This document shows, piece after piece, positions 1 to 64,000 of a stretch of 64,000 nt of DNA. The translations under genes were made by a program, and so were the position numbers. Source of the stretch: Burkholderia sp. L27(2015) (GTDB lineage: Bacteria; Pseudomonadota; Gammaproteobacteria; Burkholderiales; Burkholderiaceae); NCBI RefSeq assembly GCF_009765705.1, contig NZ_LMUX01000016.1:184837-248836 (forward strand), given 5' to 3'. Each line of letters starts with the position of its first letter. Within the stretch, counting starts at the first letter, position 1. The notes below the pieces were generated by a model that was not told where the DNA came from, did no database searches, and saw only the letters and a list, made by a program, of their open reading frames with translations.

Positions 1-113
1 TGAGCTCTCGGCCTGAACTAGTGCGGCAAACGCCTGCCTAAGGTGTCGATACCCGGAATCGATAACCTGGCTCTTAACTTGGAGCTGCTGTCCAATTCTC
101 TCCTAGGGCTATC

Positions 114-1046
114 ATGAAATTCAAGGATTACTACCAGGCCCTGGGGGTGGAACGCACCGCCACGGCGGCTGAGATCAAAAAGGCTTATCGCAAGCTGGCT
201 CACAAATTTCATCCGGACGTGACCAAGGATCCGGAGGGCGAGGAGAAATTCAAGGAAGCGCAGCAGGCTTACGCGGCCTTGAAAGATCCTGAAAAGCGTG
301 CCGCCTACGATAGGTTGGGCAAGCATGCTCCCGGCGAGCAATTCACGCCGCCGCCCGACTGGGAACCACATGTCAACGCAGGCGGCCCCACCGGTTTCGA
401 AGACATCGATTTATCGGATCTATTCGCCGGCTTTGGCCGGGCGAGGCGCGGTGCTCAGTCACGGGACGATTTTCCAATGCCAGGTCAGGATTACGAAGTC
501 GCCGCATCGATTTCGCTCGAGCAGATTCATCGCGGCGGCGAAATCGAGGTGAGCGCCGAGCTGCCCGAGTACGACAAACATGGCCGGCCTCACCGGGTAG
601 CGCGCACGTTTCGCATTACGATCCCGACCGGTGCCGCCGATGGCCAACGTCTGCGGCTCGCGGGCAAAGGCGGCGCGGGGCTCAACGGGGGGCGCAATGG
701 CGACCTCTACGTCGCGTTGGCCTTGCATCCGCATCCGCTGTATCGGGTCGACGGCCGCGATCTTTACATCGATCTGCCGCTCACGCCATGGGAAGCGGTG
801 CTTGGCGCGGCAGTCCAGCTTCCCACCTTGGGCGGCACCGTGGAGCTCAACGTCAAGCCTGGCACCACGGCCGGGCAAAGGCTGCGGCTGGCCAAACGAG
901 GACTTGCGGCGGCAGACGGCACCCTGGGCGCACTCTACGCGGTGGTGAGCGTGGAAGTGCCCAAAACGGTTAGTACGCGCGAACACGAATTGTTCCAGCA
1001 ACTCGCGGCGGCTTCCGGCTTTAATCCTCGTAAGCATTTTGCGTAA
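114..1046 (+). CDS. cbpA: DnaJ-class co-chaperone CbpA (curved DNA-binding protein)
   Basis: A 310-residue Hsp40 that would stimulate a DnaK ATPase in the cytoplasm. An N-terminal J domain (residues about 4-70) carries the HPD tripeptide at residues 33-35. A short Gly/Phe-rich linker follows, then the two beta-sandwich substrate-binding domains of the DnaJ C-terminal family. The cysteine-rich zinc-finger region of DnaJ itself is absent, which makes it CbpA-type. The start is the ATG at 114; only a weak AGGG precedes it. Its neighbour cbpM begins 11 nt after the stop, so the two are almost certainly cotranscribed, as in other proteobacteria where CbpM binds the J domain and inhibits it. Confidence 0.93.
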   Translation: MKFKDYYQALGVERTATAAEIKKAYRKLAHKFHPDVTKDPEGEEKFKEAQQAYAALKDPEKRAAYDRLGKHAPGEQFTPPPDWEPHVNAGGPTGFEDIDLSDLFAGFGRARRGAQSRDDFPMPGQDYEVAASISLEQIHRGGEIEVSAELPEYDKHGRPHRVARTFRITIPTGAADGQRLRLAGKGGAGLNGGRNGDLYVALALHPHPLYRVDGRDLYIDLPLTPWEAVLGAAVQLPTLGGTVELNVKPGTTAGQRLRLAKRGLAAADGTLGALYAVVSVEVPKTVSTREHELFQQLAAASGFNPRKHFA

Positions 1047-1057
1047 GGAACGAGTCC

Positions 1058-1375
1058 ATGACTATGCAAATAACCGATACGGTGTGGTTGAACGACGCCG
1101 CTGTATGCCGGATCGAGCATTTGGTCGAAGTGTCCGGCTTGTCGATGGAAGAAATCGAGGATCTGATCGAAGCCGGTGTGATCGCGCCGCAGCAGCCGGA
1201 GGTACAGCCGCGCTCGTTCGAACTCAAGTACGTCATGACTGTGAAGACCGCGCGTCGCCTGCGCGATGATTTTCAGCTCGACCCTCATGGCGTGTCGCTT
1301 GCGCTGACGCTGTTGCGGCGTATCGGTGAGCTGGAAGCGCAATTGGCTGCGACGCGGGCCAAGCGCGGACGTTGA
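1058..1375 (+). CDS. cbpM: Chaperone modulatory protein CbpM
   Basis: A 105-residue MerR-like modulator. The family binds the J domain of CbpA and blocks its action on DnaK. The sequence shows a predicted helical N-terminus with a conserved LSMEEIEDLIEAGVI segment, and a C-terminal helix that ends in a basic tail (RAKRGR). It lies 11 nt downstream of cbpA, with AAGGA just upstream of the start. There are two near in-frame ATGs (1058 and 1064); I chose the first. The assignment rests on the length, the neighbour and the MerR-like helical pattern. Confidence 0.88.
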   Translation: MTMQITDTVWLNDAAVCRIEHLVEVSGLSMEEIEDLIEAGVIAPQQPEVQPRSFELKYVMTVKTARRLRDDFQLDPHGVSLALTLLRRIGELEAQLAATRAKRGR

Positions 1376-1518
1376 CACGGATGGCGGATGCCCCGAATAG
1401 AGGGCTGCCCGGCGCAACCAAGACGATGTACGCCAAAAAATAGTCCGCGACAGCCGAGCGAATTACGTACACACTCTGAGCATGCGGTCGCGTTCCGCGA
1501 CGGGCATATCGGAGAAAT

Positions 1519-1659
1519 ATGATGGCCAAAGGTCAATTACGCGGTAACCGCGAAACGAAAAAGCCTAAACAACCCAAGAAGCTTCCTTCCCCCACCGACG
1601 GGACGACCTGGGCTGCAGCCAAGCCCGCGACTTCGGGCGCTGCGGCAAAGAAGAAATAA
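1519..1659 (+). CDS. Small lysine-rich hypothetical protein
   Basis: A 46-codon ORF that begins ATG-ATG, preceded by GGAG with a 4-nt gap to the first ATG and 7 nt to the second. The product starts MMAKGQLRGNRE, then has a Lys/Pro-rich stretch (KKPKQPKKLPSPTDGT) and ends AAAKKK. It is strongly basic with no hydrophobic core, so probably disordered and perhaps nucleic-acid or ribosome associated; that last point is inference. From memory, similar tiny MAKGQLRGNRE proteins are annotated as hypothetical in Burkholderia relatives. A strong dyad follows 7 nt after the stop, which supports a discrete transcription unit. Confidence 0.62.
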   Translation: MMAKGQLRGNRETKKPKQPKKLPSPTDGTTWAAAKPATSGAAAKKK

Positions 1660-1666
1660 AATCGCA

Positions 1667-1703
1667 ATGATGGACGGCGGCAACGCCAGCGACCGTCCAT
1701 CAT
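1667..1703 (+). terminator. Stem-loop after the small basic ORF
   Basis: ATGATGGACGG (1667-1677) pairs perfectly with CCGTCCATCAT (1693-1703) across a 15-nt loop. No T-tract follows, so it may be a terminator aided by another factor or a 3'-end stabilising hairpin. Confidence 0.45.
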
Positions 1704-1842
1704 GGCTATATCGATCCGATCCGGCTTGCTGCTCTGCACGCCGATCGGATTTTTCATTTCCAAGCGTGCGTACGTCTCGCGTATTCGGCGGTTCGCCCGT
1801 AGTGGGTTCGCCCGTTGTACCCAACCGCAATACGAGTGCCAA

Positions 1843-3225
1843 CTAATGGGAGCCTGCGACGGCCGAGCCGACGCTCGCGTGCAGGCTTGCATCCGGCATA
1901 CGCTTGAGCCGACGCCCGAGGATGTAGGCGACCACGGCAACCACCAGCAGCACGGCGATCACGATCGCGAAGCACGACGTGAGGTTGTGCGTTTTCTCCT
2001 GGATATGACCAACCAACGTGGTGATGCCGAAGCCCGCCAGGCTGGCGACGGTGCTGATGATGCCCAGGCCCGCGGCCGTCATATTCTTGGGCAGGAATGA
2101 CTGGGGGATCGTCCAGAAAACCGCATTGGCTGAGTAAATGCCGATGTTGGCCAGCACGAAGCCCAGGATCGTGAGCGCGAGGCTGGTGGACAAGGCAATC
2201 GCGACATACCCGAGTGCCGCGAACAGCAACGCGCCGATCAGATGCCAGACACGTTCGCGATGCCGGTCCGAGTGACGGCTGGTCAGGAACATGCCGATTG
2301 CCCCTGCAAACGACGGCAGCGCGGCGAGCGGTCCGATCAGTTTGAGCGGCACGTCGTATCCTCGGATAATGAGCGGCAGCCAGGTGTTCAATGTCGCCAG
2401 GCCGCAGAAAATCCCCACCATGACGCTGGCCATCAACAGAACGTTGGGGTTGGCGAACACGCGCAGCGGATGAGCGCGTTGCTCGGACGCGGGCGCCTGC
2501 GCCTCGCGATCTAGCGTGCCCTGCAGCCAGAGCCGGTCGGCCGCGCTCAGCCAGTGGGCTTCAGTGGGCTTGTTGGTCAAATACCAAAGACCAAAAAGAC
2601 CGAGCAGAATCGCCGGCAGGCCTTCGAGAAGAAACAGCCATTTCCAGCCGGGCAGGCCGAGCGCCCCGTCGAGCTGCATGATCCATCCGGAGACAACCGA
2701 CGCGACCGCATACGCGACCGGCACGGCATAGATGAACACCGCGTTGTAACGTGCGCGGTAGGCCGTGGGAAACCAGTAGCTGATGAACAGGAATACCCCG
2801 GGCGCGATGCCGGCTTCCGCAGCGCCCAATAGCGCGCGCATGCCGTAGAAGCTATTGGGGCCGCTGACGAACGCCATCAGCATGGTCGCCAAACCCCACA
2901 GAATGGCGATGCGCGTGAGCGTGGCGCGTGCGCCGAAGCGCGCCAGCGCAAGATTGCTCGGGAGCTCGAACAGCGCGAACGTCAAAAAGAAGATCCCCAC
3001 GCCGAAGCCGAACATTTCACGCGTGAGGTGGAGTTCGCTATTCATGGCCAAGGCCGCAAAGCCCAGATTGCCGCGATCGACGATAGACATGAAATAGAGC
3101 GCAAAGACGTATGGCATCAGACGACGCCCGACACGCTTGACGACCTGCGCGGGATCGACGCCGGCAGCGGGTGTTTCCAGCGGTGCGGTGCCTGCCTGGG
3201 TCGCGGCACTCTGCTTATCGGACAC
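1843..3225 (-). CDS. MFS transporter, anion:cation symporter (ACS) type
   Basis: A 460-residue inner-membrane carrier with about 12 hydrophobic segments and a central loop near residues 200-245. ACS-family hallmarks are visible: YFMSIVDRGNLGFAA near the N-terminus, EAGIAPGVFLFISYWFP in the first half, and LLEGLPAILLGLFGLWYL before the central loop. Members take up tartrate, phthalate, 4-hydroxyphenylacetate and similar organic anions with protons. I chose the GTG start at 3225 because GGGAG lies 5-6 nt before it; an upstream TTG/ATG frame would overlap leuD. It sits 32 nt after the leuD-like gene on the same strand and so probably belongs to that operon, suggesting import of the dehydratase substrate. 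Confidence 0.86.
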   Translation of the reverse strand: MSDKQSAATQAGTAPLETPAAGVDPAQVVKRVGRRLMPYVFALYFMSIVDRGNLGFAALAMNSELHLTREMFGFGVGIFFLTFALFELPSNLALARFGARATLTRIAILWGLATMLMAFVSGPNSFYGMRALLGAAEAGIAPGVFLFISYWFPTAYRARYNAVFIYAVPVAYAVASVVSGWIMQLDGALGLPGWKWLFLLEGLPAILLGLFGLWYLTNKPTEAHWLSAADRLWLQGTLDREAQAPASEQRAHPLRVFANPNVLLMASVMVGIFCGLATLNTWLPLIIRGYDVPLKLIGPLAALPSFAGAIGMFLTSRHSDRHRERVWHLIGALLFAALGYVAIALSTSLALTILGFVLANIGIYSANAVFWTIPQSFLPKNMTAAGLGIISTVASLAGFGITTLVGHIQEKTHNLTSCFAIVIAVLLVVAVVAYILGRRLKRMPDASLHASVGSAVAGSH

Positions 3226-3257
3226 TGTGATCTCCCGGTTCAATTCGTCGCGCTCGC

Positions 3258-3887
3258 TCAATACGAGCCGCGTTCCAGATACGCCCAAGGCCGCTTTGCG
3301 CGATCGGTGGCGCGAAAACGCGCGATGCTGTCGTCGAGCTGCATGGTCAGATCGATTTCGTCAAGCCCGTTCAACAGCATGTCCCTGAGCTTTTTAGGTG
3401 TGACGAACGCAAACGTCAGCCCATCGGGCGCCGTGACACGCTCGTGTTCGAGGTCGACCTCGATCGGTGCGGTACCGTGCGAGCTTGCAACCTGTTGCAC
3501 CAGAGCGTTGACGGTCTCGATCGGCAAGATCACGGGTAGCACCCCGTTTCGAAAGCAATTGCCGAAAAAGATGTCACCGAAACTCGGCGCGATCACCGCG
3601 CGAAAACCCGACTGTCGCAATGCCCTCGGTGCTGCCTCGCGGGATGAGCCGCAACCGAAGTTCCGGTCGGTGAGGATGATCTCGGCCCGGTCGTAAGGCG
3701 CTCGATTCAATATGAACTCTGGGTCCGGCGTGCCGTCGGCGAGGCTGCGCCAATTTGCGAACAAGCCCTCGTTGAGGCCTTCCTCCGACGTGCGCAATAG
3801 AAAACGTGTCGGGATGATTTGATCCGTGTCGATATTGATCCGCATCATCGGCGCGGCGGTCGCGCGAATACGAGTGAACGATTCCAC
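3258..3887 (-). CDS. 3-isopropylmalate dehydratase-like small subunit (copy 1, divergent LeuD)
   Basis: A 209-residue swivel-domain subunit of an aconitase-superfamily hydro-lyase, partner of the large subunit encoded just upstream. Family signatures are INIDTDQIIPTRFL near the N-terminus and NFGCGSSRE followed by VIAPSFGDIFFGNC. The usual LeuD motif SREHAPWAL reads SREAAPRAL here, so the conserved His is Ala. This departs from biosynthetic LeuD and suggests another substrate, such as citramalate/citraconate or dimethylmalate-type acids (inference). No leuA or leuB is present; an organic-acid carrier follows. The GGAGAG upstream of the ATG supports the start at 3887. Confidence 0.85.
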   Translation of the reverse strand: MESFTRIRATAAPMMRINIDTDQIIPTRFLLRTSEEGLNEGLFANWRSLADGTPDPEFILNRAPYDRAEIILTDRNFGCGSSREAAPRALRQSGFRAVIAPSFGDIFFGNCFRNGVLPVILPIETVNALVQQVASSHGTAPIEVDLEHERVTAPDGLTFAFVTPKKLRDMLLNGLDEIDLTMQLDDSIARFRATDRAKRPWAYLERGSY

Positions 3888-3910
3888 TTTCTCTCCTTAA
3901 TCGTACTAAG

Positions 3911-3960
3911 CGTACCTAAGCGTACCTAAGCGTACCTAAGCGTACCTAAGCGTACCTAAG
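3911..3960. repeat. Five perfect 10-bp tandem repeats between leuC-like 1 and leuD-like 1
   Basis: CGTACCTAAG is repeated five times without a mismatch, preceded by a degraded copy TCGTACTAAG at 3901-3910. On the coding (minus) strand the unit is CTTAGGTACG, and the first copy supplies the TAG stop (3956-3958) of the leuC-like gene. The array fills most of the 68-nt gap between the two subunit genes, so copy-number slippage would change their spacing in 10-nt steps. Confidence 0.93.
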
Positions 3961-5437
3961 CGTGCGTCGAAAAGGTTCGCGCGTCGGCGAAGTGTCCGAG
4001 TATGGCCGAGGCCGCCACGGTTGCCGGACTGGCGAGGTGGGTGCGTGTTTTCGGGCCTTGGCGGTTTTCGAAATTTCGATTGGTGGTGCTGATCACGCGG
4101 CGGTTGGCGAGTCGATCGGCACCGCCGGTGGCGCACATCGCGCAACCGGGCTCCAGCCATTCGAAACCCGCGTCGCGAAACACCTGGTCCAATCCCGCAG
4201 CTTCCGCCGCGCGCTTCACCTGCGTCGAGCCTGGAACGCAAATCGCGAGGACATTTGCGGCGACCTTGCGCCCTCTGAGCACATCGGCGGCAACGCGCAG
4301 ATCCGACAAGCGAGCGTTCGTGCACGAGCCGATATAGGCGACGTCGATCGGGATTTGATCGACACGCGTACCGGGCGAAAGGCGTTGATAATCGAGCGCA
4401 GTACGCACCAGCTCCCGCGTGCCGGGATCGTCATAGTCGTCGGGCTCGGGTACCGTGCCATCGATGCCGACCGATTGCTGCGGGCTTGTTCCCCATGTCA
4501 CTTGCGGTGCGATCGTGGTGCTGTCGATTTTGACTTCCCGGTCGAACTGCGCACCCTCATCGGAGGGCAGCGTGCGCCAGTAGGCCACCGCTGCATCCCA
4601 TGCTGCGCCCTTGGGGACATATTCGCGATCTTTCAGGAACGCGTAGGTGAGTTCGTCCGGAGCGACGAATGCGTACCGCGCGGAGAATTCGATCCCCATA
4701 TTGCATAAGGTGAGTCGCCCCTCGATGGGCAGCGAGCGCACGGTGGATCCCGCAAATTCGACCGCGTAGCCGATTCCGCCATTGGCCCCGATCGAGCCGA
4801 TTAAGTGCAGTGCCATGTCCTTGGCTGACACGCCCGGACGCAGCGCCCCTTCAAACGAAATCCGCATGGTCTTGGGCTTGGCCTGGCGCAAGGTCTGGGT
4901 CGCCAGTACATGGACGCCCTCGCTGGATCCAACACCCCAGCCCAGCGTACCCAGCGCGCCCACCGTGCAGGTGTGGCTGTCGCCGCACACCAGTGTGGTG
5001 CCTGGCAATGTCAGGCCCAACTCCGGCGAGATCACATGGACGATGCCTTGGCGCGGATCGCCGATATTGAAGACCTGCAGCCCTTCTCGTGCCGAGGCGA
5101 CCAGCGTTTCCTCGATCATCGCGGTGGCCGTTTCGTTGCGTCCTTCCCCTGGGCGGCGGTCGGGGCGGATACTGACCACATGGTCGATCGCCGTGAACAC
5201 TTGACCCGGACTCGATGTTGCACGCCCAGCTTGCTTGAGTTCGCGCAGCGAGACCCCGCCTGTCACTTCATGCAGGAACAGGCGGTCGATCTGTAATAGC
5301 GCAGTGCGTTGAGTGGTGCCTTCTGTAGTGCCTTCCGTGGTGCACTCGGCTGGGTCTTCATCCAGCTCGGCAATGACGTGATCGCTCCAGACTTTTTCGA
5401 AGAAAGTGCGTGGTGCGTCCGTTTTGGTATCGGGCAT
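3956..5437 (-). CDS. 3-isopropylmalate dehydratase-like large subunit (copy 1, divergent LeuC)
   Basis: A 493-residue [4Fe-4S] hydro-lyase subunit of the aconitase superfamily. Cluster ligands are visible in GSCTNARLSDLR and in EPGCAMC near the C-terminus. The loop after the second cysteine pair reads ATGGADRLANRRVISTTNRNFENRQG and lacks the NPD...GER pattern of true LeuC. Close to the N-terminus there is a Thr/Glu/Gly repeat insert (TEGTTEGTTQ) absent from typical LeuC. The protein is about 25 residues longer than usual for the family. It is transcribed first, then the leuD-like gene and the MFS gene. A divergently oriented GntR gene suggests inducible catabolic control. Isopropylmalate dehydratase is the family name, not a proven activity. 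Confidence 0.86.
   Translation of the reverse strand: MPDTKTDAPRTFFEKVWSDHVIAELDEDPAECTTEGTTEGTTQRTALLQIDRLFLHEVTGGVSLRELKQAGRATSSPGQVFTAIDHVVSIRPDRRPGEGRNETATAMIEETLVASAREGLQVFNIGDPRQGIVHVISPELGLTLPGTTLVCGDSHTCTVGALGTLGWGVGSSEGVHVLATQTLRQAKPKTMRISFEGALRPGVSAKDMALHLIGSIGANGGIGYAVEFAGSTVRSLPIEGRLTLCNMGIEFSARYAFVAPDELTYAFLKDREYVPKGAAWDAAVAYWRTLPSDEGAQFDREVKIDSTTIAPQVTWGTSPQQSVGIDGTVPEPDDYDDPGTRELVRTALDYQRLSPGTRVDQIPIDVAYIGSCTNARLSDLRVAADVLRGRKVAANVLAICVPGSTQVKRAAEAAGLDQVFRDAGFEWLEPGCAMCATGGADRLANRRVISTTNRNFENRQGPKTRTHLASPATVAASAILGHFADARTFSTHA
5313..5348. repeat. In-frame 12-bp imperfect tandem repeat inside leuC-like 1
   Basis: Three 12-bp units of pattern GTGGTGCCTTCT / GTAGTGCCTTCC / GTGGTGCACTCG encode the repeated T-T-E-G block near residue 30 of the dehydratase. 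The period is a multiple of three, so the frame is kept. Confidence 0.8.
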
Positions 5438-5475
5438 ACCTGTCTCCCGTTTTTATCTGTGCAAAAGAATATAGA

Positions 5476-5497
5476 CTTGTTCTAATGTTAATACAAG
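5476..5497. promoter_or_regulatory. Candidate operator between leuC-like 1 and gntR 1
   Basis: CTTGT (5476-5480) and ACAAG (5493-5497) form an inverted repeat around a 12-nt AT-rich spacer, in the 205-nt divergent region and 39 nt upstream of the leuC-like start. A spaced dyad in an AT-rich patch next to a GntR gene is a plausible repressor site; no more than that is visible. Confidence 0.4.
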
Positions 5498-5642
5498 AGC
5501 GCTAATCCGCCCGTCGATTGCGAACCGCTGATCCCCCGCGCGATCAAGCGCTCGCTTGCCCCGTAGCGCGAGGCCGCTCGATTACAATGCCTAGCGCGGG
5601 GCTAGATGGCATCAGCGAGTCAATGCGAGCTAGGGAGTAGGG

Positions 5643-6416
5643 ATGAGTAAGGACGATGCCGGGGCGATTCAGCGCGGTGGCGGAACACCATTGCACCATC
5701 AGGTTTTTCTGGTGGTACGCAGCGCGATTTTGTCGGGCCGGTACGCTGAAGGACAGATGCTGCCGAGCGAAGACGATTTCGCGAAGACGTTCGGCGTTTC
5801 GCGCGTGACGGTACGAAATGCGCTCGCGACGCTGCGCGCGCAATCGCTGGTCGAAAAGCGTCGCGGTGTCGGAACCTTTGTCTGCACGGGCAGAATGCGG
5901 GAAAAGCTGCGCGTGCCTAATGCCGATCTGATGGAGCATGTGCGCTCGGTGGGCGCGAGTACCCAGGTGAAGGTGCTTGATGTGAGCCGGGTCGCGGCGC
6001 CTGCGCATTTACAGGAATTCTTTCAATGCGAACCGGACGCGCAATTGCACCGCATCGTGCGCTTGCGGTCGATCGGCGCGCGGCCTGTATTTCATGTCGT
6101 CACTTACTTGTCGGATGCCGTGGGCAGTTTGTCGCGTAGCGACTTCCACCGACAATCGCTGTACACGTTGCTGGCCGAGCGTGGTGTGGAACTGTCTTCG
6201 GGTCGACAGATCGTCAGCGCGGCACTTGCGGATCCGAGCCTGGCGCGGCATCTGCAAACCATGGTCGGTGCGGCGCTGCTTTATATTCGTCGCTTCCACT
6301 ATGACCAACATGGCGCGCCGGCCGAATACATCGAATTTCATGCGACACCTCAGTCGTTCGAAATCGAAATGACGCTGGGTTCGGATGAGATAGGTACGCA
6401 TCGCGCCGCTGGTTGA
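5643..6416 (+). CDS. GntR-family regulator, HutC/UTRA type
   Basis: A 257-residue transcription factor. The N-terminal winged helix-turn-helix (about residues 15-80) contains LPSEDDFAKTFGVSRVTVRNALATL and VEKRRGVGTFV, the standard GntR pattern. The C-terminal half (about 95-245) has the UTRA ligand-binding fold signature, with a YLSDAVGSL segment and the closing FHATPQSFEIEM. UTRA domains bind small carboxylates, sugars or histidine-pathway intermediates. It is divergent from the leuC-like operon and upstream of the lyase-like gene, so it probably controls one or both. GGAG ahead of the ATG supports the start. Confidence 0.9.
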   Translation: MSKDDAGAIQRGGGTPLHHQVFLVVRSAILSGRYAEGQMLPSEDDFAKTFGVSRVTVRNALATLRAQSLVEKRRGVGTFVCTGRMREKLRVPNADLMEHVRSVGASTQVKVLDVSRVAAPAHLQEFFQCEPDAQLHRIVRLRSIGARPVFHVVTYLSDAVGSLSRSDFHRQSLYTLLAERGVELSSGRQIVSAALADPSLARHLQTMVGAALLYIRRFHYDQHGAPAEYIEFHATPQSFEIEMTLGSDEIGTHRAAG

Positions 6417-6597
6417 CCAGAAGCCGAAGTACTCTGAAAAAACACAAAATTCGCCCTGCGTAATCAGCGGTGCTAAGATGCGTCGGCGTCTACGGATTTT
6501 ATAGCGCATACGTTAATGATGACGGTTTTCATGGCAAATCGGACTGCCAAACCCGCAATTCAGGGGCTTGAGGCGGTCGCAACGGCGGAGACCCAGC

Positions 6598-7554
6598 GTG
6601 TTGCACTTTCCAGAACGAATTACCGTCGTCGACGTATCGGCGCGCGATGGTCTGCAGAGCTTTCATCGCTGGGTCGACACCGACACCAAGGTGAAGATGG
6701 TCGATCGGCTTTCCGATGCTGGTTTTCCCGTCGTCGAAGTGACCAATTTCGCCCATCCCCGCGTGATCCCGCATCTGAAGGATGCCGAAGAGGTGATGGC
6801 GCGCATCACGCGTCGCCCCGGCACGGTCTATCGTGCCCAAGCGCCAAATCCGCGCGGCGCCGAACGTGCAGTTGCCGCACGCGCCGACGAGATTCTCGGT
6901 CTGATTACGGCGAGCGAAATCTATAATCTGAAAAATCAGAATATGACGCTTGAGCAGGGTGTTGAAGCCGCGCTCAAAACGTTTCGCGTCGCCGATGCTG
7001 CGCATACGCCGTTCTTGATGGCGATCGGCACGGCTTGGTGGTGCGCGTACGAAGGACGCATCGCGCCCGAGCGTGTGCTTGGCCTGATGGATCAATTGCG
7101 CAACGGCGGTATCAAGCGCTTTTACCTGGCCGATTCGATGGGATTGGAAGATCCGCGTCGAATCAACCAGTTGATCCGGATGACGCTGGATCGGTTTCCC
7201 GATATCGACGTCGGCTTCCACGTCCACAATACCGGGGGCAACGGTGCGGCCAATATGGTCGCGGCGCTCGATGCCGGGGCGAGTTTTATCGAGGGCAGTA
7301 TTTGCGGCATAGGCGGGGGCATCATGACGCCAACCAGTGTTGCCGCGGTGGGCAACCTAGCTACCGAGGACATCGTCCATATACTCAATGAGATGGAGGT
7401 GGAGACGGGGATATCGACCGAAGCTGCCGTCTCGGCCGCGCGCGATATCGCGGCCCTGCTCGATATACGATGTCTAAGCTACGTGAGCGCCGTGGGCACT
7501 CACAGCGAAGTGATGGCACAGGCTAAAACGCACGCGCGGTCTCACCCTGCATGA
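6598..7554 (+). CDS. HMG-CoA lyase-like (DRE-TIM) enzyme lacking the catalytic Cys
   Basis: A 318-residue TIM-barrel enzyme of the HMG-CoA lyase / isopropylmalate synthase superfamily. Start GTG 6598 follows GGAG by 7 nt; an upstream TTG (6568) gives a less likely N-terminus. Metal-site residues are present: Asp17 in ARDGLQ, His208 and His210 in HVH, and Asn253 in GNLATED. The G-loop, GLGGCPYA in true HMG-CoA lyase, reads GIGGGIMTP with about three extra residues, so the catalytic Cys is replaced by Gly241; the nearest Cys is 236. The fold and metal site therefore persist but the acid-base residue does not. Aldol-type cleavage of a tertiary hydroxyacyl-CoA such as citramalyl-CoA is possible, but a non-lyase role cannot be excluded. 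Confidence 0.82.
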   Translation: MLHFPERITVVDVSARDGLQSFHRWVDTDTKVKMVDRLSDAGFPVVEVTNFAHPRVIPHLKDAEEVMARITRRPGTVYRAQAPNPRGAERAVAARADEILGLITASEIYNLKNQNMTLEQGVEAALKTFRVADAAHTPFLMAIGTAWWCAYEGRIAPERVLGLMDQLRNGGIKRFYLADSMGLEDPRRINQLIRMTLDRFPDIDVGFHVHNTGGNGAANMVAALDAGASFIEGSICGIGGGIMTPTSVAAVGNLATEDIVHILNEMEVETGISTEAAVSAARDIAALLDIRCLSYVSAVGTHSEVMAQAKTHARSHPA

Positions 7555-7650
7555 GGCTGCGGCCTCACCCCGTGAGGTGGCAAGCTCATTGCGCATGAGG
7601 CAGCGACATCATTCAATATGAGGCAGCGACCTCATCCTACATAAGGCAGT
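7551..7650. repeat. Array of spaced dyads TGAGG-N6-CCTCA upstream of gntR 2
   Basis: Degenerate units begin at 7551, 7572, 7595, 7618 and 7641, so the period is 21 then 23 bp. The first and fourth contain an intact dyad (TGAGGCTGCGGCCTCA and TGAGGCAGCGACCTCA). The second and third keep only part of the arms, and the last is truncated. The array begins exactly at the stop codon of the lyase-like gene and ends about 20 nt before the gntR 2 start. It could be an autoregulatory operator array or only degenerate slippage DNA. Confidence 0.72.
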
Positions 7651-7670
7651 GGGAGTTCAAGGATCAGACG

Positions 7671-8522
7671 ATGAAAACGACCAAGCCGCCGGTGGCACGG
7701 CGCAATAGCCGCATTGAAGAGATGCAGGCACCTGCTGCCGCTGCGGATTTCGCAGAGGTCGCTACGACCGTGAGTGCGGCCGCGAGCGCTGTGGGTGCCA
7801 ACGCGGTAGTGCCCGAGCCGCCAAGTTGGACGGCGGCCAAACGCGTCTTGCCCACCAAGCGTGCCAACAACGCGACCGACGCGGCATACGAAATCCTGCG
7901 CCAGAAGATCATGGACAGTGAGCTGGCGCCGGGTTCCCAATTGCTGGAGCAGGAGATCGCGCTGCTGCTCGGACTGAGCCGTACGCCGATACGCGAGGCC
8001 TTGATACGTTTGCAGCTCGAAGGACTGGTGCAGGTGATTCCGCGTCACGGCATACGGATCGTGCCGACGTCGATTTCCGACATCAAGGAGATCTACGAAG
8101 TGCTGATCAGCCTTGAACCGACGGCCGCATCGCTGATTGCAAGCGCCCAGCCGCCGGTCGACGTCGCGCCGCTCGAATCCGCCTGCAATGACATGACCGA
8201 GGCGCTCGAACGAGGCGACATGCAAGCGTGGGCATTGGCCGATGAAGCATTTCATTTGCAACTGGTCGTGCTCAGCGGCAACAAGCGCTTGAGCGATATC
8301 GTGATGACGTGCTGGGATCAGGTGCATCGGGTCCGCCAATTCACGCAACGGCTACGCCCACATCCGCAGCCTCGCGAGTCTATCGCGGAGCACCGCGCGA
8401 TCATCGAGGCAATTCGCGGCGGCGACGCCAAATTGGCCGCCGATCTGTATCGCCGCCACCGCGAACGCGGCTGGCGCGACCAGACCAGCGTGTTGAAGCA
8501 ATACCGGATCCACCAAGCCTGA
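7671..8522 (+). CDS. GntR-family regulator, FadR/FCD type
   Basis: A 283-residue regulator. After an unusual Ala/Val-rich N-terminal extension of about 65 residues comes the winged helix (AYEILRQKIMDSELAPG, then LSRTPIREALIRL and VIPRHGIRIV). An all-helical FCD effector domain (about 140-270) follows, with a metal/ligand pattern including DEAFHLQLV and EHRAIIEAI. FCD regulators typically sense carboxylates or acyl-CoA-derived metabolites. It lies directly downstream of the dyad array and upstream of the CoA-transferase and transporter genes. The N-terminal extension is unlike most family members and resembles other Ala-rich tails in this window; a later start is possible but no better start with a Shine-Dalgarno was seen. 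Confidence 0.87.
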   Translation: MKTTKPPVARRNSRIEEMQAPAAAADFAEVATTVSAAASAVGANAVVPEPPSWTAAKRVLPTKRANNATDAAYEILRQKIMDSELAPGSQLLEQEIALLLGLSRTPIREALIRLQLEGLVQVIPRHGIRIVPTSISDIKEIYEVLISLEPTAASLIASAQPPVDVAPLESACNDMTEALERGDMQAWALADEAFHLQLVVLSGNKRLSDIVMTCWDQVHRVRQFTQRLRPHPQPRESIAEHRAIIEAIRGGDAKLAADLYRRHRERGWRDQTSVLKQYRIHQA

Positions 8523-8590
8523 GGGAGAGTCTGGGGTCTGTGCCTGGGGGCGTACGTAGGGTTGGGGGGCAGGGGCCACGCTTAGGGCCC

Positions 8591-8617
8591 GCGTTTAGTC
8601 CGCCGCGTTTAGTCCGC
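8591..8617. repeat. Short tandem duplication downstream of gntR 2
   Basis: GCGTTTAGTCCGCC (8591-8604) is followed directly by GCGTTTAGTCCGC (8605-8617) and then by two more diverged units to about 8642. It is an intergenic slippage-type repeat. Confidence 0.75.
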
Positions 8618-8688
8618 GTTTGAGCTCGCGCTCAGGCCCGCGTATACCCACCCTCGAAAAGGTTAGACAACGCTCTTTTCTACGTATA

Positions 8689-8708
8689 CATTAAATCATC
8701 GATTAATG
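8689..8708. promoter_or_regulatory. Inverted repeat ahead of the CoA-transferase gene
   Basis: CATTAA (8689-8694) and TTAATG (8703-8708) form a perfect dyad around 8 nt. An upstream ATG (8706) lies inside it, which supports the later start at 8733 for the gene and makes this a candidate GntR operator or promoter element. Confidence 0.4.
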
Positions 8709-8732
8709 AACGTCGAACAGGAGCTTGTCCCC

Positions 8733-10001
8733 ATGACCTCCGAGCAGATCGAATCCGAGCAAGCATCGCATGTCCGCTTGCCCCTCGAAGGCGTACGGGT
8801 GATCGATATCGCGTCCTTTCTTGCGGCGCCGATCGGCGCCATGTTCATGGCGGATTTCGGCGCCGAGGTCATCAAGGTCGAGCGACCCGGCACGGGCGAT
8901 GAATCGCGGTTCTGGGGCAACAACAAGAACGGCATAGGTTTGTACGCCAAGGTTCTCAACCGCAACAAGAAATCCGTCACAGCCGATCTGCGTACGCCGT
9001 TGGGTGCCGAGATCCTCAAGCGGCTGGTCAAGGACGCCGACGTGCTGGTGGAGAACTTCCGTCCGGGTACGCTGGAGCGTTGGGGCTTAGGCTGGGATGT
9101 CCTCTGCGCCATCAATCCACGGCTGGTGATGCTGCGCATTACGGGTTTCGGTCAAACCGGCCCGAACGCCGCGAGGCCCGGTTTCGGAACGCTGGCCGAA
9201 GCCTACAGCGGCTTCGCCCACATCAACGGCAATGCGGGCCAGCCGCCGATCCTGCCCGCGTTCGGGTTGGCGGATTCTACCGCGGGGCTGATGGGTGCGT
9301 TTCTCGCGATGGTCGCGCTCAAGGGGCGCGACGTTAACGGCGGCAAAGGTCAATTCATCGATCTCGCCTTGTACGAACCGCTGTTTATGCTGCTCGGCCC
9401 GCAAGCGATCGATTTTGATCAACTCGGACTGGTCCAGGAGCGTAACGGCAGCCTGCACTCCTTCACCGCGCCGCGCAATTGCTATTGCACCAAAGACGGC
9501 AAATATGTCGCGATCGCGGGTGCCTCGCAGTCGACCTTCGAGCGCATGTGCGTGGCGCTCGAAGTGCCCGATATACCGAACGATCCACGCTTTCGCGACA
9601 ATCGGCTGCGCATGAAGAACAATCGCGAACTCGATCCGGCGCTCGGCGCGGCCGCGGCGCGCTTTACGCTGGACGAGCTGATGGAGCGCTTCATCGCGTG
9701 TGAAGCGGCCGCGGCGCCGGTCAACACGATAGCCCAGGTGTTCGAGGATCCACATTTCGCCGCGCGAGAAAATCTCGTGTCGATCTTCGACGAAGAAATC
9801 GGCGCTTCGCTGCGCTTTCAGAATATCGTCGGCAAGCTTTCAGCGACCCCGGGCCGCGTACGCCATACCGCGCAAAAATTGGGCGCCAGCAATCGCGCGA
9901 TTTTGATCGATGAGTTGGGATTTACGGAAGAGCAGTTGGAAGCCGGCGAAGCACGCAGTGAAGCACGTAGCGAAACCCGCGGCAAAAATCTAGCTATTTA
10001 G
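8733..10001 (+). CDS. CaiB/BaiF family (class III) CoA-transferase
   Basis: A 422-residue enzyme that would move CoA between carboxylic acids through an aspartyl-CoA thioester. The large domain is evident from VRVIDIASFLAAPIGAMFMADFGAEVIKVERPG, and NRNKKSVTADLRTPLG and VLVENFRPGTLERWGLG follow. The catalytic Asp is in FGLADSTAGL, about residue 181. I preferred ATG 8733, which has AGGAG 9 nt upstream, over ATG 8706. The C-terminus carries a repeat (EARSEARSET) that looks like a recent tandem duplication. Within this island it is the likely activation step that feeds the lyase-like enzyme. Substrate unknown; succinyl-CoA is the usual donor in the family. Confidence 0.9.
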   Translation: MTSEQIESEQASHVRLPLEGVRVIDIASFLAAPIGAMFMADFGAEVIKVERPGTGDESRFWGNNKNGIGLYAKVLNRNKKSVTADLRTPLGAEILKRLVKDADVLVENFRPGTLERWGLGWDVLCAINPRLVMLRITGFGQTGPNAARPGFGTLAEAYSGFAHINGNAGQPPILPAFGLADSTAGLMGAFLAMVALKGRDVNGGKGQFIDLALYEPLFMLLGPQAIDFDQLGLVQERNGSLHSFTAPRNCYCTKDGKYVAIAGASQSTFERMCVALEVPDIPNDPRFRDNRLRMKNNRELDPALGAAAARFTLDELMERFIACEAAAAPVNTIAQVFEDPHFAARENLVSIFDEEIGASLRFQNIVGKLSATPGRVRHTAQKLGASNRAILIDELGFTEEQLEAGEARSEARSETRGKNLAI

Positions 10002-10121
10002 CCTAGGCGGCGTATGCCGTGCGTGGGTGTAGGATCTGTATTGACGAGTTGCGACCATAACGTGACCGTAGGAGTGTGTAGGCCAACTTCGCTAACGATA
10101 AAAAAATCAGGAGACCGCACC

Positions 10122-11099
10122 ATGAAAGCATTTCGTGCTGTAGCACGCATCGCCGGCGTCGCCGCCATTTCGGCCGCTGCCTCGTTGGCTCAGGCCAGCT
10201 CGCTAACCGTTACGCACTGGGCCGATGGCATGTACGGCGTGCCGTTCGCGGTGGCGTACGAGAAGGGCTATTTCAAGGAGGCCGGCATCGATGTGACTGG
10301 GTTCATTACTTCGGAAGGCGGCGGCACCACGGTGCGCAATGCGATGGCATCCGAAATACCCTATGGCGAAGTGGCGTTGCCCGCGGCAATTGCCGCGTCT
10401 CAGCAAGGCGTGCCGCTAACCATTGTGCATGGCGGCGTGCTGAGCCTGGCCGATCTGGTGTGGGTCGAACTCAAGGATTCGGATATCAACGGTATCGCCC
10501 AGATGAAGGGTAAGAAGCTGGGCTATAGCAGCCCGAAGTCCACCACCGACATGGTCTCCACGATAGGTCTGTCGAACGCGGGGCTGCTCGGCCAGGTTGA
10601 ACGCAAGCCGGTGGGCTCGTCAAGCGGTGCAATGACTGCGCTGCAGCAGCATGCGGTCGACGCGGCGTACATGACGGAGCCCTCGTATAGCGAGAAAAAA
10701 GCAGCGCTGAAGATCGCCTTTCGCGCCGTCGATATCGTGCCCAAGGAGACCCAGACGGTCGGCGTGGTGCGCACCGATTACCTCAAGCAACACCCCGATG
10801 TGATCCGCGGCATCATCAATGCGCGCCGCAAAGGTGTCGAATTCATCAAGGCGCATCCCGATGAAGCGGGAAAAATTCTCGCTAAGGAATACAAAATGGA
10901 CCCAGCGGTTGCGACCGCTGCGATCAAGAATGTCCTGGCGAGCGACCCCAACTATTGGAGCACCGGTGGGTTCGACTATAACGGCATGAACGAACTGCTC
11001 AAGGGTCTGGTGTTGGTCAAGGCAATCGAGCCGGGCCCGTTCGACTGGTCGAAGATCGTCGACGACTCGCTGCTGCCGGCGAGCGAACGCTCCAAATAA
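10122..11099 (+). CDS. NitT/TauT-type ABC transporter substrate-binding protein
   Basis: A 325-residue periplasmic protein. The N-terminus MKAFRAVARIAG...ASLAQASS is a Sec signal peptide with a likely cleavage after ALAQA-like residues near 25. The mature part starts with a SsuA/TauA/NMT1-like lobe (YGVPFAVAYEKGYFKEAGIDV) and an SEGGGTTVRNA ligand-loop pattern. AGGAG precedes the ATG by 8 nt. It is the first gene of a four-gene importer. Family members bind sulfonates, nitrate, pyrimidine precursors or aromatic acids. The neighbourhood favours a carboxylate, but the ligand cannot be read from the sequence. Confidence 0.88.
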   Translation: MKAFRAVARIAGVAAISAAASLAQASSLTVTHWADGMYGVPFAVAYEKGYFKEAGIDVTGFITSEGGGTTVRNAMASEIPYGEVALPAAIAASQQGVPLTIVHGGVLSLADLVWVELKDSDINGIAQMKGKKLGYSSPKSTTDMVSTIGLSNAGLLGQVERKPVGSSSGAMTALQQHAVDAAYMTEPSYSEKKAALKIAFRAVDIVPKETQTVGVVRTDYLKQHPDVIRGIINARRKGVEFIKAHPDEAGKILAKEYKMDPAVATAAIKNVLASDPNYWSTGGFDYNGMNELLKGLVLVKAIEPGPFDWSKIVDDSLLPASERSK

Positions 11100-11110
11100 G
11101 GAGAAGGGTG

Positions 11111-11974
11111 ATGGGCCCATTACGCAAACCCGGTACACCGCTGTCGGTGGTGTCGGCCAATCCGACTTCACCAGCGGGGCCGCAGATTCACGCAACGCTG
11201 ACCGACGTGACGCGCATTTACGCGGGCAGTAAAGGCCGGCCGCCGTTTCATGCGTTGGGTCCGGTCAGCCTGAACTTGCGTGCCGGTGAATTTTTTTCGG
11301 TAGTCGGGCCTTCGGGATGCGGCAAATCGACCTTGCTCGATGTGATGGCCGGGCTTAATCCGGCCAGCAGCGGCAGCGTGATCTTTGAAGGCGCGCCGGT
11401 GCACGCCAAGGTGCCCGACGGTGTGGCGGTGGTGTTCCAGGAGGACGCTACCTTTCCCTGGCTGACGGTGTATGACAACGCCGCATTCGGGGCACGTCGC
11501 GCGGGGCTGCCCGAGCCGGAGATTCGTGAACGGGTCGAGCATGCTCTGGCGTTTATGGGCCTGAAGGCGTTTACGCAGGCGTACCCGGCACAGCTCTCGG
11601 GCGGCATGCGTCAGCGCGTGTGCATCGCGCGTGCGATGGTGGTGCGCCCGCGCCTGATGCTGCTCGACGAGCCGTTCGGAGCGCTGGATCAGCAAACGCG
11701 CCTGCTGATGGGCGACGAGATGCTCAAGCTATGGCGTGACACGGGCGCCACCGTGATGTTGATCACCCACTCGATCGACGAAGCCGTGCTGCTGTCGGAT
11801 CGCATCGGTGTGATGTCGGCCTGCCCGGGGCGCTTTATCGAAACGATAGAGACCAACTGGCCGCGCGAGCGCGACAGCAATACCGCACTCGATGCGCGCT
11901 TTGGCGAGCTGACGGCGCGCGTCTGGGGCCTGTTGCGTGGCGAGGCCATGAAAGCGCTCGGGAGCCAGACATGA
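11111..11974 (+). CDS. NitT/TauT-type ABC transporter ATP-binding protein
   Basis: A 287-residue ATPase. Walker A is GPSGCGKSTLLD, the Q-loop is VVFQEDATFPWLTVYDN, the ABC signature is LSGGMRQRVCIARAMV, Walker B is LMLLDEPFGALDQQTR and the H-loop is LITHSIDEAVLLSDRI. The DEPFGALDxxTR form is typical of the SsuB/TauB/NrtD group. ATG 11111 follows AAGGAG by 7 nt; a GTG immediately upstream (11108) is less favoured. It overlaps the next gene by 4 nt (ATGA), which indicates translational coupling. Confidence 0.93.
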   Translation: MGPLRKPGTPLSVVSANPTSPAGPQIHATLTDVTRIYAGSKGRPPFHALGPVSLNLRAGEFFSVVGPSGCGKSTLLDVMAGLNPASSGSVIFEGAPVHAKVPDGVAVVFQEDATFPWLTVYDNAAFGARRAGLPEPEIRERVEHALAFMGLKAFTQAYPAQLSGGMRQRVCIARAMVVRPRLMLLDEPFGALDQQTRLLMGDEMLKLWRDTGATVMLITHSIDEAVLLSDRIGVMSACPGRFIETIETNWPRERDSNTALDARFGELTARVWGLLRGEAMKALGSQT

Positions 11975-12729
11975 ACCTTGCCGCGCGCTGGCGCGTCGCG
12001 CTTGTGGTCGCATTTGTCCTCACGCTGGAACTGGCGAGCCGACTCGCGTGGATCGACCCGGTCTCGTTCATCCCGCCCTCGCGCATGGTCGTGGGCGCGT
12101 GGCAACTGCTGCGCTCGGGCGACTACACCGATGACATCCTGCTTACGCTGAGCAGTGCCGCACTCGCGGTGGTGTTGGCGGTGGTCGCCGGGTTCGCTTT
12201 TGGCGTGGCGCTATATAAACTGCCGCGCGTACGTCGGGTGCTGGATCCCTTGCTGATGTCGTACTACGCCGTGCCGATCTTCGTGATCTATCCGATCTTG
12301 ATCGTGTTGATGGGGCTGAACCGTTGGCCGTTGATCGCGTTGGGCGTGCTGTTCGCCGTCGTGGCGATGGCGGTCAACACCTTGAATGGCCTGGAGCGCG
12401 TGCCGCGCGTCATGTTGCGCACGGCACGGGCATTGCGCATGAGCCCGCTCGCCGAGATTCGCTTGATCACCTTGCCGGCCAGCCTGCCTTTTGTGTTCAC
12501 GGGCATCAAGCTCTCGGTGGTGTATGCCTTTATTGCGATCGTTGCCGGAGAATTCGTGTTGTCGGGTTCGGGCTTTGGCTACCGGATCGCGTTCGCCTAT
12601 AACAACTTCGACAATCCGAGCATGTATGGCTTGATGCTGTTGCTGCTGCTGTTTGTCGGCACGCTCAATATGCTGTTGCATATGGCCGAGGCTCGACTCT
12701 ATCGGCGTATGAGCCGGGCGGCGACATGA
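11971..12729 (+). CDS. NitT/TauT-type ABC transporter permease 1
   Basis: A 252-residue inner-membrane permease with about six hydrophobic segments. The BPD-transport EAA-type loop is visible in ALRMSPLAEIRLITLPASLPFVFTGI. SsuC/TauC-like elements include FIPPSRMVVGAWQLL at the start and YYAVPIFVIYPILIVLMGLNRWP. It overlaps both neighbours by 4 nt. Most importers of this class use one permease gene as a homodimer; here a second, different permease follows, so the channel is probably a heterodimer. Confidence 0.9.
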   Translation: MNLAARWRVALVVAFVLTLELASRLAWIDPVSFIPPSRMVVGAWQLLRSGDYTDDILLTLSSAALAVVLAVVAGFAFGVALYKLPRVRRVLDPLLMSYYAVPIFVIYPILIVLMGLNRWPLIALGVLFAVVAMAVNTLNGLERVPRVMLRTARALRMSPLAEIRLITLPASLPFVFTGIKLSVVYAFIAIVAGEFVLSGSGFGYRIAFAYNNFDNPSMYGLMLLLLLFVGTLNMLLHMAEARLYRRMSRAAT

Positions 12730-13511
12730 GCACCGTCACCTCGACTACGGCGCGCGAACTCGGTACGCCGCGCGCGTCGCGCTCCTGGAGCGATGCCGTG
12801 ATTCTGGTGCTGGCGTTGCTGGTGCTGTGGCAACTGTGCAGCTGGCTGGCCGGCCCGGAGATTTTGCCTACGCCCTGGCGCACCGCGGTGAAGGCGTTGA
12901 AGATCGTGCGTGACGAAGATTTCCCGCAAAGCCTGGAAGCGACGGGCATTGCATTCATCGCGGCCCTCGTCATCTCCGCAATCGGCGGCGTCTCGCTCGG
13001 CCTGGTGCTTGGTGCGCGCCGGCTCGCGGGCGACGTGATGGAGCCGCTGTTGATGGCGTTTTACGCGCTGCCCAAGATCACGCTGTATCCCGTGGTGTTG
13101 CTGATGTTCGGGCTCGGACTCTCGGCCAAGATCACCTTTGGCGTCATCCACGGGATTATTCCGATCACCGTCTTCACCATGGGCGCCGTGCGCAACATGC
13201 CTATCGTCTATGCACGCACCGCCTTGGCGTACCGGCTCACGCCACTCGATTTCGCGCGCTATGTGATGTTGCCGGCGGCGATTCCGGAGGTGGTGGCGGG
13301 CCTGCGCATCGGCTTTTCGCTGACCTTGCTCGGTACGCTGATCGGCGAGATGTTCGCCTCGCAAAGCGGCATCGGCCACATGCTGATGATCGCGATGGCC
13401 CGCAACGATACCGAGACCATCATGGCGCTCGCGCTCATGCTGTTCCTGTTCGCCACGGGGGTTAATTTACTGTTGCTGCGCTGGCATCACCGGCTTGCAA
13501 AAACGGGCTGA
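12726..13511 (+). CDS. NitT/TauT-type ABC transporter permease 2
   Basis: A 261-residue permease with six hydrophobic segments and the cytoplasmic loop ALAYRLTPLDFARYVMLPAAIPEVVAGLRIGFS. It is related to permease 1 but clearly not a recent duplicate (compare FYALPKITLYPVVLLMFGLGLSAK). Start ATG overlaps the stop of permease 1 (ATGA). The stop codon at 13509-13511 overlaps the start of a 13-bp tandem repeat array. It forms the importer with the three preceding genes. Confidence 0.9.
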   Translation: MSTVTSTTARELGTPRASRSWSDAVILVLALLVLWQLCSWLAGPEILPTPWRTAVKALKIVRDEDFPQSLEATGIAFIAALVISAIGGVSLGLVLGARRLAGDVMEPLLMAFYALPKITLYPVVLLMFGLGLSAKITFGVIHGIIPITVFTMGAVRNMPIVYARTALAYRLTPLDFARYVMLPAAIPEVVAGLRIGFSLTLLGTLIGEMFASQSGIGHMLMIAMARNDTETIMALALMLFLFATGVNLLLLRWHHRLAKTG

Positions 13512-13574
13512 CTGAGGTGGCTGACTGAGTGGGCCGACTGAGTGGGCCGACTGAGTGGGCCGATTCTGTGGGCC
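13510..13574. repeat. Five 13-bp tandem repeats at the end of permease 2
   Basis: Unit GACTGAGTGGGCC. Copies: 13510-13522 (variant), 13523-13535, 13536-13548 and 13549-13561 (identical), 13562-13574 (variant). The first copy overlaps the TGA stop of the permease gene. The array lies in the 126-nt gap before leuC-like 2. Confidence 0.92.
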
Positions 13575-13637
13575 GACGCGGGGACTATCCTCGGGCTGAC
13601 CTCAGGCCGGTGAGCTGTCAACTTGCATGGAGACATC

Positions 13638-15116
13638 ATGGCTGCTGTTCGAAATCCTGTCGCGCCTGTGCCAGGCGTACATAGTTCAATGGCCTATTCG
13701 GGCCCACGCACGCTGTTCGAAAAACTCTGGGAGCCGCACACGATCGCGCAACTGCCAGGCAAGGTCGACCTGCTGCAAGTAGATCGGCATCTGATGCATG
13801 AGCTGACCGGTGTCGAGGCCGTGCGCGTTCTGGAGCGGCGCGGTTTGCCGGTGCGCAATCCGGATCTGACTTTCGCTACGCTCGATCACGTGATCTCGAC
13901 CGAACCCGGTCGTACCGCCGGCGACGAGCCCTGGAGCAGCGAGATGGTCGACGCGATGCGCGCCCAGATGGGACGCCTGGGCATCCCCATATTCGATATC
14001 GGCGATGGGCGTCAGGGCATCGTGCACGTGATCGGCCCCGAGTTGGGACTCTCTTTGCCGGGGACGCTGATTGTCTGCGGCGACAGCCACACTTGTACGC
14101 ACGGTGCGTTCGGCGCGCTGGCTTGGGGTATAGGCTCAAGCGAACTCGTGCACGTGCTGGGCACCCAGACGATCCGCCAAGTGCGGCCCAAGACAATGCG
14201 GGTGCGCTTCGAAGGGGCTGTGCCTCCCGGCGTCACCGCCAAGGACATGATCCTGTACTTGATCGGCCAGTTGGGGGCGGCTGCCGGTACCGGTTATGCG
14301 GTCGAATACGCCGGCCCGGCCGTCGAGGCGCTCTCGATGGAAGGGCGGATGACCTTATGCAATTTGACCATCGAGCTGGGCGCCAAATTCGGCCTGGTAG
14401 CGCCCGACGACACGACCTTCGCGTATTTGCGCGGGCGCGAGTACGCGCCGCAGGGCGCGGCATTCGATGCGGCGGTAGCGCAATGGCGTACGCTCTACAG
14501 CGACGCCGGCGCGAATTTCGACCGCGACGTGCAGATCGATGCGGCAGCCATTTCGCCTCAGGTGACGTGGGGCACCAGCCCGGAGCATGTGATTGCGCTG
14601 GATGCCGCCGTGCCGGACCCTGCCCGTGAACCCGATCTCGCGCGACGTGTGGCGCTGCAGACCGCGCTCGAATACATGGACGTGCACGCTGGGCAGCGGC
14701 TAGGTGAGCTTGATGTCGACCGGGTGTTCATCGGTTCGTGCACCAACAGCCGAATCGAAGACCTGCGCGCCGCGGCCGAAGTGGTCAACGGCTTGCACGT
14801 GGCGCAGGGCGTGAGAGCCTGGGTCGTGCCGGGCTCGTTGAGCGTGGCGCGGCAAGCGGCCGAGGAGGGCCTGGATCAGATATTTCGGGCCGCGGGGTTC
14901 GAATGGCGCGAGCCGGGCTGTTCGATGTGCGTGGGCGCCAATGGCGATGTGGTTGGTCCCGGCGAGCGCTGCGTCTCGACGTCGAACCGCAATTTTGCCG
15001 GCCGCCAGGGACCGGGCGCCCGGACGCATTTGGCCAGCCCGGCCGTCGCCGCCGCCAGCGCGTTGGCCGGTCACATTGCAGCGCCTTGCGTGCGCGGCGC
15101 GCGAGGTGTCGCATGA
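13638..15116 (+). CDS. 3-isopropylmalate dehydratase-like large subunit (copy 2, divergent LeuC)
   Basis: A 492-residue [4Fe-4S] hydro-lyase subunit. The start is ATG 13638 with GGAG 5 nt upstream; an in-frame TTG at 13623 is less likely. Cluster motifs are GSCTNSRIEDLRAAAEV and EPGCSMC. The loop after the last Cys reads VGANGDVVGPGERCVSTSNRNFAGRQG, closer to true LeuC than copy 1 but with ANGD where LeuC has AMNPD. It overlaps the leuD-like partner by 4 nt. Copies 1 and 2 are clearly diverged, so they may act on different isomers or successive intermediates (inference). Confidence 0.87.
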   Translation: MAAVRNPVAPVPGVHSSMAYSGPRTLFEKLWEPHTIAQLPGKVDLLQVDRHLMHELTGVEAVRVLERRGLPVRNPDLTFATLDHVISTEPGRTAGDEPWSSEMVDAMRAQMGRLGIPIFDIGDGRQGIVHVIGPELGLSLPGTLIVCGDSHTCTHGAFGALAWGIGSSELVHVLGTQTIRQVRPKTMRVRFEGAVPPGVTAKDMILYLIGQLGAAAGTGYAVEYAGPAVEALSMEGRMTLCNLTIELGAKFGLVAPDDTTFAYLRGREYAPQGAAFDAAVAQWRTLYSDAGANFDRDVQIDAAAISPQVTWGTSPEHVIALDAAVPDPAREPDLARRVALQTALEYMDVHAGQRLGELDVDRVFIGSCTNSRIEDLRAAAEVVNGLHVAQGVRAWVVPGSLSVARQAAEEGLDQIFRAAGFEWREPGCSMCVGANGDVVGPGERCVSTSNRNFAGRQGPGARTHLASPAVAAASALAGHIAAPCVRGARGVA

Positions 15117-15739
15117 AACCGTTCACGATATGCCGCGGCCCCGCGGCCCCGCTGCTGCGCAACAACGTCGATACCGACCTGATCATCCGGATCGAACGCA
15201 TATCGCAATTGCGACGCGGCCAATTTGCGACATGGACATTCGAAACCTTGCGCTATTTGGGCGAGGGACCGCAGAGTGGCGAGCGAGCCGATTTCATCCT
15301 CAACCAGCCGGCGTTTCGGCAGGCATGCATCCTCCTTGCGGGCGACAACTTCGGCTGCGGTAGCTCGCGCGAAATGGCGGTATGGGCGCTCGAGGAATTC
15401 GGCTTGCGTTGCGTGATCGCGCCGAGTTTTGGCGATATCTTCCGCAGCAATTGTCTGCAGAACGGACTGCTGCCGGTTGTTCTGCCGGCGCCGGCGATCG
15501 CTGCGCTTGCAGCAGTGGCGAGTGACGGCACGCCGCTCGAAGTGGATTTGACAGAACTGGAAGTGCGCGCGCCGGGGCTGGCGCCGATGCGATTCGAATT
15601 CGATTCGGTGCAACAGACCGCGTTGCTCGAAGGGCTGGATGAAATCGATCAGACGCTGCTGTTGATGAACGAGATCGAGGCGTTTCAGCGCACGGACCGG
15701 CAACAACGAAAGTGGATTTATGGGCAACCGCGCGGCTAA
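15113..15739 (+). CDS. 3-isopropylmalate dehydratase-like small subunit (copy 2, divergent LeuD)
   Basis: A 208-residue swivel subunit paired with the preceding gene through an ATGA overlap. Motifs are NNVDTDLIIRIERISQL (family: DTDQIIP) and NFGCGSSREMAVWALEEFGLRCVIAPSFGDIF. The conserved LeuD sequence SREHAPWAL is altered to SREMAVWAL, so the His is Met, and the DTDQIIP motif reads DTDLIIR. These changes sit around the substrate-recognition region and argue for a substrate other than isopropylmalate. A true biosynthetic leuCD should exist elsewhere in the genome. Confidence 0.85.
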   Translation: MKPFTICRGPAAPLLRNNVDTDLIIRIERISQLRRGQFATWTFETLRYLGEGPQSGERADFILNQPAFRQACILLAGDNFGCGSSREMAVWALEEFGLRCVIAPSFGDIFRSNCLQNGLLPVVLPAPAIAALAAVASDGTPLEVDLTELEVRAPGLAPMRFEFDSVQQTALLEGLDEIDQTLLLMNEIEAFQRTDRQQRKWIYGQPRG

Positions 15740-15835
15740 CAGCGCGGCCAAGATCACGACGCGCCCCCCTCGGCGGGGTAGGGACGTGGCCTAGGGTGAC
15801 TGGACTAGGTTACGAGACCAGGTCTGGGGGCTAGG

Positions 15836-15861
15836 TCAAGGCGCTAAGTCAAGGCGCTAAG
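15836..15861. repeat. 13-bp direct duplication at the lysR 3' end
   Basis: TCAAGGCGCTAAG occurs twice in tandem (15836-15848 and 15849-15861), ending 1 nt before the lysR stop codon on the minus strand. Related GCTAGG/GACTAGG fragments fill 15790-15835. Confidence 0.8.
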
Positions 15862-15862
15862 G

Positions 15863-16765
15863 TCAGGGGTTTGCGTCCGCGCGCCGGCTCAGGTGAGTGA
15901 CCAATAACTTCCCGGCTGCGGGCAAGGCGTCGAACGAGCGCACGCAGATTCTCAGTTCGCGTTGCGCCCAAGCGTCGCTGAGCGCCACAGTGTGCAGGTC
16001 CAGCCGCGTGGCATGCTGCGCCGCCACTGCGTGCGGCAGGATGCCGATGCCGAGTCCGGCCGCAACCATCAGGCATAGCGCGTCATAGCTGGTCACCTGG
16101 ATGCGCAGATTCACCGCGCGCCCCTGTTCGTTAGCGGCCCGCGAGAGTTGTAAATTGATCGCGCTATCCGAATGCAGGCCGACGTAATCGTAGGCGAGTG
16201 TCTGGGCGAACGAAATCTCGCTTGGCGTGCCCAGCGGATGATCGCGCGGGGTAATCACCACCAGGCGATCGACGTGGTACGGGAAGGTCTCGAGTGGGTA
16301 GCCGTGCGGCACGACGGTGAAGATGCCGACGTCGGCTGAATTCTCGGCGACCGCCTTGGTGACCAGGGGGCTCACTTTCTCTTCGAGACGCACCTGTATA
16401 TGAGGATGAGCGGACAGGAACGATTTGATTTCGGCGGGTAGGAATTGCACGATGGACGACACGTTGGCAACCACCCTGACCAGGCCGCTTGCGCCGGTTG
16501 CGTAGCGGGCCATTTGCACGCCAATGTCGTCGAGCTCATGCAGGGCGCGGCGTGCCAGCGCCAATAATGCGTCCCCTGCAGCGGTGGGTTCAACGCCTTT
16601 ATTGGTGCGACGCAACAGCGGCACGCCCAGGCTCGCTTCCAGTTCACTGACGCGTTTGCTGATTGCTGCCGCCACGATGTGCTCGCGCTCGGCTGCTGCT
16701 GCAATCGTGCCTTCCTCGACAACGCGGATAAAAAGCTTAAGCGAGGTGGGGTCTAGCTGCGCCAT
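15863..16765 (-). CDS. LysR-family transcriptional regulator
   Basis: A 300-residue regulator. The N-terminal helix-turn-helix is LKLFIRVVEEGTIAAAAEREHIVAAAISKRVSELEASLGVPLLRRTNKGVEPTAAG. The C-terminal effector domain follows a Rossmann-like pattern (VRVVANVSSIVQFLPAEI, then DVGIFTVVP and GLGIGILPHAVA). Start ATG 16765 has AAGGGA upstream; an earlier TTG (16786) is less likely. It is divergent from the glutaredoxin-DinB gene and convergent with leuD-like 2. LysR regulators usually control a divergent target, which points to the fusion gene. Confidence 0.9.
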   Translation of the reverse strand: MAQLDPTSLKLFIRVVEEGTIAAAAEREHIVAAAISKRVSELEASLGVPLLRRTNKGVEPTAAGDALLALARRALHELDDIGVQMARYATGASGLVRVVANVSSIVQFLPAEIKSFLSAHPHIQVRLEEKVSPLVTKAVAENSADVGIFTVVPHGYPLETFPYHVDRLVVITPRDHPLGTPSEISFAQTLAYDYVGLHSDSAINLQLSRAANEQGRAVNLRIQVTSYDALCLMVAAGLGIGILPHAVAAQHATRLDLHTVALSDAWAQRELRICVRSFDALPAAGKLLVTHLSRRADANP

Positions 16766-16853
16766 GGGATGTCCCTTCCGATTCAATGTCGGCCATCTAC
16801 GGACCGAGTGTAATGGAAGAAGACCCGGGCCGAATACCCAGGATACATAGGAA

Positions 16854-16867
16854 TAGTACCCGTACTA
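16854..16867. promoter_or_regulatory. Dyad TAGTAC-CC-GTACTA in the lysR / grx-dinB gap
   Basis: A perfect 6-bp inverted repeat with a 2-nt spacer lies roughly midway in the 225-nt divergent region. It is a candidate LysR-type or other regulator site. An overlapping GAATACCC...GGATAC pattern adds symmetry at 16832-16845. Confidence 0.4.
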
Positions 16868-16990
16868 CCCGGCTGCCGATGCCCTCCATCATTTTCGGTG
16901 ATGACGGCATCGCCAACCATTGCTTTGCATCTCCAGGCGCGAGCCGCAAGAATAGCGATGGAGTCAATACGAATACTCAAGGAGATCGAA

Positions 16991-17761
16991 ATGGAGCAAG
17001 CGACCACTGGTGCACGCATCAAGGTGTTCTGGCAACCGGGATGTTCGTCGTGCCTGCGCACCAAAGAATTCCTCACCAAGCAAGGAGTCTCGTTCGAATC
17101 GATCGACGTGCATAACGACCCCGACGGGCGCGCGCAGTTGGACGCGCTGGGCGCACGCAGTGTGCCGGTCGTCTCGATCGGCGCGCGCTACACGTTCTGT
17201 CAATCGATCAACGATGTCATCAAGTTTCTCGACTTGAAGACCAAGGTGATGGAACCGTTACCCCCGGCGCAATTGGTGGAGAAGATCGATCTCGTGTTGA
17301 CCGCTGCTGCGCGCTATGCACGCCAGTTCAAACCCGAGGAATTGCACGTGCCGTTTCGCGATCGTAACCGCACGCCCGCTGGCCTGTGCTTTCACGTGTT
17401 TCGCGTGGCCGAAATGGGCATGCAGGCGGCGCATCAGATCGAGCTTTTATTCGAAGGTTTCGACGAAGTGCCGCCGCCGACATGGACTGGCGAGGTTATC
17501 GCCGCGTGGGGCGAGGACGTACGCACACGGATTCTGGCCTGGTGGGAAACCGAGCCCGACCGGTCACTGAGCTACGATGTGCCAACCTACTACGGCAGAC
17601 GTCCGATGGACGAAGTGTTGGAGCGTACGGCGTGGCATGCGGCGCAGCACACGCGTCAGGTCATGCTGATGCTGGAGTCTTATGGAACGCAGCCCAACGG
17701 GCCGCTGACGGCGGCGGATCTCGCTGGCTTGCCGTTGCCCGACGAAGTGTGGGATCGCTGA
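16991..17761 (+). CDS. Glutaredoxin-DinB fold fusion protein
   Basis: A 256-residue protein of two domains. Residues 8-85 are glutaredoxin-like, with active site QPGCSSC (Cys18, Cys21), the cis-Pro segment SVPVV (about 58-62) and FCQSINDVIKFL. Residues 90-230 look like a DinB/YfiT helical bundle, with three candidate metal-binding histidines: His135 (FHVF), His216 and His220 (WHAAQHTRQ). DinB-fold enzymes include thiol-dependent maleylpyruvate isomerases and S-transferases. AAGGAG 6 nt before ATG 16991 fixes the start. Its partner regulator is the divergent LysR gene. A thiol-dependent step on a metabolite of the island is plausible; the reaction is unknown. Confidence 0.78.
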   Translation: MEQATTGARIKVFWQPGCSSCLRTKEFLTKQGVSFESIDVHNDPDGRAQLDALGARSVPVVSIGARYTFCQSINDVIKFLDLKTKVMEPLPPAQLVEKIDLVLTAAARYARQFKPEELHVPFRDRNRTPAGLCFHVFRVAEMGMQAAHQIELLFEGFDEVPPPTWTGEVIAAWGEDVRTRILAWWETEPDRSLSYDVPTYYGRRPMDEVLERTAWHAAQHTRQVMLMLESYGTQPNGPLTAADLAGLPLPDEVWDR

Positions 17762-17859
17762 GGGTTGCATCCCGTCAGGGGCAGAGCTACCGCCAGGAGC
17801 CGACGCGCGCGACGCTACTGCGTCAGTGCGCCGGCCACCCGGCCGTATCTTCTCAACCC

Positions 17860-18960
17860 TCAGCCGACAAAAATCAGCGAGATATAAACGAAGAACACCA
17901 TCAGGTGCATCGCGCCTTCGAGCAAGGTCGTGCGCGGTCCCGAGAACGTCAGCATGCTCAAGCTCAACGTAAGCACTAGCAACACCAAATTGGTGGGCGA
18001 CAAGCCCAGCACCAGATTTTGCCCGGTGATCAGGCTGATGAATAATACGGCGGGCACGGTCAACCCGATGGTGGAGGCCGATGCGCCCAGGCATAGATTG
18101 ACGGCGCGCTGCAACTGATTGGCCGACACCGCACGTATCGCCGAAATGGCCTCGGGCGCCAACACGATCACGGCGATCAGCAAACCGCCCAGCGCCGATG
18201 GGGCGCCCAGCCGAGCGAGTCCGACGTCCACGTATTTGGCGAGAAATTTCGACAGCAGCACCACCGGCCCGATCGCCACCAGCAGCCAGAATATTTGCCG
18301 CATCAGTGTGCCGCTGCCGTTTTGCGCGTCGGCGTGGTCATGGTGCACGTACGCGGGTTCCTCGACGGCAATAAAGAAGTCGCGATGGCGGCCGGTCTGG
18401 ATTGCCAGGAATACCCCATAGAGGATCAGCGTGAAGATCGAGAATGCGACCGCCTGTACCGGATGCAGCGTGCCGACCGAGGTTGATACCGTGAAATCCG
18501 GCAGTACGAAGGAAATGACCGCCAACGGGATAATGACCGCCAGATAGGCGCTGGCGCCCTGCGTGTTGTAGCGCTGCTCGCCGTGCTTGAGGCCGCCGAG
18601 CAGCAAGCCCAGCCCGACCACCCCGTTGAGCACGATCATCAGCACCGCAAACATGGTGTCGCGGCCCAACGTGGGCTGATCCGAACTGAAGGTCGCGGCA
18701 CTGATCAATGCCACTTCGATCAACACGATCGACAAGGTCAACACCAGCGTGCCTAGCGGCTCGCCCAGCGAAACGGCCAGATGATCGGCTTCTGCGACGA
18801 CGCCGAACGCCGACCACAGAATGACGCCGAATAGCAGCGCGCTGGGTATGGCAAGCCAAGCGGAGGAGGTGGTGAGTGCCGTAATCTGCGAGCCGAAGGC
18901 GAAGAACACGGCAACCATGGCCCAGCCTGCGGCGAGTCGTAAAGTGCGCGATAGATTCAT
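17860..18960 (-). CDS. Calcium/cation:proton antiporter, ChaA/CaX family
   Basis: A 366-residue inner-membrane antiporter with about eleven hydrophobic segments in two homologous halves. Conserved CaX regions are GEPLGTLVLTLSIVLIEVALI in the first half and LIAVIVLAPEAISAIRAV plus NLCLGASASTIGLTVPAV in the second, each with the acidic residue needed for cation exchange. A His/Asp-rich loop (YVHHDHADAQNG) lies between the halves. The start is placed at ATG 18960 rather than an upstream in-frame codon, because the hydrophobic core begins shortly after and a GGGA lies upstream. It is convergent with the fusion gene. Confidence 0.86.
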   Translation of the reverse strand: MNLSRTLRLAAGWAMVAVFFAFGSQITALTTSSAWLAIPSALLFGVILWSAFGVVAEADHLAVSLGEPLGTLVLTLSIVLIEVALISAATFSSDQPTLGRDTMFAVLMIVLNGVVGLGLLLGGLKHGEQRYNTQGASAYLAVIIPLAVISFVLPDFTVSTSVGTLHPVQAVAFSIFTLILYGVFLAIQTGRHRDFFIAVEEPAYVHHDHADAQNGSGTLMRQIFWLLVAIGPVVLLSKFLAKYVDVGLARLGAPSALGGLLIAVIVLAPEAISAIRAVSANQLQRAVNLCLGASASTIGLTVPAVLFISLITGQNLVLGLSPTNLVLLVLTLSLSMLTFSGPRTTLLEGAMHLMVFFVYISLIFVG

Positions 18961-19145
18961 TGAGAGTCCCAAGCGTAAATGGAGGGTAGGCAGGTGCCCT
19001 GCAAGGAATGCATTGCTATCGAGCTCGGCGTTGGATAGCCAGATCGGTTCGCCACATTTAACCACGGAAATTGTGAACGGTCGCACCGTTGACTATTTTT
19101 ATCCACGACGCAGCCCCGCCCACGATAGGTCGAATGGCGATATAA

Positions 19146-19169
19146 TGTATATACCATAACGTATATACA
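19146..19169. promoter_or_regulatory. Palindromic operator of the vapBC pair
   Basis: TGTATATAC (19146-19154) and GTATATACA (19161-19169) are a perfect 9-bp inverted repeat with a 6-nt spacer. It abuts TATAAT (19141-19146), a good -10 box, and lies 12 nt upstream of the antitoxin start. Binding by the toxin-antitoxin complex there would block transcription. Confidence 0.72.
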
Positions 19170-19181
19170 GTGGGGCGAGCG

Positions 19182-19427
19182 ATGGATCTGCAAATAGCTA
19201 AGTGGGGTAATAGTCTGGCACTGCGTATCCCGGTAGATTATGTACGTCGCATCGGCATCAAAGAGGGGGATCACGTGCAAGTGAATTTGACGGCAGACGG
19301 TGGTATCTATATTCGTCCGATCAAGCGGGACCGGAAAGCATTTGCGCTTGAATTGGAGAAATCCCGTCAGGCTATGCCGATGGGAGAGTCGGTGATCGAC
19401 GAATTGAGGCAAGGGGCGCGGTACTGA
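19182..19427 (+). CDS. vapB: Antitoxin, AbrB/SpoVT fold (VapB/MazE-like)
   Basis: An 81-residue antitoxin. The N-terminal swapped-hairpin DNA-binding fold is visible as LQIAKWGNSLALRIPVDYVRRIGIKEGDHVQV. The C-terminal part (about 50-81) is the toxin-neutralising region. ATG 19182 is chosen; a GTG at 19170 would add four residues and would touch the operator. Its stop overlaps the toxin start (TGATG). The pair is compact and may be mobile, but no transposase or integrase is nearby. Confidence 0.88.
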   Translation: MDLQIAKWGNSLALRIPVDYVRRIGIKEGDHVQVNLTADGGIYIRPIKRDRKAFALELEKSRQAMPMGESVIDELRQGARY

Positions 19428-19849
19428 TGGTGTACGTCGATACCAGCGTATTGGTGGCGCTGTGCGTGAACGAACCCCACAGTGCGATCGTTGGGCGGTG
19501 GTACGCCGCGTGCCGCGACGAACTGATCTCCGCGGCGTGGTGCGTGACCGAATTTGCCAGTGCGCTGGGCATCAAGCGGCGCACCGCGCAAATCGACGGC
19601 GAACAAAGCGCTCGCGCATGGCAGTCTTTCGAACGCTTGTGCGCAGGGGATGTGCAGTTGCTGCCGATCGAGCAGAGCACATTTCACCGCGCGGCCGTAC
19701 TCACCTTGGACGCTAAAATGGGCTTTCGTGCGGGCGACGCCCTGCATTTGGCCGCCGCGTTGAGTGCCAAGGCCAAGAGCATGGCGACGCTGGATGAAGT
19801 GCTGGCGTGCAACGCCAAGCAGATGAAAATGAAGCGGGTCTCGTTTTAG
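19427..19849 (+). CDS. vapC: PIN-domain toxin VapC
   Basis: A 140-residue ribonuclease toxin. PIN-domain acidic residues appear at Asp5 (MVYVDTSVLVAL), Glu near 42 (WCVTEFASAL) and Asp near 100-104 (FRAGDALHLAAAL). PIN toxins cleave tRNA or rRNA in a Mg-dependent manner. The 1-nt overlap with vapB (TGATG) indicates coupled translation. Its antitoxin is of the AbrB type, a common partner for VapC. No disabling change was seen. Confidence 0.9.
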   Translation: MVYVDTSVLVALCVNEPHSAIVGRWYAACRDELISAAWCVTEFASALGIKRRTAQIDGEQSARAWQSFERLCAGDVQLLPIEQSTFHRAAVLTLDAKMGFRAGDALHLAAALSAKAKSMATLDEVLACNAKQMKMKRVSF

Positions 19850-19984
19850 CGGGTGCGTCGCGCCAAGGTCCCGCGTTTGCCTCGGCCCGGGTTAGCCCGC
19901 GTTGGCCCCATTTGACGCGGAGTGGCGGCAAACGGGGCGGGGGAGGCAGCGGTCATTTCTTCCGTAGCGTGTTTCTTCAGCAGC

Positions 19985-21187
19985 CTATTTCTTGTTGAAA
20001 CGCGCGGCTTCCTCGGAGCCTTTGGTCGCGTTGCCCGCGCTATATGAATGCGCGCCGACGCCCGCGAGCTTGCCGCTCTGAACGATCAGGTACTCATCGC
20101 GGATCGGGCGTTTTTCGAAGTAGCATTCGAGGATTTCGCGCGTGCCGGCAGCATAGCGAGCCTGTGCCGACAGGCTGGTGCCCGAGATATGCGGTGTCAT
20201 GCCATGGTGTGGCATGGTGCGCCACGGGTGGTCGGCCGGCGCGGGCTGTGGGAACCACACATCGCCGCCGTAACCAGCGAGCTGGCCGCTCTCAAGCGCG
20301 GCGACGATCGCATCGCGGTCGCATAGCTTGCCGCGCGCCGTGTTGATCAGGTACGCACCGCGCTTGAAGTTGGCGAGCGTCTTTGCGTTGATCATATGCT
20401 CCGTCTCGGGGTGCAGCGGGCAATTCAGCGTGACCACGTCGCAGACCTTCGTCAGGCTTTCCAGGCTCGTGTGATGAGTCAGATTGAGCTCCTTCTCAAC
20501 CGACGCGGACAAGCGGTGGCGATCCAGGTAGTGCAGCTTCACGTCGAAGGGCTTGAGCAGTCGCAGCACGCGCAGACCGATACGCCCGGCTGCAACGGTA
20601 CCGACGTTCATCGATTCCAGGTCGTAGGAGCGCGAGACGCAGTCAGCGATGTTCCAGCCGCCGTTAATCACCTGTTTGTACGACGGTATGTAGTTACGCA
20701 CCAGCGCCAACGTGGTCATCACGACATGCTCGGCCACGCTGTTGCTGTTGCAATAAGTGACTTCGGCCACGGTGACGTTGTGTTCCATCGCCGCTTGCAA
20801 ATCGGTGTGGTCCGAGCCGATTCCGGCCGTGACGATCATTTTCAGCTTGCGCGCTTTCGCGATGCGCTCGGCTGTCATGTAAGCCGGCCAGAACGGTTGT
20901 GAAATCACGATTTCAGCGTCGTGCAGTTCGCGGTCCAGCACGCTATCGGCGCCGTCCTTGCTGGAGGTGACGATCAACTGATGGCCGTTCGCTTCGAGAT
21001 ATTTGCGCAGCCCCAATTCTCCCGAGACGCTGCCCAGCAACGTTCCAGGTTTGAAGTCGATGGCTTTGGGAGTGGGCAGCGTCTGGCCGTCCGGATAACG
21101 TTCGGGTTGGGGCAGGTCGTCGCGGGCATAAGTCTTGGGGTAGCCGCTTACCGGGTCGTCGTACAGTACGCAAATAATCTTGGCCAT
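19985..21187 (-). CDS. fdh: NAD-dependent formate dehydrogenase
   Basis: A 400-residue cytoplasmic enzyme that oxidises formate to CO2 with NAD+. The sequence follows the Pseudomonas sp. 101 type closely. Shown are the N-terminal PKTYARDDLP segment, the nucleotide site VGTVAAGRIGLRVLRLL followed by YLDRHRL (the Asp favours NAD), the catalytic Arg in NTARGKLCDRDAI, and the His in MTPHISGTSLSAQ. This single-subunit form needs no molybdenum. It is transcribed alone. Two 7-bp inverted repeats lie upstream (21256-21273 and 21320-21337). It could recycle reducing power from C1 metabolism; nothing links it directly to the catabolic island. Confidence 0.95.
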   Translation of the reverse strand: MAKIICVLYDDPVSGYPKTYARDDLPQPERYPDGQTLPTPKAIDFKPGTLLGSVSGELGLRKYLEANGHQLIVTSSKDGADSVLDRELHDAEIVISQPFWPAYMTAERIAKARKLKMIVTAGIGSDHTDLQAAMEHNVTVAEVTYCNSNSVAEHVVMTTLALVRNYIPSYKQVINGGWNIADCVSRSYDLESMNVGTVAAGRIGLRVLRLLKPFDVKLHYLDRHRLSASVEKELNLTHHTSLESLTKVCDVVTLNCPLHPETEHMINAKTLANFKRGAYLINTARGKLCDRDAIVAALESGQLAGYGGDVWFPQPAPADHPWRTMPHHGMTPHISGTSLSAQARYAAGTREILECYFEKRPIRDEYLIVQSGKLAGVGAHSYSAGNATKGSEEAARFNKK

Positions 21188-21540
21188 GATGTCTCTGGGT
21201 CTCCTAGGGGCGCTGGAGAGAGCGCCACTGTCGCGTCGGGCGGCGCGCTCGCTTGAGCAGTAGGCTTACTGCTTGAGCTAGAAGATAGACAGGTGGTCGT
21301 GCGCAGGCTAATCGTTTGTGCTGATCTGGCGATCAGCCGGACTTATCATGTCGTGCTTATCAGGATGCGGCCGCGCAATGTCGTGCCGCAGTTGTGCCTT
21401 GGTGTCGTGCCTTAATGTCGTCCATTAAGGCCTGCGCTCCACGTTCACCATCGGCTCGCCGCGTGCCGCTCACGTGAGCATTGATCGATGGGGATCCGTA
21501 TTGTCTGAGATGCCGCCGTAGCGTCTGCACGAAGCTGGAA
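21188..21540. other. Intergenic region upstream of fdh with two perfect dyads
   Basis: No credible gene. Two similar hairpins are visible: AGCAGTA-GGCT-TACTGCT (21256-21273) and GCTGATC-TGGC-GATCAGC (21320-21337), each with 7-bp arms and a 4-nt loop. The part from 21350 to 21430 has loose repeats of TGTCGTGCC. The region may hold the fdh promoter and regulator sites. Confidence 0.6.
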
Positions 21541-21570
21541 AACAAAAAGCCCAATCCGAAGATTGGGCTT
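21541..21570 (-). terminator. Intrinsic terminator of tRNA-Asn
   Basis: On the minus strand AAGCCCAATC-TTCG-GATTGGGCTT is a perfect 10-bp stem with a UUCG tetraloop, followed by TTTGTT. It begins 15 nt after the tRNA 3' end. Confidence 0.93.
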
Positions 21571-21584
21571 ATGCTTGATTCTTT

Positions 21585-21660
21585 TGGCTCCCCGACCTGG
21601 ACTCGAACCAGGGACCTGCGGATTAACAGTCCGTCGCTCTACCAACTGAGCTATCAGGGA
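21585..21660 (-). tRNA. tRNA-Asn (anticodon GTT)
   Basis: A 76-nt tRNA with encoded CCA. The acceptor strand TCCCTGA pairs with TCGGGGA (one G-T pair). The D-loop has AGCTCAGTTGGTAGAGC. The anticodon arm GGACT-GTTAAT-CC presents GTT. The T-loop is GGTTCGAGTCC. It is a single gene with its own terminator. Confidence 0.97.
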
Positions 21661-21784
21661 ACAGCAGAGAACGTAATTTTAGGGTGGCCTGAGCATCTTG
21701 TCAACAGGCATGCACGAAGAGATTGCCTGTTACGTCCTGTCCACCCCTATATAAACACACGCCATTGAGAAAAAACGATGTAGA

Positions 21785-22108
21785 TCAATGCTCAAGCAAA
21801 TTGAGTTTTTCCTTCACGTCTTTCCACTCGTCAGCTTCGGGTAGCGGTGCTTTGGTTTTGGTGATGCTCGGCCATGCTTTCGCGAGATCGGCATTCAATG
21901 GAATGAAGGCTTGTTGATCGCTGGGCACGTCTTCTTCGGCATAAATTGCGTTGACCGGGCATTCAGCCACGCACACGGCGCAGTCGATACATTCGTCCGG
22001 GTCGATCGTCAGGAAATTCGGGCCTTCGCGGAAGCAATCCACCGGGCATACATCGACGCAATCGGTATAGCGGCATTTAATGCAGCTTTCGGTCACAACG
22101 TGGGTCAT
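21785..22108 (-). CDS. fdxA: Ferredoxin FdxA, 7Fe-8S/[3Fe-4S][4Fe-4S] type
   Basis: A 107-residue electron carrier. Cluster motifs: [18 protein letters not shown] for the first (with the CxxxxxxC spacing typical of a 3Fe-4S site) and [13 protein letters not shown] for the 4Fe-4S site. The C-terminal tail of about 50 residues is usual for FdxA. It is transcribed alone, divergent from pncB. A minus-strand TACAAT box lies at 22156-22161, about 50 nt upstream, without a clear -35. Confidence 0.94.
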
Positions 22109-22468
22109 TCGGGCTCCTGCAAACGGTGAGCGGTAGTGCGTTCGGTTAAACCCGTATTGTAGCGTAATGTCGCTTTCAGATAGGGGCTGCGGCGTGGGTC
22201 TTTAGATCGAATCATGATTTGCATATGATATTTTTCCGTAGCCGGGAATCGCCCACGCAACTGTCCTCGATCGAGCATGGGTCCGAAAACACGAGTCCAG
22301 GCGCTATCCCACGGTGTTTTCGTTTAAGATTCCGACGCTGACCGTTCGTTTTTTGCGCTCGTTTTTTCGTGTCGGTTTCGTGTTTGTACTTTCGCATTGG
22401 GCGGCGCGCGGCATACAGAGGTTCGCGCGCGGCCCCGGCCCCCCCGTAACGTTAGGCCTCGCAGGCAC
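22109..22468. other. Divergent intergenic region fdxA / pncB
   Basis: No gene seen. It contains T-rich stretches with repeated CGTTTTTTGCGCTCGTTTTT-like sequence (22345-22395). No clear riboswitch or tRNA was recognised. Confidence 0.5.
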
Positions 22469-23653
22469 ATGACGATCATCCACTCGCTGCTCGATACCGA
22501 CCTCTACAAATTCACGATGATGCAAGTGGTTCTGCATCATTTCCCAGCTGCACAGGTCGAATATCGGTTTCGTTGCCGAACGGCCGATGTCGATCTGGTG
22601 CCGTATGTCGATGAAATCAAGGCCGAAATCAAGGCGCTCTGTACCTTGCGATTTCGCACGGATGAACTCGACTATTTGCGCCGTCTGCGTTTTATCAAAA
22701 GCGATTTCGTCGATTTTCTTGACCTGTTTCACCTCAACGAGAAATACATCTCGGTGAGCCCTTCGCCCAAGGGCAACGGCGAAATCGATATCGTCATTAC
22801 CGGGCCGTGGCTGCACACGATCTTGTTCGAAATTCCGGTGCTGGCCATCGTCAATGAAGTGTATTTCCGCAATACGCAGGCGTCGCCCGACTACGACGAA
22901 GGGCGCGAACGCTTGATCGAAAAAATCGCCCTGCTGGCGGTGCCACCCGATTACGCCGATTGCGCGATTGCCGATTACGGCACCCGGCGGCGTTTTTCCA
23001 AGCAATGGCATGAGGAAGTGATCCTCACGCTCAAGCAAAGTCTGGGCACGCAGTTCGCCGGCACCAGCAATGTCCACTACGCGATGAAACACGGGCTGCT
23101 GCCGCTGGGCACGATGGCTCATGAGTATCTACAGGCTTGCCAGGCGCTCGGCCCACGGCTGCGCGATTCGCAGGTCTACGGCTTCGAAGTCTGGGCCAAG
23201 GAGTATCGCGGCGATCTGGGTATTGCGCTGTCGGACGTGTACGGCATGAAGGCGTTCTTGCGCGACTACGACATGTATTTTTGCAAGCTGTTCGATGGGG
23301 CACGCCACGATTCCGGCGATCCGTTCGAATGGGGCGAGCAGTTGATCAGCCACTACCAGGCCAACCGCACCGATCCGCGTACCAAGGTGATGATATTCAG
23401 CGATGCGCTGGATATTCCTAAGGTCCTGCAGCTCTACGAGCGGTTTCACGGGCGCTCGCGGCTGGCCTTCGGCGTGGGCACCAACTTGACCAACGACCTG
23501 GGCTACACGCCGCTGCAGATCGTGATCAAGATGGTGCGCTGTAACGGGCAGCCCGTGGCCAAATTGTCAGATTCGCCGGGCAAGAACATGTGCGATGACG
23601 TGGCTTACCTTGCGTATCTGCGGCAGGTGTTCGAGATCGAACACGATGGCTAG
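22469..23653 (+). CDS. pncB: Nicotinate phosphoribosyltransferase
   Basis: A 394-residue enzyme of NAD salvage that makes nicotinate mononucleotide from nicotinate, PRPP and ATP. The N-terminus [26 protein letters not shown] is characteristic. The catalytic region includes [23 protein letters not shown] (with the regulatory His) and the C-terminal [14 protein letters not shown] start at ATG 22469 because upstream in-frame sequence is Arg-rich and unlike the family. It stands alone. Confidence 0.95.
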
Positions 23654-23735
23654 GCGGCACGGAATTTTGGGCTTGTGTGATCGAGCGGCATGGTTCACAG
23701 GGTTGCTATCGTCCGCGTCGCCCCTATAATCGTCC

Positions 23736-25136
23736 ATGCTAAAAAGATACGCATTGCTGGCCTTGCTGCTCCCCGCGGTGGCGCAGGCTGCCGACCTCGA
23801 CGGCGGCTCTTTATCCGCGTGGTGGGGGCTGCCGTTTGCCGGTTTGCTGCTGTCGATCGCATTGTTGCCGCTATGCGCGCCGGCTTTCTGGCACGCGCAT
23901 TTCGGCAAGGTTGCGGCGCTGTGGGCAGTGTTGCTGCTGGTGCCGCTTGCCGTGAACCTGGGCGCGGGCGTTGCATGGACCAGCTTCGTGCATGCGGTGA
24001 TCGAGGAATACATCCCGTTCATTGTCTTGCTCACCGCGCTCTACACGGTTGCCGGCGGTATCTGCCTGCATGGCCACTTGCGCGCAACGCCGCGGCTGAA
24101 CATCGGCATTCTGGCGCTGGGCACCTGTCTGGCTAGCGTGATGGGCACGACCGGCGCGGCAATGCTGCTGATCCGGCCATTGATCCGTGCGAACGAACAC
24201 CGCCGCAGCGTGGTTCATATCGTGGTGTTTTTTATTTTTCTGGTGGCCAATGCGGGTGGGGCTTTGTCTCCGTTGGGTGACCCGCCGCTATTCCTGGGTT
24301 TCCTGCAAGGGGTCGATTTTTTCTGGACCACGCAACACCTGTTTTTACCGACCTTGTTTGTCTGCGGCGTGCTGTTGTTGCTGTTCTATGTGATAGACAG
24401 GCGCGAGTTTTCGCGCCATCCGCCGGCGGCTCGCGCGAAAGCGGTACCGCGAGTGCATTTGTCGCTAGACGGCCAAATCAACTTATTGTTGCTGGCGGCG
24501 ATCGTGGCGATCGTGCTTGCCACCGGTATATGGCGATCCGGAGTGGCGTTCGCGATCGCGGGTTCGCAACTGCCGCTGGAACATGCGGTGCGCGACTTGC
24601 TGCTAGTTGCCGTGATTGCGCTTTCCCTTAAATACACGCCGCATTCGGCACGGTTGGGCAACGCATTCAATTGGGCGCCTATCGTCGAGGTGGCAAAATT
24701 ATTTGCCGCGATCTTTATCACGATCGGCCCAGTGATTGCCATCCTGCGCGCGGGCGAGGCAGGCGCGTTTTCGGTTATTGTGAAGTTGGTTCAGGATCCC
24801 CACGGACAGCCCTTGGTGCCCATGTACTTCTGGGCGACCGGACTGCTTTCCTCGTTTTTGGACAATGCGCCGACTTATCTGGTGTTTTTCAATTCCGCAG
24901 GGGGCAACGCGGATCAATTGATGAGCGTCGGCGCCAGTACGCTGGCGGCGATTTCGGCCGGCGCCGTTTTTATGGGCGCCAACAGCTATATCGGCAATGC
25001 GCCGAATTTCATGGTCAAATCGATCGCTGAAGCGCGCGGCGTACCGATGCCCAGCTTCTTCGGTTATCTGCTGTGGTCGGCGGCCATCCTGGTGCCGTTA
25101 TTTTTGCTGACCACAGTGCTTTTCTTTCGTGGCTAG
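23736..25136 (+). CDS. Na+/H+ antiporter-like protein (NhaD/CitMHS group)
   Basis: A 466-residue membrane protein of the ion-transporter superfamily. It has an apparent signal sequence (LLALLLPAVAQA), then about eleven hydrophobic segments. Conserved motifs are FIVLLTALYTVAGGICLHGHL, the first-half LASVMGTTGAAMLLIRPLI and NAGGALSPLGDPPLFLGFL, and the second-half LLSSFLDNAPTYLVFFNSAGG and GANSYIGNAPNF. These paired re-entrant motifs fit NhaD-like or citrate-type carriers. The ion is not certain. It follows pncB by 82 nt and may have its own promoter. Confidence 0.82.
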   Translation: MLKRYALLALLLPAVAQAADLDGGSLSAWWGLPFAGLLLSIALLPLCAPAFWHAHFGKVAALWAVLLLVPLAVNLGAGVAWTSFVHAVIEEYIPFIVLLTALYTVAGGICLHGHLRATPRLNIGILALGTCLASVMGTTGAAMLLIRPLIRANEHRRSVVHIVVFFIFLVANAGGALSPLGDPPLFLGFLQGVDFFWTTQHLFLPTLFVCGVLLLLFYVIDRREFSRHPPAARAKAVPRVHLSLDGQINLLLLAAIVAIVLATGIWRSGVAFAIAGSQLPLEHAVRDLLLVAVIALSLKYTPHSARLGNAFNWAPIVEVAKLFAAIFITIGPVIAILRAGEAGAFSVIVKLVQDPHGQPLVPMYFWATGLLSSFLDNAPTYLVFFNSAGGNADQLMSVGASTLAAISAGAVFMGANSYIGNAPNFMVKSIAEARGVPMPSFFGYLLWSAAILVPLFLLTTVLFFRG

Positions 25137-25180
25137 GATTGCGCTAGCTATCTAAGTCACATATTTATTGGAGACTGGCA

Positions 25181-26185
25181 GTGAAACCTAAAATTCTGGT
25201 GACCCGCGCGATTTTTCCCGAAGTGGTCGAGCGGCTCAGGACCTATTTTGAGGTCGAAGATAATCCGGACGATGTGTTGTACAGCGCAGAGGAAATGGCG
25301 CGCAGGGTGTCTGATAAAGACGGCGTGATGGTGGTCGCCAGCCGCATCGGAGCGGATACGATAGCCGGCGCGCCCCGATTGCGTGTGGTCTCCAATATGG
25401 CGGTGGGCTACAACAACCTCGATATCGAGGCGATGACACGCGCGAAAATTCTTGCGACCAATACGCCCGATGTATTGAACGAAACCACCGCCGATTTTGG
25501 CTGGGCCCTGATGATGGCCACCGCGCGCCGGATCACCGAATCGGAGCACTATCTGCGCGCCGGCCAGTGGCGGTACTGGGGTTACACGCTTTTCGCGGGT
25601 TCCGACATCTATGGCTCGACCTTGGGCGTGATCGGCATGGGCCGTATCGGTCAAGCCATTGCGCGGCGCGCTCAGGGCTTCGGCATGCGCGTCGTGTACC
25701 ACAACCGTTCGCGAGTAGCCGCCGACATCGAACGTGAACTGAACGCCGAATATCTGAGCCGCGAAGAGTTGATGAAACAGGCCGATCACGTGATGGTGGT
25801 GGTGCCCTATAGCCCGGCCACGCATGGCTTGATCGGCGCCGCCGAGATCGCGTTGATGAAACCGACGGCAACGCTCACCAATATCGCGCGCGGCGGTGTG
25901 GTCGACGAGATCGCATTGATCGCGGCCTTGCGCGATCACAGGATTGCAGCCGCAGGCATCGATGTCTTCGAGAACGAACCGGCATTCAAGCCTGAGTTCC
26001 TGGAGCTGAGCAACGTGGTACTCACGCCGCATATCGCCAGTGCCACGCTGGCGACGCGGTTGGCCATGGCCAACCTGGCGGCCGATAACTTGATCGCCGG
26101 GCTGGGTCTGGGGCCGCGCGCGGGCGATGCGCCCAATCCGATCAATCCGGAAGTGCTGGCGAAAAAGCAGGATAAGGGCGCTTGA
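25181..26185 (+). CDS. D-2-hydroxyacid dehydrogenase (glyoxylate/hydroxypyruvate reductase type)
   Basis: A 334-residue NAD(P)H-linked oxidoreductase. The cofactor site is GVIGMGRIGQAIARRAQGFGMRVVYHNRSR; the NRSR after the second strand favours NADPH. The catalytic triad is Arg in NIARGGVVDE, Glu in DVFENEP and His in LTPHIAS. These features match GhrB/glyoxylate reductase rather than phosphoglycerate dehydrogenase. GGAG lies 9 nt ahead of the ATG. The stop overlaps the rmuC start (TGATG). Confidence 0.88.
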   Translation: MKPKILVTRAIFPEVVERLRTYFEVEDNPDDVLYSAEEMARRVSDKDGVMVVASRIGADTIAGAPRLRVVSNMAVGYNNLDIEAMTRAKILATNTPDVLNETTADFGWALMMATARRITESEHYLRAGQWRYWGYTLFAGSDIYGSTLGVIGMGRIGQAIARRAQGFGMRVVYHNRSRVAADIERELNAEYLSREELMKQADHVMVVVPYSPATHGLIGAAEIALMKPTATLTNIARGGVVDEIALIAALRDHRIAAAGIDVFENEPAFKPEFLELSNVVLTPHIASATLATRLAMANLAADNLIAGLGLGPRAGDAPNPINPEVLAKKQDKGA

Positions 26186-27675
26186 TGACGAACCTGGAAC
26201 TGTTGTTCGGGGCCGTCGCTGTACTCGCGCTGCTGTTGGCGCTGGCCGTGTTGCTGCTTCGTGGCCAGAGCGGTGCGCGCGTGAGCGCGTTGTTGGCCGC
26301 ACTGCCGGAATTGGCGAAGAGCCAGCACGACGAGCAGTTGCGCGCCGGCGAGCGGCTGGAGCGCGAGCTGCGCGGTGAAATGGCGGAAAGCGGGCGCGCG
26401 GCGCGGGCGGAAGCCACCAGCGGCCTCGCGCAATTTCAGCAGACGCTCGCGCATCAACTCACGGGCATCGCCACGCTGCAGAACGCCAAGATCGATGGCT
26501 TCGGCCACTCGCTGGGCAAGCTGACCGAAAGCAATACCACCCAGCTCGAAGCAATGCGCCACAACCTGCAACTTCAAGCCCAGACCGCGCGTGAAGAACA
26601 GGGCGGCGCGCTCAAGCGGTTTGGCGATACGCTGAACCAGCAGCTCTCGCAACTCTCCGAAAGTATCGATCGGCGCTTTAGCGAAGTGCGTGCCACGCTC
26701 GAACAAAAGCTCAAGGATATTGAAACCAACAACGCCACCAAGCTCGAAGAAATGCGGCGCACGGTCGACGAGAAGTTGCATGCGACGCTGGAGCAACGGC
26801 TGGGCGAATCTTTCAAGCTCGTGTCAGACCGGCTGGAGCAGGTGCATCGCGGCCTGGGCGAAATGCAGACGCTGGCCGCGGGTGTGGGCGATCTGAAAAA
26901 AGTGCTGACCAACGTGAAGACGCGCGGCACGTGGGGAGAGGTCCAGCTCGAAGCGCTGCTCGACCAGATGCTGACTGTCGATCAGTACGCGAAGAATGTG
27001 GCCACGGTGCCTGGCAGTAGCGAACGAGTCGAGTTCGCGATCCGTCTGCCAGGGCGGGGCAATGATCCGGTTTCGGGAGAAAGCCGGCCCGTGTGGCTAC
27101 CGATCGACGCGAAATTTCCGCGTGAAGATTACGAGCGCCTGATCGTCGCGCAGGAGAACGCCGATCCCATCGCCGTTGAGGAAGCATCGCGTGCACTGGA
27201 GACGCGCATCAAGAACGAGGCGCGAACCATCCGCGACAAATATATCGCGCCACCCCATACGACCGATTTTGCGTTGCTGTACTTGCCTACCGAGGGGCTG
27301 TACGCCGAGGTGTTGCGTCGACCTGGCTTGACCGATATTTTGCAGCGCGATTACCGCGTGACGATCGCGGGACCGACCACGCTGAGCGCGTTGCTCAACA
27401 GTTTGCAGATGGGCTTCCGTACGCTCGCCATCGAACAACGTTCGAGCGAAGTATGGCAAGTGCTGGGCGCGGTTAAAACCGAATTCGGCAAGTTTGGCGA
27501 TGTGCTGGCAAAAACCAAGGCCCAGCTTGAAACCGTAACGCGATCGATCGAGTTGGCGGAAACGCGTACTCGCGTGATGAATAAAAAACTGCGCGACGTG
27601 GAGGCGTTGCCCGACGAGCGAGCCACAGGCGTACTCGAGCAGCTGCTGCCAGGGGAGGAGGGCGAGTTACTGTAG
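26185..27675 (+). CDS. rmuC: DNA recombination protein RmuC
   Basis: A 496-residue protein with an N-terminal membrane anchor (LLFGAVAVLALLLALAVLLL), a long coiled coil (about 40-225) and the RmuC nuclease-like domain (about 240-450). The domain has the signatures GTWGEVQLEALLDQML, LPIDAKFPREDYERL and DFALLYLPTEGLYAEVLR. RmuC limits sequence inversions at short inverted repeats. The start overlaps the previous stop, so translation is coupled. It converges with a GNAT gene; the two 3' ends overlap by 9 nt. Confidence 0.93.
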   Translation: MTNLELLFGAVAVLALLLALAVLLLRGQSGARVSALLAALPELAKSQHDEQLRAGERLERELRGEMAESGRAARAEATSGLAQFQQTLAHQLTGIATLQNAKIDGFGHSLGKLTESNTTQLEAMRHNLQLQAQTAREEQGGALKRFGDTLNQQLSQLSESIDRRFSEVRATLEQKLKDIETNNATKLEEMRRTVDEKLHATLEQRLGESFKLVSDRLEQVHRGLGEMQTLAAGVGDLKKVLTNVKTRGTWGEVQLEALLDQMLTVDQYAKNVATVPGSSERVEFAIRLPGRGNDPVSGESRPVWLPIDAKFPREDYERLIVAQENADPIAVEEASRALETRIKNEARTIRDKYIAPPHTTDFALLYLPTEGLYAEVLRRPGLTDILQRDYRVTIAGPTTLSALLNSLQMGFRTLAIEQRSSEVWQVLGAVKTEFGKFGDVLAKTKAQLETVTRSIELAETRTRVMNKKLRDVEALPDERATGVLEQLLPGEEGELL

Positions 27676-28164
27676 CGCGAGCGCCGTGGATGCAAATTTG
27701 CTCAGCGCGTCGCCTGTCATGCGCACGATGCGCCAATCGGGCAACACGGTGGCGCCCATGCTTTGATAAAAATCGATGGCGGGCTGGTTCCAGTCGAGTA
27801 CGGTCCATTCGAAACGCGCGCAGCCGCGTTCATGAGCCAGGCCTGCGAGCCGCTGTAGCAGTGCTTTGCCCACCCCCAGCCCGCGCTGGCTGGGCTGTAC
27901 GTAAAGATCCTCCAGATACAGGCCGCGCTTGCCCAGGAAGGTCGAATAGTTGTGAAAAAACAGTGCATAACCCACGACCGTGCCCGAAGCGTTGTCGGCC
28001 ACCAGGCATTCGGCAGCCGGGTGGGCACCGAATAAAGCCTCATGCAGGTCATGCGGGGTGGCAACAAACAGGTGGGTCAGCTTTTCGTATTCGGCCAGTT
28101 CGTGCATCAGTGCGTGAATTGCCGGCACGTCGGCGGCCGTCGCAGCGCGCAAACTGTGGGCCAT
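27667..28164 (-). CDS. GNAT acetyltransferase, SSAT/thialysine type
   Basis: A 165-residue N-acetyltransferase. The fold is seen in IRAATAADVPAIHALMHELAEYEK-like N-terminus and in FFHNYSTFLGKRGLYLEDLYVQPSQRGLGVGKALLQRLAG, where QRGLGVGKA binds acetyl-CoA. Then EWTVLDWNQPAIDFYQSMGA. This pattern matches the spermidine/spermine and thialysine acetyltransferase group; the amine substrate is uncertain. The ATG at 28164 overlaps the stop of the preceding membrane-protein gene by one base (TGATG), indicating an operon. Confidence 0.85.
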   Translation of the reverse strand: MAHSLRAATAADVPAIHALMHELAEYEKLTHLFVATPHDLHEALFGAHPAAECLVADNASGTVVGYALFFHNYSTFLGKRGLYLEDLYVQPSQRGLGVGKALLQRLAGLAHERGCARFEWTVLDWNQPAIDFYQSMGATVLPDWRIVRMTGDALSKFASTALALQ

Positions 28165-28439
28165 CAGATTTCCTCGGGGATGTCGGACAGCGTGACCTCG
28201 ATGCCGCCAAAGCGAGACGCGACCAGGTTGTAGACATGGCAAATAAACCAGAACAAGCCGAACCCCAACAGGGCATTGATCATCAGCGCACTGGGAAAGG
28301 TCAGCACGTCAACCCGGCCGTTGGCGAAATAGACGTACACGATGCCCGCCAGGATAATGGGCATGCTCACCGCCAGGTAAATCAGGATCAGTGCTTTGGC
28401 AGTCTGCAGCGGAGCGATATAGGAAATCTGTTTTTGCAT
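28164..28439 (-). CDS. Small inner-membrane protein, DUF3566-like
   Basis: A 91-residue protein with two hydrophobic segments (ALILIYLAVSMPIILAGIVYVYF and ALLGFGLFWFICHVYNLVA) and a soluble tail with GGIEVTL. GGAG 6 nt before ATG 28439 fixes the start; an upstream ATG gives an improbable N-terminus. The pattern of PLQTAK before helix 1 and VYNLVASRFGGIEV after helix 2 is typical of a widespread family of unknown function. It is coupled to the GNAT gene by a 1-nt overlap. Confidence 0.75.
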   Translation of the reverse strand: MQKQISYIAPLQTAKALILIYLAVSMPIILAGIVYVYFANGRVDVLTFPSALMINALLGFGLFWFICHVYNLVASRFGGIEVTLSDIPEEI

Positions 28440-28512
28440 AGTAGGCTCCGAAGAGCAGTGTATTGAATTCTCAAGCAGATATTGCATCGCCGATGCGATG
28501 GGGGCGTACCTG

Positions 28513-29880
28513 CTAGATCAGCCCGCTGAACAACATGATACTGACGGCCTCGCCGGCGGCGACGTCGCCTTGATCGTGGTCCATGACGATCAGGCAATTC
28601 GCGCGGCTCATCGAGCTGAGCATGCCTGAACCTTGGGCGCCGGTCGCATTCACCTGCCAGTGCCCCAGCGCATCGCACTGCGCGTGGGCACGCACAAATT
28701 CGCTGCGACCGGGCCGTTTGCGCAACGCTGTGACCATGCTGGCTCTCAGTAGCGGCGCGGGGTTGGGCGACGCTCCCGACATGGCGAGCAGCGCATCGCG
28801 TACGAATACGTAAAACGAAACCATGACCGCAACCGGGTTCCCGGGCAAACCAAAAAACAGCGCGCCAGGGCCCGCTTGCGGATCGGCTTCGGCGCCGCTG
28901 CCGCCAACGCCACTGCCACCGATGCGCCCGAAAGCGAACGGCCGGCCGGGCCGCATTGCCACTTTCCAGAATACTACCTCGCCCAAGCGCGCCATCAGCT
29001 CGCGCGTGTAATCGGCATCGCCCACAGAAACGCCACCCGAGGTGATCACGGCATCGGCGCATTCGGCGGCGCTGCGCAGTGCGGCTTCGAGCGCAGCGCG
29101 GTCGTCGCGCACCACGCCAAGGTCGATGACGTCGACGCCCAGGCGTTGCAACATCCCATACATCGTGTAGCGGTTGCTGTCATAAACGCAGCCGGGCGGT
29201 AACGGTTCGCCAACCGAACGCAGTTCATCCCCGGTCGAAAAAAACGCAACCCGCAGGCGCCGCCGTACCGCCACCTCGGCGTAACTGAGCGATGCCAGCA
29301 AGCCCAGGTCCGCAGGCGTCACGAGCCGTCCGGCCGGCAATGCCACGCAGCCGAGGGCGAGATCCTCGCCCGCATGACGTACGTTGCTACCAGGTTTGAC
29401 GACAGCCGCGCCAAAGCGGATCAGTGCTGCGTTTGCATTACCACCCTTATCGTCGCTGCCTGCGCCGCTGTCCGCGCCGTCGTCAGCTTCGACGTATTCC
29501 TGGGCAATGACGGTATCGCACTGCGCAGGCAGCAATGCGCCTGTCATGATCCGGATGCACGTTCCAGGCGCGACGGGTGCATCGTGCGGGATACCCGCGT
29601 ACGCTTGCCCCGCCACCTTGAGCGTCACGGTTTCTTTGCCGGCGAGTTCCGCTCCCGCAAACGCATAACCGTCCATCGCCGAATTTTCATGTCCCGGCAC
29701 ATTGAAAGGCGCAAGGACGTCATGCGCGAGCACGCGGCCCAGCGCCGCGCGCAGGGCGACCTTTTCGATGGCAGCGACCGGTGTGGCCAAATCGTTGATG
29801 ATGGTCCGGGCAAGCGCGACCGGCAGCGCGTGCGGATCGTAGTCGCTCAGACAACTGGTGACAGATTGAAGCGTTTTCAT
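28513..29880 (-). CDS. moeA: Molybdopterin molybdenumtransferase MoeA
   Basis: A 455-residue enzyme that inserts molybdate into adenylated molybdopterin. Signatures: PGHENSAMDGYAF near the N-terminus, GTCIRIMTGALLP, the MPT-binding ITSGGVSVGDADYTRELM and PGRPFAFGRI, then LFFGLPGNPVAVMVSFYVFV. It is somewhat longer than E. coli MoeA (411), mostly because of an Asp/Gly/Ala-rich insert (about 125-140) and a Gly-rich loop near 330. It is the last gene of the moaA-mobA-moeA series. Confidence 0.95.
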   Translation of the reverse strand: MKTLQSVTSCLSDYDPHALPVALARTIINDLATPVAAIEKVALRAALGRVLAHDVLAPFNVPGHENSAMDGYAFAGAELAGKETVTLKVAGQAYAGIPHDAPVAPGTCIRIMTGALLPAQCDTVIAQEYVEADDGADSGAGSDDKGGNANAALIRFGAAVVKPGSNVRHAGEDLALGCVALPAGRLVTPADLGLLASLSYAEVAVRRRLRVAFFSTGDELRSVGEPLPPGCVYDSNRYTMYGMLQRLGVDVIDLGVVRDDRAALEAALRSAAECADAVITSGGVSVGDADYTRELMARLGEVVFWKVAMRPGRPFAFGRIGGSGVGGSGAEADPQAGPGALFFGLPGNPVAVMVSFYVFVRDALLAMSGASPNPAPLLRASMVTALRKRPGRSEFVRAHAQCDALGHWQVNATGAQGSGMLSSMSRANCLIVMDHDQGDVAAGEAVSIMLFSGLI

Positions 29881-30001
29881 CGCAAAGCGGGTAGTCGCGG
29901 AAAATGGTCGCGGCCATTCTTCCTCGTTCCGTGTACGGCATCGCGGCCGAGTCGGATCTCAAGGGAAAAAGTGCCAAGGGGAGGAAGTGACGCTCGCACA
30001 G

Positions 30002-30628
30002 CTAGCGTTCACCGCGCTCAAGGCCGTTCAATTCCTGCAACGAGTTGACATTGTAAAACGCGTGCTCGTCCGGGAAGCAGGCATTGACAGCGTTGTGGCG
30101 TGCGTACCACGCGCTTACCTTGCGCTCACCGCCGGCCAGGTATGCGGCGAGATCGTCGGCCAGCGCACATGCGACCAGCGCGCACGCCGGGTGCTGGCGC
30201 CGGGTTCCATCGGCGGTTTCGGTTACCGCGTAAGCCAGCAGCGCTCCGCTCGCGCTACACGCGTCTTGCAGGGCGCTGGCGAGGTTCAGCGGCACGCCGG
30301 GCACGTCGCATGGGCTGCACAGCACATAGCGAGTCGGCGCCGCCTGCAAGCCAGCCAGCAGGCCTGCGAGCGGCCCCAGCGAGGCGGCGCTGCGGTCGGT
30401 GACGACGGTCGCGCCCAACTGCCCGTATTCTTCCAGATTGCGGTTGGCACTGATCAGTAGCCCGGAGACTTGCGGGCGCAAGCGCTGCAGTACGTGGGCG
30501 GCAAGCGGCACGCCGTGCAGCAGTTGCAAGCCTTTGTCCAGGCCGCCCATGCGTGTGCCTTGGCCACCGGCGAGCACCAGGCCGGTTAGATCGCTGCGAG
30601 TCGGTGGCGCGGCGGGGACGGTCGGCAT
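30002..30628 (-). CDS. mobA: Molybdenum cofactor guanylyltransferase MobA
   Basis: A 208-residue nucleotidyltransferase that attaches GMP to molybdopterin. The P-loop-like signature LVLAGGQGTRMGGLDKGLQLLHG (about residues 14-36) and the CSPCDVPGVP metal-binding motif are clear. I start at ATG 30628, 10 nt after moaA; an open upstream extension overlaps moaA and has no family counterpart. The presence of mobA means the organism can make the bis-MGD form used by DMSO-reductase family enzymes. Confidence 0.93.
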   Translation of the reverse strand: MPTVPAAPPTRSDLTGLVLAGGQGTRMGGLDKGLQLLHGVPLAAHVLQRLRPQVSGLLISANRNLEEYGQLGATVVTDRSAASLGPLAGLLAGLQAAPTRYVLCSPCDVPGVPLNLASALQDACSASGALLAYAVTETADGTRRQHPACALVACALADDLAAYLAGGERKVSAWYARHNAVNACFPDEHAFYNVNSLQELNGLERGER

Positions 30629-30638
30629 GCGCAACGCT

Positions 30639-31808
30639 TCAGCCACCGATGTAGGACATCTCGACGCGTTGATTGCCCGAATTTTCCGCGCCATCGTGGT
30701 CGTTATGTTCGTTGCCCGCGTCCAGCTCATCGAGCTTAAACGCGCGCAGTTCCGAATAGCGGTCGTCTCGCGCCCCCCAGATATGGGCGAGTGCGGTTTC
30801 TATGCGCGCGTCTGCGCACGACGGGGTCAGCTTGTCGTTGCGCAACAATGCGCGCAGGTCATAGCCGGAACTGGCAAACAGGCAGAGATAAAGCTTGCCC
30901 TCGGTCGACAGGCGCGCGCGTGTACAACTACCGCAAAATGACTCGGTTACGCTCGAAATCACGCCGATCTCGCCGCTACCGTCGGCGTATCGCCAGCGCC
31001 GCGCGGTTTCGCCGGGCACCTCGCTGTCGCGCCGCATGAGCGGAAATTCGGCGTGGATACGTGCGAGAACCTGCGCGGATGGCAGTACTTCGGCCATGTT
31101 CCAACCGTTTGAGGCGCCAACATCCATGTATTCGATAAAACGCAGCACCGCGCCGCTGCCTTTGAAGTAGCGTGCCATCGGCAAAATCTCGCGGTCGTTG
31201 GTGCCGTCTTTGACGACCATGTTGACTTTGAGTGGCGCCAACCCAACCGCATGGGCTGCCTCGATTCCAGCAAGCACGTCGGCAACCGGGAAATCAGCGT
31301 CGTTCATCCTCTTGAACAACGCTTCATCAAGCGCGTCCAGGCTCACCGTCACGCGTGTCAGTCCTGCATCCTTGAGCGTGCGCGCCTTGCGCGCCAGCAG
31401 CGAGCCGTTGGTGGTCAGCGTGATATCCAGGCCGCGCCCGGATGCCGTGGTCAGCCGGGCGAGCTTTTCAATCAGATGTTCGATGCTTTTACGCAATAGC
31501 GGTTCGCCGCCGGTCAGTCGAATTTTTTCGACGCCATGCGCAACGAAGATACGCGCGAGTCGCTCGATTTCTTCGAAACTCAGCAGCGACGAGTGCGGCA
31601 GAAAAACATAGTCCTTGTCGAACACTTCGCGCGGCATGCAATACACGCAGCGAAAATTGCAGCGATCGGTGACCGAGATGCGGAGATCTTTGAGCGCGCG
31701 GCCACGCACGTCGGTCAGCCTGCCTGTAGGGACGATCAACGGCCCGGAGACGTCGGGGACGACGCTACCGTATCGTAAATCGGCGACAGGAATGACTTTG
31801 GCTGACAT
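30639..31808 (-). CDS. moaA: GTP 3',8-cyclase MoaA
   Basis: A 389-residue radical SAM enzyme, first step of molybdopterin synthesis. SAM cluster: [14 protein letters not shown]. Second cluster: [22 protein letters not shown]. The essential C-terminal Gly-Gly is present (MSYIGG). A short acidic/His stretch ([13 protein letters not shown]) before the C-terminus looks like a lineage insert. First gene of the moaA-mobA-moeA group. Confidence 0.95.
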
Positions 31809-31907
31809 GAGGGCTTTATCGAGCTTAGCCTGTCATTGTAACGGATAGGAGGCCAGAGGGTTTGCGCGAAAGGCTAGAACTGAGCCCATGCGCGCCCGTG
31901 CACGGGG

Positions 31908-31940
31908 CAAAAAAAACGGAGGAGCATAGAGCTCCTCCGT
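31908..31940 (-). terminator. Intrinsic terminator of rne
   Basis: Minus strand: ACGGAGGAGC and GCTCCTCCGT arms (31931-31940 and 31916-31925) with a 5-nt loop, then a run of eight T (A run at 31909-31916 on the plus strand). It lies 39 nt downstream of the rne stop. Confidence 0.93.
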
Positions 31941-31978
31941 CTTGATGAGCGAAAGAATAACCTTCCGCTCAGCCGGTA

Positions 31979-34900
31979 TTACTGCGCCGGCGTGTCGTGG
32001 TGTGCCGTTTCAACCTGCTGCATTGGCGCCGCGTCGACCGGCGGCAGTACCTTGCGCGCTCGTGGCGCACGCGGTGCGTCGGCGTGGCGTGCCGCGTCAT
32101 CGGCTGCGGCCTGGAACTTGGCAGAGTCGGTGTTGACCCAAACCAGGCCAGCCGATTCCAGCATGGGCTGCAAAGCTTCGACCGAAACTTTCGCTGCCGG
32201 TACCGAGGGAGCCGGCGCGGGAACCGGCGCCGACGCTGGGGCTGTAACGACCGGAGCAGTGGCTACCGGCGCGGTAGCGACGGGTGCAGTGACGACCGGG
32301 GCAGCAGCAGTCGGGACCGGCTCGAATGTAGCGGCAGGCGCTGGTTCAGGCGTAGCCACGGGAGCGGGCGCTTGCGGCACTGCAACTGCAACGGGAGCCG
32401 GCTCCGTCACAACGGGTGCGGGCTCGGTGACCACCGGCTGTGCTGGCTTTGCCGTCACGTCTGCAGTCGGAGCAACACTGGCTTCGGCTGTCGGTGTCGG
32501 CACAACTGGCGCAAAGGCGGCGCTAGTGGCAACTTCTTCGAACTTTGCCGCTTCGGGTTGCGCAACGGTTTCGCGCTGCACTGGGGCAATAGCGTGTTCC
32601 GCATGCGTTTCCACCGGAGCGGTCGCAGCGATGCGCTCTTCTGCGACGGGTGCGGCAGGAGCTGCCGCCGGTGCCGTCGGAATTGCCGGCGTTACGGCGA
32701 TCGGCTCATTTGCCACATGGTCTGCCACATTAACGGCCGGGGCCGAATGCAACAAGGGGCTGATCGCGCTGGCCGACACACTTTCGCTAACGGGCGCCGG
32801 GCTTTCGGTCTGCGAGATCGCTTCATCGCCTTCGGATTGAATCGAGCCTTCTGCACCGGCTACTGCGCTTTCTTCACGATCGCGACGGCCACCACGGCGG
32901 CCACGCCGACGCCGACGACGCTCATCGCCTTCACGCTGTCCGGCTTCGTCCGCACTCAACCCCGCGGTACCGCCAATAACGGCGCGTTCCGGGTCCGTGA
33001 GCTTCGGTTCCACGCCTTCGGGCGCGCTTTCCACCGACAGATTGACGGTTTCGGCTACGACTTCCGCAGGTTTGCGCTCGCGGCGTTCGCCACGCTCGCC
33101 GCGTTCAGCGCGCTGACGCGGCTCTGGACGCTCGGCGCGCACCTCGTTGCCCGATTCGACACGCTCGGCTTGCCGGTCACGACCGCCGCGGGTTTCGTTG
33201 CGACCTTCTGCGCGTGCGCCGTCGCGGGTGGTGTCACGGCTAGGCTCGCGGCTAACGTCGCGGCCGGCTTCGCGTTCTTGACGCGGTTGGCCATTGGCCG
33301 CGCGCGGGGCCGAGCCCTCGCGCGGACCAGACCCACCGCGATTGCCGTTACGACCACCGCGGCCGCCGCGTTCGGAGCGTTCACCACGCTCGCTCGTGCG
33401 TTCACGTGCGGGGGCAGCCGGAGCGACCACTTTCGCGGGCGCGGCTTCCTCGGTAACCGGTGCGCCGCCAAACAGACTCTTGAGCCAGCCGAAAAAGCCG
33501 CCGGAGGCCACAGCAACGGCGGGCGCCGCGGGCGCAACCGGACGCGGAGTGGCGGTGGGTGCCGGGCGGTCCGGCGTAATGCCTTTCACCGCAGCTTCCT
33601 GCTTGGGCTTCACTTCTTCGGTACGCTTACTGTAACCGGAGTCCGCTTCCAATTCCTGAGCCGCTTCCTGCGCCATTTTCCAGCTGGCGGTCGGTTCGTC
33701 CAGGCGGGGATCGTCGTGGCGCAGACGCTCCAGCTTGTAGTGCGGTGTTTCGAGGTGCTTGTTCGGGATCAGCAGGACGTTGACCTTGAAACGCGTCTCG
33801 ATCTTGTTGATTTCCTGGCGTTTTTCATTGAGCAGGAAGGCGGCCACTTCGACCGGCACCTGGCAATGAATCGCCGCGGTGTGTTCCTTCATCGCTTCTT
33901 CCTGGATGATGCGCAGGACTTGCAATGCGGACGATTCGGTATCGCGGATGTGGCCGGTGCCGTTACAGCGCGGGCAGGTGATATGGCTGCCTTCGGAGAG
34001 CGACGGACGCAGACGCTGGCGCGACAGTTCCATCAAGCCGAAGCGCGAGATCTTGCCCATCTGCACGCGAGCGCGGTCGTACTTGAGCGCGTCTTTCAGG
34101 CGCTGTTCGACTTCACGCTGGCTCTTCGGCGATTCCATATCGATGAAGTCGATGACGATCAGGCCGCCCAAGTCGCGCAGGCGCAACTGGCGAGCCACTT
34201 CGTCGGCGGCTTCCAGGTTGGTGCGAGTGGCGGTTTCCTCGATGTCGGCGCCTTTGGTCGAGCGCGCCGAGTTGACGTCGATCGAAACCAGCGCTTCGGT
34301 ATGGTCGATCACGATGGCGCCGCCCGACGGCAGCGGCACGGTGCGCGAATAAGCGGTTTCAATCTGGTGCTCGATCTGGAAGCGCGAAAACAGCGGCACA
34401 TCGTCGTGGTACCGCTTGACCTTGTGCATGTTGTCCGGCATCACCACGCTCATGAACGCGCGTGCCTGCTCTTCGATTTCCTCGGTATCGATCAGGATTT
34501 CGCCGATATCGGGCTGGAAGTAGTCGCGTATCGCGCGGATCACCAGGCTCGACTCGAGATAAATCAGCAGCGGGCCGCGCGTAGAGCCGGAGGCTTCTTC
34601 GATGGCGCGCCACAATTGCATCAGGTAATTCAAGTCCCATTGCAATTCCTCGGCACTACGTCCGATTCCGGCGGTGCGGGCGATGATGCTCATGCCGTCC
34701 GGCAATTCGAGCTGTGCCATGGTTTCGCGCAGTTCCTGACGCTCGTCGCCCTCAATGCGGCGCGAAACGCCGCCGCCGCGAGGATTGTTGGGCATCAGTA
34801 CCAGGTAGCGGCCAGCCAGCGAAATAAAGGTAGTGAGTGCAGCGCCTTTATTGCCGCGTTCTTCTTTCTCGACCTGGACGATCAGCTCCTGGCCTTCGCG

Positions 34901-35179
34901 CAGCGCATCCTGGATGCGTGCCGAACGTGCGTCGACGCCGTCCTTGAAATACTGGCGGGCGACTTCCTTGAACGGCAGAAATCCATGGCGATCTTCGCCA
35001 TAGTTGACGAAACAGGCTTCGAGCGAGGGCTCGATGCGCGTTACGACGCCTTTGTAAATGTTGCCTTTACGCTGTTCGCGACCGGCGGTTTCAATATCGA
35101 TGTCGATTAGCTTTTGGCCATCGACGATGGCGACGCGCAGTTCTTCCTGCTGCGTCGCATTAAATAACATGCGTTTCAT
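31979..35179 (-). CDS. rne: Ribonuclease E
   Basis: A 1066-residue endonuclease and degradosome scaffold. The start [22 protein letters not shown] is conserved, with GGAG 7 nt upstream. The S1 domain is at about 35-125. The DNase I-like catalytic part includes [17 protein letters not shown], with the catalytic Asp. The zinc-link [12 protein letters not shown] is near 410. The C-terminal half (from about 540) is low-complexity: Arg/Gly-rich blocks ([20 protein letters not shown]) for RNA binding, then a long Ala/Pro/Val repeat region ([17 protein letters not shown]). This tail probably varies quickly between strains. Expression is likely autoregulated through its long leader. Confidence 0.96.
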
Positions 35180-35937
35180 TAAACGGCTCCAGAGCGGCTG
35201 GGCCGGCCCGAAATCAGCAGCGCCGCAAGGCGCAGGCAAGCATCGGGACGACGGCACGCCACGCTTTTGTTGTCACAAAAGTTGTCACAAAACACGCTGG
35301 GCTGGAATTCGGGCGGGAGAATTGCCTGGGGCGCTCGCTTCACGATGTGACCGTGAAAACGATGCCAGGGCACATGCAAAGGGCGCGCGGCATATCACAC
35401 CGGGGACAGGCGGAAACCGCCCCTGATTGACGGGTTGCGTATCAACGCAAGCCGCGCCCCTCCGGGAGTGTCAATGGAACCGGGCCGCTATGTGCGTGGG
35501 GTTTTCCGTGACGTGTCTCAATCTGTTGTGGTGCTGCCAGCTTTCAATCTTGACAGGTAGCGCGCTTCTCGCGGCTCGTCTGTAAAGATATCTGGCTCGA
35601 TACCGGTCGTCTTTGCAATTGAGCCAGCCGGATGGAAACGGCCCAGTGCGCAAAGCGTGCCGTGGGCTATTACCAATATTGAGGGCTGGCCGTAAAAAAT
35701 TCTTTTTAGCCTGAATCCCGTCGCCTTTTCGAGACCCTGTCTCAGCCGAACGCGCCTCTGGGCGTCGTCCCTGCCTGCATGAATCTCGTGCGTGCAACGT
35801 GTTGCTCTAATTCTCCGGTGAGCAACTGACCCGGGGCGCAAGTAGAATAGCGGTTTGTCGCTCGCGCCAGACATGCGCGTACCGCGCGCCTGATTCAGGC
35901 TCTGCGGAACACACTGCTGGGGCAAATTATATGCAGA
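35180..35937. promoter_or_regulatory. Divergent region rne / rluC with structured rne leader
   Basis: 758 nt without a convincing gene. A 12-bp direct repeat GTTGTCACAAAA is present twice (35269-35280 and 35281-35292). A nested structure at 35409-35475 has three paired elements: GGCGG-AAA-CCGCC (35409-35421), TTGCG-N6-CGCAA (35435-35450) and outer ATTGAC/GTCAAT (35426-35431/35470-35475). E. coli rne has a structured 5' leader used for self-control, so the position fits (inference). Confidence 0.5.
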
Positions 35938-36942
35938 ATGAATGAGTTAGGCAAAATATCCCCACAACGTACGTCCGCGGACCAGGTTTCCATGGTTGAG
36001 ATCGGCGACGAATCGGCGGGGCAGAGAATCGATAATTTCCTCTTGCGCGCCTGTAAAGGCGTGCCGAAGAGCCATATCTACCGCATCCTGCGTAGCGGCG
36101 AGGTGCGTGTCAACAAAGGCCGGATCGGCGCGGACTATCGTTTACAACTAGGCGATCAGGTGCGCATACCGCCGATCCGGGTGGCGCAAAAAGACGAGAC
36201 GGCGCGCGGTACGATTGTGCCGCCGGCGTCTTTTCCAGTGTTGTTTGAAGACGACCATTTGCTGGTGATCGACAAGCCGGCCGGCGTGGCTGTGCACGGA
36301 GGAAGTGGGGTCAGCTTCGGCGTTATCGAACAATTGCGTCAGGCGCGTCCCGAGGCGAAATTCCTCGAATTGGTGCATCGGCTTGATCGCGAAACCTCAG
36401 GCGTGCTGATGCTGGCGAAAAAACGGGCCGCGTTGGTCGGGCTGCATGAGCAAATTCGCGAAAACCGGATGGACAAGCGCTATCAGGCTTGTGTGTCCGG
36501 GACATGGACCGATCAGCGGCGTATCGTCAAGGCACCGCTGTTCAAATACCTGACTGGCGACGGCGAGCGCCGGGTGCGGGTGCAGGAAGAGGGGCAAGCC
36601 GCCCATACGGTGTTCAATTTATTGGAACGCTATGACGGTTACGCCCTGGTGGAAGCCGAACTCAAGACGGGCCGAACTCACCAGATCCGGGTCCACCTGG
36701 CGCATTTGGGCACGCCGATTATCGGTGACGACAAATATGGCGATTTCGCCTTCAACCGCGAACTTGCCCGCCCCGGCGCCAATCCGCAGTTCAAGCGGAT
36801 GTTTCTACACGCTTACCGGCTCACGTTGGCGCACCCGGCGACGGGTGCGCCGCTGACGGTGCACGCGCCTTTGCCGGCCGACTGCGAGCGATTTCTGCAG
36901 CAGCTCCGTATGCGAACTCCGCAAAATCCGAAAAAAGGCTAA
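35938..36942 (+). CDS. rluC: 23S rRNA pseudouridine synthase RluC
   Basis: A 334-residue enzyme that modifies U955, U2504 and U2580 (E. coli numbering). An S4 RNA-binding domain (about 20-80: QRIDNFLLRACKGVPKSHIYRILRSGEVRVNKGR) precedes the catalytic domain with HRLDRETSGVLMLAKKR, which holds the catalytic Asp. The start may be ATG 35938 or ATG 35992 (MVEIGDES); neither has a good Shine-Dalgarno. It is divergent from rne, as in many proteobacteria, and is followed by the gph-like gene after 6 nt. Confidence 0.92.
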   Translation: MNELGKISPQRTSADQVSMVEIGDESAGQRIDNFLLRACKGVPKSHIYRILRSGEVRVNKGRIGADYRLQLGDQVRIPPIRVAQKDETARGTIVPPASFPVLFEDDHLLVIDKPAGVAVHGGSGVSFGVIEQLRQARPEAKFLELVHRLDRETSGVLMLAKKRAALVGLHEQIRENRMDKRYQACVSGTWTDQRRIVKAPLFKYLTGDGERRVRVQEEGQAAHTVFNLLERYDGYALVEAELKTGRTHQIRVHLAHLGTPIIGDDKYGDFAFNRELARPGANPQFKRMFLHAYRLTLAHPATGAPLTVHAPLPADCERFLQQLRMRTPQNPKKG

Positions 36943-36948
36943 GGCTAC

Positions 36949-37608
36949 ATGGCTCAACAAAATTTTGATTTGATCGTATTCGACTGGGATGGCACGTTGA
37001 TGAATTCGACGGTGCACATCACGCGCAGCATCCAGGCCGCTTGCCGAGACCTCGGCTTGCCGGTGCCGGACGATATTTCCGCCAGCTACGTAATCGGTCT
37101 GGGCCTGCGCGACGCGCTGGAGATTGCGGTGCCGACGCTCAAGCCGGAGGATTATCCGAAGCTCACCGAACGCTATCGTGTTCATTACTTGGCGGGCGAC
37201 CGCACGACCGAGCTGTTCGTCGGAGTGCGCGAAATGCTGACCGATCTGCGCGAGTCGGGCTATTTTCTCGCCGTGGCGACCGGTAAAAGCCGCGTAGGCC
37301 TGAATCGGGCGCTGGACGCAGTACGATTGACGGGCATGTTCGATGCGACGCGTTGCGCCGATGAAACATTTTCGAAGCCGAATCCGGCGATGCTGCATGA
37401 GTTGACTCGCGAGCTGGGGCAGGATCTGCGCCGTACGGTGATGATCGGCGATACCACGCATGACCTGCAAATGGCGGTGAACGCGGGTGCGGCTGCGGTT
37501 GCGGTCACTTATGGCGCTCATCCGGTCGATGCGTTGCTCGCGCTCGAACCGCGCTTTTGCGCGAACAACGTGGGCGAGCTGGCGGCTTGGTTGCGGCAAA
37601 ACGCCTGA
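36949..37608 (+). CDS. HAD-superfamily phosphatase, phosphoglycolate phosphatase-like
   Basis: A 219-residue hydrolase. Motif I is VFDWDGTLMNS (nucleophile Asp and Asp general acid), motif II is VATGKSRVGL, motif III/IV are KPNPAMLHEL and MIGDTTHDLQMAVNAGA. The position directly after rluC is classical for this gene in beta- and gammaproteobacteria. The substrate could be phosphoglycolate, or another small phosphate; not decidable here. Confidence 0.85.
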   Translation: MAQQNFDLIVFDWDGTLMNSTVHITRSIQAACRDLGLPVPDDISASYVIGLGLRDALEIAVPTLKPEDYPKLTERYRVHYLAGDRTTELFVGVREMLTDLRESGYFLAVATGKSRVGLNRALDAVRLTGMFDATRCADETFSKPNPAMLHELTRELGQDLRRTVMIGDTTHDLQMAVNAGAAAVAVTYGAHPVDALLALEPRFCANNVGELAAWLRQNA

Positions 37609-37680
37609 GGTTGCCCGAGATAGCCGGACGGGCGGCACAAAGCAGGCACAACTTCGATACTGACTCAAGCTGGAGCTGGA

Positions 37681-38091
37681 ATGGATGCAGTACCGGTATG
37701 TGCATCGGAAACACTGCTCGACGGCGGCCTTGCTGTTCGTTTGAAAGCGCGGTGCTATGGTCGCGACGCCAGCGTATTTTTTGTGCGCTTTCGTGGCGTG
37801 GCCTATGGCTACCTGAACCAGTGCGCGCACGTACCCACCGAACTCGATTGGAACGAAGGGCAGTTTTTCGAACCGTCGGGCCTATACTTGATGTGCGCCA
37901 TGCATGGCGCGATTTATGCTCCCGATACCGGCTATTGCGTGCAGGGGCCGTGCCGCGGCGGTCGACTACGGGCTTTGCAAGTGGAAGAGCGCGACACGCC
38001 CGACGGGCGGCGAGTGTTCTGGCTACCGCAAGCCCCAGTGCTGCCGCCCGAGCCTGACGCAATGCCTTTGGACTCTCCCTCTTCTTTGTGA
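37681..38091 (+). CDS. Rieske-type [2Fe-2S] protein
   Basis: A 136-residue soluble Rieske domain. The ligands are in CAHVPTELDW and CAMHGAIYAPDTGYC (two Cys, two His). A short N-terminal strand precedes; no membrane segment is seen. It lies between the gph-like gene and sppA, a conserved arrangement in Burkholderiales according to memory. Its redox partner is unknown. Confidence 0.88.
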   Translation: MDAVPVCASETLLDGGLAVRLKARCYGRDASVFFVRFRGVAYGYLNQCAHVPTELDWNEGQFFEPSGLYLMCAMHGAIYAPDTGYCVQGPCRGGRLRALQVEERDTPDGRRVFWLPQAPVLPPEPDAMPLDSPSSL

Positions 38092-38101
38092 AAAATAAGC
38101 G

Positions 38102-39103
38102 ATGTCAGATCAATTGACCCCCGAAACGCCTCCTAAAGCCGAGCGTGCGCCAGTTGCCGCCGCTGGCGAGCCTGGCTGGGAACGTGCTGCGCTCGAACGC
38201 ATTGCGCTTGCGTCCATCAACGAACAGCGTGCTGGACGGCGCTGGAGAATCTTCTTTCGCTTCGCCTTTTTGGCTGCGCTCGCTGTGATCGCCTGGGGCA
38301 TCTTCAATCTTGGCGGCGCCGGCACTGCCGCTACCAGTGGGCGCCACACCGCAGTGGTGACGCTCAATGGCGAGATTTCCTCGGGCGGCCAGGCAAGTGC
38401 CGATAATATCAACACCGCACTCGATGCCGCGTTCGAAGATACCGATACCGTGGGTGTGGTGCTCGAGATCAACAGCCCCGGCGGCAGTCCCGTGCAGGCT
38501 GGCATGATCTACAACGAGATCAAGCGCTTGCGTGCCAAATACCCGGCTAAACCGCTTTACGTCGTGGTTGACGATATGTGCGCGTCGGGTGGGTATTACG
38601 TAGCGGCGGCCGCCGACAAGATTTACGTCGACCATGCCAGCATCGTCGGCTCGATCGGCGTGCTGATGGACGGTTTCGGGTTTACCGGCCTGATGGATAA
38701 GCTCGGCATCGAGCGGCGTTTGTATACGGCAGGCGAGAATAAGGGTTTGTTCGATCCGTTTTCACCGGAAACCGATGCAGCCAAGCAACATGCCAACGAC
38801 ATGCTGGCTCAGATTCACGCTCAGTTCATCGATGCGGTCAAGCGGGGTCGTGGCGCACGCCTGAAGGAAACGCCGGATATTTTCTCGGGCCTGTTCTGGA
38901 CCGGCCAGCAAAGTGTCGAGCTCGGTTTGGCGGATGGTTTTGGCGACACGGCCTATGTGGCGCGCGATGTGATCAAGGCGGAAGACTTGGTTGACTACAC
39001 GGTGAAAGAGAATTTCGCCGACCGCGTGGCGCATAAGTTCGGCGCATCGATTGGTGAGGCTGCAGTTCACACGTTGCTGCTTGGCGGTTTCAAACTGCAG
39101 TAA
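38102..39103 (+). CDS. sppA: Signal peptide peptidase, SppA/S49 family
   Basis: A 333-residue short-form S49 protease. The membrane anchor is at about 45-68 (FFRFAFLAALAVIAWGIFNL). The catalytic Ser lies in DDMCASGGYYVAAAADKIYVD, and the Lys in TAGENKGLFDPF. It would cleave leftover signal peptides in the inner membrane. The N-terminal 40 residues are cytoplasmic and not conserved. It ends 60 nt before a strong terminator. Confidence 0.92.
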   Translation: MSDQLTPETPPKAERAPVAAAGEPGWERAALERIALASINEQRAGRRWRIFFRFAFLAALAVIAWGIFNLGGAGTAATSGRHTAVVTLNGEISSGGQASADNINTALDAAFEDTDTVGVVLEINSPGGSPVQAGMIYNEIKRLRAKYPAKPLYVVVDDMCASGGYYVAAAADKIYVDHASIVGSIGVLMDGFGFTGLMDKLGIERRLYTAGENKGLFDPFSPETDAAKQHANDMLAQIHAQFIDAVKRGRGARLKETPDIFSGLFWTGQQSVELGLADGFGDTAYVARDVIKAEDLVDYTVKENFADRVAHKFGASIGEAAVHTLLLGGFKLQ

Positions 39104-39162
39104 AAAACGATATGGCGGCGCGCTCGTAACCGGGCGCGACTAGCCCGAGTAGGGCATATCGT

Positions 39163-39190
39163 GGCCGACGCTATGTCCGGCCTTTTTTTT
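39163..39190 (+). terminator. Intrinsic terminator after sppA
   Basis: GGCCG (39163-39167) and CGGCC (39178-39182) with a 10-nt loop, then eight T (39183-39190). Outer pairing GGCATATCGT-like sequence upstream may lengthen it. Confidence 0.85.
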
Positions 39191-39207
39191 GCGCGTTGAG
39201 CTTCGCG

Positions 39208-39924
39208 TTATTGCGCCAGTATCGAAAAAATCGCGGGGCGCTTGTGCAGATCGAGCGCGTCGAGGCGCCAGTCGGCGAGCACGCGCGTGACGATTTGCTC
39301 GGTTGCCAGGGTCAGGTCGACGGCAACCGATAGCAGTGTCGTCGGCGCGCAACTGGCGATCAGTGCTTGGAGCATCGCCCGGTTGCGATACGGCGTCTCG
39401 ATAAAAAGCTGCGTCTGTTTTGCGCGACGCGATTGCTGTTCGAGTTCACGTAGGCGTGTGCCCCGTTGCGCCGCATCCACCGGCAAGTAGCCGTGAAAGG
39501 TGAAACTTTGTCCGTTCAGGCCGGACGCCATGAGGGCCAGCAAGATGGAGCTTGGCCCAACCAGAGGCACGACTTTGACGCCATGGCTATGCGCCTGGCG
39601 CACCAGCAGCGCGCCAGGGTCGGCCACGGCCGGGCAACCCGCTTCGGAAACCAGCCCGGCGTCCGTCCCGGCCAGGATAGGCGCGAGCAGCCCGTCGATG
39701 GCTGAGCTTGGCGTTTGCACGTTCAGCTCGCGAATCTCGATCTCCTGGATGGGCCGTTCGGCGCCGATGCGCTTGAGGAAGGCCCGCGTGGTCTTGGCAT
39801 TCTCGCCGACGAAATAAGTGAGCCGGGCGGCTTGCGCGCGTACCGGATCGGGCAGCACGCTGGCGAGCGCGGCCGCGTCGCCGTCGCCCAGGGTGTTGGG
39901 AATCAGATAGAGAACGCCGCTCAT
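39208..39924 (-). CDS. Tetrapyrrole-methylase family SAM-dependent methyltransferase (RsmI-related)
   Basis: A 238-residue enzyme. The SAM-binding signatures are VLYLIPNTLGD at the N-terminus, GTDAGLVSEAGCPAVADPGA and PLVGPSSILLALMASGLNGQ. It resembles RsmI (16S rRNA C1402 ribose methylase) but is shorter, and differs in the N-terminal TPIGN-type motif, which here reads PNTLGD. It may be an RsmI paralogue; target not certain. It overlaps maf by 4 nt and is cotranscribed with it. Confidence 0.83.
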   Translation of the reverse strand: MSGVLYLIPNTLGDGDAAALASVLPDPVRAQAARLTYFVGENAKTTRAFLKRIGAERPIQEIEIRELNVQTPSSAIDGLLAPILAGTDAGLVSEAGCPAVADPGALLVRQAHSHGVKVVPLVGPSSILLALMASGLNGQSFTFHGYLPVDAAQRGTRLRELEQQSRRAKQTQLFIETPYRNRAMLQALIASCAPTTLLSVAVDLTLATEQIVTRVLADWRLDALDLHKRPAIFSILAQ

Positions 39925-40526
39925 GATGGTGCAAATAGTGGGTAACCGGCCTCAATCAGCATTCCGGTCAGCGCAATTAGAGGCAGGCCGACCAGTGCGG
40001 TCGGATCGTCGGAGTGTACGGCTTCGAGCAGGGCGATGCCTAGTCCTTCCGATTTGGCGCTGCCGGCTACGTCGTAAGGCTGTTCGGCATGCAAATAGGT
40101 TTGTAGCGCTGCGTCGGGCAGGTTGCGAAAGCGCACCTGAGTGATGACGTCCGTGCTGCGCGCGATCCCCGTGCGAGCATCGAACAGGCACAAGGCGCTA
40201 TGAAATTCCACGGTTCGGCCGCGCATGGTCTGAAGTTGCAGAAGTGCCGCCGCGTGATTGCCCGGTTTGCCCAACTGTTGTCCATCTATCGTGGCAACCT
40301 GGTCCGAACCGATGATTAGCGCATCGGGCGCGTTGCGTGCGACGTCGCGCGCCTTGGTTTGCGCGAGACGCTCGGCGGTCCGGGCCGGCGTTTCTCCCGC
40401 TAGCGGGGTCTCGTCGCTACCCGGAACGACGACCTCGAACGGTACGCGCAAGCGCTCGAGCAATTCGCGTCGGTAGCGCGAACTCGATGCAAGAATCAAG
40501 CGGCGTGGGGGGAGGGCATCTGCCAT
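39921..40526 (-). CDS. Maf-like nucleoside triphosphate pyrophosphatase
   Basis: A 201-residue hydrolase. The N-terminal signature is LILASSSRYRRELLERL, then GSDETPLAGETPARTAERLAQTKA and LIIGSDQVATIDGQQLGKPG. YceF-type enzymes act on modified nucleotides such as 7-methyl-GTP. The start is ATG 40526; an open extension to 40616 has no Maf-like sequence. The last 4 nt overlap the methyltransferase start. It is divergent from yceD. Confidence 0.92.
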   Translation of the reverse strand: MADALPPRRLILASSSRYRRELLERLRVPFEVVVPGSDETPLAGETPARTAERLAQTKARDVARNAPDALIIGSDQVATIDGQQLGKPGNHAAALLQLQTMRGRTVEFHSALCLFDARTGIARSTDVITQVRFRNLPDAALQTYLHAEQPYDVAGSAKSEGLGIALLEAVHSDDPTALVGLPLIALTGMLIEAGYPLFAPS

Positions 40527-40683
40527 GGCATAGAGGAAAGTCAGGTCGCGGGTTGCCGAGATTAGCAGAATTTCGGGCAAGCGATTCAGGCCCGTTCCTC
40601 GAAATGCCTGAAGCAATCCATAAGCTCGATTTCAGGCCGGACCCCAGCCGGGCCGCCGTGTTTTCGCTCGTCTACTTAAGTGT

Positions 40684-40712
40684 TTGACCTTAAAAGATAA
40701 AGCCGATAAAAT
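40684..40712 (+). promoter_or_regulatory. Sigma-70-type promoter of yceD-rpmF-fab cluster
   Basis: TTGACC (40684-40689), a 17-nt spacer, and TAAAAT (40707-40712). It is about 185 nt ahead of the yceD start. The same TAAAAT box recurs before rpmF, acpP and lepA. Confidence 0.78.
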
Positions 40713-40897
40713 CATGGGCTTTTCGCGGTCTTGGTGTCAATGCGCGCTTGTGGGTACGTAGCGCGGCGGCTCTGTATGAGCCCCAGTCCCATCCAGGGTC
40801 TGGGGGACAAGCCCAGCGAGCATCGCCCGAGCACATGGAATTTTCCGGCGGCCTTTTTCGTGGCCGTTTCAAAGCCCTTTTTTGCCCTGGAGCTTAT

Positions 40898-41560
40898 ATG
40901 GTCCGAGATTCGGGCAAGACGGCGCAGCCGGATGTGTTGGGACCCGATGCTGCATGCAGCATCGATATATTCGAATTTGTCCGTCACCAGCGCAGCGCTG
41001 TCGGGACGATCGGTCTGGGTCGCTTGCCGCGGCTGCTGGCCGAGGTGCCGCCGGACGCGGCCGATTTGCCCGCACCGTTGAATTGGCAGGCAAGCGGATC
41101 CACGACATCGCAAGCGGATGAAAGCGGGCAGCATGACGAGCGTTGGCTCGATGTGAAGGTGGAAGGTGCGGTGTGGCTGGAGTGCCAGCGTTGTCTCGCA
41201 CCGCTCATGCAGCCGCTCGACGTTCAGGCTCGTTATCGCGTTGTCGAAACAGAGGCTGAGGCCGATGCAGCGCCACTGGACGACGACGATGCCGATGTGA
41301 TCGTCGGTTCGCGTCAGTTCGATTTGATCGAATTGATCGAAGAGGAAGTATTGCTTTCGCTGCCACTTGTACCGAAGCACGACGTCTGTCCTTCGGTGCA
41401 CGATAGTTTATTGACGGGTGCTGATGGCGGCGAGCTGTCATCCGACGCAGCGCCGGTAGACGAAGCGCCGCAAGTGCAGGAAAAACCCAATCCGTTTGCG
41501 GCGCTTGCCGTGCTTAAGCGGGGTGAACGGGGGCCTTCCGGCGCTGACGGTAAATCATAA
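40898..41560 (+). CDS. yceD: YceD/DUF177 large ribosomal RNA accumulation protein
   Basis: A 220-residue protein of the DUF177 family, linked to 23S rRNA processing. The zinc-type CQRC motif (WLECQRCLAPLMQPL) and the second part DLIELIEEEVLLSLPLVPKHDVC are family signatures. Start ATG 40898 is preceded by GGAG with 6 nt; a longer upstream frame has no homology. It is followed by rpmF, its near-universal neighbour. A Ser/Asp/Ala-rich insert before the C-terminus is lineage-specific. Confidence 0.9.
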   Translation: MVRDSGKTAQPDVLGPDAACSIDIFEFVRHQRSAVGTIGLGRLPRLLAEVPPDAADLPAPLNWQASGSTTSQADESGQHDERWLDVKVEGAVWLECQRCLAPLMQPLDVQARYRVVETEAEADAAPLDDDDADVIVGSRQFDLIELIEEEVLLSLPLVPKHDVCPSVHDSLLTGADGGELSSDAAPVDEAPQVQEKPNPFAALAVLKRGERGPSGADGKS

Positions 41561-41601
41561 GGCGTGCCGTCCGAAGGATATTTCGGTCTGCGCGCACTAA
41601 G

Positions 41602-41629
41602 CAGTCTGGTGGTCAGACTGTGCTAAAAT
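41602..41629 (+). promoter_or_regulatory. Hairpin and extended -10 before rpmF
   Basis: CAGTCTG-GTGGT-CAGACTG (41602-41620) is a perfect 7-bp inverted repeat. TGCTAAAAT (41621-41629) follows immediately as an extended -10. It could be an internal promoter with a regulatory dyad in the -35 zone. Confidence 0.5.
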
Positions 41630-41652
41630 TCAGAAAATTTTGAGGAGTTATC

Positions 41653-41832
41653 ATGGCAGTCCAGCAGAATAAGAAATCGCCGTCCAAACGCGGCATGCAC
41701 CGTGCACACGACTTCCTGCAAGGCGCGACGCTTGCTGTTGAACCGACTTCGGGTGAAACCCATCTGCGTCACCATATCAGCCCGAACGGCTTTTATCGTG
41801 GTCGCAAAGTCGTCAAGACCAAGAACGACTGA
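41653..41832 (+). CDS. rpmF: 50S ribosomal protein bL32
   Basis: A 59-residue protein: [20 protein letters not shown]..., then [23 protein letters not shown] and KTKND. This is the classical L32 sequence without the zinc cysteines. GAGGAG precedes the ATG by 6 nt. It sits between yceD and plsX, as in most proteobacteria. Confidence 0.97.
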
Positions 41833-41903
41833 TCTGCGCAACTGGCACGAAGCAGTGATCCGGGCTAGTTTCGGTTCGCGTAGGCATGCCCGGTTCGAAG
41901 AAA

Positions 41904-41929
41904 AAGCGGCATTCGACGGCCGCTTTTTT
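41904..41929 (+). terminator. Intrinsic terminator between rpmF and plsX
   Basis: AAGCGGC (41904-41910) and GCCGCTT (41919-41925) with an 8-nt loop, then a T-run to 41929. It lies only 24 nt before the plsX start, so it can act as a partial terminator that sets rpmF over fab expression. Confidence 0.85.
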
Positions 41930-41952
41930 GCATTTGAACTTTGTCGCGACGC

Positions 41953-43101
41953 ATGACGATAAAAATCACTATAGATTGCATGGGAGGCGATCACGGCCCT
42001 GTCGTGACCGTTCCGGCTGCCGTGCATTTCATCCGCGCTCACGAAGACGCTGAGCTTGTGCTCGTGGGTTTGGCCGAGCCTATCCACGCACAATTGAAAA
42101 AATTGCGGGCTCAAAACGAGTCGCGCTTGTCGGTCGTGGCCGCCAGCGAAGTGGTCGAAATGGACGACTCGCTCGAAATCGCCCTGCGCAAGAAAAAAGA
42201 TTCTTCGATGCGGGTGGCGCTCAATCTGGTCAAAGATGACGCGGCTCAGGCATGCGTCTCGGCCGGCAATACCGGTGCGTTGATGGCGGTGTCCCGCTAT
42301 GTGCTCAAGACGCTGGCCGGCATCGAGCGACCGGCCATTGCTACCGTGATGCCCAACTTGCACGGCTGGACGACGGTGCTCGATCTCGGGGCCAACGTCG
42401 ATTGCGAGCCACAGCATTTGCTGCAATTCGCCGAAATGGGCAACGCGCTGGTGGCTGCCATCGACGGCAAGGAGCGCCCGACGATCGGCCTGCTCAACAT
42501 CGGCGAAGAAATCATCAAGGGCAATGAAACGATCAAGCGCGCCGGCGAACTGCTGCGCGCCAGCTCGCTGAATTTCTACGGTAACGTCGAAGGTAACGAT
42601 ATCTATAAAGGCACCACCGATGTCGTGGTGTGCGACGGCTTTGTCGGCAACGTAGCGCTCAAGACTTCCGAGGGTCTCGCGCATATGCTGGGCGAAATCA
42701 TCAAGGAAGAATACAACCGCTCGTTCCTGACGAAAATGATGGCATTGCTGTCGTGGCCGGTGCTGGCGCGCTTCAAGCACCGGGTCGACCATCGGCGCTA
42801 TAACGGCGCGGCCTTGCTCGGTTTGCGCGGGTTGGTGTTCAAGAGCCATGGTTCCGCCGACGCCTACTCGTTCGAATTTGCGATTAAGCGGGCTTACGAT
42901 GCAGTTAAAAATGGCGTTCAGGCGCGCCTGACCCAGCGGCTCGCGCAAGCACTCGAACAATCGCTGCTCGCGGTGGCCGCTGCACAGCCGTTGAGCGAGC
43001 TGTCCGACCCGCAATCCATTTCCCAGTCAATTATCGACAGTCCGCCAGCGAGTGCAGCCAGTAAGGCTGCGCCTCTCGCGGCGCTTTCCTCGAAGGCATG
43101 A
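41953..43101 (+). CDS. plsX: Phosphate acyltransferase PlsX
   Basis: A 382-residue peripheral membrane enzyme making acyl-phosphate from acyl-ACP. Signatures: [12 protein letters not shown] at the N-terminus, [38 protein letters not shown] and [22 protein letters not shown]. The last 40 residues are an Ala/Ser-rich tail not seen in most PlsX. ATG 41953 is preceded by no clear Shine-Dalgarno. Its stop overlaps the fabH start (ATGATGG). Confidence 0.94.
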
Positions 43102-44090
43102 TGGCTCAGACCCCACTCTTTTCCCGCGTGATCGGGACCGGCAGCTATCTGCCGCCGGAACGCATTACCAATCAAGTTCTGGCCGAGCGGCTTGCTGCTA
43201 CCGGCGTCGAGACCAGCGACGAATGGATTTTTGCCCGCACCGGCATTCGTGCGCGGCACTTTGCAGCGTCCGATGTCACCACCAGCGATCTAGCGCAGTT
43301 CGCCAGCGAGCGTGCGATCGAAGCCGCCGGTATCGATCCTCAGTCGATCGACTTGATCATTGTTGCGACGTCAACGCCCGATTATGTTTTTCCGAGTACC
43401 GCCTGCCTGTTGCAAAACAAGCTCGGCATACGCAACAACGGAGCGGCATTCGACGTCCAGGCTGTGTGTTCGGGCTTCGTTTATGCGATGGCGACTGCCG
43501 ATAATTTCATCCGCAGCGGTGCCCATCGCACGGCGTTGGTGGTCGGCGCGGAAACGTTCTCGCGCATTCTCGACTTCAATGACCGTACCACTTGCGTGCT
43601 GTTCGGCGATGGGGCAGGCGCTGTCGTGATGACGGCGTCCGATGAGCCCGGCATCCTTGCCACCGCCTTGCATGCCGATGGTAGCCACGCGCCGATCTTG
43701 TGCGTGCCAGGCAATGTCCATGGCGGGGCAATTGCCGGTAATGCGTTCCTGCATATGGACGGACAGGCGGTGTTCAAGCTGGCCGTCAATGTGCTCGAAA
43801 AAGTCGCGCTCGAAGCGCTCGACAAGGCCCAGTTAAGCGCCGACGCCATCGATTGGCTGATCCCTCACCAAGCCAATATCCGGATCATGCAAAGCACTTG
43901 CCGCAAGCTGCGTATGCCGCAGGAGCGCATGATCGTGACGGTCGACGAGCATGGCAATACGTCGGCCGCTTCGATTCCGCTGGCGCTCGACGTTGCCGTG
44001 CGCGACGGTCGTATCCAGAAGGGGCAGCGGGTGCTGCTCGAAGGCGTCGGTGGTGGCTTCACGTGGGGCGCGGCGGTTCTGGCGCTGTAG
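43098..44090 (+). CDS. fabH: 3-oxoacyl-ACP synthase III (FabH)
   Basis: A 330-residue initiating condensing enzyme. The catalytic Cys124 is in VQAVCSGF, His in [12 protein letters not shown], and Asn in [11 protein letters not shown]. The start is ATG-ATG at 43098/43101, overlapping the plsX stop. It joins acetyl-CoA to malonyl-ACP. A 14-bp tandem repeat follows the stop. Confidence 0.95.
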
Positions 44091-44121
44091 GATTCCCCGC
44101 CGTAGGACGGCGGGCGGTGTC

Positions 44122-44160
44122 AAGACCACGACATAAAGATCACGACATAAAGACCACACA
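44122..44160. repeat. 14-bp tandem repeat downstream of fabH
   Basis: AAGACCACGACATA (44122-44135), AAGATCACGACATA (44136-44149) and a partial AAGACCACACA (44150-44160). It begins 31 nt after the fabH stop in the 160-nt gap before fabD. Confidence 0.85.
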
Positions 44161-44250
44161 TGCTAGGGGCCGGGCGGCGCATCGCCGCGGTGGATGCAGC
44201 GAGAGGCATGTACGGCCACCGCCCCTTGCTTACACTTTGGCAGGTAACTC

Positions 44251-45180
44251 ATGAAATTTGCATTTGTTTTCCCGGGGCAGGGTTCGCAGGCGGTCGGCAT
44301 GCTCAACGCATTTGCCGAGGTGGCAGTGGTGCGTGAAACCGTGCAGGAAGCCTCGGATGCGCTGGGCCAGGATCTGGCCAAGCTGATCGCCGAAGGTCCG
44401 CTCGAAGAGTTGAATCTCACGACCAATACGCAACCCGTCATGCTGACTGCGGCCTACGCGACCTATCGCGCCTGGCAGGCGGCGGGTGGTCCTGCGCCGG
44501 CGATCGCGGCTGGTCACAGCTTGGGCGAATACACTGCCTTGGTCGCCGCCGGTGCGCTGGCGTTTCGCGATGCGGTGCCGCTCGTGCGTTTTCGCGCACA
44601 AGCCATGCAGGAAGCCGTGCCGGTTGGGGCGGGCGGCATGGCGGCCATCCTCGGGTTAAGCGATGAGGACGTGCGTGCGGTGTGCGTGGAGGCGAGCGCG
44701 GTGGGTGTGGTCGAGGCGGTGAACTTCAATGCACCTGCGCAGGTAGTGATCGCAGGCCATAAAGCGGCGGTCGAGCGCGCTTGTGAACTTGCCAAGGCGA
44801 AGGGTGCGAAACGCGCTTTGACGCTGCCGGTTTCTGCGCCATTTCATTCATCGCTGCTCAAGCCGGCTTCGGATCGCCTGCGCGAATATTTGACGGGTGT
44901 CGAGATCAGCGCGCCAGGCTTTCCAGTCATCAACAATATTGATGTTGCCGTGGTGTCCGATCCCGCAGCCATTAAGGATGCGTTGGTACGGCAAGCTGCG
45001 GGTCCGGTGCGTTGGGTGGAATCGGTGCAGGCGATGGCGCGCGACGGTGTCACCCATCTGTTTGAATGCGGCCCAGGCAAGGTTTTGGCGGGGTTGACCC
45101 GGCGTATCGACAGTACGTTGACCGGCAGCGCCGTCTTCGATCCGGCTTCGCTTGCCGAAGCACTGGCCGCGGTTCGCTAA
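44251..45180 (+). CDS. fabD: Malonyl CoA-ACP transacylase (FabD)
   Basis: A 309-residue enzyme that loads malonate onto ACP. FVFPGQGSQAVGM is the N-terminal signature. The nucleophile Ser90 is in AAGHSLGEYTAL. The His is in PVSAPFHSSLL. The TAACTC before the ATG has no strong Shine-Dalgarno but the N-terminus fits exactly. It is followed by fabG after 28 nt. Confidence 0.95.
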   Translation: MKFAFVFPGQGSQAVGMLNAFAEVAVVRETVQEASDALGQDLAKLIAEGPLEELNLTTNTQPVMLTAAYATYRAWQAAGGPAPAIAAGHSLGEYTALVAAGALAFRDAVPLVRFRAQAMQEAVPVGAGGMAAILGLSDEDVRAVCVEASAVGVVEAVNFNAPAQVVIAGHKAAVERACELAKAKGAKRALTLPVSAPFHSSLLKPASDRLREYLTGVEISAPGFPVINNIDVAVVSDPAAIKDALVRQAAGPVRWVESVQAMARDGVTHLFECGPGKVLAGLTRRIDSTLTGSAVFDPASLAEALAAVR

Positions 45181-45208
45181 CCGACAGCCCATTTTTGACT
45201 AAGAGAGC

Positions 45209-45961
45209 ATGATGGAAAAAAATTTGGATCAGCAGATCGCCGTGGTTACCGGCGCATCGCGCGGTATCGGACGTGCGATCGCATTGACGCTAGCCGGTGC
45301 CGGCGCGACGGTGATCGGCACCGCGACCACCGAGGCCGGGGCGCAGGGCATTAGCGAAGCGTTTGCTGCGGCTGGGGTGAAAGGGCGTGGCGTGGTACTG
45401 AACGTGAACGATGCAGCGGCTTCGGAAGGGTTGATCGAAGCCACGGTAAAGGAATTCGGCGGTTTGCACATTCTCGTCAATAATGCGGGTATTACCCAGG
45501 ATCAACTGGCAATGCGCATGAAGGACGATGATTTCGATGCTGTGATCGATACGAATCTGCGCGCCGTATTCCGTTTGTCGCGCGCCGTTTTACGGCCCAT
45601 GATGAAAGCGCGCGGCGGTCGTATCATCAACATTACGTCGGTCGTGGGCTCGACCGGCAATCCTGGCCAAGCGAATTACGCGGCCGCGAAGGCCGGCGTG
45701 GCGGGGATGGCACGGGCCTTGGCGCGTGAAATCGGCAGCCGCGGCATCACGGTCAACTGCGTGGCACCCGGATTTATCGACACCGATATGACGAAAGCAC
45801 TCGGCGCCGATCAGCATACCGCGCTGTTGGCGCAGATTCCGCTGGGGCGACTGGGAAGCGCCGACGATGTGGCGCAGGCCGTGGCATTTCTTGCTTCGCC
45901 CCATGCAGCCTACATCACAGGCACGACGCTTCATGTCAACGGCGGCATGTATATGGCATAA
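45209..45961 (+). CDS. fabG: 3-oxoacyl-ACP reductase (FabG)
   Basis: A 250-residue NADPH-dependent short-chain dehydrogenase. Cofactor loop TGASRGIGRAIA, NNAG motif, catalytic Ser/Tyr/Lys in ITSVVGSTGNPGQANYAAAK. It reduces 3-oxoacyl-ACP. Start is ATG 45209 or the adjacent ATG 45212; AAGAGAG precedes. Confidence 0.95.
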   Translation: MMEKNLDQQIAVVTGASRGIGRAIALTLAGAGATVIGTATTEAGAQGISEAFAAAGVKGRGVVLNVNDAAASEGLIEATVKEFGGLHILVNNAGITQDQLAMRMKDDDFDAVIDTNLRAVFRLSRAVLRPMMKARGGRIINITSVVGSTGNPGQANYAAAKAGVAGMARALAREIGSRGITVNCVAPGFIDTDMTKALGADQHTALLAQIPLGRLGSADDVAQAVAFLASPHAAYITGTTLHVNGGMYMA

Positions 45962-46071
45962 GATGGTTGATTCTGTCTGGGCAAACGCCAGATAAAATCA
46001 CCAATATGGGCCGGTGAGCGAGGTCGAAACGAGCGTCAAAGCGAACGTCGCGCCGTGCCCAGCGTTTTTTA

Positions 46072-46091
46072 AGGTTTAAACCTGATAAAAT
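46072..46091 (+). promoter_or_regulatory. Palindrome and -10 box upstream of acpP
   Basis: AGGTTTAAACCT (46072-46083) is a perfect 12-bp palindrome. It is followed by TAAAAT (46086-46091), a -10 box like that of yceD. No good -35 is seen. An activator or repressor could bind the palindrome in the place of the -35. Confidence 0.45.
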
Positions 46092-46135
46092 GCGCACACT
46101 TTGTTTTGAGTGAACCTATTTCCCTGGAGGGGTCG

Positions 46136-46375
46136 ATGGACAATATTGAACAGCGCGTCAAGAAGATCGTTGCGGAACAACTCGGCGTCGCCGAAGCGGA
46201 AATCAAAACGGAAGCCTCATTCGTGAACGATCTCGGTGCCGACTCGCTGGACACCGTTGAACTCGTGATGGCGCTCGAAGACGAATTCGGCATGGAAATT
46301 CCTGACGAAGAAGCCGAGAAAATCACGACGGTTCAGCAGGCTATCGACTACGCTCGCGCGAACGTCAAGGCCTGA
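46136..46375 (+). CDS. acpP: Acyl carrier protein
   Basis: A 79-residue acidic carrier. The 4'-phosphopantetheine site is Ser37 in [12 protein letters not shown]. The start ATG 46136 follows GGAGGGG, one of the strongest ribosome-binding sites in the window. A terminator with partial read-through lies before fabF. The holo-AcpP synthase acpS is at 59375. Confidence 0.97.
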
Positions 46376-46401
46376 GGTTTTCCGATCGCATTTGGCTTGA
46401 C

Positions 46402-46463
46402 AGCCACAGAGCTCACAGGGGGTTCCTCTGTGATCGCTGTGGCTTTTGTTTTTGTTTCGTTTT
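46402..46463 (+). terminator. Two-tier hairpin and T-rich tract between acpP and fabF
   Basis: Outer stem AGCCACAG (46402-46409) with CTGTGGCT (46437-46444); inner stem TCACAG (46413-46418) with CTGTGA (46428-46433). It is followed by a T-rich tract TTTTGTTTTTGTTTCGTTTT. The fabF GTG is 14 nt later. It may lower fabF relative to acpP. Confidence 0.9.
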
Positions 46464-46477
46464 AGAGAGGGATTATC

Positions 46478-47716
46478 GTGAGCCGCCGTCGTGTCGTTGT
46501 TACGGGTCTTGGACATATCTCGCCAGTCGGTAATACGGTTACCGAAGGCTGGGCTAACCTGGTGGCCGGCAAGTCCGGTATCGCCAATGTCACCAAATTC
46601 GATGCAGCCAATCTATCGACCCGCTTCGCCGGGGAGGTGAAGGGTTTCAACGTCGAGGATTACATGCCGGCCAAGGAAGCCCGCCATATGGATACGTTTA
46701 TCCATTACGGCGTTGCGGCTGGCATTCAGGCGATGCAGGACAGCGGCCTGGTCGTGACCGAGGAAAACGCCGAAAACATCGGGGTGATCGTGGGTTCCGG
46801 CATCGGTGGTTTGCCGATGATCGAACAGACGCAGACCGAATTGCTCAATCGCGGTCCGCGCCGGATTTCGCCGTTTTTCGTGCCCGCATCGATCATCAAT
46901 ATGATTTCCGGCCACTTGTCGATCCGCTTCGGGCTCAAAGGCCCTAATCTCGCGATTGTCACGGCGTGTACCACGGGCGCCCATTCGATCGGCGAAGCAA
47001 TGCGCATCATCGAGTACGGCGATGCCGACGTGATGGTGGCAGGCGGCTCCGAAGCCACGGTTTCGCCGCTCGGTCTGGGCGGCTTCGCGGCTGCGCGTGC
47101 CCTGTCGCAACGTAACGACGACCCCGCGACGGCGAGCCGTCCATGGGACAAAGATCGCGATGGTTTCGTGCTGGGCGAAGGCGCCGGTGTGATGGTGCTC
47201 GAAGAGTACGAGCACGCCAAGGCGCGTGGCGCAAAGATTTATTGCGAACTGATCGGCTATGGCCGCAGCGGCGACGCCTACCATATGACGGCGCCCAGTG
47301 AGGATGGCGATGGCGCGCGCCGTAGCATGAAGAATGCGATGAAGAACGCACAGATCAACCCGGACGCGATCGATTACATCAACGCGCATGGCACCTCGAC
47401 GCCGTTGGGCGACTTGGCTGAAACCACGGCGATCAAGCGCGCCCTGGGAGACCACGCGAAGCGTACCGTCGTGAATTCGACGAAATCGATGACGGGCCAT
47501 CTGTTGGGTGGCGCGGGCGGGGTCGAGGCGGTGTTTTCGGTGCTGGCGCTCAGAGACCAGGTGTCGCCGCCGACCATCAATATTTTCAACCAGGATCCGG
47601 AGTGCGATCTGGATTACTGCGCCAATACGGCTCGCGATATGAAGATTGAATACGCGATGTCGAATTCGTTCGGTTTTGGCGGTACCAACGGTACGCTGAT
47701 TTTCAAGCGTATCTGA
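46478..47716 (+). CDS. fabF: 3-oxoacyl-ACP synthase II (FabF)
   Basis: A 412-residue elongating condensing enzyme. The catalytic Cys164 is in [15 protein letters not shown]. The two His are in [11 protein letters not shown] and [12 protein letters not shown]. The start is GTG 46478 with GAGAGGG upstream. It elongates palmitoleoyl-ACP and is the last fatty-acid gene of the cluster. Confidence 0.96.
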
Positions 47717-47730
47717 GAGGGCGTGGCGAC

Positions 47731-48207
47731 GTGAGGCCGGCATTGCGCTTGACGTTGTCGCGGTCGCTGGCGTTACAGCGAATGACGGGCGGCTGTGTCG
47801 CCGCGGTGGGCGTCGCTCTGTATTTGTGGAGTTCCGCCTATCTCGCAGCGCCGGTCGCCGCGATACTGGCGATGACGGCTTGCTCAGGTTTGTTCTGGCA
47901 GGCGCGGCGTGTCAAGTTGCACGCGCCATGCGCGCTGGAACTGGATGAGCAGGGGAGCATCGCGCTGTTTTACCCGACCGACAATGCCGGAGTTAGCGTG
48001 GCAGCCGGTGATTTGGTCCATGTGCTGCATTGGCCGGGCGTGATGCAACATTTGGAGTTTCGCGGCGGCGGCCGAGGTGACTGTTCCGTGCTGGTGATGG
48101 TTGACGCAATGCCGGCGGAGTCGTTTCGCGTTTTGGCGGCTTGGTCGCGTCGCGCATTGCACAGAAAAAATCAATTTGCTTGGTCTGCCCCCGAAAATTC
48201 GGTATAA
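47731..48207 (+). CDS. Membrane-anchored protein of unknown function
   Basis: A 158-residue protein. Two hydrophobic segments (about 20-35 and 38-55: AVGVALYLWSSAYLAAPVAAILAMTA) precede a beta-rich soluble part with a conserved-looking LHAPCALELDEQGSIALFYP and LVHVLHWPGVMQHLEF. The layout resembles YgfX/CptA-like proteins (two helices plus a small soluble domain), but I cannot confirm that family. It sits between fabF and rpoE. GTG 47731 is preceded by GAGAGGGCG. Confidence 0.6.
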   Translation: MRPALRLTLSRSLALQRMTGGCVAAVGVALYLWSSAYLAAPVAAILAMTACSGLFWQARRVKLHAPCALELDEQGSIALFYPTDNAGVSVAAGDLVHVLHWPGVMQHLEFRGGGRGDCSVLVMVDAMPAESFRVLAAWSRRALHRKNQFAWSAPENSV

Positions 48208-48403
48208 ATCGAATATAAGGGCTTGGCGGGCCGGCGTAGTCCACGTCACGCGGGTGTAGACCGGCTGTAGACCCTGGCGCGGCGCGGATGTAACGACTGT
48301 AACGGTGTAAAACGCATTGAGGGTTGCTCCACTTAAGACGTTACAATTGTGGGCTGGATTCATCAATTTATCTTTAAAGCTGCAACCGTCAACGGAACAT
48401 CAG

Positions 48404-49003
48404 GTGAGTGAAAAAGAAATCGACCAAGTTTTGGTTGAACGCGTGCAAAGAGGTGATAAAGCCGCGTTTGAGCTACTGGTTGCGAAATATCACCGCAAGA
48501 TCATCCGCCTGATTTCGCGTCTGGTGCGTGATGCGGCGGAGGTCGAAGACGTGGCCCAGGACGCCTTTATCAAGGCGTATCGTGCTTTGCCGCAATTTCG
48601 CGGCGAGTCGGCGTTTTACACCTGGCTTTATCGCATTGCCGTGAATACGGCGAAGAATTACCTGGCGACCCAAGGACGGCGCGCGCCCACATCAACTGAA
48701 ACGAATGCAGAAGACGCGGAAACTTTTGCCGACGCGGACCAACTAAGGGATATCAACACGCCGGAATCGATGCTGATGACCAAGCAAATTGCGCAAACGG
48801 TCAATGCAGCGATGGCGGTGTTACCCGAGGAGTTGCGCACCGCTATTACGTTGCGCGAGATCGAGGGGTTGAGCTACGAGGAAATCGCTGAAATGATGGG
48901 CTGCCCAATAGGCACCGTCCGTTCACGCATTTTTCGCGCACGCGAGGCGATCGCAACCAAATTACGTCCACTATTGGATACACCAGAAGGTAAGCGCTGG
49001 TAG
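48404..49003 (+). CDS. rpoE: RNA polymerase sigma factor RpoE (AlgU/sigma-E)
   Basis: A 199-residue group 4 sigma factor. Region 2 (VERVQRGDKAAFELLVAKYHRKI, then EDVAQDAFIKAYRALPQFRGESAFYTWLYRIAVNTAKNYL) and region 4 (LPEELRTAITLREIEGLSYEEIAEMMGCPIGTVRSRIFRAREAI) are complete. The start is GTG 48404, which matches the E. coli N-terminus (SEQLTDQVLVERVQ); an upstream ATG at 48317 is unlikely. It governs envelope stress. The anti-sigma factor, RseB and the MucD protease follow. Confidence 0.96.
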   Translation: MSEKEIDQVLVERVQRGDKAAFELLVAKYHRKIIRLISRLVRDAAEVEDVAQDAFIKAYRALPQFRGESAFYTWLYRIAVNTAKNYLATQGRRAPTSTETNAEDAETFADADQLRDINTPESMLMTKQIAQTVNAAMAVLPEELRTAITLREIEGLSYEEIAEMMGCPIGTVRSRIFRAREAIATKLRPLLDTPEGKRW

Positions 49004-49033
49004 TTACCGGTTAGGGATAGTAGGTATCCTTCG

Positions 49034-49060
49034 GGAACTTGCGATTTTTAATAAGTTAAA
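49034..49060 (+). promoter_or_regulatory. Sigma-E-like promoter between rpoE and rseA
   Basis: GGAACTT (49034-49040) is the sigma-E -35 consensus. A TTAAA (49056-49060) stands 15 nt later, near the -10 consensus TCAAA. It would give RpoE-dependent rseA-rseB-mucD expression separate from rpoE. Confidence 0.6.
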
Positions 49061-49095
49061 GTGTTTAACGGGTGGTCAGTAAGATGGGGAGCATC

Positions 49096-49800
49096 ATGGG
49101 TTCTGTCTCGATGCAGTCGCTCGCGCCTTCGCGCGCTGAGCGTTTGTCGGCTTTTGTCGATGGTAACGCGCCGGTGGGTGTCGATCTCGATCAGGAGGTC
49201 AAGCAATTTCTGAGCGAATTCAGCGACAGTGATCGTACGCTGTGGTCGGAATATCACCTCGTTGGTGATGTTTTGAAATCTGACGACCTGGCTGCAGATC
49301 CTGCGGCCGACTCGGCGTTTCTGAAGCGGTTTTCGGCCGTTTTCGAGTCTGAGCCGCCGTTGCTCTCCCCGGCGGCGCATGTTCCTGTCGCGCAGGCACC
49401 TGGCCGGCTGGCTGCCTTGACGCGCCGTTTTCTACCGCCTCTGGCGGTGGCTGCGGCGGCGGCAACGTTGACCTGGGTACTGGTCCCCCAGATACAGGGC
49501 AATAGCGCGGCCTCCGCGCCCGTAGCCGCGATGCAAACCGCGTCGGTCGATGTGCGTGCGACCAATGCCGCGAACACGGGCGTGCAGCGCGTTGCGATGG
49601 CGGCATCGTCCGGCGCCGGTGCCGATCTGAGTAATACCGCTCTCGCTAATCCGGCAGCGGCCACCTCGGCTCCCGATGTCAACATGATTCGCGATGCACG
49701 GCTTGACCAATACCTGGATGCTCACCAAGAATTTGCGCAACGTCCGGTACCGCCTAGCGCACCTTTTGTCAGGAATGTGTCGGCGCAAGAAGGGCATTAA
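49096..49800 (+). CDS. rseA: Anti-sigma-E factor RseA (MucA)
   Basis: A 234-residue membrane-spanning anti-sigma factor. The N-terminal anti-sigma domain (RAERLSAFVDG, then SDSDRTLWSEYHLVGDVLKSDDL) would bind RpoE. The transmembrane segment is near 118-136 (FLPPLAVAAAAATLTWVLV). The periplasmic part ends in RNVSAQEGH. Several in-frame starts exist (GTG 49072, ATG 49084, ATG 49096); the last has GGGGAG close upstream. The family is cleaved by DegS-type proteases under stress. Confidence 0.88.
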   Translation: MGSVSMQSLAPSRAERLSAFVDGNAPVGVDLDQEVKQFLSEFSDSDRTLWSEYHLVGDVLKSDDLAADPAADSAFLKRFSAVFESEPPLLSPAAHVPVAQAPGRLAALTRRFLPPLAVAAAAATLTWVLVPQIQGNSAASAPVAAMQTASVDVRATNAANTGVQRVAMAASSGAGADLSNTALANPAAATSAPDVNMIRDARLDQYLDAHQEFAQRPVPPSAPFVRNVSAQEGH

Positions 49801-49804
49801 TTAG

Positions 49805-50830
49805 ATGTCGATCAAGAGGTTTGCAGTAATTTCTACGTGGCGGCAGCGTTGGCTGGCCGCCGCGCTTATTTTTGCGGCCAGTTCCGTATGGGCGCAATCG
49901 ACTGATCCCTTGGTCGTCAGGCGAGAAGCCGATGCTTGGCTGACCCGGATCCATCGCGCGGCGAGCAACGAGAATTATCAAGGTACTTTTGTGTTCCAGC
50001 GTGGCGCTACGGTTCAGGCGTCGCGGATCGAGCACGTAGCCGATCGTAGCGGCGAATACGAACGTCTTGAAAGTCTGGACGGTCAGCCGCGGACCATGCT
50101 GCGGCACAATGAAGCGGTGTACACGTTCATTCCCGAGCGCAAGCTGTGTATCGTCGACCAACGGCAAAGCAAGGATTCCTTCCCCGGATTGGTGGGCAAG
50201 GATACCGACTCGGTGCTCGACGTCTACACCGCCAAATTGCTCGGTGAAGACCGCGTGGCCGGACGCGATAGTGCCGTGATCGAACTCGATCCTATCGATC
50301 ATTTTCGTTTTGGCTATAAATTGTGGGCGGACAAGGCCACCGGCCTTTTGCTGCGAGCGCAGACGCTCGATACCGATGGCCGCGTACTCGAGCAGATCGC
50401 ATTTACCCAAATTGAGATCGGGGGTGCGGGCGACCGTAATTCGATCGCGGCGGGCATCCGAAATCTGGCCGGCTGGCGCGTGGTTCATGCCGATACGACG
50501 ACGGTGGACATGAACGCGCAAGGTTGGACCATCAAACCCAACGTCGCCGGCTTCCGCGAGATACGTGAGTTGCGTCGCCCCATGGGTTCGCATGACGCCA
50601 GCAATCGCACCACGCTGGTCGACCAGGCTGTTTTCTCCGACGGGCTGGCGGCCATTTCCGTATTTATCGAGCCGCTTGAAAAGAGCGGCAGAGAGGGCAG
50701 CGGCAGCAACGGTGCAACGCATATACTGATCAAGCGACAAGGTGCGTTCTGGATCACTTTGTTGGGAGAGGTTCCCACCGAGACGCTCAAAGAATTTGCG
50801 TCCGCCATAGAATATAAAGCACCTCAATAA
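49805..50830 (+). CDS. rseB: Sigma-E regulator RseB (MucB)
   Basis: A 341-residue periplasmic protein with a signal peptide (AAALIFAASSVWAQ). The lipoprotein-carrier-like domain is visible in NYQGTFVFQRGATVQASRIEHVADRSGEYERLESLDGQPR. It binds RseA and blocks its cleavage, and senses lipopolysaccharide in the family. It follows rseA by 4 nt. Confidence 0.92.
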   Translation: MSIKRFAVISTWRQRWLAAALIFAASSVWAQSTDPLVVRREADAWLTRIHRAASNENYQGTFVFQRGATVQASRIEHVADRSGEYERLESLDGQPRTMLRHNEAVYTFIPERKLCIVDQRQSKDSFPGLVGKDTDSVLDVYTAKLLGEDRVAGRDSAVIELDPIDHFRFGYKLWADKATGLLLRAQTLDTDGRVLEQIAFTQIEIGGAGDRNSIAAGIRNLAGWRVVHADTTTVDMNAQGWTIKPNVAGFREIRELRRPMGSHDASNRTTLVDQAVFSDGLAAISVFIEPLEKSGREGSGSNGATHILIKRQGAFWITLLGEVPTETLKEFASAIEYKAPQ

Positions 50831-50848
50831 AGACTGACGGCCCTCCTT

Positions 50849-52399
50849 ATGACTTCGATTTCAGTACGCAACCTGGTGTTGGTGGCCGCGACCGCACTGT
50901 TGCTACCGCTTGCGCCGCAAGTCGCCATTGCGGCGCCGTCTGCTGCCAGCTTGCCGGATTTTACGGATCTGGTGGACAAGGTCGGCCCGTCGGTCGTGAA
51001 TATCCGTACTACGGAACGCGTGCGCCCGGATGTCCCCAGCATGCCGCCAGGCATGGACGAGGGCGACATGGCGGAGTTCTTCCATCGCTTTTTTGGTATT
51101 CCGCTGCCGCAACAATCGCCTCGCGGCGGTGGTGGCGGTGGCCAAAGCCAGCAGGACAAACCCAACCAACCCAATCAGTCCGATCAAGGTCAGGACATGG
51201 GGCAGGACCAAGACCCGGGGATAGGTTCGGACAATGGCGAACGTAGCAGCGGCGTCGGTTCGGGCTTCATCATTTCGGCAGACGGCTATGTGATGACCAA
51301 CGCGCATGTGATCGACAGTGCGGACACCATTTATGTGACGCTGACCGACAAGCGCGAATTCCGCGCCAAGTTGATCGGTGAGGACGATCGTACCGATGTC
51401 GCGCTGCTGAAAATCCAAGCGACCAATCTGCCGGCTATTACGATCGGCGACTCGACCAAGGTTCGGGTCGGCGAATGGGTGGTCGCGATCGGCTCGCCAT
51501 TCGGCCTCGACAATACCGTCACGGCCGGCATCGTGAGCGCCAAAGGGCGCGATACTGGCGACTACTTGCCGTTTATCCAGACCGACGTTGCCGTCAATCC
51601 GGGCAATTCGGGTGGACCGCTGATCAACATGCAAGGCGAAGTGATCGGTATCAACTCGCAGATTTATAGCCGCACCGGCGGTTTCATGGGCATTTCGTTC
51701 GCGATACCGATCGACGAAGCGATGCGCGTTGCCGACGAGATCAAAACGACCGGCAAGGTGGTTCGCGGGCGTATCGCGGTTGCCATTGGCGAAGTCACGA
51801 AGGACGTAGCGGAATCGCTGGGGCTGCCCAACGCATCGGGGGCCATGGTCAGCAGTGTCGAGCCGGGCGGCCCGGCCGACAAGGCAGGGGTCCAGCCGGG
51901 CGATATCATCGAGAAATTTGCCGGGCGCAATGTCGAGAGCGCCACGGACCTGCCTCGCATGGTGGGCGAGACCAAGCCCGGTACGCGTACGAGCTTGACG
52001 ATTTGGCGCAAGGGCCAGTTGCGTGAGCTGCAGGTGACGGTCGGCGAAATGCAACCGGACAAACAGGTCAAGGCGCCGGGCAAGAAGGCGCCTGCGCCCA
52101 GCCCACGGCCGTCCAATGCATTGGGTATTGCGGTGAGCAACCTGACCTCCGACCAGTTGCAGTCGCAAAAGCTGCAAAACGGGGTGCAGGTCGACATGGT
52201 GGAAGGGCCGGCTCAGCGCGCCGGATTGCAGAAGGGCGACGTGATATTGCGTCTGGGCGATACGGATATCGTCAGCGCAGCGCAGTTCGACGCGATGGTG
52301 CGCAAGCTCGATCCGCAAAAATCGGTGGCGCTGCTGGTGCGTCGTGGTGATACCACGCAATTCGTGCCGCTGCGCCCGCGCGCTCAAGCAGACAAGTAA
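50849..52399 (+). CDS. mucD: Periplasmic serine protease MucD (DegP/HtrA family)
   Basis: A 516-residue exported protease with a signal peptide (about 1-29). The catalytic triad is His153 (MTNAHVID), Asp183 (DRTDVALLK) and Ser254 (NPGNSGGPL). Two PDZ domains follow (about 285-395 and 410-510). A Gly/Gln/Pro/Asp-rich linker lies near 92-130 (GGGGGQSQQDKPNQPNQ), in the LA-loop region. It is cotranscribed with rseAB and degrades misfolded periplasmic proteins. Confidence 0.95.
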   Translation: MTSISVRNLVLVAATALLLPLAPQVAIAAPSAASLPDFTDLVDKVGPSVVNIRTTERVRPDVPSMPPGMDEGDMAEFFHRFFGIPLPQQSPRGGGGGGQSQQDKPNQPNQSDQGQDMGQDQDPGIGSDNGERSSGVGSGFIISADGYVMTNAHVIDSADTIYVTLTDKREFRAKLIGEDDRTDVALLKIQATNLPAITIGDSTKVRVGEWVVAIGSPFGLDNTVTAGIVSAKGRDTGDYLPFIQTDVAVNPGNSGGPLINMQGEVIGINSQIYSRTGGFMGISFAIPIDEAMRVADEIKTTGKVVRGRIAVAIGEVTKDVAESLGLPNASGAMVSSVEPGGPADKAGVQPGDIIEKFAGRNVESATDLPRMVGETKPGTRTSLTIWRKGQLRELQVTVGEMQPDKQVKAPGKKAPAPSPRPSNALGIAVSNLTSDQLQSQKLQNGVQVDMVEGPAQRAGLQKGDVILRLGDTDIVSAAQFDAMVRKLDPQKSVALLVRRGDTTQFVPLRPRAQADK

Positions 52400-52477
52400 A
52401 TCAGCGGCACGTCATGGTTGGGTTGCGGATGGGTTGCCCGCGGCATTCTCAGCAGCGGCGGGCGCGCACCCTAAAGG

Positions 52478-52497
52478 CGCCCCGACAGGGGCGTTTT
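52478..52497 (+). terminator. Intrinsic terminator after mucD
   Basis: CGCCCC-GACA-GGGGCG (52478-52493) followed by TTTT. It lies about 78 nt downstream of the mucD stop. A TAAAAT box (52502-52507) follows directly and may serve lepA. Confidence 0.85.
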
Positions 52498-52529
52498 CCG
52501 CTAAAATACGGGCTTGCTGCTTCCACCGA

Positions 52530-52564
52530 AAGGCGTGCTTCGCGATAACGAGCGCGCCTTTTTT
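52530..52564 (+). terminator. Terminator-like hairpin in the lepA leader
   Basis: AAGGCG (52530-52535) and CGCCTT (52555-52560) with a long, partly paired loop, then TTTT(T). It ends 15 nt before the lepA ATG, downstream of the TAAAAT box. It may act as an attenuator. Confidence 0.6.
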
Positions 52565-52579
52565 GCATTATTAGGTTGT

Positions 52580-54373
52580 ATGGATCATATTCGTAACTTT
52601 TCGATTATTGCGCACATCGACCACGGTAAATCGACGCTGGCCGACCGGATTATTCAATTATGCGGGGGCTTGTCCGATCGCGAAATGGAATCGCAGGTGC
52701 TCGATTCGATGGATATCGAGCGCGAGCGCGGCATCACGATCAAGGCCCAGACTGCGGCACTGAGCTACCGTGCCCGGGACGGCCAGGTCTATAACCTGAA
52801 CCTGATCGATACGCCGGGTCACGTCGACTTTTCCTACGAGGTGAGTCGCTCGTTGTCCGCTTGCGAGGGCGCTTTGCTGGTGGTGGATGCGAGCCAGGGC
52901 GTCGAAGCGCAGACGGTCGCCAACTGCTACACAGCCATCGAGCTCGGCGTGGAGGTGGTGCCGGTCTTGAACAAGATCGATTTGCCTGCCGCCGATCCGG
53001 AAAATGCGATTGAAGAGATCGAGGAAGTGATCGGCATCGACGCGACGGACGCGGTCCGTTGCTCGGCCAAGACCGGCCTCGGCGTCCAGGACGTGCTCGA
53101 GTCGCTGATCGCCAAGGTGCCGCCGCCCAAGGGCGATGCGAGCGCGCCGCTGCAGGCGCTGATCATCGATTCATGGTTCGATAACTATGTGGGCGTCGTG
53201 ATGCTGGTGCGCATCGTCAACGGCACCCTCAAGCCGAAAGAGCGCATCGAATTGATGGCGACGGGTGCGCAATTTCCGGTCGAGCACATCGGTGTGTTCA
53301 CGCCGAAATCGCAGGATCGCGATTCGTTGTCGGCCGGGCAGGTCGGTTTCATCATTGCCGGCATCAAGGAACTGGGGGCGGCCAAGGTTGGCGATACCGT
53401 GACCCATATGGGCCGCAAGGCCGCGACTGCATTGCCCGGCTTCAAGGAAGTCAAGCCGCAGGTGTTCGCCGGGCTCTACCCGATCGAAGCCAACCAGTAC
53501 GACGCGTTGCGCGAGTCGCTTGAAAAACTGAAGCTCAACGACGCATCGTTGCAATATGAGCCCGAAGTTTCGCAAGCGTTGGGGTTCGGATTCCGCTGCG
53601 GTTTTCTCGGTTTGCTGCACATGGAAATCGTGCAGGAGCGCCTCGAGCGTGAGTTCGACATGGATCTCATCACGACCGCACCGACGGTGGTGTACGAGGT
53701 GCTGATGGCGGACGGCACGGTGATCAACGTCGAAAACCCGTCCAAGATGCCCGATCCGTCCAAGATCGCGGAAATTCGCGAGCCTATCGTCACGGTCAAC
53801 CTGTATATGCCGCAGGAGTATGTCGGATCGGTGATCACGCTGTGTACCCAGAAGCGCGGCAGTCAGATCAACATGTCGTACCACGGCCGGCAGGTACAAC
53901 TGACTTACGAAATTCCGATGGCCGAGATCGTCCTGGACTTTTTCGATCGCTTGAAATCGGTCTCGCGCGGCTACGCGTCGATGGATTACGATTTCAAGGA
54001 ATATCGTGCCGCCGATGTGGTGAAGGTGGACATGCTGATCAACGCCGAGAAGGTCGATGCCTTGTCGGTCATCGTGCACCGTTCGCAAAGTACGCATCGA
54101 GGCCGTGAAGTGGCGTCCAAGATGCGCGAACTCATTCCGCGCCAGATGTTCGACGTGGCGATCCAGGCTGCGATCGGCGCGCATATCATTTCGCGCGAGA
54201 ATATCAAGGCGCTGCGCAAGAACGTGCTGGCGAAATGCTATGGCGGCGATATTTCCCGTAAGAAGAAATTGCTCGAAAAGCAGAAAGCCGGCAAGAAGCG
54301 CATGAAGCAGGTTGGCAGCGTTGAAATTCCGCAGGAGGCGTTCCTCGCCATCCTGCAGGTCGAAGACAAATAA
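52580..54373 (+). CDS. lepA: Elongation factor 4 (LepA)
   Basis: A 597-residue translational GTPase. G motifs: [37 protein letters not shown] and SAKTG. The start [17 protein letters not shown] is conserved. Length matches E. coli LepA (599). It is followed by lepB, the usual order. The C-terminal lysine-rich tail ([19 protein letters not shown]) is present. Confidence 0.96.
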
Positions 54374-54487
54374 GCTGGCCGCCGCGTTCGAGAATCGGGT
54401 TGCTCATGCTCATGTTCGTGCTTAAGCTACCGACTCCCTCGAATGCGACCGGACTATGAGACCGATTAACTGACTGACGGATAGCCC

Positions 54488-55381
54488 ATGAATTTCGCAT
54501 TGATCCTGTTTGCTCTAGTGGTTATTACCGGCATCGCCTGGGTGAGCGACAAGGCGCTGTTTCTGCCGCGTCGCCGTACCGCGGCGGCCGCCGCAGTGGC
54601 CGAATTCAATCGGCAGCAAGAACGTATCGGCGAACGGTTTGCCGACGAGAATGGCGACTCCACGCGAGCACGCCTGCGTGACAATCAATTGCGCCAGCCA
54701 TGGTGGCTGGAATATACGGCGGGATTCTTCCCGGTGATTTTGCTGGTGTTTGTGCTGCGTTCGTTTGTCGTCGAACCGTTCAAGATTCCGTCGGGTTCGA
54801 TGATTCCGACGCTGCTGGTCGGCGACTTCATCCTGGTCAACAAATTCGATTACGGCATTCGTTCGCCGATCAGCGATCAGAAATTATTTGGCGGCGGCAG
54901 TCCGAAACGCGGCGACGTCGTGGTATTCCGCTATCCGGAAGACGAGTCGGTCGACTACATCAAGCGCGTCATCGGCGTGCCCGGCGACGTGGTGGTTTAC
55001 AAGGACAAACATCTGACCATCAACGGCGTCGATGTGCCGGAAACGCCGTTGCCCGATTTTCTCGACGAAGATCGGATGGGTTATGCCAAGCAATATGAAG
55101 AGACGATCGACGGCCGCAAGAACGCGATTCTCAATATTCCATCGCAGCCGCCTTTCGTCGTAGGGGTGCATGATTTTCCGCACAAGGAAAATTGCTCGTA
55201 CGACAGCGCGGGCGTCACATGCAAAGTACCGCCGGGCAATTACTTCATGATGGGCGACAATCGCGATAACAGCGAAGATAGTCGTTACTGGGGTTTTGTT
55301 CCGGATAAAAACCTGGTCGGTCGAGCCTTTTTCATCTGGATGAATTTCAGTGATTTGAAGCGGATCGGCGGTTTTCACTAA
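54488..55381 (+). CDS. lepB: Signal peptidase I
   Basis: A 297-residue membrane protease. Two membrane segments (about 2-20 and 78-92) with a cytoplasmic loop. The catalytic Ser104 is in IPSGSMIPTLLVGD and Lys159 in YIKRVIGVPGD. The late motif GDNRDNSEDSRYWGFVP is present. An internal Cys pair (ENCSYDSAGVTCKVP) is typical for the long loop. It is followed by a strong terminator. Confidence 0.95.
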   Translation: MNFALILFALVVITGIAWVSDKALFLPRRRTAAAAAVAEFNRQQERIGERFADENGDSTRARLRDNQLRQPWWLEYTAGFFPVILLVFVLRSFVVEPFKIPSGSMIPTLLVGDFILVNKFDYGIRSPISDQKLFGGGSPKRGDVVVFRYPEDESVDYIKRVIGVPGDVVVYKDKHLTINGVDVPETPLPDFLDEDRMGYAKQYEETIDGRKNAILNIPSQPPFVVGVHDFPHKENCSYDSAGVTCKVPPGNYFMMGDNRDNSEDSRYWGFVPDKNLVGRAFFIWMNFSDLKRIGGFH

Positions 55382-55529
55382 GCAAGGTCGTGAGTCGAAT
55401 GCAAAGCGTGAATCGTGAGCCGACTCTACGCCCGACCTTATGCTCCACCTTAAGCCCGCTTTTAGCTCGACTGTTAGGCCCACATCGTAAGAAATCGTAG
55501 GCCAGAGGAGTCGGGATCAGTATCTTCAT

Positions 55530-55567
55530 GACGGGCATGCCCCTGCGGCATGCCCGTCGTATTTTTT
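55530..55567 (+). terminator. Strong intrinsic terminator after lepB
   Basis: GACGGGCATGCC (55530-55541) pairs with GGCATGCCCGTC (55547-55558), a perfect 12-bp stem with a 5-nt loop, followed by GTATTTTTT. It separates lepA-lepB from rnc-era-recO. The rest of 55382-55676 holds low-grade repeats and no gene. Confidence 0.94.
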
Positions 55568-55676
55568 GCAGGGCAGATGCAGGCGTACGATAGGCGCATT
55601 CGACGATCGCGCTGTTTGGCCGCCTACCTCCGCCGTGTATCCATAGGCCTGCGCAGGTCGCGTTATACTTGCACCC

Positions 55677-56600
55677 ATGTCCCTATCCCAGTTGGAAAGC
55701 CGGCTGCATTACCAATTTCGCAATGCGGAATTGCTGCGGCAGGCGATGACCCATCGAAGTCATAGCGCCACGCATAACGAACGGCTCGAGTTTCTTGGCG
55801 ATTCCGTCCTAAATTGCGTGGTGGCCGCCTTGTTGTTCAAGCGTTTTGCGGATCTGGATGAAGGCGACCTGTCGCGAGTACGTGCCAATCTGGTTAAGCA
55901 ACAATCGCTGTATGAAATCGCCCAGGCCCTGTCGATCGCCGATTTCCTGCGATTGGGGGAGGGGGAGCTGAAAAGTGGCGGTTTTCGCCGTCCATCTATC
56001 CTTGCGGACACCTTGGAGGCGATTTTCGGCGCGGTGCATGTCGATGGCGGTTTTGAGCTCGCGGCACAGGTAATCGAGCGCCTCTACATTCCGATACTCG
56101 ACCACATCGATCCACGCACACTAGGCAAGGACGCTAAAACCTTATTGCAGGAATATCTGCAGGGGCACAAACTGGCATTGCCGCAGTATGCCGTTGTCGC
56201 CACGCTTGGTGCGGCGCACAATCAACAATTCGAAGTCGAATGTACGGTGCCCAAGCTGGAGATCAAGGTCTCGGGCACGGGTGCCAGCCGCCGGGCGGCC
56301 GAGCAGGCGGCGGCCAAAAAAGCACTCGACGAGGTGGTGGCGGTGGCTCCGGCACTGTTAGGCAAACCGAAGCGCTCGAAAAATGCACGCGGCGCCAAGA
56401 CGCCCGCTGAAACAGCGGCGCAAGGCGCGCTCGATTTACGTACCACCGAACGCAAGCGCGAGGCCAAAGCCAGCGCGTCGGCGGGCGGCCCTCAAGCCGC
56501 GCCAGCGACCCATACCACCGTCACGGCAGCATTAGGCGCGGCTTCGAAAGAAGCCCTGGCGAGCGCAACCGCTCCTGCGACCGAAGGCGACAACCGTTGA
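55677..56600 (+). CDS. rnc: Ribonuclease III
   Basis: A 307-residue double-strand RNase. The catalytic motif is [15 protein letters not shown], and the second acidic site is [15 protein letters not shown]. The dsRNA-binding domain is at about 155-225 ([35 protein letters not shown]). A C-terminal low-complexity tail of about 75 residues ([30 protein letters not shown]) is not found in E. coli Rnc (226). The tail may be disordered. Confidence 0.95.
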
Positions 56601-56638
56601 GCACATCCGTGCCCGGCCCTATTTTTTTACTGAATTCG

Positions 56639-57538
56639 ATGAACGCACCTTCTGAATCCGATTTCCACTGCGGCATGATCGCAATCGTAGGACGCCCCAA
56701 CGTCGGCAAATCGACGTTGATGAACGCACTGGTCGGCCAGAAGGTCAGCATTACCTCGCGCAAAGCGCAGACCACGCGGCACCGCATCACCGGCATCCGT
56801 ACGATCGAGCAGGCCCAGTACATTTTTGTCGATACGCCGGGTTTTCAAACGCGCCACGGCAGTGCCCTGAATCGTTCGCTGAACCGGGCCGTCACGTCCA
56901 CGCTCGGTTCTGTCGATGTCGTGCTGTTTGTCGTCGAAGCGGGCCGTTTCGGACCCGATGATCAGCAAGTGCTCGATCTGATTCCAAAAGCCGCACCGTT
57001 GCTGATGGTGGCCAATAAAGTCGACCGCATTTCCGATAAGGAAACTTTGTTTCCCTTTCTGCAGGAAATGGGCGCATTGCGCGATTTCCGCGAAATTGTG
57101 CCGATGTCCGCCAAAACGCCCGCCGACATCGACCATTTGCTCGCGACCTTGTTGCCCTACTTACCTGCAGGCGAGCCGATATATGGCGAGGACGACCTCA
57201 CCGATCGCAGCGAGCGCTTTCTTGCCGCGGAAATCCTGCGCGAAAAGGTGTTTCGTTGGACTGGCGACGAGTTGCCCTATACCAGTACCGTGGTGATCGA
57301 GAAATTCGAACAAGAAGGCCGCTTACGCCGCATATTTGCGTCCATCCTCGTCGATCGCGATACGCATAAGGCGATGATCATTGGCCAAAAAGGCGCCAAA
57401 CTCAAGCAGATCAATACCGACGCACGTCTGGACATGGAAAAGATGTTCGATGGACCGGTGTATCTGGAAGTCTTCATCAAGGTGAAGAGCGGTTGGGCAG
57501 ACAACGAAGCCGGCCTGAGAGCCTATGGGTACGAGTGA
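56639..57538 (+). CDS. era: GTPase Era
   Basis: A 299-residue GTPase that helps 30S assembly. G1 is [12 protein letters not shown]3 DTPGF, G4 NKVD, G5 SAKTPAD. The KH domain is at about 205-285 ([28 protein letters not shown]). I chose ATG 56639. A TTG at 56597 overlapping the rnc stop (TTGA), with an AAGG about 9 nt upstream, would add 14 residues and give tight coupling; both are possible. It overlaps recO by 14 nt. Confidence 0.94.
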
Positions 57539-58469
57539 GGCCTACGCATCTGAACCGCTGAGCCTGACCACAGACGAATTGTTGTCGGAGCTTCAGCCTG
57601 AAGCGGTATTGGCGCAGCCGGCCGCAGCCCACGACCCGGCAGCCCACGACGCGGATACTGCGCCCAAGCGTACTCGCGCTCGTGCATCCGCTCGTGCATC
57701 CACAGGCACACGGGAGCCGCAGGAAGGCGCCTCGTACGCCACAACGCGCCAGGCACACCGGATCGGCGAACAGCCAGGCTTTGTGCTGCATAGCTATGCG
57801 CACCGCGAAACCAGCCTCATCATCGACGTGTTCAGCCGCGATCATGGGCGCATTGCTTTGGTGGCCAAGGGCGCCAAGCGTCCGCATTCGGCGCTACGCG
57901 GCGCCTTGCAAACGTTCCAGCCGCTCGCGCTGTCGTGGTCGGGAAAATCCGAAGTCCGCACGTTGACCAAAGCCGAATGGGTCGGGGGCATGCTGCCGCT
58001 CACAGGCGACGCGCTCCTGTGCGGTTTTTACGTCAATGAGTTGCTGGTCAAATTCTGTGCTCGCGAGGATGCGCACGAACGCCTGTTCGATCACTACGTG
58101 CTCACACTCAGCCGGCTTGCGCATGACGAACCGCCGGTGCAGGTACTACGTTCGTTCGAACGCGTCCTTTTGCGCGAAACCGGGTACGCCGTTGCCTTCG
58201 ATCGTACTGCCCGTGACCACGAGCCGGTGCTGGCCGAGCGCGTCTACGTGTTCGAACCCGACCGCGGCGTGCGCGAAGCGGGACCGCAGACCCCCGCCGA
58301 ACTGCCGAAGGTGGCGGGCCAGACGCTGCTCGACATGGAAAGCGACGATTACTCGCGCGCTCAAACCGTGACGCAAAGCAAAACGCTGATGCGCTTTCTA
58401 CTCAATTTTTATCTGGGTGGCGTGCCTTTGAATACGCGCCAGATCTTGATCGATCTACAAAATCTATAA
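57525..58469 (+). CDS. recO: DNA repair protein RecO
   Basis: A 314-residue mediator that loads RecA with RecF and RecR. The OB domain starts near residue 83 ([43 protein letters not shown]). Before it lies an Ala/Arg/Thr-rich stretch ([19 protein letters not shown]-like) about 80 residues long that E. coli RecO does not have. The true start could be later. The remaining helical domain is usual. The gene overlaps era by 14 nt. Confidence 0.92.
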
Positions 58470-58471
58470 AC

Positions 58472-58507
58472 TGGCTCAACTTGTGGCTCAACTTGTGGCT
58501 CAACTCG
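58472..58507. repeat. 12-bp tandem repeat after recO
   Basis: TGGCTCAACTTG twice (58472-58483, 58484-58495) and a variant TGGCTCAACTCG (58496-58507). It begins 3 nt after the recO stop codon. Confidence 0.9.
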
Positions 58508-58559
58508 CAGATCAACCCGTTGTCGCCGTCATTCGGCCTTTACTGATTCTGGAAATTCG

Positions 58560-59372
58560 ATGAATCCATACGCTACGCCGCCCGCACTAATCGATCTGGG
58601 CGTCAATATCGATCACGTTGCGACCTTGCGCAATGCGCGCGGCACCGCCTACCCGGATCCGCTGCGCGCAGCTTTACTCGCCGAGCAGGCCGGTGCGGAT
58701 GTCATTACGCTGCATCTGCGCGAAGATCGGCGACATATTCGCGATGCCGATCTGTGGGCGATCCGCCCGCAGCTGCTCACGCGCATGAATCTGGAGTGCG
58801 CGGTGACCCAGGAGATGCTCGACATCGCGTGTCAGGTGCGTCCCCAGGACGTGTGTCTGGTTCCGGAAAAACGTCAGGAGCTGACCACCGAGGGCGGGCT
58901 CGATGTCGCGGGCCATTTTGAGCAAGTGCGCGCGGCAGTCGCTCAACTGAGCGCCGCTGGTTCGCGGATTTCGCTGTTTATCGATCCCGAAACCGAACAG
59001 ATTCGTGCCGCGCATGAGAGTGGGGCAACCGTCATCGAATTGCATACCGGGCGTTACGCCGAGGCGCACGAGCCGGCGCAGCAGCAGCGCGAGATTGAGC
59101 GCTTGATGCCGTGCATCGCATTGGGCCTTTCGCTCGGGCTCAGGGTCAATGCCGGACATGGCTTGCATTACACCAATGTGCAGCCGATCGCGGCGCTGGA
59201 CGGTATCTCGGAACTGAACATCGGGCATGCCATCGTCGCCCATGCGGTATTCGCCGGTTGGGAAAACGCAGTGCGCGAGATGAAAGCCATCATGGTGGCG
59301 GCGCGTCTCGGTACCCGCCTTGGTACCGGGTTTGATGCCGGGTTTGATCCCAATCTTGCAGCGCGGAGCTGA
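58560..59372 (+). CDS. pdxJ: Pyridoxine 5'-phosphate synthase
   Basis: A 270-residue TIM-barrel enzyme closing the ring in vitamin B6 synthesis. Signatures: [52 protein letters not shown] and [15 protein letters not shown]. The C-terminal Gly/Thr-rich tail ([13 protein letters not shown]) has small duplicated elements. It is followed by acpS after 2 nt. Confidence 0.95.
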
Positions 59373-59374
59373 GC

Positions 59375-59773
59375 ATGCCGGACATCTACGGCGTGGGGAC
59401 CGATATCATCCAGATCGACCGGATCTCGGGCGTCATGGAGCGCACGCAGGGCCGGTTTGCGGCGCGTGTGCTGGGCCCTCAGGAGCTCGAAAAATATCAT
59501 GGGCGAGCACAGCGCTCGGCGGCGCGTGGGCTGGCATTTCTGGCGACGCGCTTCGCCGCCAAGGAGGCTTTTTCCAAGGCGATCGGGCTGGGCATGCGCT
59601 GGCCAATGACGTGGCGCGCCATGCAGACCCTCAATGCACCGAGCGGCGCGCCGCTGGTTGTGGTGAGCGGGGAGCTTGAAACCTGGATGGCAGAACGCGG
59701 CCTGAGCGCAAAAATCAGCATCACGGACGAGCGCGATTATGCGGTCGCTTTCGTGATTGCACAAACGGACTGA
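59375..59773 (+). CDS. acpS: Holo-[acyl-carrier-protein] synthase
   Basis: A 132-residue enzyme that transfers phosphopantetheine to Acp[12 protein letters not shown] holds the Mg ligand Asp and [17 protein letters not shown] the second motif. Coupled with pdxJ (2-nt gap). The substrate gene acpP is at 46136. Confidence 0.95.
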
Positions 59774-59921
59774 TCTGAGCTACCCCGCGGCGTGTACTGC
59801 GACGCCGGATGTCGCAATCATCACGCACCGAGCACCATGCAAACGCGCGGTGGGCGTTGCCCAAGAGCCAAAAGCGAGGCCAAAGACAAGGCTTCGTCTA
59901 CTTATCAAAAGGAATCATTCT

Positions 59922-60962
59922 GTGGACGTTTTAAAACCTACCCCTGGCCCCGTCATGCTGGATGTTGTCGGCTTGTCCCTGAACGAAGACGATATGCGCC
60001 GTATCGCGCATCCGCTGACCGGGGGCGTGATCCTGTTCGCGCGCAACTACGAAAACCGCGTCCAGTTGGCAGCGCTGACCGAAGAGATCCGCGCGTTGCG
60101 CGACGATATCCTGATCGCGGTCGACCACGAAGGCGGACGAGTACAACGCTTTCGCGGCGATGGTTTCACAACATTGCCGCCGATGCGCAAGCTAGGCGAG
60201 CTATGGGACGAGGACGTTCTGCTCTCGACCCGCGTGGCCACCTCGATTGGCTACGTGATTGGATGTGAGCTTCGTGCCGCAGGCGTCGATTTGAGTTTTA
60301 CGCCGGTGCTCGATCTCGATTACGGCGTTTCGAAAGTAATCGGCGACCGATCCTTGCATAGCGATCCCCGCGTGGTGACCTTGTTGGCAAAAAGCCTGAA
60401 CCATGGTTTGGCGCTCGCTGGCATGGCCAACTGCGGCAAACATTTCCCGGGGCATGGGTTTGTCGAAGCCGATTCGCACCTCGCGATGCCGGTTGATCCA
60501 CGTCCGCTGGCCGAAATCCTGGGTGCCGATGCACAGCCCTACTCGTGGTTGGGCTTGTCGCTGTCGGCCATCATGCCCGCGCATGTGGTTTATCCGCAGG
60601 TCGACGACAAACCGGCCGGTTTCTCGCGGATCTGGCTGCAAAATATTCTGCGTGACCAGCTTGGGTTCAACGGTTTGATTTTCAGCGATGATCTATCGAT
60701 GGAAGGCGCTCGCACGGCTGGCGGAGTAGTGCAATCGGCCGAGGCCGCATTGCATGCCGGTTGCGACATGGTGCTGGTGTGCAACCAGCCGGCTAGCGCC
60801 GACGAGCTGCTGGCCGGGCTGAAGCCGCCGGTGGCGCGCGGCGGTGGACAGCGGCGCATCAAGCAAATGAAGGCACGCGGACGCTCGCCTCGCTGGAGCA
60901 AACTGCCGCGTCAGCCGGAGTATCTGAGTGCGCTCACACAGATCCGGCAAGTGCTGGGGTAA
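59922..60962 (+). CDS. nagZ: Beta-N-acetylhexosaminidase NagZ
   Basis: A 346-residue cytoplasmic glycosidase (GH3) of cell-wall recycling that removes GlcNAc from anhydromuropeptides. Catalytic region: GMANCGKHFPGHGFVEADSHLAMP with the His/Asp pair, and the nucleophile Asp in FSDDLSMEGA. The start is GTG 59922, AAAGGA 8 nt upstream; an open upstream extension is low-quality. NagZ products control ampC in some bacteria. Confidence 0.93.
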   Translation: MDVLKPTPGPVMLDVVGLSLNEDDMRRIAHPLTGGVILFARNYENRVQLAALTEEIRALRDDILIAVDHEGGRVQRFRGDGFTTLPPMRKLGELWDEDVLLSTRVATSIGYVIGCELRAAGVDLSFTPVLDLDYGVSKVIGDRSLHSDPRVVTLLAKSLNHGLALAGMANCGKHFPGHGFVEADSHLAMPVDPRPLAEILGADAQPYSWLGLSLSAIMPAHVVYPQVDDKPAGFSRIWLQNILRDQLGFNGLIFSDDLSMEGARTAGGVVQSAEAALHAGCDMVLVCNQPASADELLAGLKPPVARGGGQRRIKQMKARGRSPRWSKLPRQPEYLSALTQIRQVLG

Positions 60963-61085
60963 CGCCGTTTTGGCGTGCATGCGCGGCCGGTATGGGTGGA
61001 CCGTTGGCGGCGAGCCTCAACGGGGATACTGCGGGGAATACTGGGCGATACTGACTAAGGTTTTATCGCCGCGCGGATAGCCGAA

Positions 61086-61113
61086 AAAAATGCCCCTCGA
61101 AAGGGGCATTTTT
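61086..61113. terminator. Bidirectional terminator between nagZ and efp
   Basis: AAAAATGCCCCT-CGAA-AGGGGCATTTTT is a perfect 12-bp stem with CGAA loop. Poly-T follows on both strands, so it can end both nagZ (+) and efp (-). Confidence 0.95.
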
Positions 61114-61131
61114 GCATTCAAGCTGATTCGC

Positions 61132-61689
61132 TTAAGCGCGGCTTTTGTATTCGCCGGTACGCGTATCGATTTCGATCTTGTCGCCAATGCCGCAGAACAG
61201 CGGCACTTGCACTTCGAGGCCAGTTGCCATCTTGGCCGTCTTCAGCACCTTGCCCGACGAGGTATCGCCCTTGACAGCCGGTTCCGTGTAGATGATTTCA
61301 CGCACAACCGTGGTCGGCAATTCGACCGAGATCGCTTTGTCATTGTAGAACACGACATCGCAGGGCATGCCGTCTTCGAGGTAGCTCAGTGCATCGCCCA
61401 GGTTTTCCTGGTCGACGTCGTATTGGTTGTAGTCCGCGTCCATGAACACGTACATCGGGTCGGCGAAATACGAGTAAGTCACTTCGCGACGCTCAAGTTG
61501 GACCACGTCGAATTTTTCGTCGGCCTTGTAAACCGATTCCATCGGCGCGGCAGTCAACAAATTCTTGAACTTCATTTTGACCACAGCGGAGTTGCGGCCC
61601 GATTTATTGTATTCGGCTTTCTGCACGACCATCGGATCGCTACCGATCATTACAACGTTGCCAGTGCGGAGTTCCTGTGCGCTCTTCAT
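61132..61689 (-). CDS. efp: Elongation factor P (EarP-type, Arg32)
   Basis: A 185-residue factor that rescues ribosomes at polyproline. The tip of domain I is [18 protein letters not shown] with Arg32, the residue rhamnosylated by EarP. The lysine form modified by EpmA/B is not present. Domains II and III are complete ([25 protein letters not shown]). It is preceded by earP on the same strand (150-nt gap). Start ATG 61689. Confidence 0.96.
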
Positions 61690-61839
61690 AAAAAAACGGT
61701 CCTATATGTTCGGTTCAGATCAGTTAGTCGTGTGTTGCATTCGCCAGTTCGGCGAGGTGTCGCGGCTACCGCTGCGTACAAACTGGCTCGGCAGTTAAGC
61801 CCAAGCAACCCGGCAGCAGGTAAGCTTTTGAATAACCGC

Positions 61840-63099
61840 CTATTTTAACTGATTTTCGGTATATTCCGCCAGATTCCCGGCAAGGTCGCCCAGCGCTGCC
61901 AGTTCCGCAGGCCATTGCGTCGCGTGCGCGTTCAGGGCGGCGCGGTGTCGCCAGAATTCGGGCCAATCCAGGCGGCTTGCGTCGCCAGCGTTCCAGGCGT
62001 GCCAAAACGCGCTTAATGCTAGGCGGGCGTCGGCAGGCAATGCGGCCCCGTAACAATCGAGCGCGGCGTCGAGCTTGGGCAGGTGGGCCGCATCCGCTTG
62101 TGGGTAAATATGCCAGACGAAGGGACGTTGCGCCCACTGAGCGCGCACGAACGAATCTTCGCCGCGCACGAAATTCAGATCGCAGGCCCACAACAATTTA
62201 TCGTAAGCACTCTGCTCGGTGAAAGGAATCGCATGTACGGTCAGCGCGCCGGCCTCGTGCGATTGCCCGACGCCGGATATATCGTGACCGGCATTGCTAT
62301 CGGCACCTTGGCCGGTATTCCGACCCGCACCTCGACCCGCATCCCGCTCGAAAAAGCGCGCGACGTCGGCCGAAATGCGACCTTGCGGCACCAGGCACAC
62401 CAGTGCGTCGGGCCCATCGCGCCACGCGGCCAGCAGAGCGGGTAGGGCGGGGTTTTCGTAGCCGAACAGCGACACTACCGTCGCGTGCACAGGCGGTGCG
62501 GGCACCCCGAGCGATTGCCATAGCCTGGCGAGGTCCGGGGCGGATTGCAACAGGTGCTGGCGTGCCTCGGCCAAGCCGCGTTCGCGTAACACGCCGCCGC
62601 TGCCGCGCCGCAAGCCGGGGAAGAAAAAGGTCTTGCGTAATGGGTATCGTGGATGCTGCGACAGTTGCAAATGAAACGCCGCGACCCAATCCTCGGCGCT
62701 CAGGTATTCGAGGTTGATCCAGACAGGTGGCTGGCCGTCTTTGGCACGTGCGGCCATCTTCAGTAAATACGCTTGCGGCAGTTCGCAGCCGAATGCTTCG
62801 ATGGCGACCTGCGCGCAGTCGTCGTCAAACCGGGCCGTGGGATCTTCGCGCGACCAATGCCGTATATCCACGGCGCCGACCTGTTGGCGCTGCAGATCGA
62901 CGTCGATCTGCGGGCACAGCCGCGCGAACGCCTGCAGATCGTCGACCCACAGCCGCACTTGCCAGCCGTGCTCGTGCGCGAGTTGACGCGCCAAGCGCCA
63001 GCACACCCCGATATCGCCGAAATTATCGATGACCGTGCAGAAAATATCGCAGCGCAAGGAAGCGTCACCAGGGGAGGAGCAAGGGTGCTGTCTGAGCAT
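61840..63099 (-). CDS. earP: EF-P arginine rhamnosyltransferase EarP
   Basis: A 419-residue GT-B inverting glycosyltransferase using dTDP-rhamnose. The catalytic Asp pair is in CDIFCTVIDNFGDIGVCWRLARQL (Asp25 and Asp29), and the sugar-nucleotide Glu is in FVRGEDSFVRAQWAQRPFVWHIY. A short insert (GRGAGRNTGQGADSNAG) is a lineage-specific low-complexity loop. It is adjacent to efp, which carries the Arg32 target. The organism should therefore have dTDP-L-rhamnose synthesis (inference). Confidence 0.94.
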   Translation of the reverse strand: MLRQHPCSSPGDASLRCDIFCTVIDNFGDIGVCWRLARQLAHEHGWQVRLWVDDLQAFARLCPQIDVDLQRQQVGAVDIRHWSREDPTARFDDDCAQVAIEAFGCELPQAYLLKMAARAKDGQPPVWINLEYLSAEDWVAAFHLQLSQHPRYPLRKTFFFPGLRRGSGGVLRERGLAEARQHLLQSAPDLARLWQSLGVPAPPVHATVVSLFGYENPALPALLAAWRDGPDALVCLVPQGRISADVARFFERDAGRGAGRNTGQGADSNAGHDISGVGQSHEAGALTVHAIPFTEQSAYDKLLWACDLNFVRGEDSFVRAQWAQRPFVWHIYPQADAAHLPKLDAALDCYGAALPADARLALSAFWHAWNAGDASRLDWPEFWRHRAALNAHATQWPAELAALGDLAGNLAEYTENQLK

Positions 63100-63317
63100 A
63101 AACGCAGCTGGGGCAATTAGGCAGGTGAAGGGGCCGCTTAGGTAAATATCTTAGGTACGTTTGGGCGGCAAGTATGGACGGCACATATGGGCGAGGCCTG
63201 CCGATTGATCTACACTAAGGGGTAAATCGATTTCAGCCATTATTTTAAAGCATCCCCTAAGCGGGACTGCAGCCGCGGTTTAAACACGGCGCTGCGTTTC
63301 AGAGACCGTTGCACTGC

Positions 63318-64000
63318 ATGTCAGCTACCGAAGAGTTCAAGCCCAAGTCTCACTTGGCCAAACTGCCGCATTTGCCTGGCGTGTATCGTTACTACGATGC
63401 GTTGGGCAACGTGCTGTATGTCGGCAAGGCACGCGATTTGAAAAAACGCGTTTCCAGCTATTTCACCAAGACCCAATTGTCGCCGCGCATTGCGATGATG
63501 GTGTCGCGCATCGCGCGTCTGGAAACCACGGTGACGCGCTCCGAAGCCGAGGCGCTGCTACTCGAAAACAACTTGATCAAGACGCTGGCGCCGCGATACA
63601 ACATCTTGTTTCGCGACGACAAATCGTATCCGTACCTGAAGCTTACAGGTCATACCTATACGCGTATGGCGTATTACCGCGGCTCGGTGGATCGCAAGCA
63701 TCAGTATTTTGGGCCGTTCCCCAGCGCCTGGGCTGTGAAAGAAAGTATCCAGATCCTGCAGCGGGTATTCCAGTTGCGCACCTGCGAGGACTCGGTTTTC
63801 ACCAACCGCACGCGGCCCTGCCTGTTGCATCAGATTCAGCGATGTTCCGCGCCCTGCGTGGGTGCAATCAGCGTTGACGATTACCATCGCGATGCACAGA
63901 ACGCCGCGCGTTTTTTGAACGGCCAGCAGCAGGAAGTCATGAAAGAGCTTGAGGTGAAGATGCATGGCTATGCGTCTGAGCTGAAGTTCGAGCAGGCGGC
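63318..64000 (+). CDS. uvrC: Excinuclease ABC subunit C (5' part, cut by window end)
   Basis: An open frame of 227 codons from ATG 63318 to the window edge, in phase without stop. The GIY-YIG domain reads [31 protein letters not shown]. Then [34 protein letters not shown] and [19 protein letters not shown], all UvrC. The UvrB-binding and C-terminal endonuclease parts lie outside. The 218 nt upstream (63100-63317) hold no gene; no LexA box was seen. Confidence 0.96.

Follow-up and report, generated by a model that had tools for sequence, protein, structure and literature searches.

The gene at 6598–7554 of the window (the whole 64,000-nucleotide stretch of Burkholderia sp. L27(2015) DNA analysed here) encodes a real and conserved enzyme of the HMG-CoA lyase family in which the G-loop is rebuilt around a GGG motif and the catalytic cysteine is absent. 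The same Cys-less loop is common to 18 homologues from alpha- and betaproteobacteria, haloarchaea and Chloroflexota, which constitute a deep, monophyletic branch of the family, previously unnamed by the curated models searched (Pfam and NCBIfam). Searches of the open-licence literature for clusters of HMGL, LeuCD and CoA-transferase and for (R)-citramalyl-CoA lyase found no paper on this clade.

A Cys-less branch of the HMG-CoA lyase family

The open reading frame is intact, with a GTG start and a GGAG about 8 nt upstream, and its product has 318 residues. A Pfam profile search gave a match to HMGL-like (PF00682) with an E value of 1.2e-37, and the score against the NCBIfam HMG-CoA lyase model PRK05692 (243.7 bits) fell narrowly below the cut-off of 246. 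The AlphaFold model has a mean pLDDT of 95.3, and the fold is that of human HMG-CoA lyase (VIA Z of 43.5). The protein belongs to the TIM-barrel lyases of the DRE-TIM/HMG-CoA lyase family, which use a divalent metal; R16, D17, H208, H210 and N253 are invariant and the VIA Z is 43.9. Its features, in window coordinates, are:

6598–7554, + strand: Cys-less HMGL-like lyase, 318 residues (profile matches, orthologues, structure model)
6646–6648, + strand: metal ligand D17 (human D42; invariant in the alignment; PMC6941031)
6832–6834, + strand: R79, invariant in the clade and mostly Ser/Thr elsewhere (alignment)
6922–6924, + strand: Y109, invariant in the clade and His/Phe elsewhere (alignment)
7021–7041, + strand: A142 to W148, covering human Y167 (here Ala) and G173 (here Trp) (alignments; constant offset of 25)
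7132–7134, + strand: D179 (human D204), kept as Asp in the window protein (alignment)
7219–7227, + strand: metal ligands H208 and H210 (human H233 and H235; invariant in the alignment)
7303–7305, + strand: codon of C236, Cys in 16 of the 18 clade members and Gly in the two from Chloroflexota
7306–7356, + strand: G-loop G237–N253, GIGGGIMTPTSVAAVGN where ordinary lyases read GLGGC-PYAPGATGN, with a three-residue insertion placed before P245 (alignments)
7354–7356, + strand: metal ligand N253 (human N275; invariant in the alignment)

The earlier note on this DNA, made from the sequence alone, had described intact metal ligands, a lost loop cysteine and about three extra loop residues, and all three observations stand. 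An alignment of 49 sequences shows no variation at D17, H208, H210 and N253, which match the metal ligands D42, H233, H235 and N275 of human HMGL (PMC6941031). The numbering offset to the human enzyme is 25 up to the loop (D17/D42, R16/R41, E47/E72, H208/H233, H210/H235) and 22 past it (N253/N275), so that the window loop is longer by exactly three residues. Since P245 and the spacing from this proline to the GN pair (G252–N253) are conserved, the insertion is best placed before the CP, as GG-GIM-TP, which makes T244 the position of the catalytic Cys; if the insertion is placed after the Cys position instead, that position becomes G241, and neither alignment yields a cysteine. Among 144 aligned family members, the canonical loop Cys is present in all 126 ordinary members and in none of the 18 of the GGG clade, the position being Thr in the window protein and Met, Leu or Ile in its relatives. 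The window lyase thus lacks the catalytic Cys of the GGCP motif that characterizes HMG-CoA lyase (EC 4.1.3.4). A sequencing error or a pseudogene is ruled out, the loop being kept in 17 relatives, a conservation well beyond chance.

The homologue search that had been suggested for the GGG loop returned these 17 relatives, which group with the window protein in one clade (support 100/99) in a maximum-likelihood tree computed from 77 sequences without the loop columns. The number of members is a lower bound (at least 18), and the analyses take in 18. GGG is followed by Ile, Val, Met or Thr in every one of them. Orthologues at 47–55% identity, from five more genomes of the host's order and from additional beta- and alphaproteobacterial contigs, keep GGG[IM]AMP or GGGMAIP; the haloarchaeal members, which lie on megaplasmids, are 34–40% identical and read GGG[VT][VI]LP; and the member at locus L036 (Acetobacteraceae) has a GGG loop and a shorter tail. 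Such lyases are rare: in the order, six of the 349 genomes searched carry one (counting the genome of the window and those reaching at least 49% identity), as do two of 301 Chloroflexota genomes.

Judging from the alignments, the loop change is one among several linked active-site changes, which involve the equivalents of human D204, Y167 and G173 together with R79 and Y109. All members of the clade share R79, Y109 and G144, and 16 of the 18 have Trp, Phe or Tyr at position 148 (human G173). The equivalent of human Tyr167, which is listed among the critical HMGL residues (PMC6941031), is A142 in the window protein and Ala or Gly across the ten clade members of one alignment; the tyrosine of HMG-CoA lyase is therefore missing, although it is a weak discriminator, as some ordinary bacterial lyases have Thr. 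The position of D179 (human D204) is Asp in 126 of 126 ordinary lyases and in three of the 18 clade members, including the window protein, and Gly or Thr in most of the clade, a variation suggesting that members may differ in substrate.

To account for the missing cysteine, it had been proposed either that C236 substitutes or that the enzyme employs a different acid or has another activity. In the alignment, C236 stands opposite a Gly/Ala position, eight residues ahead of the Cys position, and in the model it lies on a rigid, ordered turn after strand 8; the block containing it (231–240) has a pLDDT of 95, and the loop block (241–250), at 72, is the least certain part of the model. It is not private to the window protein, being conserved in all members of the clade except the two with Gly. 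The misalignment, the ordered turn and the two glycines make a simple substitution by C236 unlikely, and as a direct stand-in it is disfavoured. The other branch of the proposal, a different acid or another reaction, is rated probable.

Gene neighbourhoods in the window and across the clade

In the window, the lyase gene lies between two GntR-type regulators and is followed by a CoA-transferase, an importer and a LeuCD pair, and another LeuCD pair lies upstream on the opposite strand:

3258–3887, − strand: LeuD-type hydratase small subunit, copy 1 (profile matches)
3956–5437, − strand: LeuC-type hydratase large subunit, copy 1 (profile matches)
5643–6416, + strand: GntR/UTRA (HutC-like) regulator (profile match)
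7671–8522, + strand: GntR/FCD regulator, between lyase and CoA-transferase (profile match)
8706–10001, + strand: family III (CaiB) CoA-transferase, the partner gene (profile matches; clade of transferases neighbouring GGG lyases)
10014–13511, + strand: NMT1/SsuABC-type ABC importer, with gene starts at 10014 (substrate-binding protein) and 11108 (ATPase), both from profiles, and at 11971 and 12726 (permeases, from the ORF list)
13623–15116, + strand: LeuC-type hydratase large subunit, copy 2 (profile matches)
15107–15739, + strand: LeuD-type hydratase small subunit, copy 2 (profile matches)

The CoA-transferase matches PF02515 (CoA_transf_3) with an E value of 1e-112 and has the family III fold. 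Against the leuC equivalog cut-off of 560.25, LeuC copy 1 scores 539.8 bits and copy 2 637, and another paralogue, encoded elsewhere in the genome, reaches 790.8; the host genome as a whole carries an unusual hydratase load, with seven LeuC-type paralogues and several HacA/aconitase types. The LeuD of the leucine pathway usually has the motif GSSREHAP. The window copies read GSSREAAP (3258–3887) and GSSREMAV (15107–15739), motifs that suggest a changed substrate.

A CoA-transferase neighbours the lyase in 14 of the 18 clade members, directly upstream in most and two genes downstream in the window. These transferases themselves form one clade (100/98) spanning Proteobacteria, haloarchaea and Chloroflexota; in the remaining four members no such gene was found within the stretch seen, which for one of them is a very short contig. 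Three annotated haloarchaeal plasmids show the order CoA-transferase, lyase, LeuC, LeuD, and a fourth, unannotated haloarchaeal record (L028) has the same CaiB-HMGL-LeuC-LeuD order by homology only. The haloarchaeal LeuC is of the hacA/IPMI_arch type (545 bits against a cut-off of 385), whereas the window LeuC is of the bacterial PRK12466/leuC type; the two are not orthologous, which indicates that LeuCD was recruited to the cassette independently, at least twice. Around the other proteobacterial members of the clade, LeuCD is absent over a distance of about 10 kb.

The recurrent neighbours of the clade are enzymes of branched C5/C6 diacids. At L111 and L031, a RipB/Ich-like MaoC protein, a RipC/CitE-like lyase, MmgE/PrpD and an acyl-CoA dehydrogenase lie beside the clade lyase, a make-up like that of itaconate/methylsuccinate clusters (PMC12290011). 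At L155, the lyase is adjoined by PrpB (methylisocitrate lyase; 448.7 bits against a cut-off of 353) and an MmgE/PrpD-like ORF also lies beside it. Members without LeuCD often come with a CitE-type lyase, in the cluster or elsewhere in the genome (L111, L031, L112, L154 and the genomes of L035, L036 and L155), and these lyases make up a single orthologous group (54–93% identity). LeuCD and this companion were not seen together, the closest CitE of the window genome being at most 42% identical and the search in haloarchaea covering the plasmid only.

Haloarchaeal operons add a dihydropyrimidinase/hydantoinase-type amidohydrolase (262 bits, below the hydantoinase cut-off) and an isochorismatase-fold hydrolase. 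The megaplasmid operons L024, L029 and L030 each combine these two enzymes with the CoA-transferase, the Cys-less lyase and LeuCD, those of L024 and L029 also containing a luciferase-like monooxygenase, and are candidates for a cyclic imide or N-heterocycle degradation pathway.

Two further loci were noted. On the conjugative Sphingobium plasmid pMI1 (L023, 7757–11944), a CaiB-HMGL-LeuC-LeuD operon whose lyase is of the ordinary GGCP type sits among cytochrome P450 and dehydrogenase genes. It is a separate use of the three-step scheme of CoA-transferase, lyase and LeuCD, and association with LeuCD alone is thus no predictor of the GGG loop. In a genome of the same order as the window (L114, 11625–13208), an AtuA-family protein is encoded near the lyase; AtuA takes its name from the utilisation of acyclic terpenes, which likewise passes through HMG-like intermediates.

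Known relatives and the proposed reaction

The structures of HMG-CoA lyases from human (HMGCL; PDB codes 2cw6 and 3mp3), B. subtilis (1ydo) and P. aeruginosa (2ftp) resemble the window lyase over the whole length of the fold (VIA Z of 42–44, 29–33% identity) and share the metal ligands, R16 and E47. Unlike these enzymes, the clade has no G-loop Cys, a loop three residues longer and changed equivalents of Y167 and G173, has lost D204 in most members, branches separately and has a CoA-transferase partner. The nearest known function is that of the Chloroflexus (R)-citramalyl-CoA lyase (Ccl), which Friedmann and colleagues reportedly assigned to the HMG-CoA lyase family. In the Sct–Ccl pair at L160, which we take to be that of Chloroflexus aurantiacus, the HMGL-family lyase likewise accompanies a family III CoA-transferase (Sct), lying directly downstream of it. 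Ccl, however, keeps GGCPFAPRAVGN and branches among the ordinary GGCP lyases, and neither Ccl nor Sct belongs to the lyase or CoA-transferase clade found here, which rules out identity of the window enzyme with Ccl; at most the clade works in a similar way. The two activities are classified as (R)-citramalyl-CoA lyase (EC 4.1.3.46) and succinyl-CoA:D-citramalate CoA-transferase (EC 2.8.3.20) (PMC8307300). A HMG-CoA lyase from A. baumannii (PDB code 6nds; 33% identity), with CoA and 3-methylmalate bound and an ordinary GGCPFAPGASGN loop, supports the accommodation of malate-type ligands in the HMGL fold. The same kind of reaction is performed on citramalyl-, malyl- and HMG-CoA by the Rv2498c/CitE-type beta-hydroxyacyl-CoA lyases and RipC (PMC6689899), which belong to PF03328, are unrelated in sequence and of opposite stereochemistry, and of which none is encoded near the window lyase. 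LeuCD-type hydratases include isopropylmalate isomerase, maleate hydratase and the dimethylmaleate hydratase DmdAB, and the window and haloarchaeal cassettes both carry LeuCD pairs.

These comparisons lead us to propose, with roughly even confidence, that the clade comprises CoA-dependent lyases for an (R)-2-hydroxy-diacyl-CoA in diacid catabolism that use a different proton donor, the substrate probably being citramalyl-, methylmalyl- or alkylmalyl-CoA. In its favour are the single Cys-less clade, the single clade of its partner transferases, the repeated recruitment of LeuCD, the diacid enzymes at L111, L031 and L155, and the ligands bound in 6nds. The constant family III CoA-transferase partner makes a CoA thioester the most likely substrate and disfavours an aldolase acting on free hydroxy acids. 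TIM-type HMGLs act on (S)-HMG-CoA, and (R)-HMG-CoA and (S)-citramalyl-CoA are the substrates of a CitE-type lyase (PMC6689899). By geometry, a TIM-type lyase should then take (R)-citramalyl-CoA. Hydration of citraconate by LeuCD-type enzymes gives the (R) hand, as established for isopropylmalate isomerase. A 2-hydroxy-diacid of the (R)-malate type (citramalate, 3-methylmalate or a dialkylmalate) would be imported or made by LeuCD, activated to its CoA thioester by the family III CoA-transferase and split by the lyase between the carbinol carbon and the carbon adjoining the thioester, to yield either pyruvate or glyoxylate as the 2-oxoacid, together with acetyl-CoA or propionyl-CoA. The metal on D17, H208, H210 and N253 would polarise the hydroxyl as in HMG-CoA lyase, R16 and E47 being kept; deprotonation of the hydroxyl on the metal and C–C cleavage would then yield the 2-oxoacid and an acyl-CoA enolate. 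The proton for the enolate, which in HMG-CoA lyase is supplied by the loop Cys, would have another source, perhaps water, Y109 or, where present, C236. Alternatively, the rebuilt loop may only close over a smaller acid.

As Ccl keeps its GGCP motif outside the clade, citramalyl-CoA alone fails to explain the loss of the cysteine. The missing LeuCD near the other proteobacterial members, the four members with no clade CoA-transferase in the stretch seen and the variation at D179 also count against the proposal. A possible, if doubtful, extension is that the clade represents a Cys-independent class of (R)-alkylmalyl-CoA lyases that perform the last step of an undescribed route, separately assembled in proteobacteria and haloarchaea. 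Such a route would run from an alkylmaleate or maleimide through LeuCD hydration and CoA transfer to cleavage, and would have been built around one inherited CoA-transferase/lyase pair.

Three other readings were weighed against that of a lyase for an (R)-2-hydroxy-diacyl-CoA. That the enzyme still cleaves HMG-CoA or a close analogue, with C236, Y109 or a similar residue taking over as the acid, appears unlikely, although the fold is the same as that of the human enzyme, the PRK05692 score is only about 2 bits short, R16, E47 and the metal ligands are kept, and the partner CoA-transferase scores best on the succinate-glutarate CoA-transferase model and so could convert free HMG to HMG-CoA. Against it, three ordinary GGCP lyases are already present in the host, two of the four residues given as the most critical ones of human HMGL (PMC6941031) have changed jointly, the LeuCD and PrpB neighbours are a misfit for HMG and C236 is not universal. 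Also improbable is a lyase dedicated to a C6 or larger alkylmalyl-CoA, such as (2R,3S)-2,3-dimethylmalyl- or 3-methylmalyl-CoA, that yields propionyl-CoA and in haloarchaea would end a cyclic imide route (amidohydrolase, isochorismatase amidase, LeuCD, CoA-transferase, lyase). The haloarchaeal gene order with its amidohydrolase and isochorismatase-fold hydrolase, the PrpB and MmgE/PrpD-like ORF at L155 and the 3-methylmalate in 6nds are consistent with it; against it, the window holds no imide or dimethylmaleate enzyme, the amidohydrolase does not reach the hydantoinase cut-off, and the replacement of G173 by a bulky Trp, Tyr or Phe makes a larger pocket not obvious.

We consider it very improbable that the Cys-less enzymes cleave no C–C bond at all and that the same metal site performs a Claisen-type condensation or a dehydration. 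Isopropylmalate and homocitrate synthases and 4-hydroxy-2-oxovalerate aldolase function without the HMGL loop Cys, so that other DRE-TIM enzymes, structural relatives among them, do manage without it; the setting of the clade is nevertheless catabolic (importer, CoA-transferase, GntR regulators and hydratases), and the synthase-type loop GERAGN is not present.

Implications

Genes with the GGG loop that are annotated as 'hydroxymethylglutaryl-CoA lyase' are probably misannotated. The clade is a candidate for the degradation of citraconate or (R)-citramalate; a P. putida strain with an itaconate cluster could use neither compound (PMC9875883). The loop cysteine is regarded as necessary for catalysis by HMG-CoA lyase, and a branch of the family that lacks it, with the metal site kept and a CoA-transferase as fixed partner, would reveal what the mechanism can do without and by what means the lost part is replaced.
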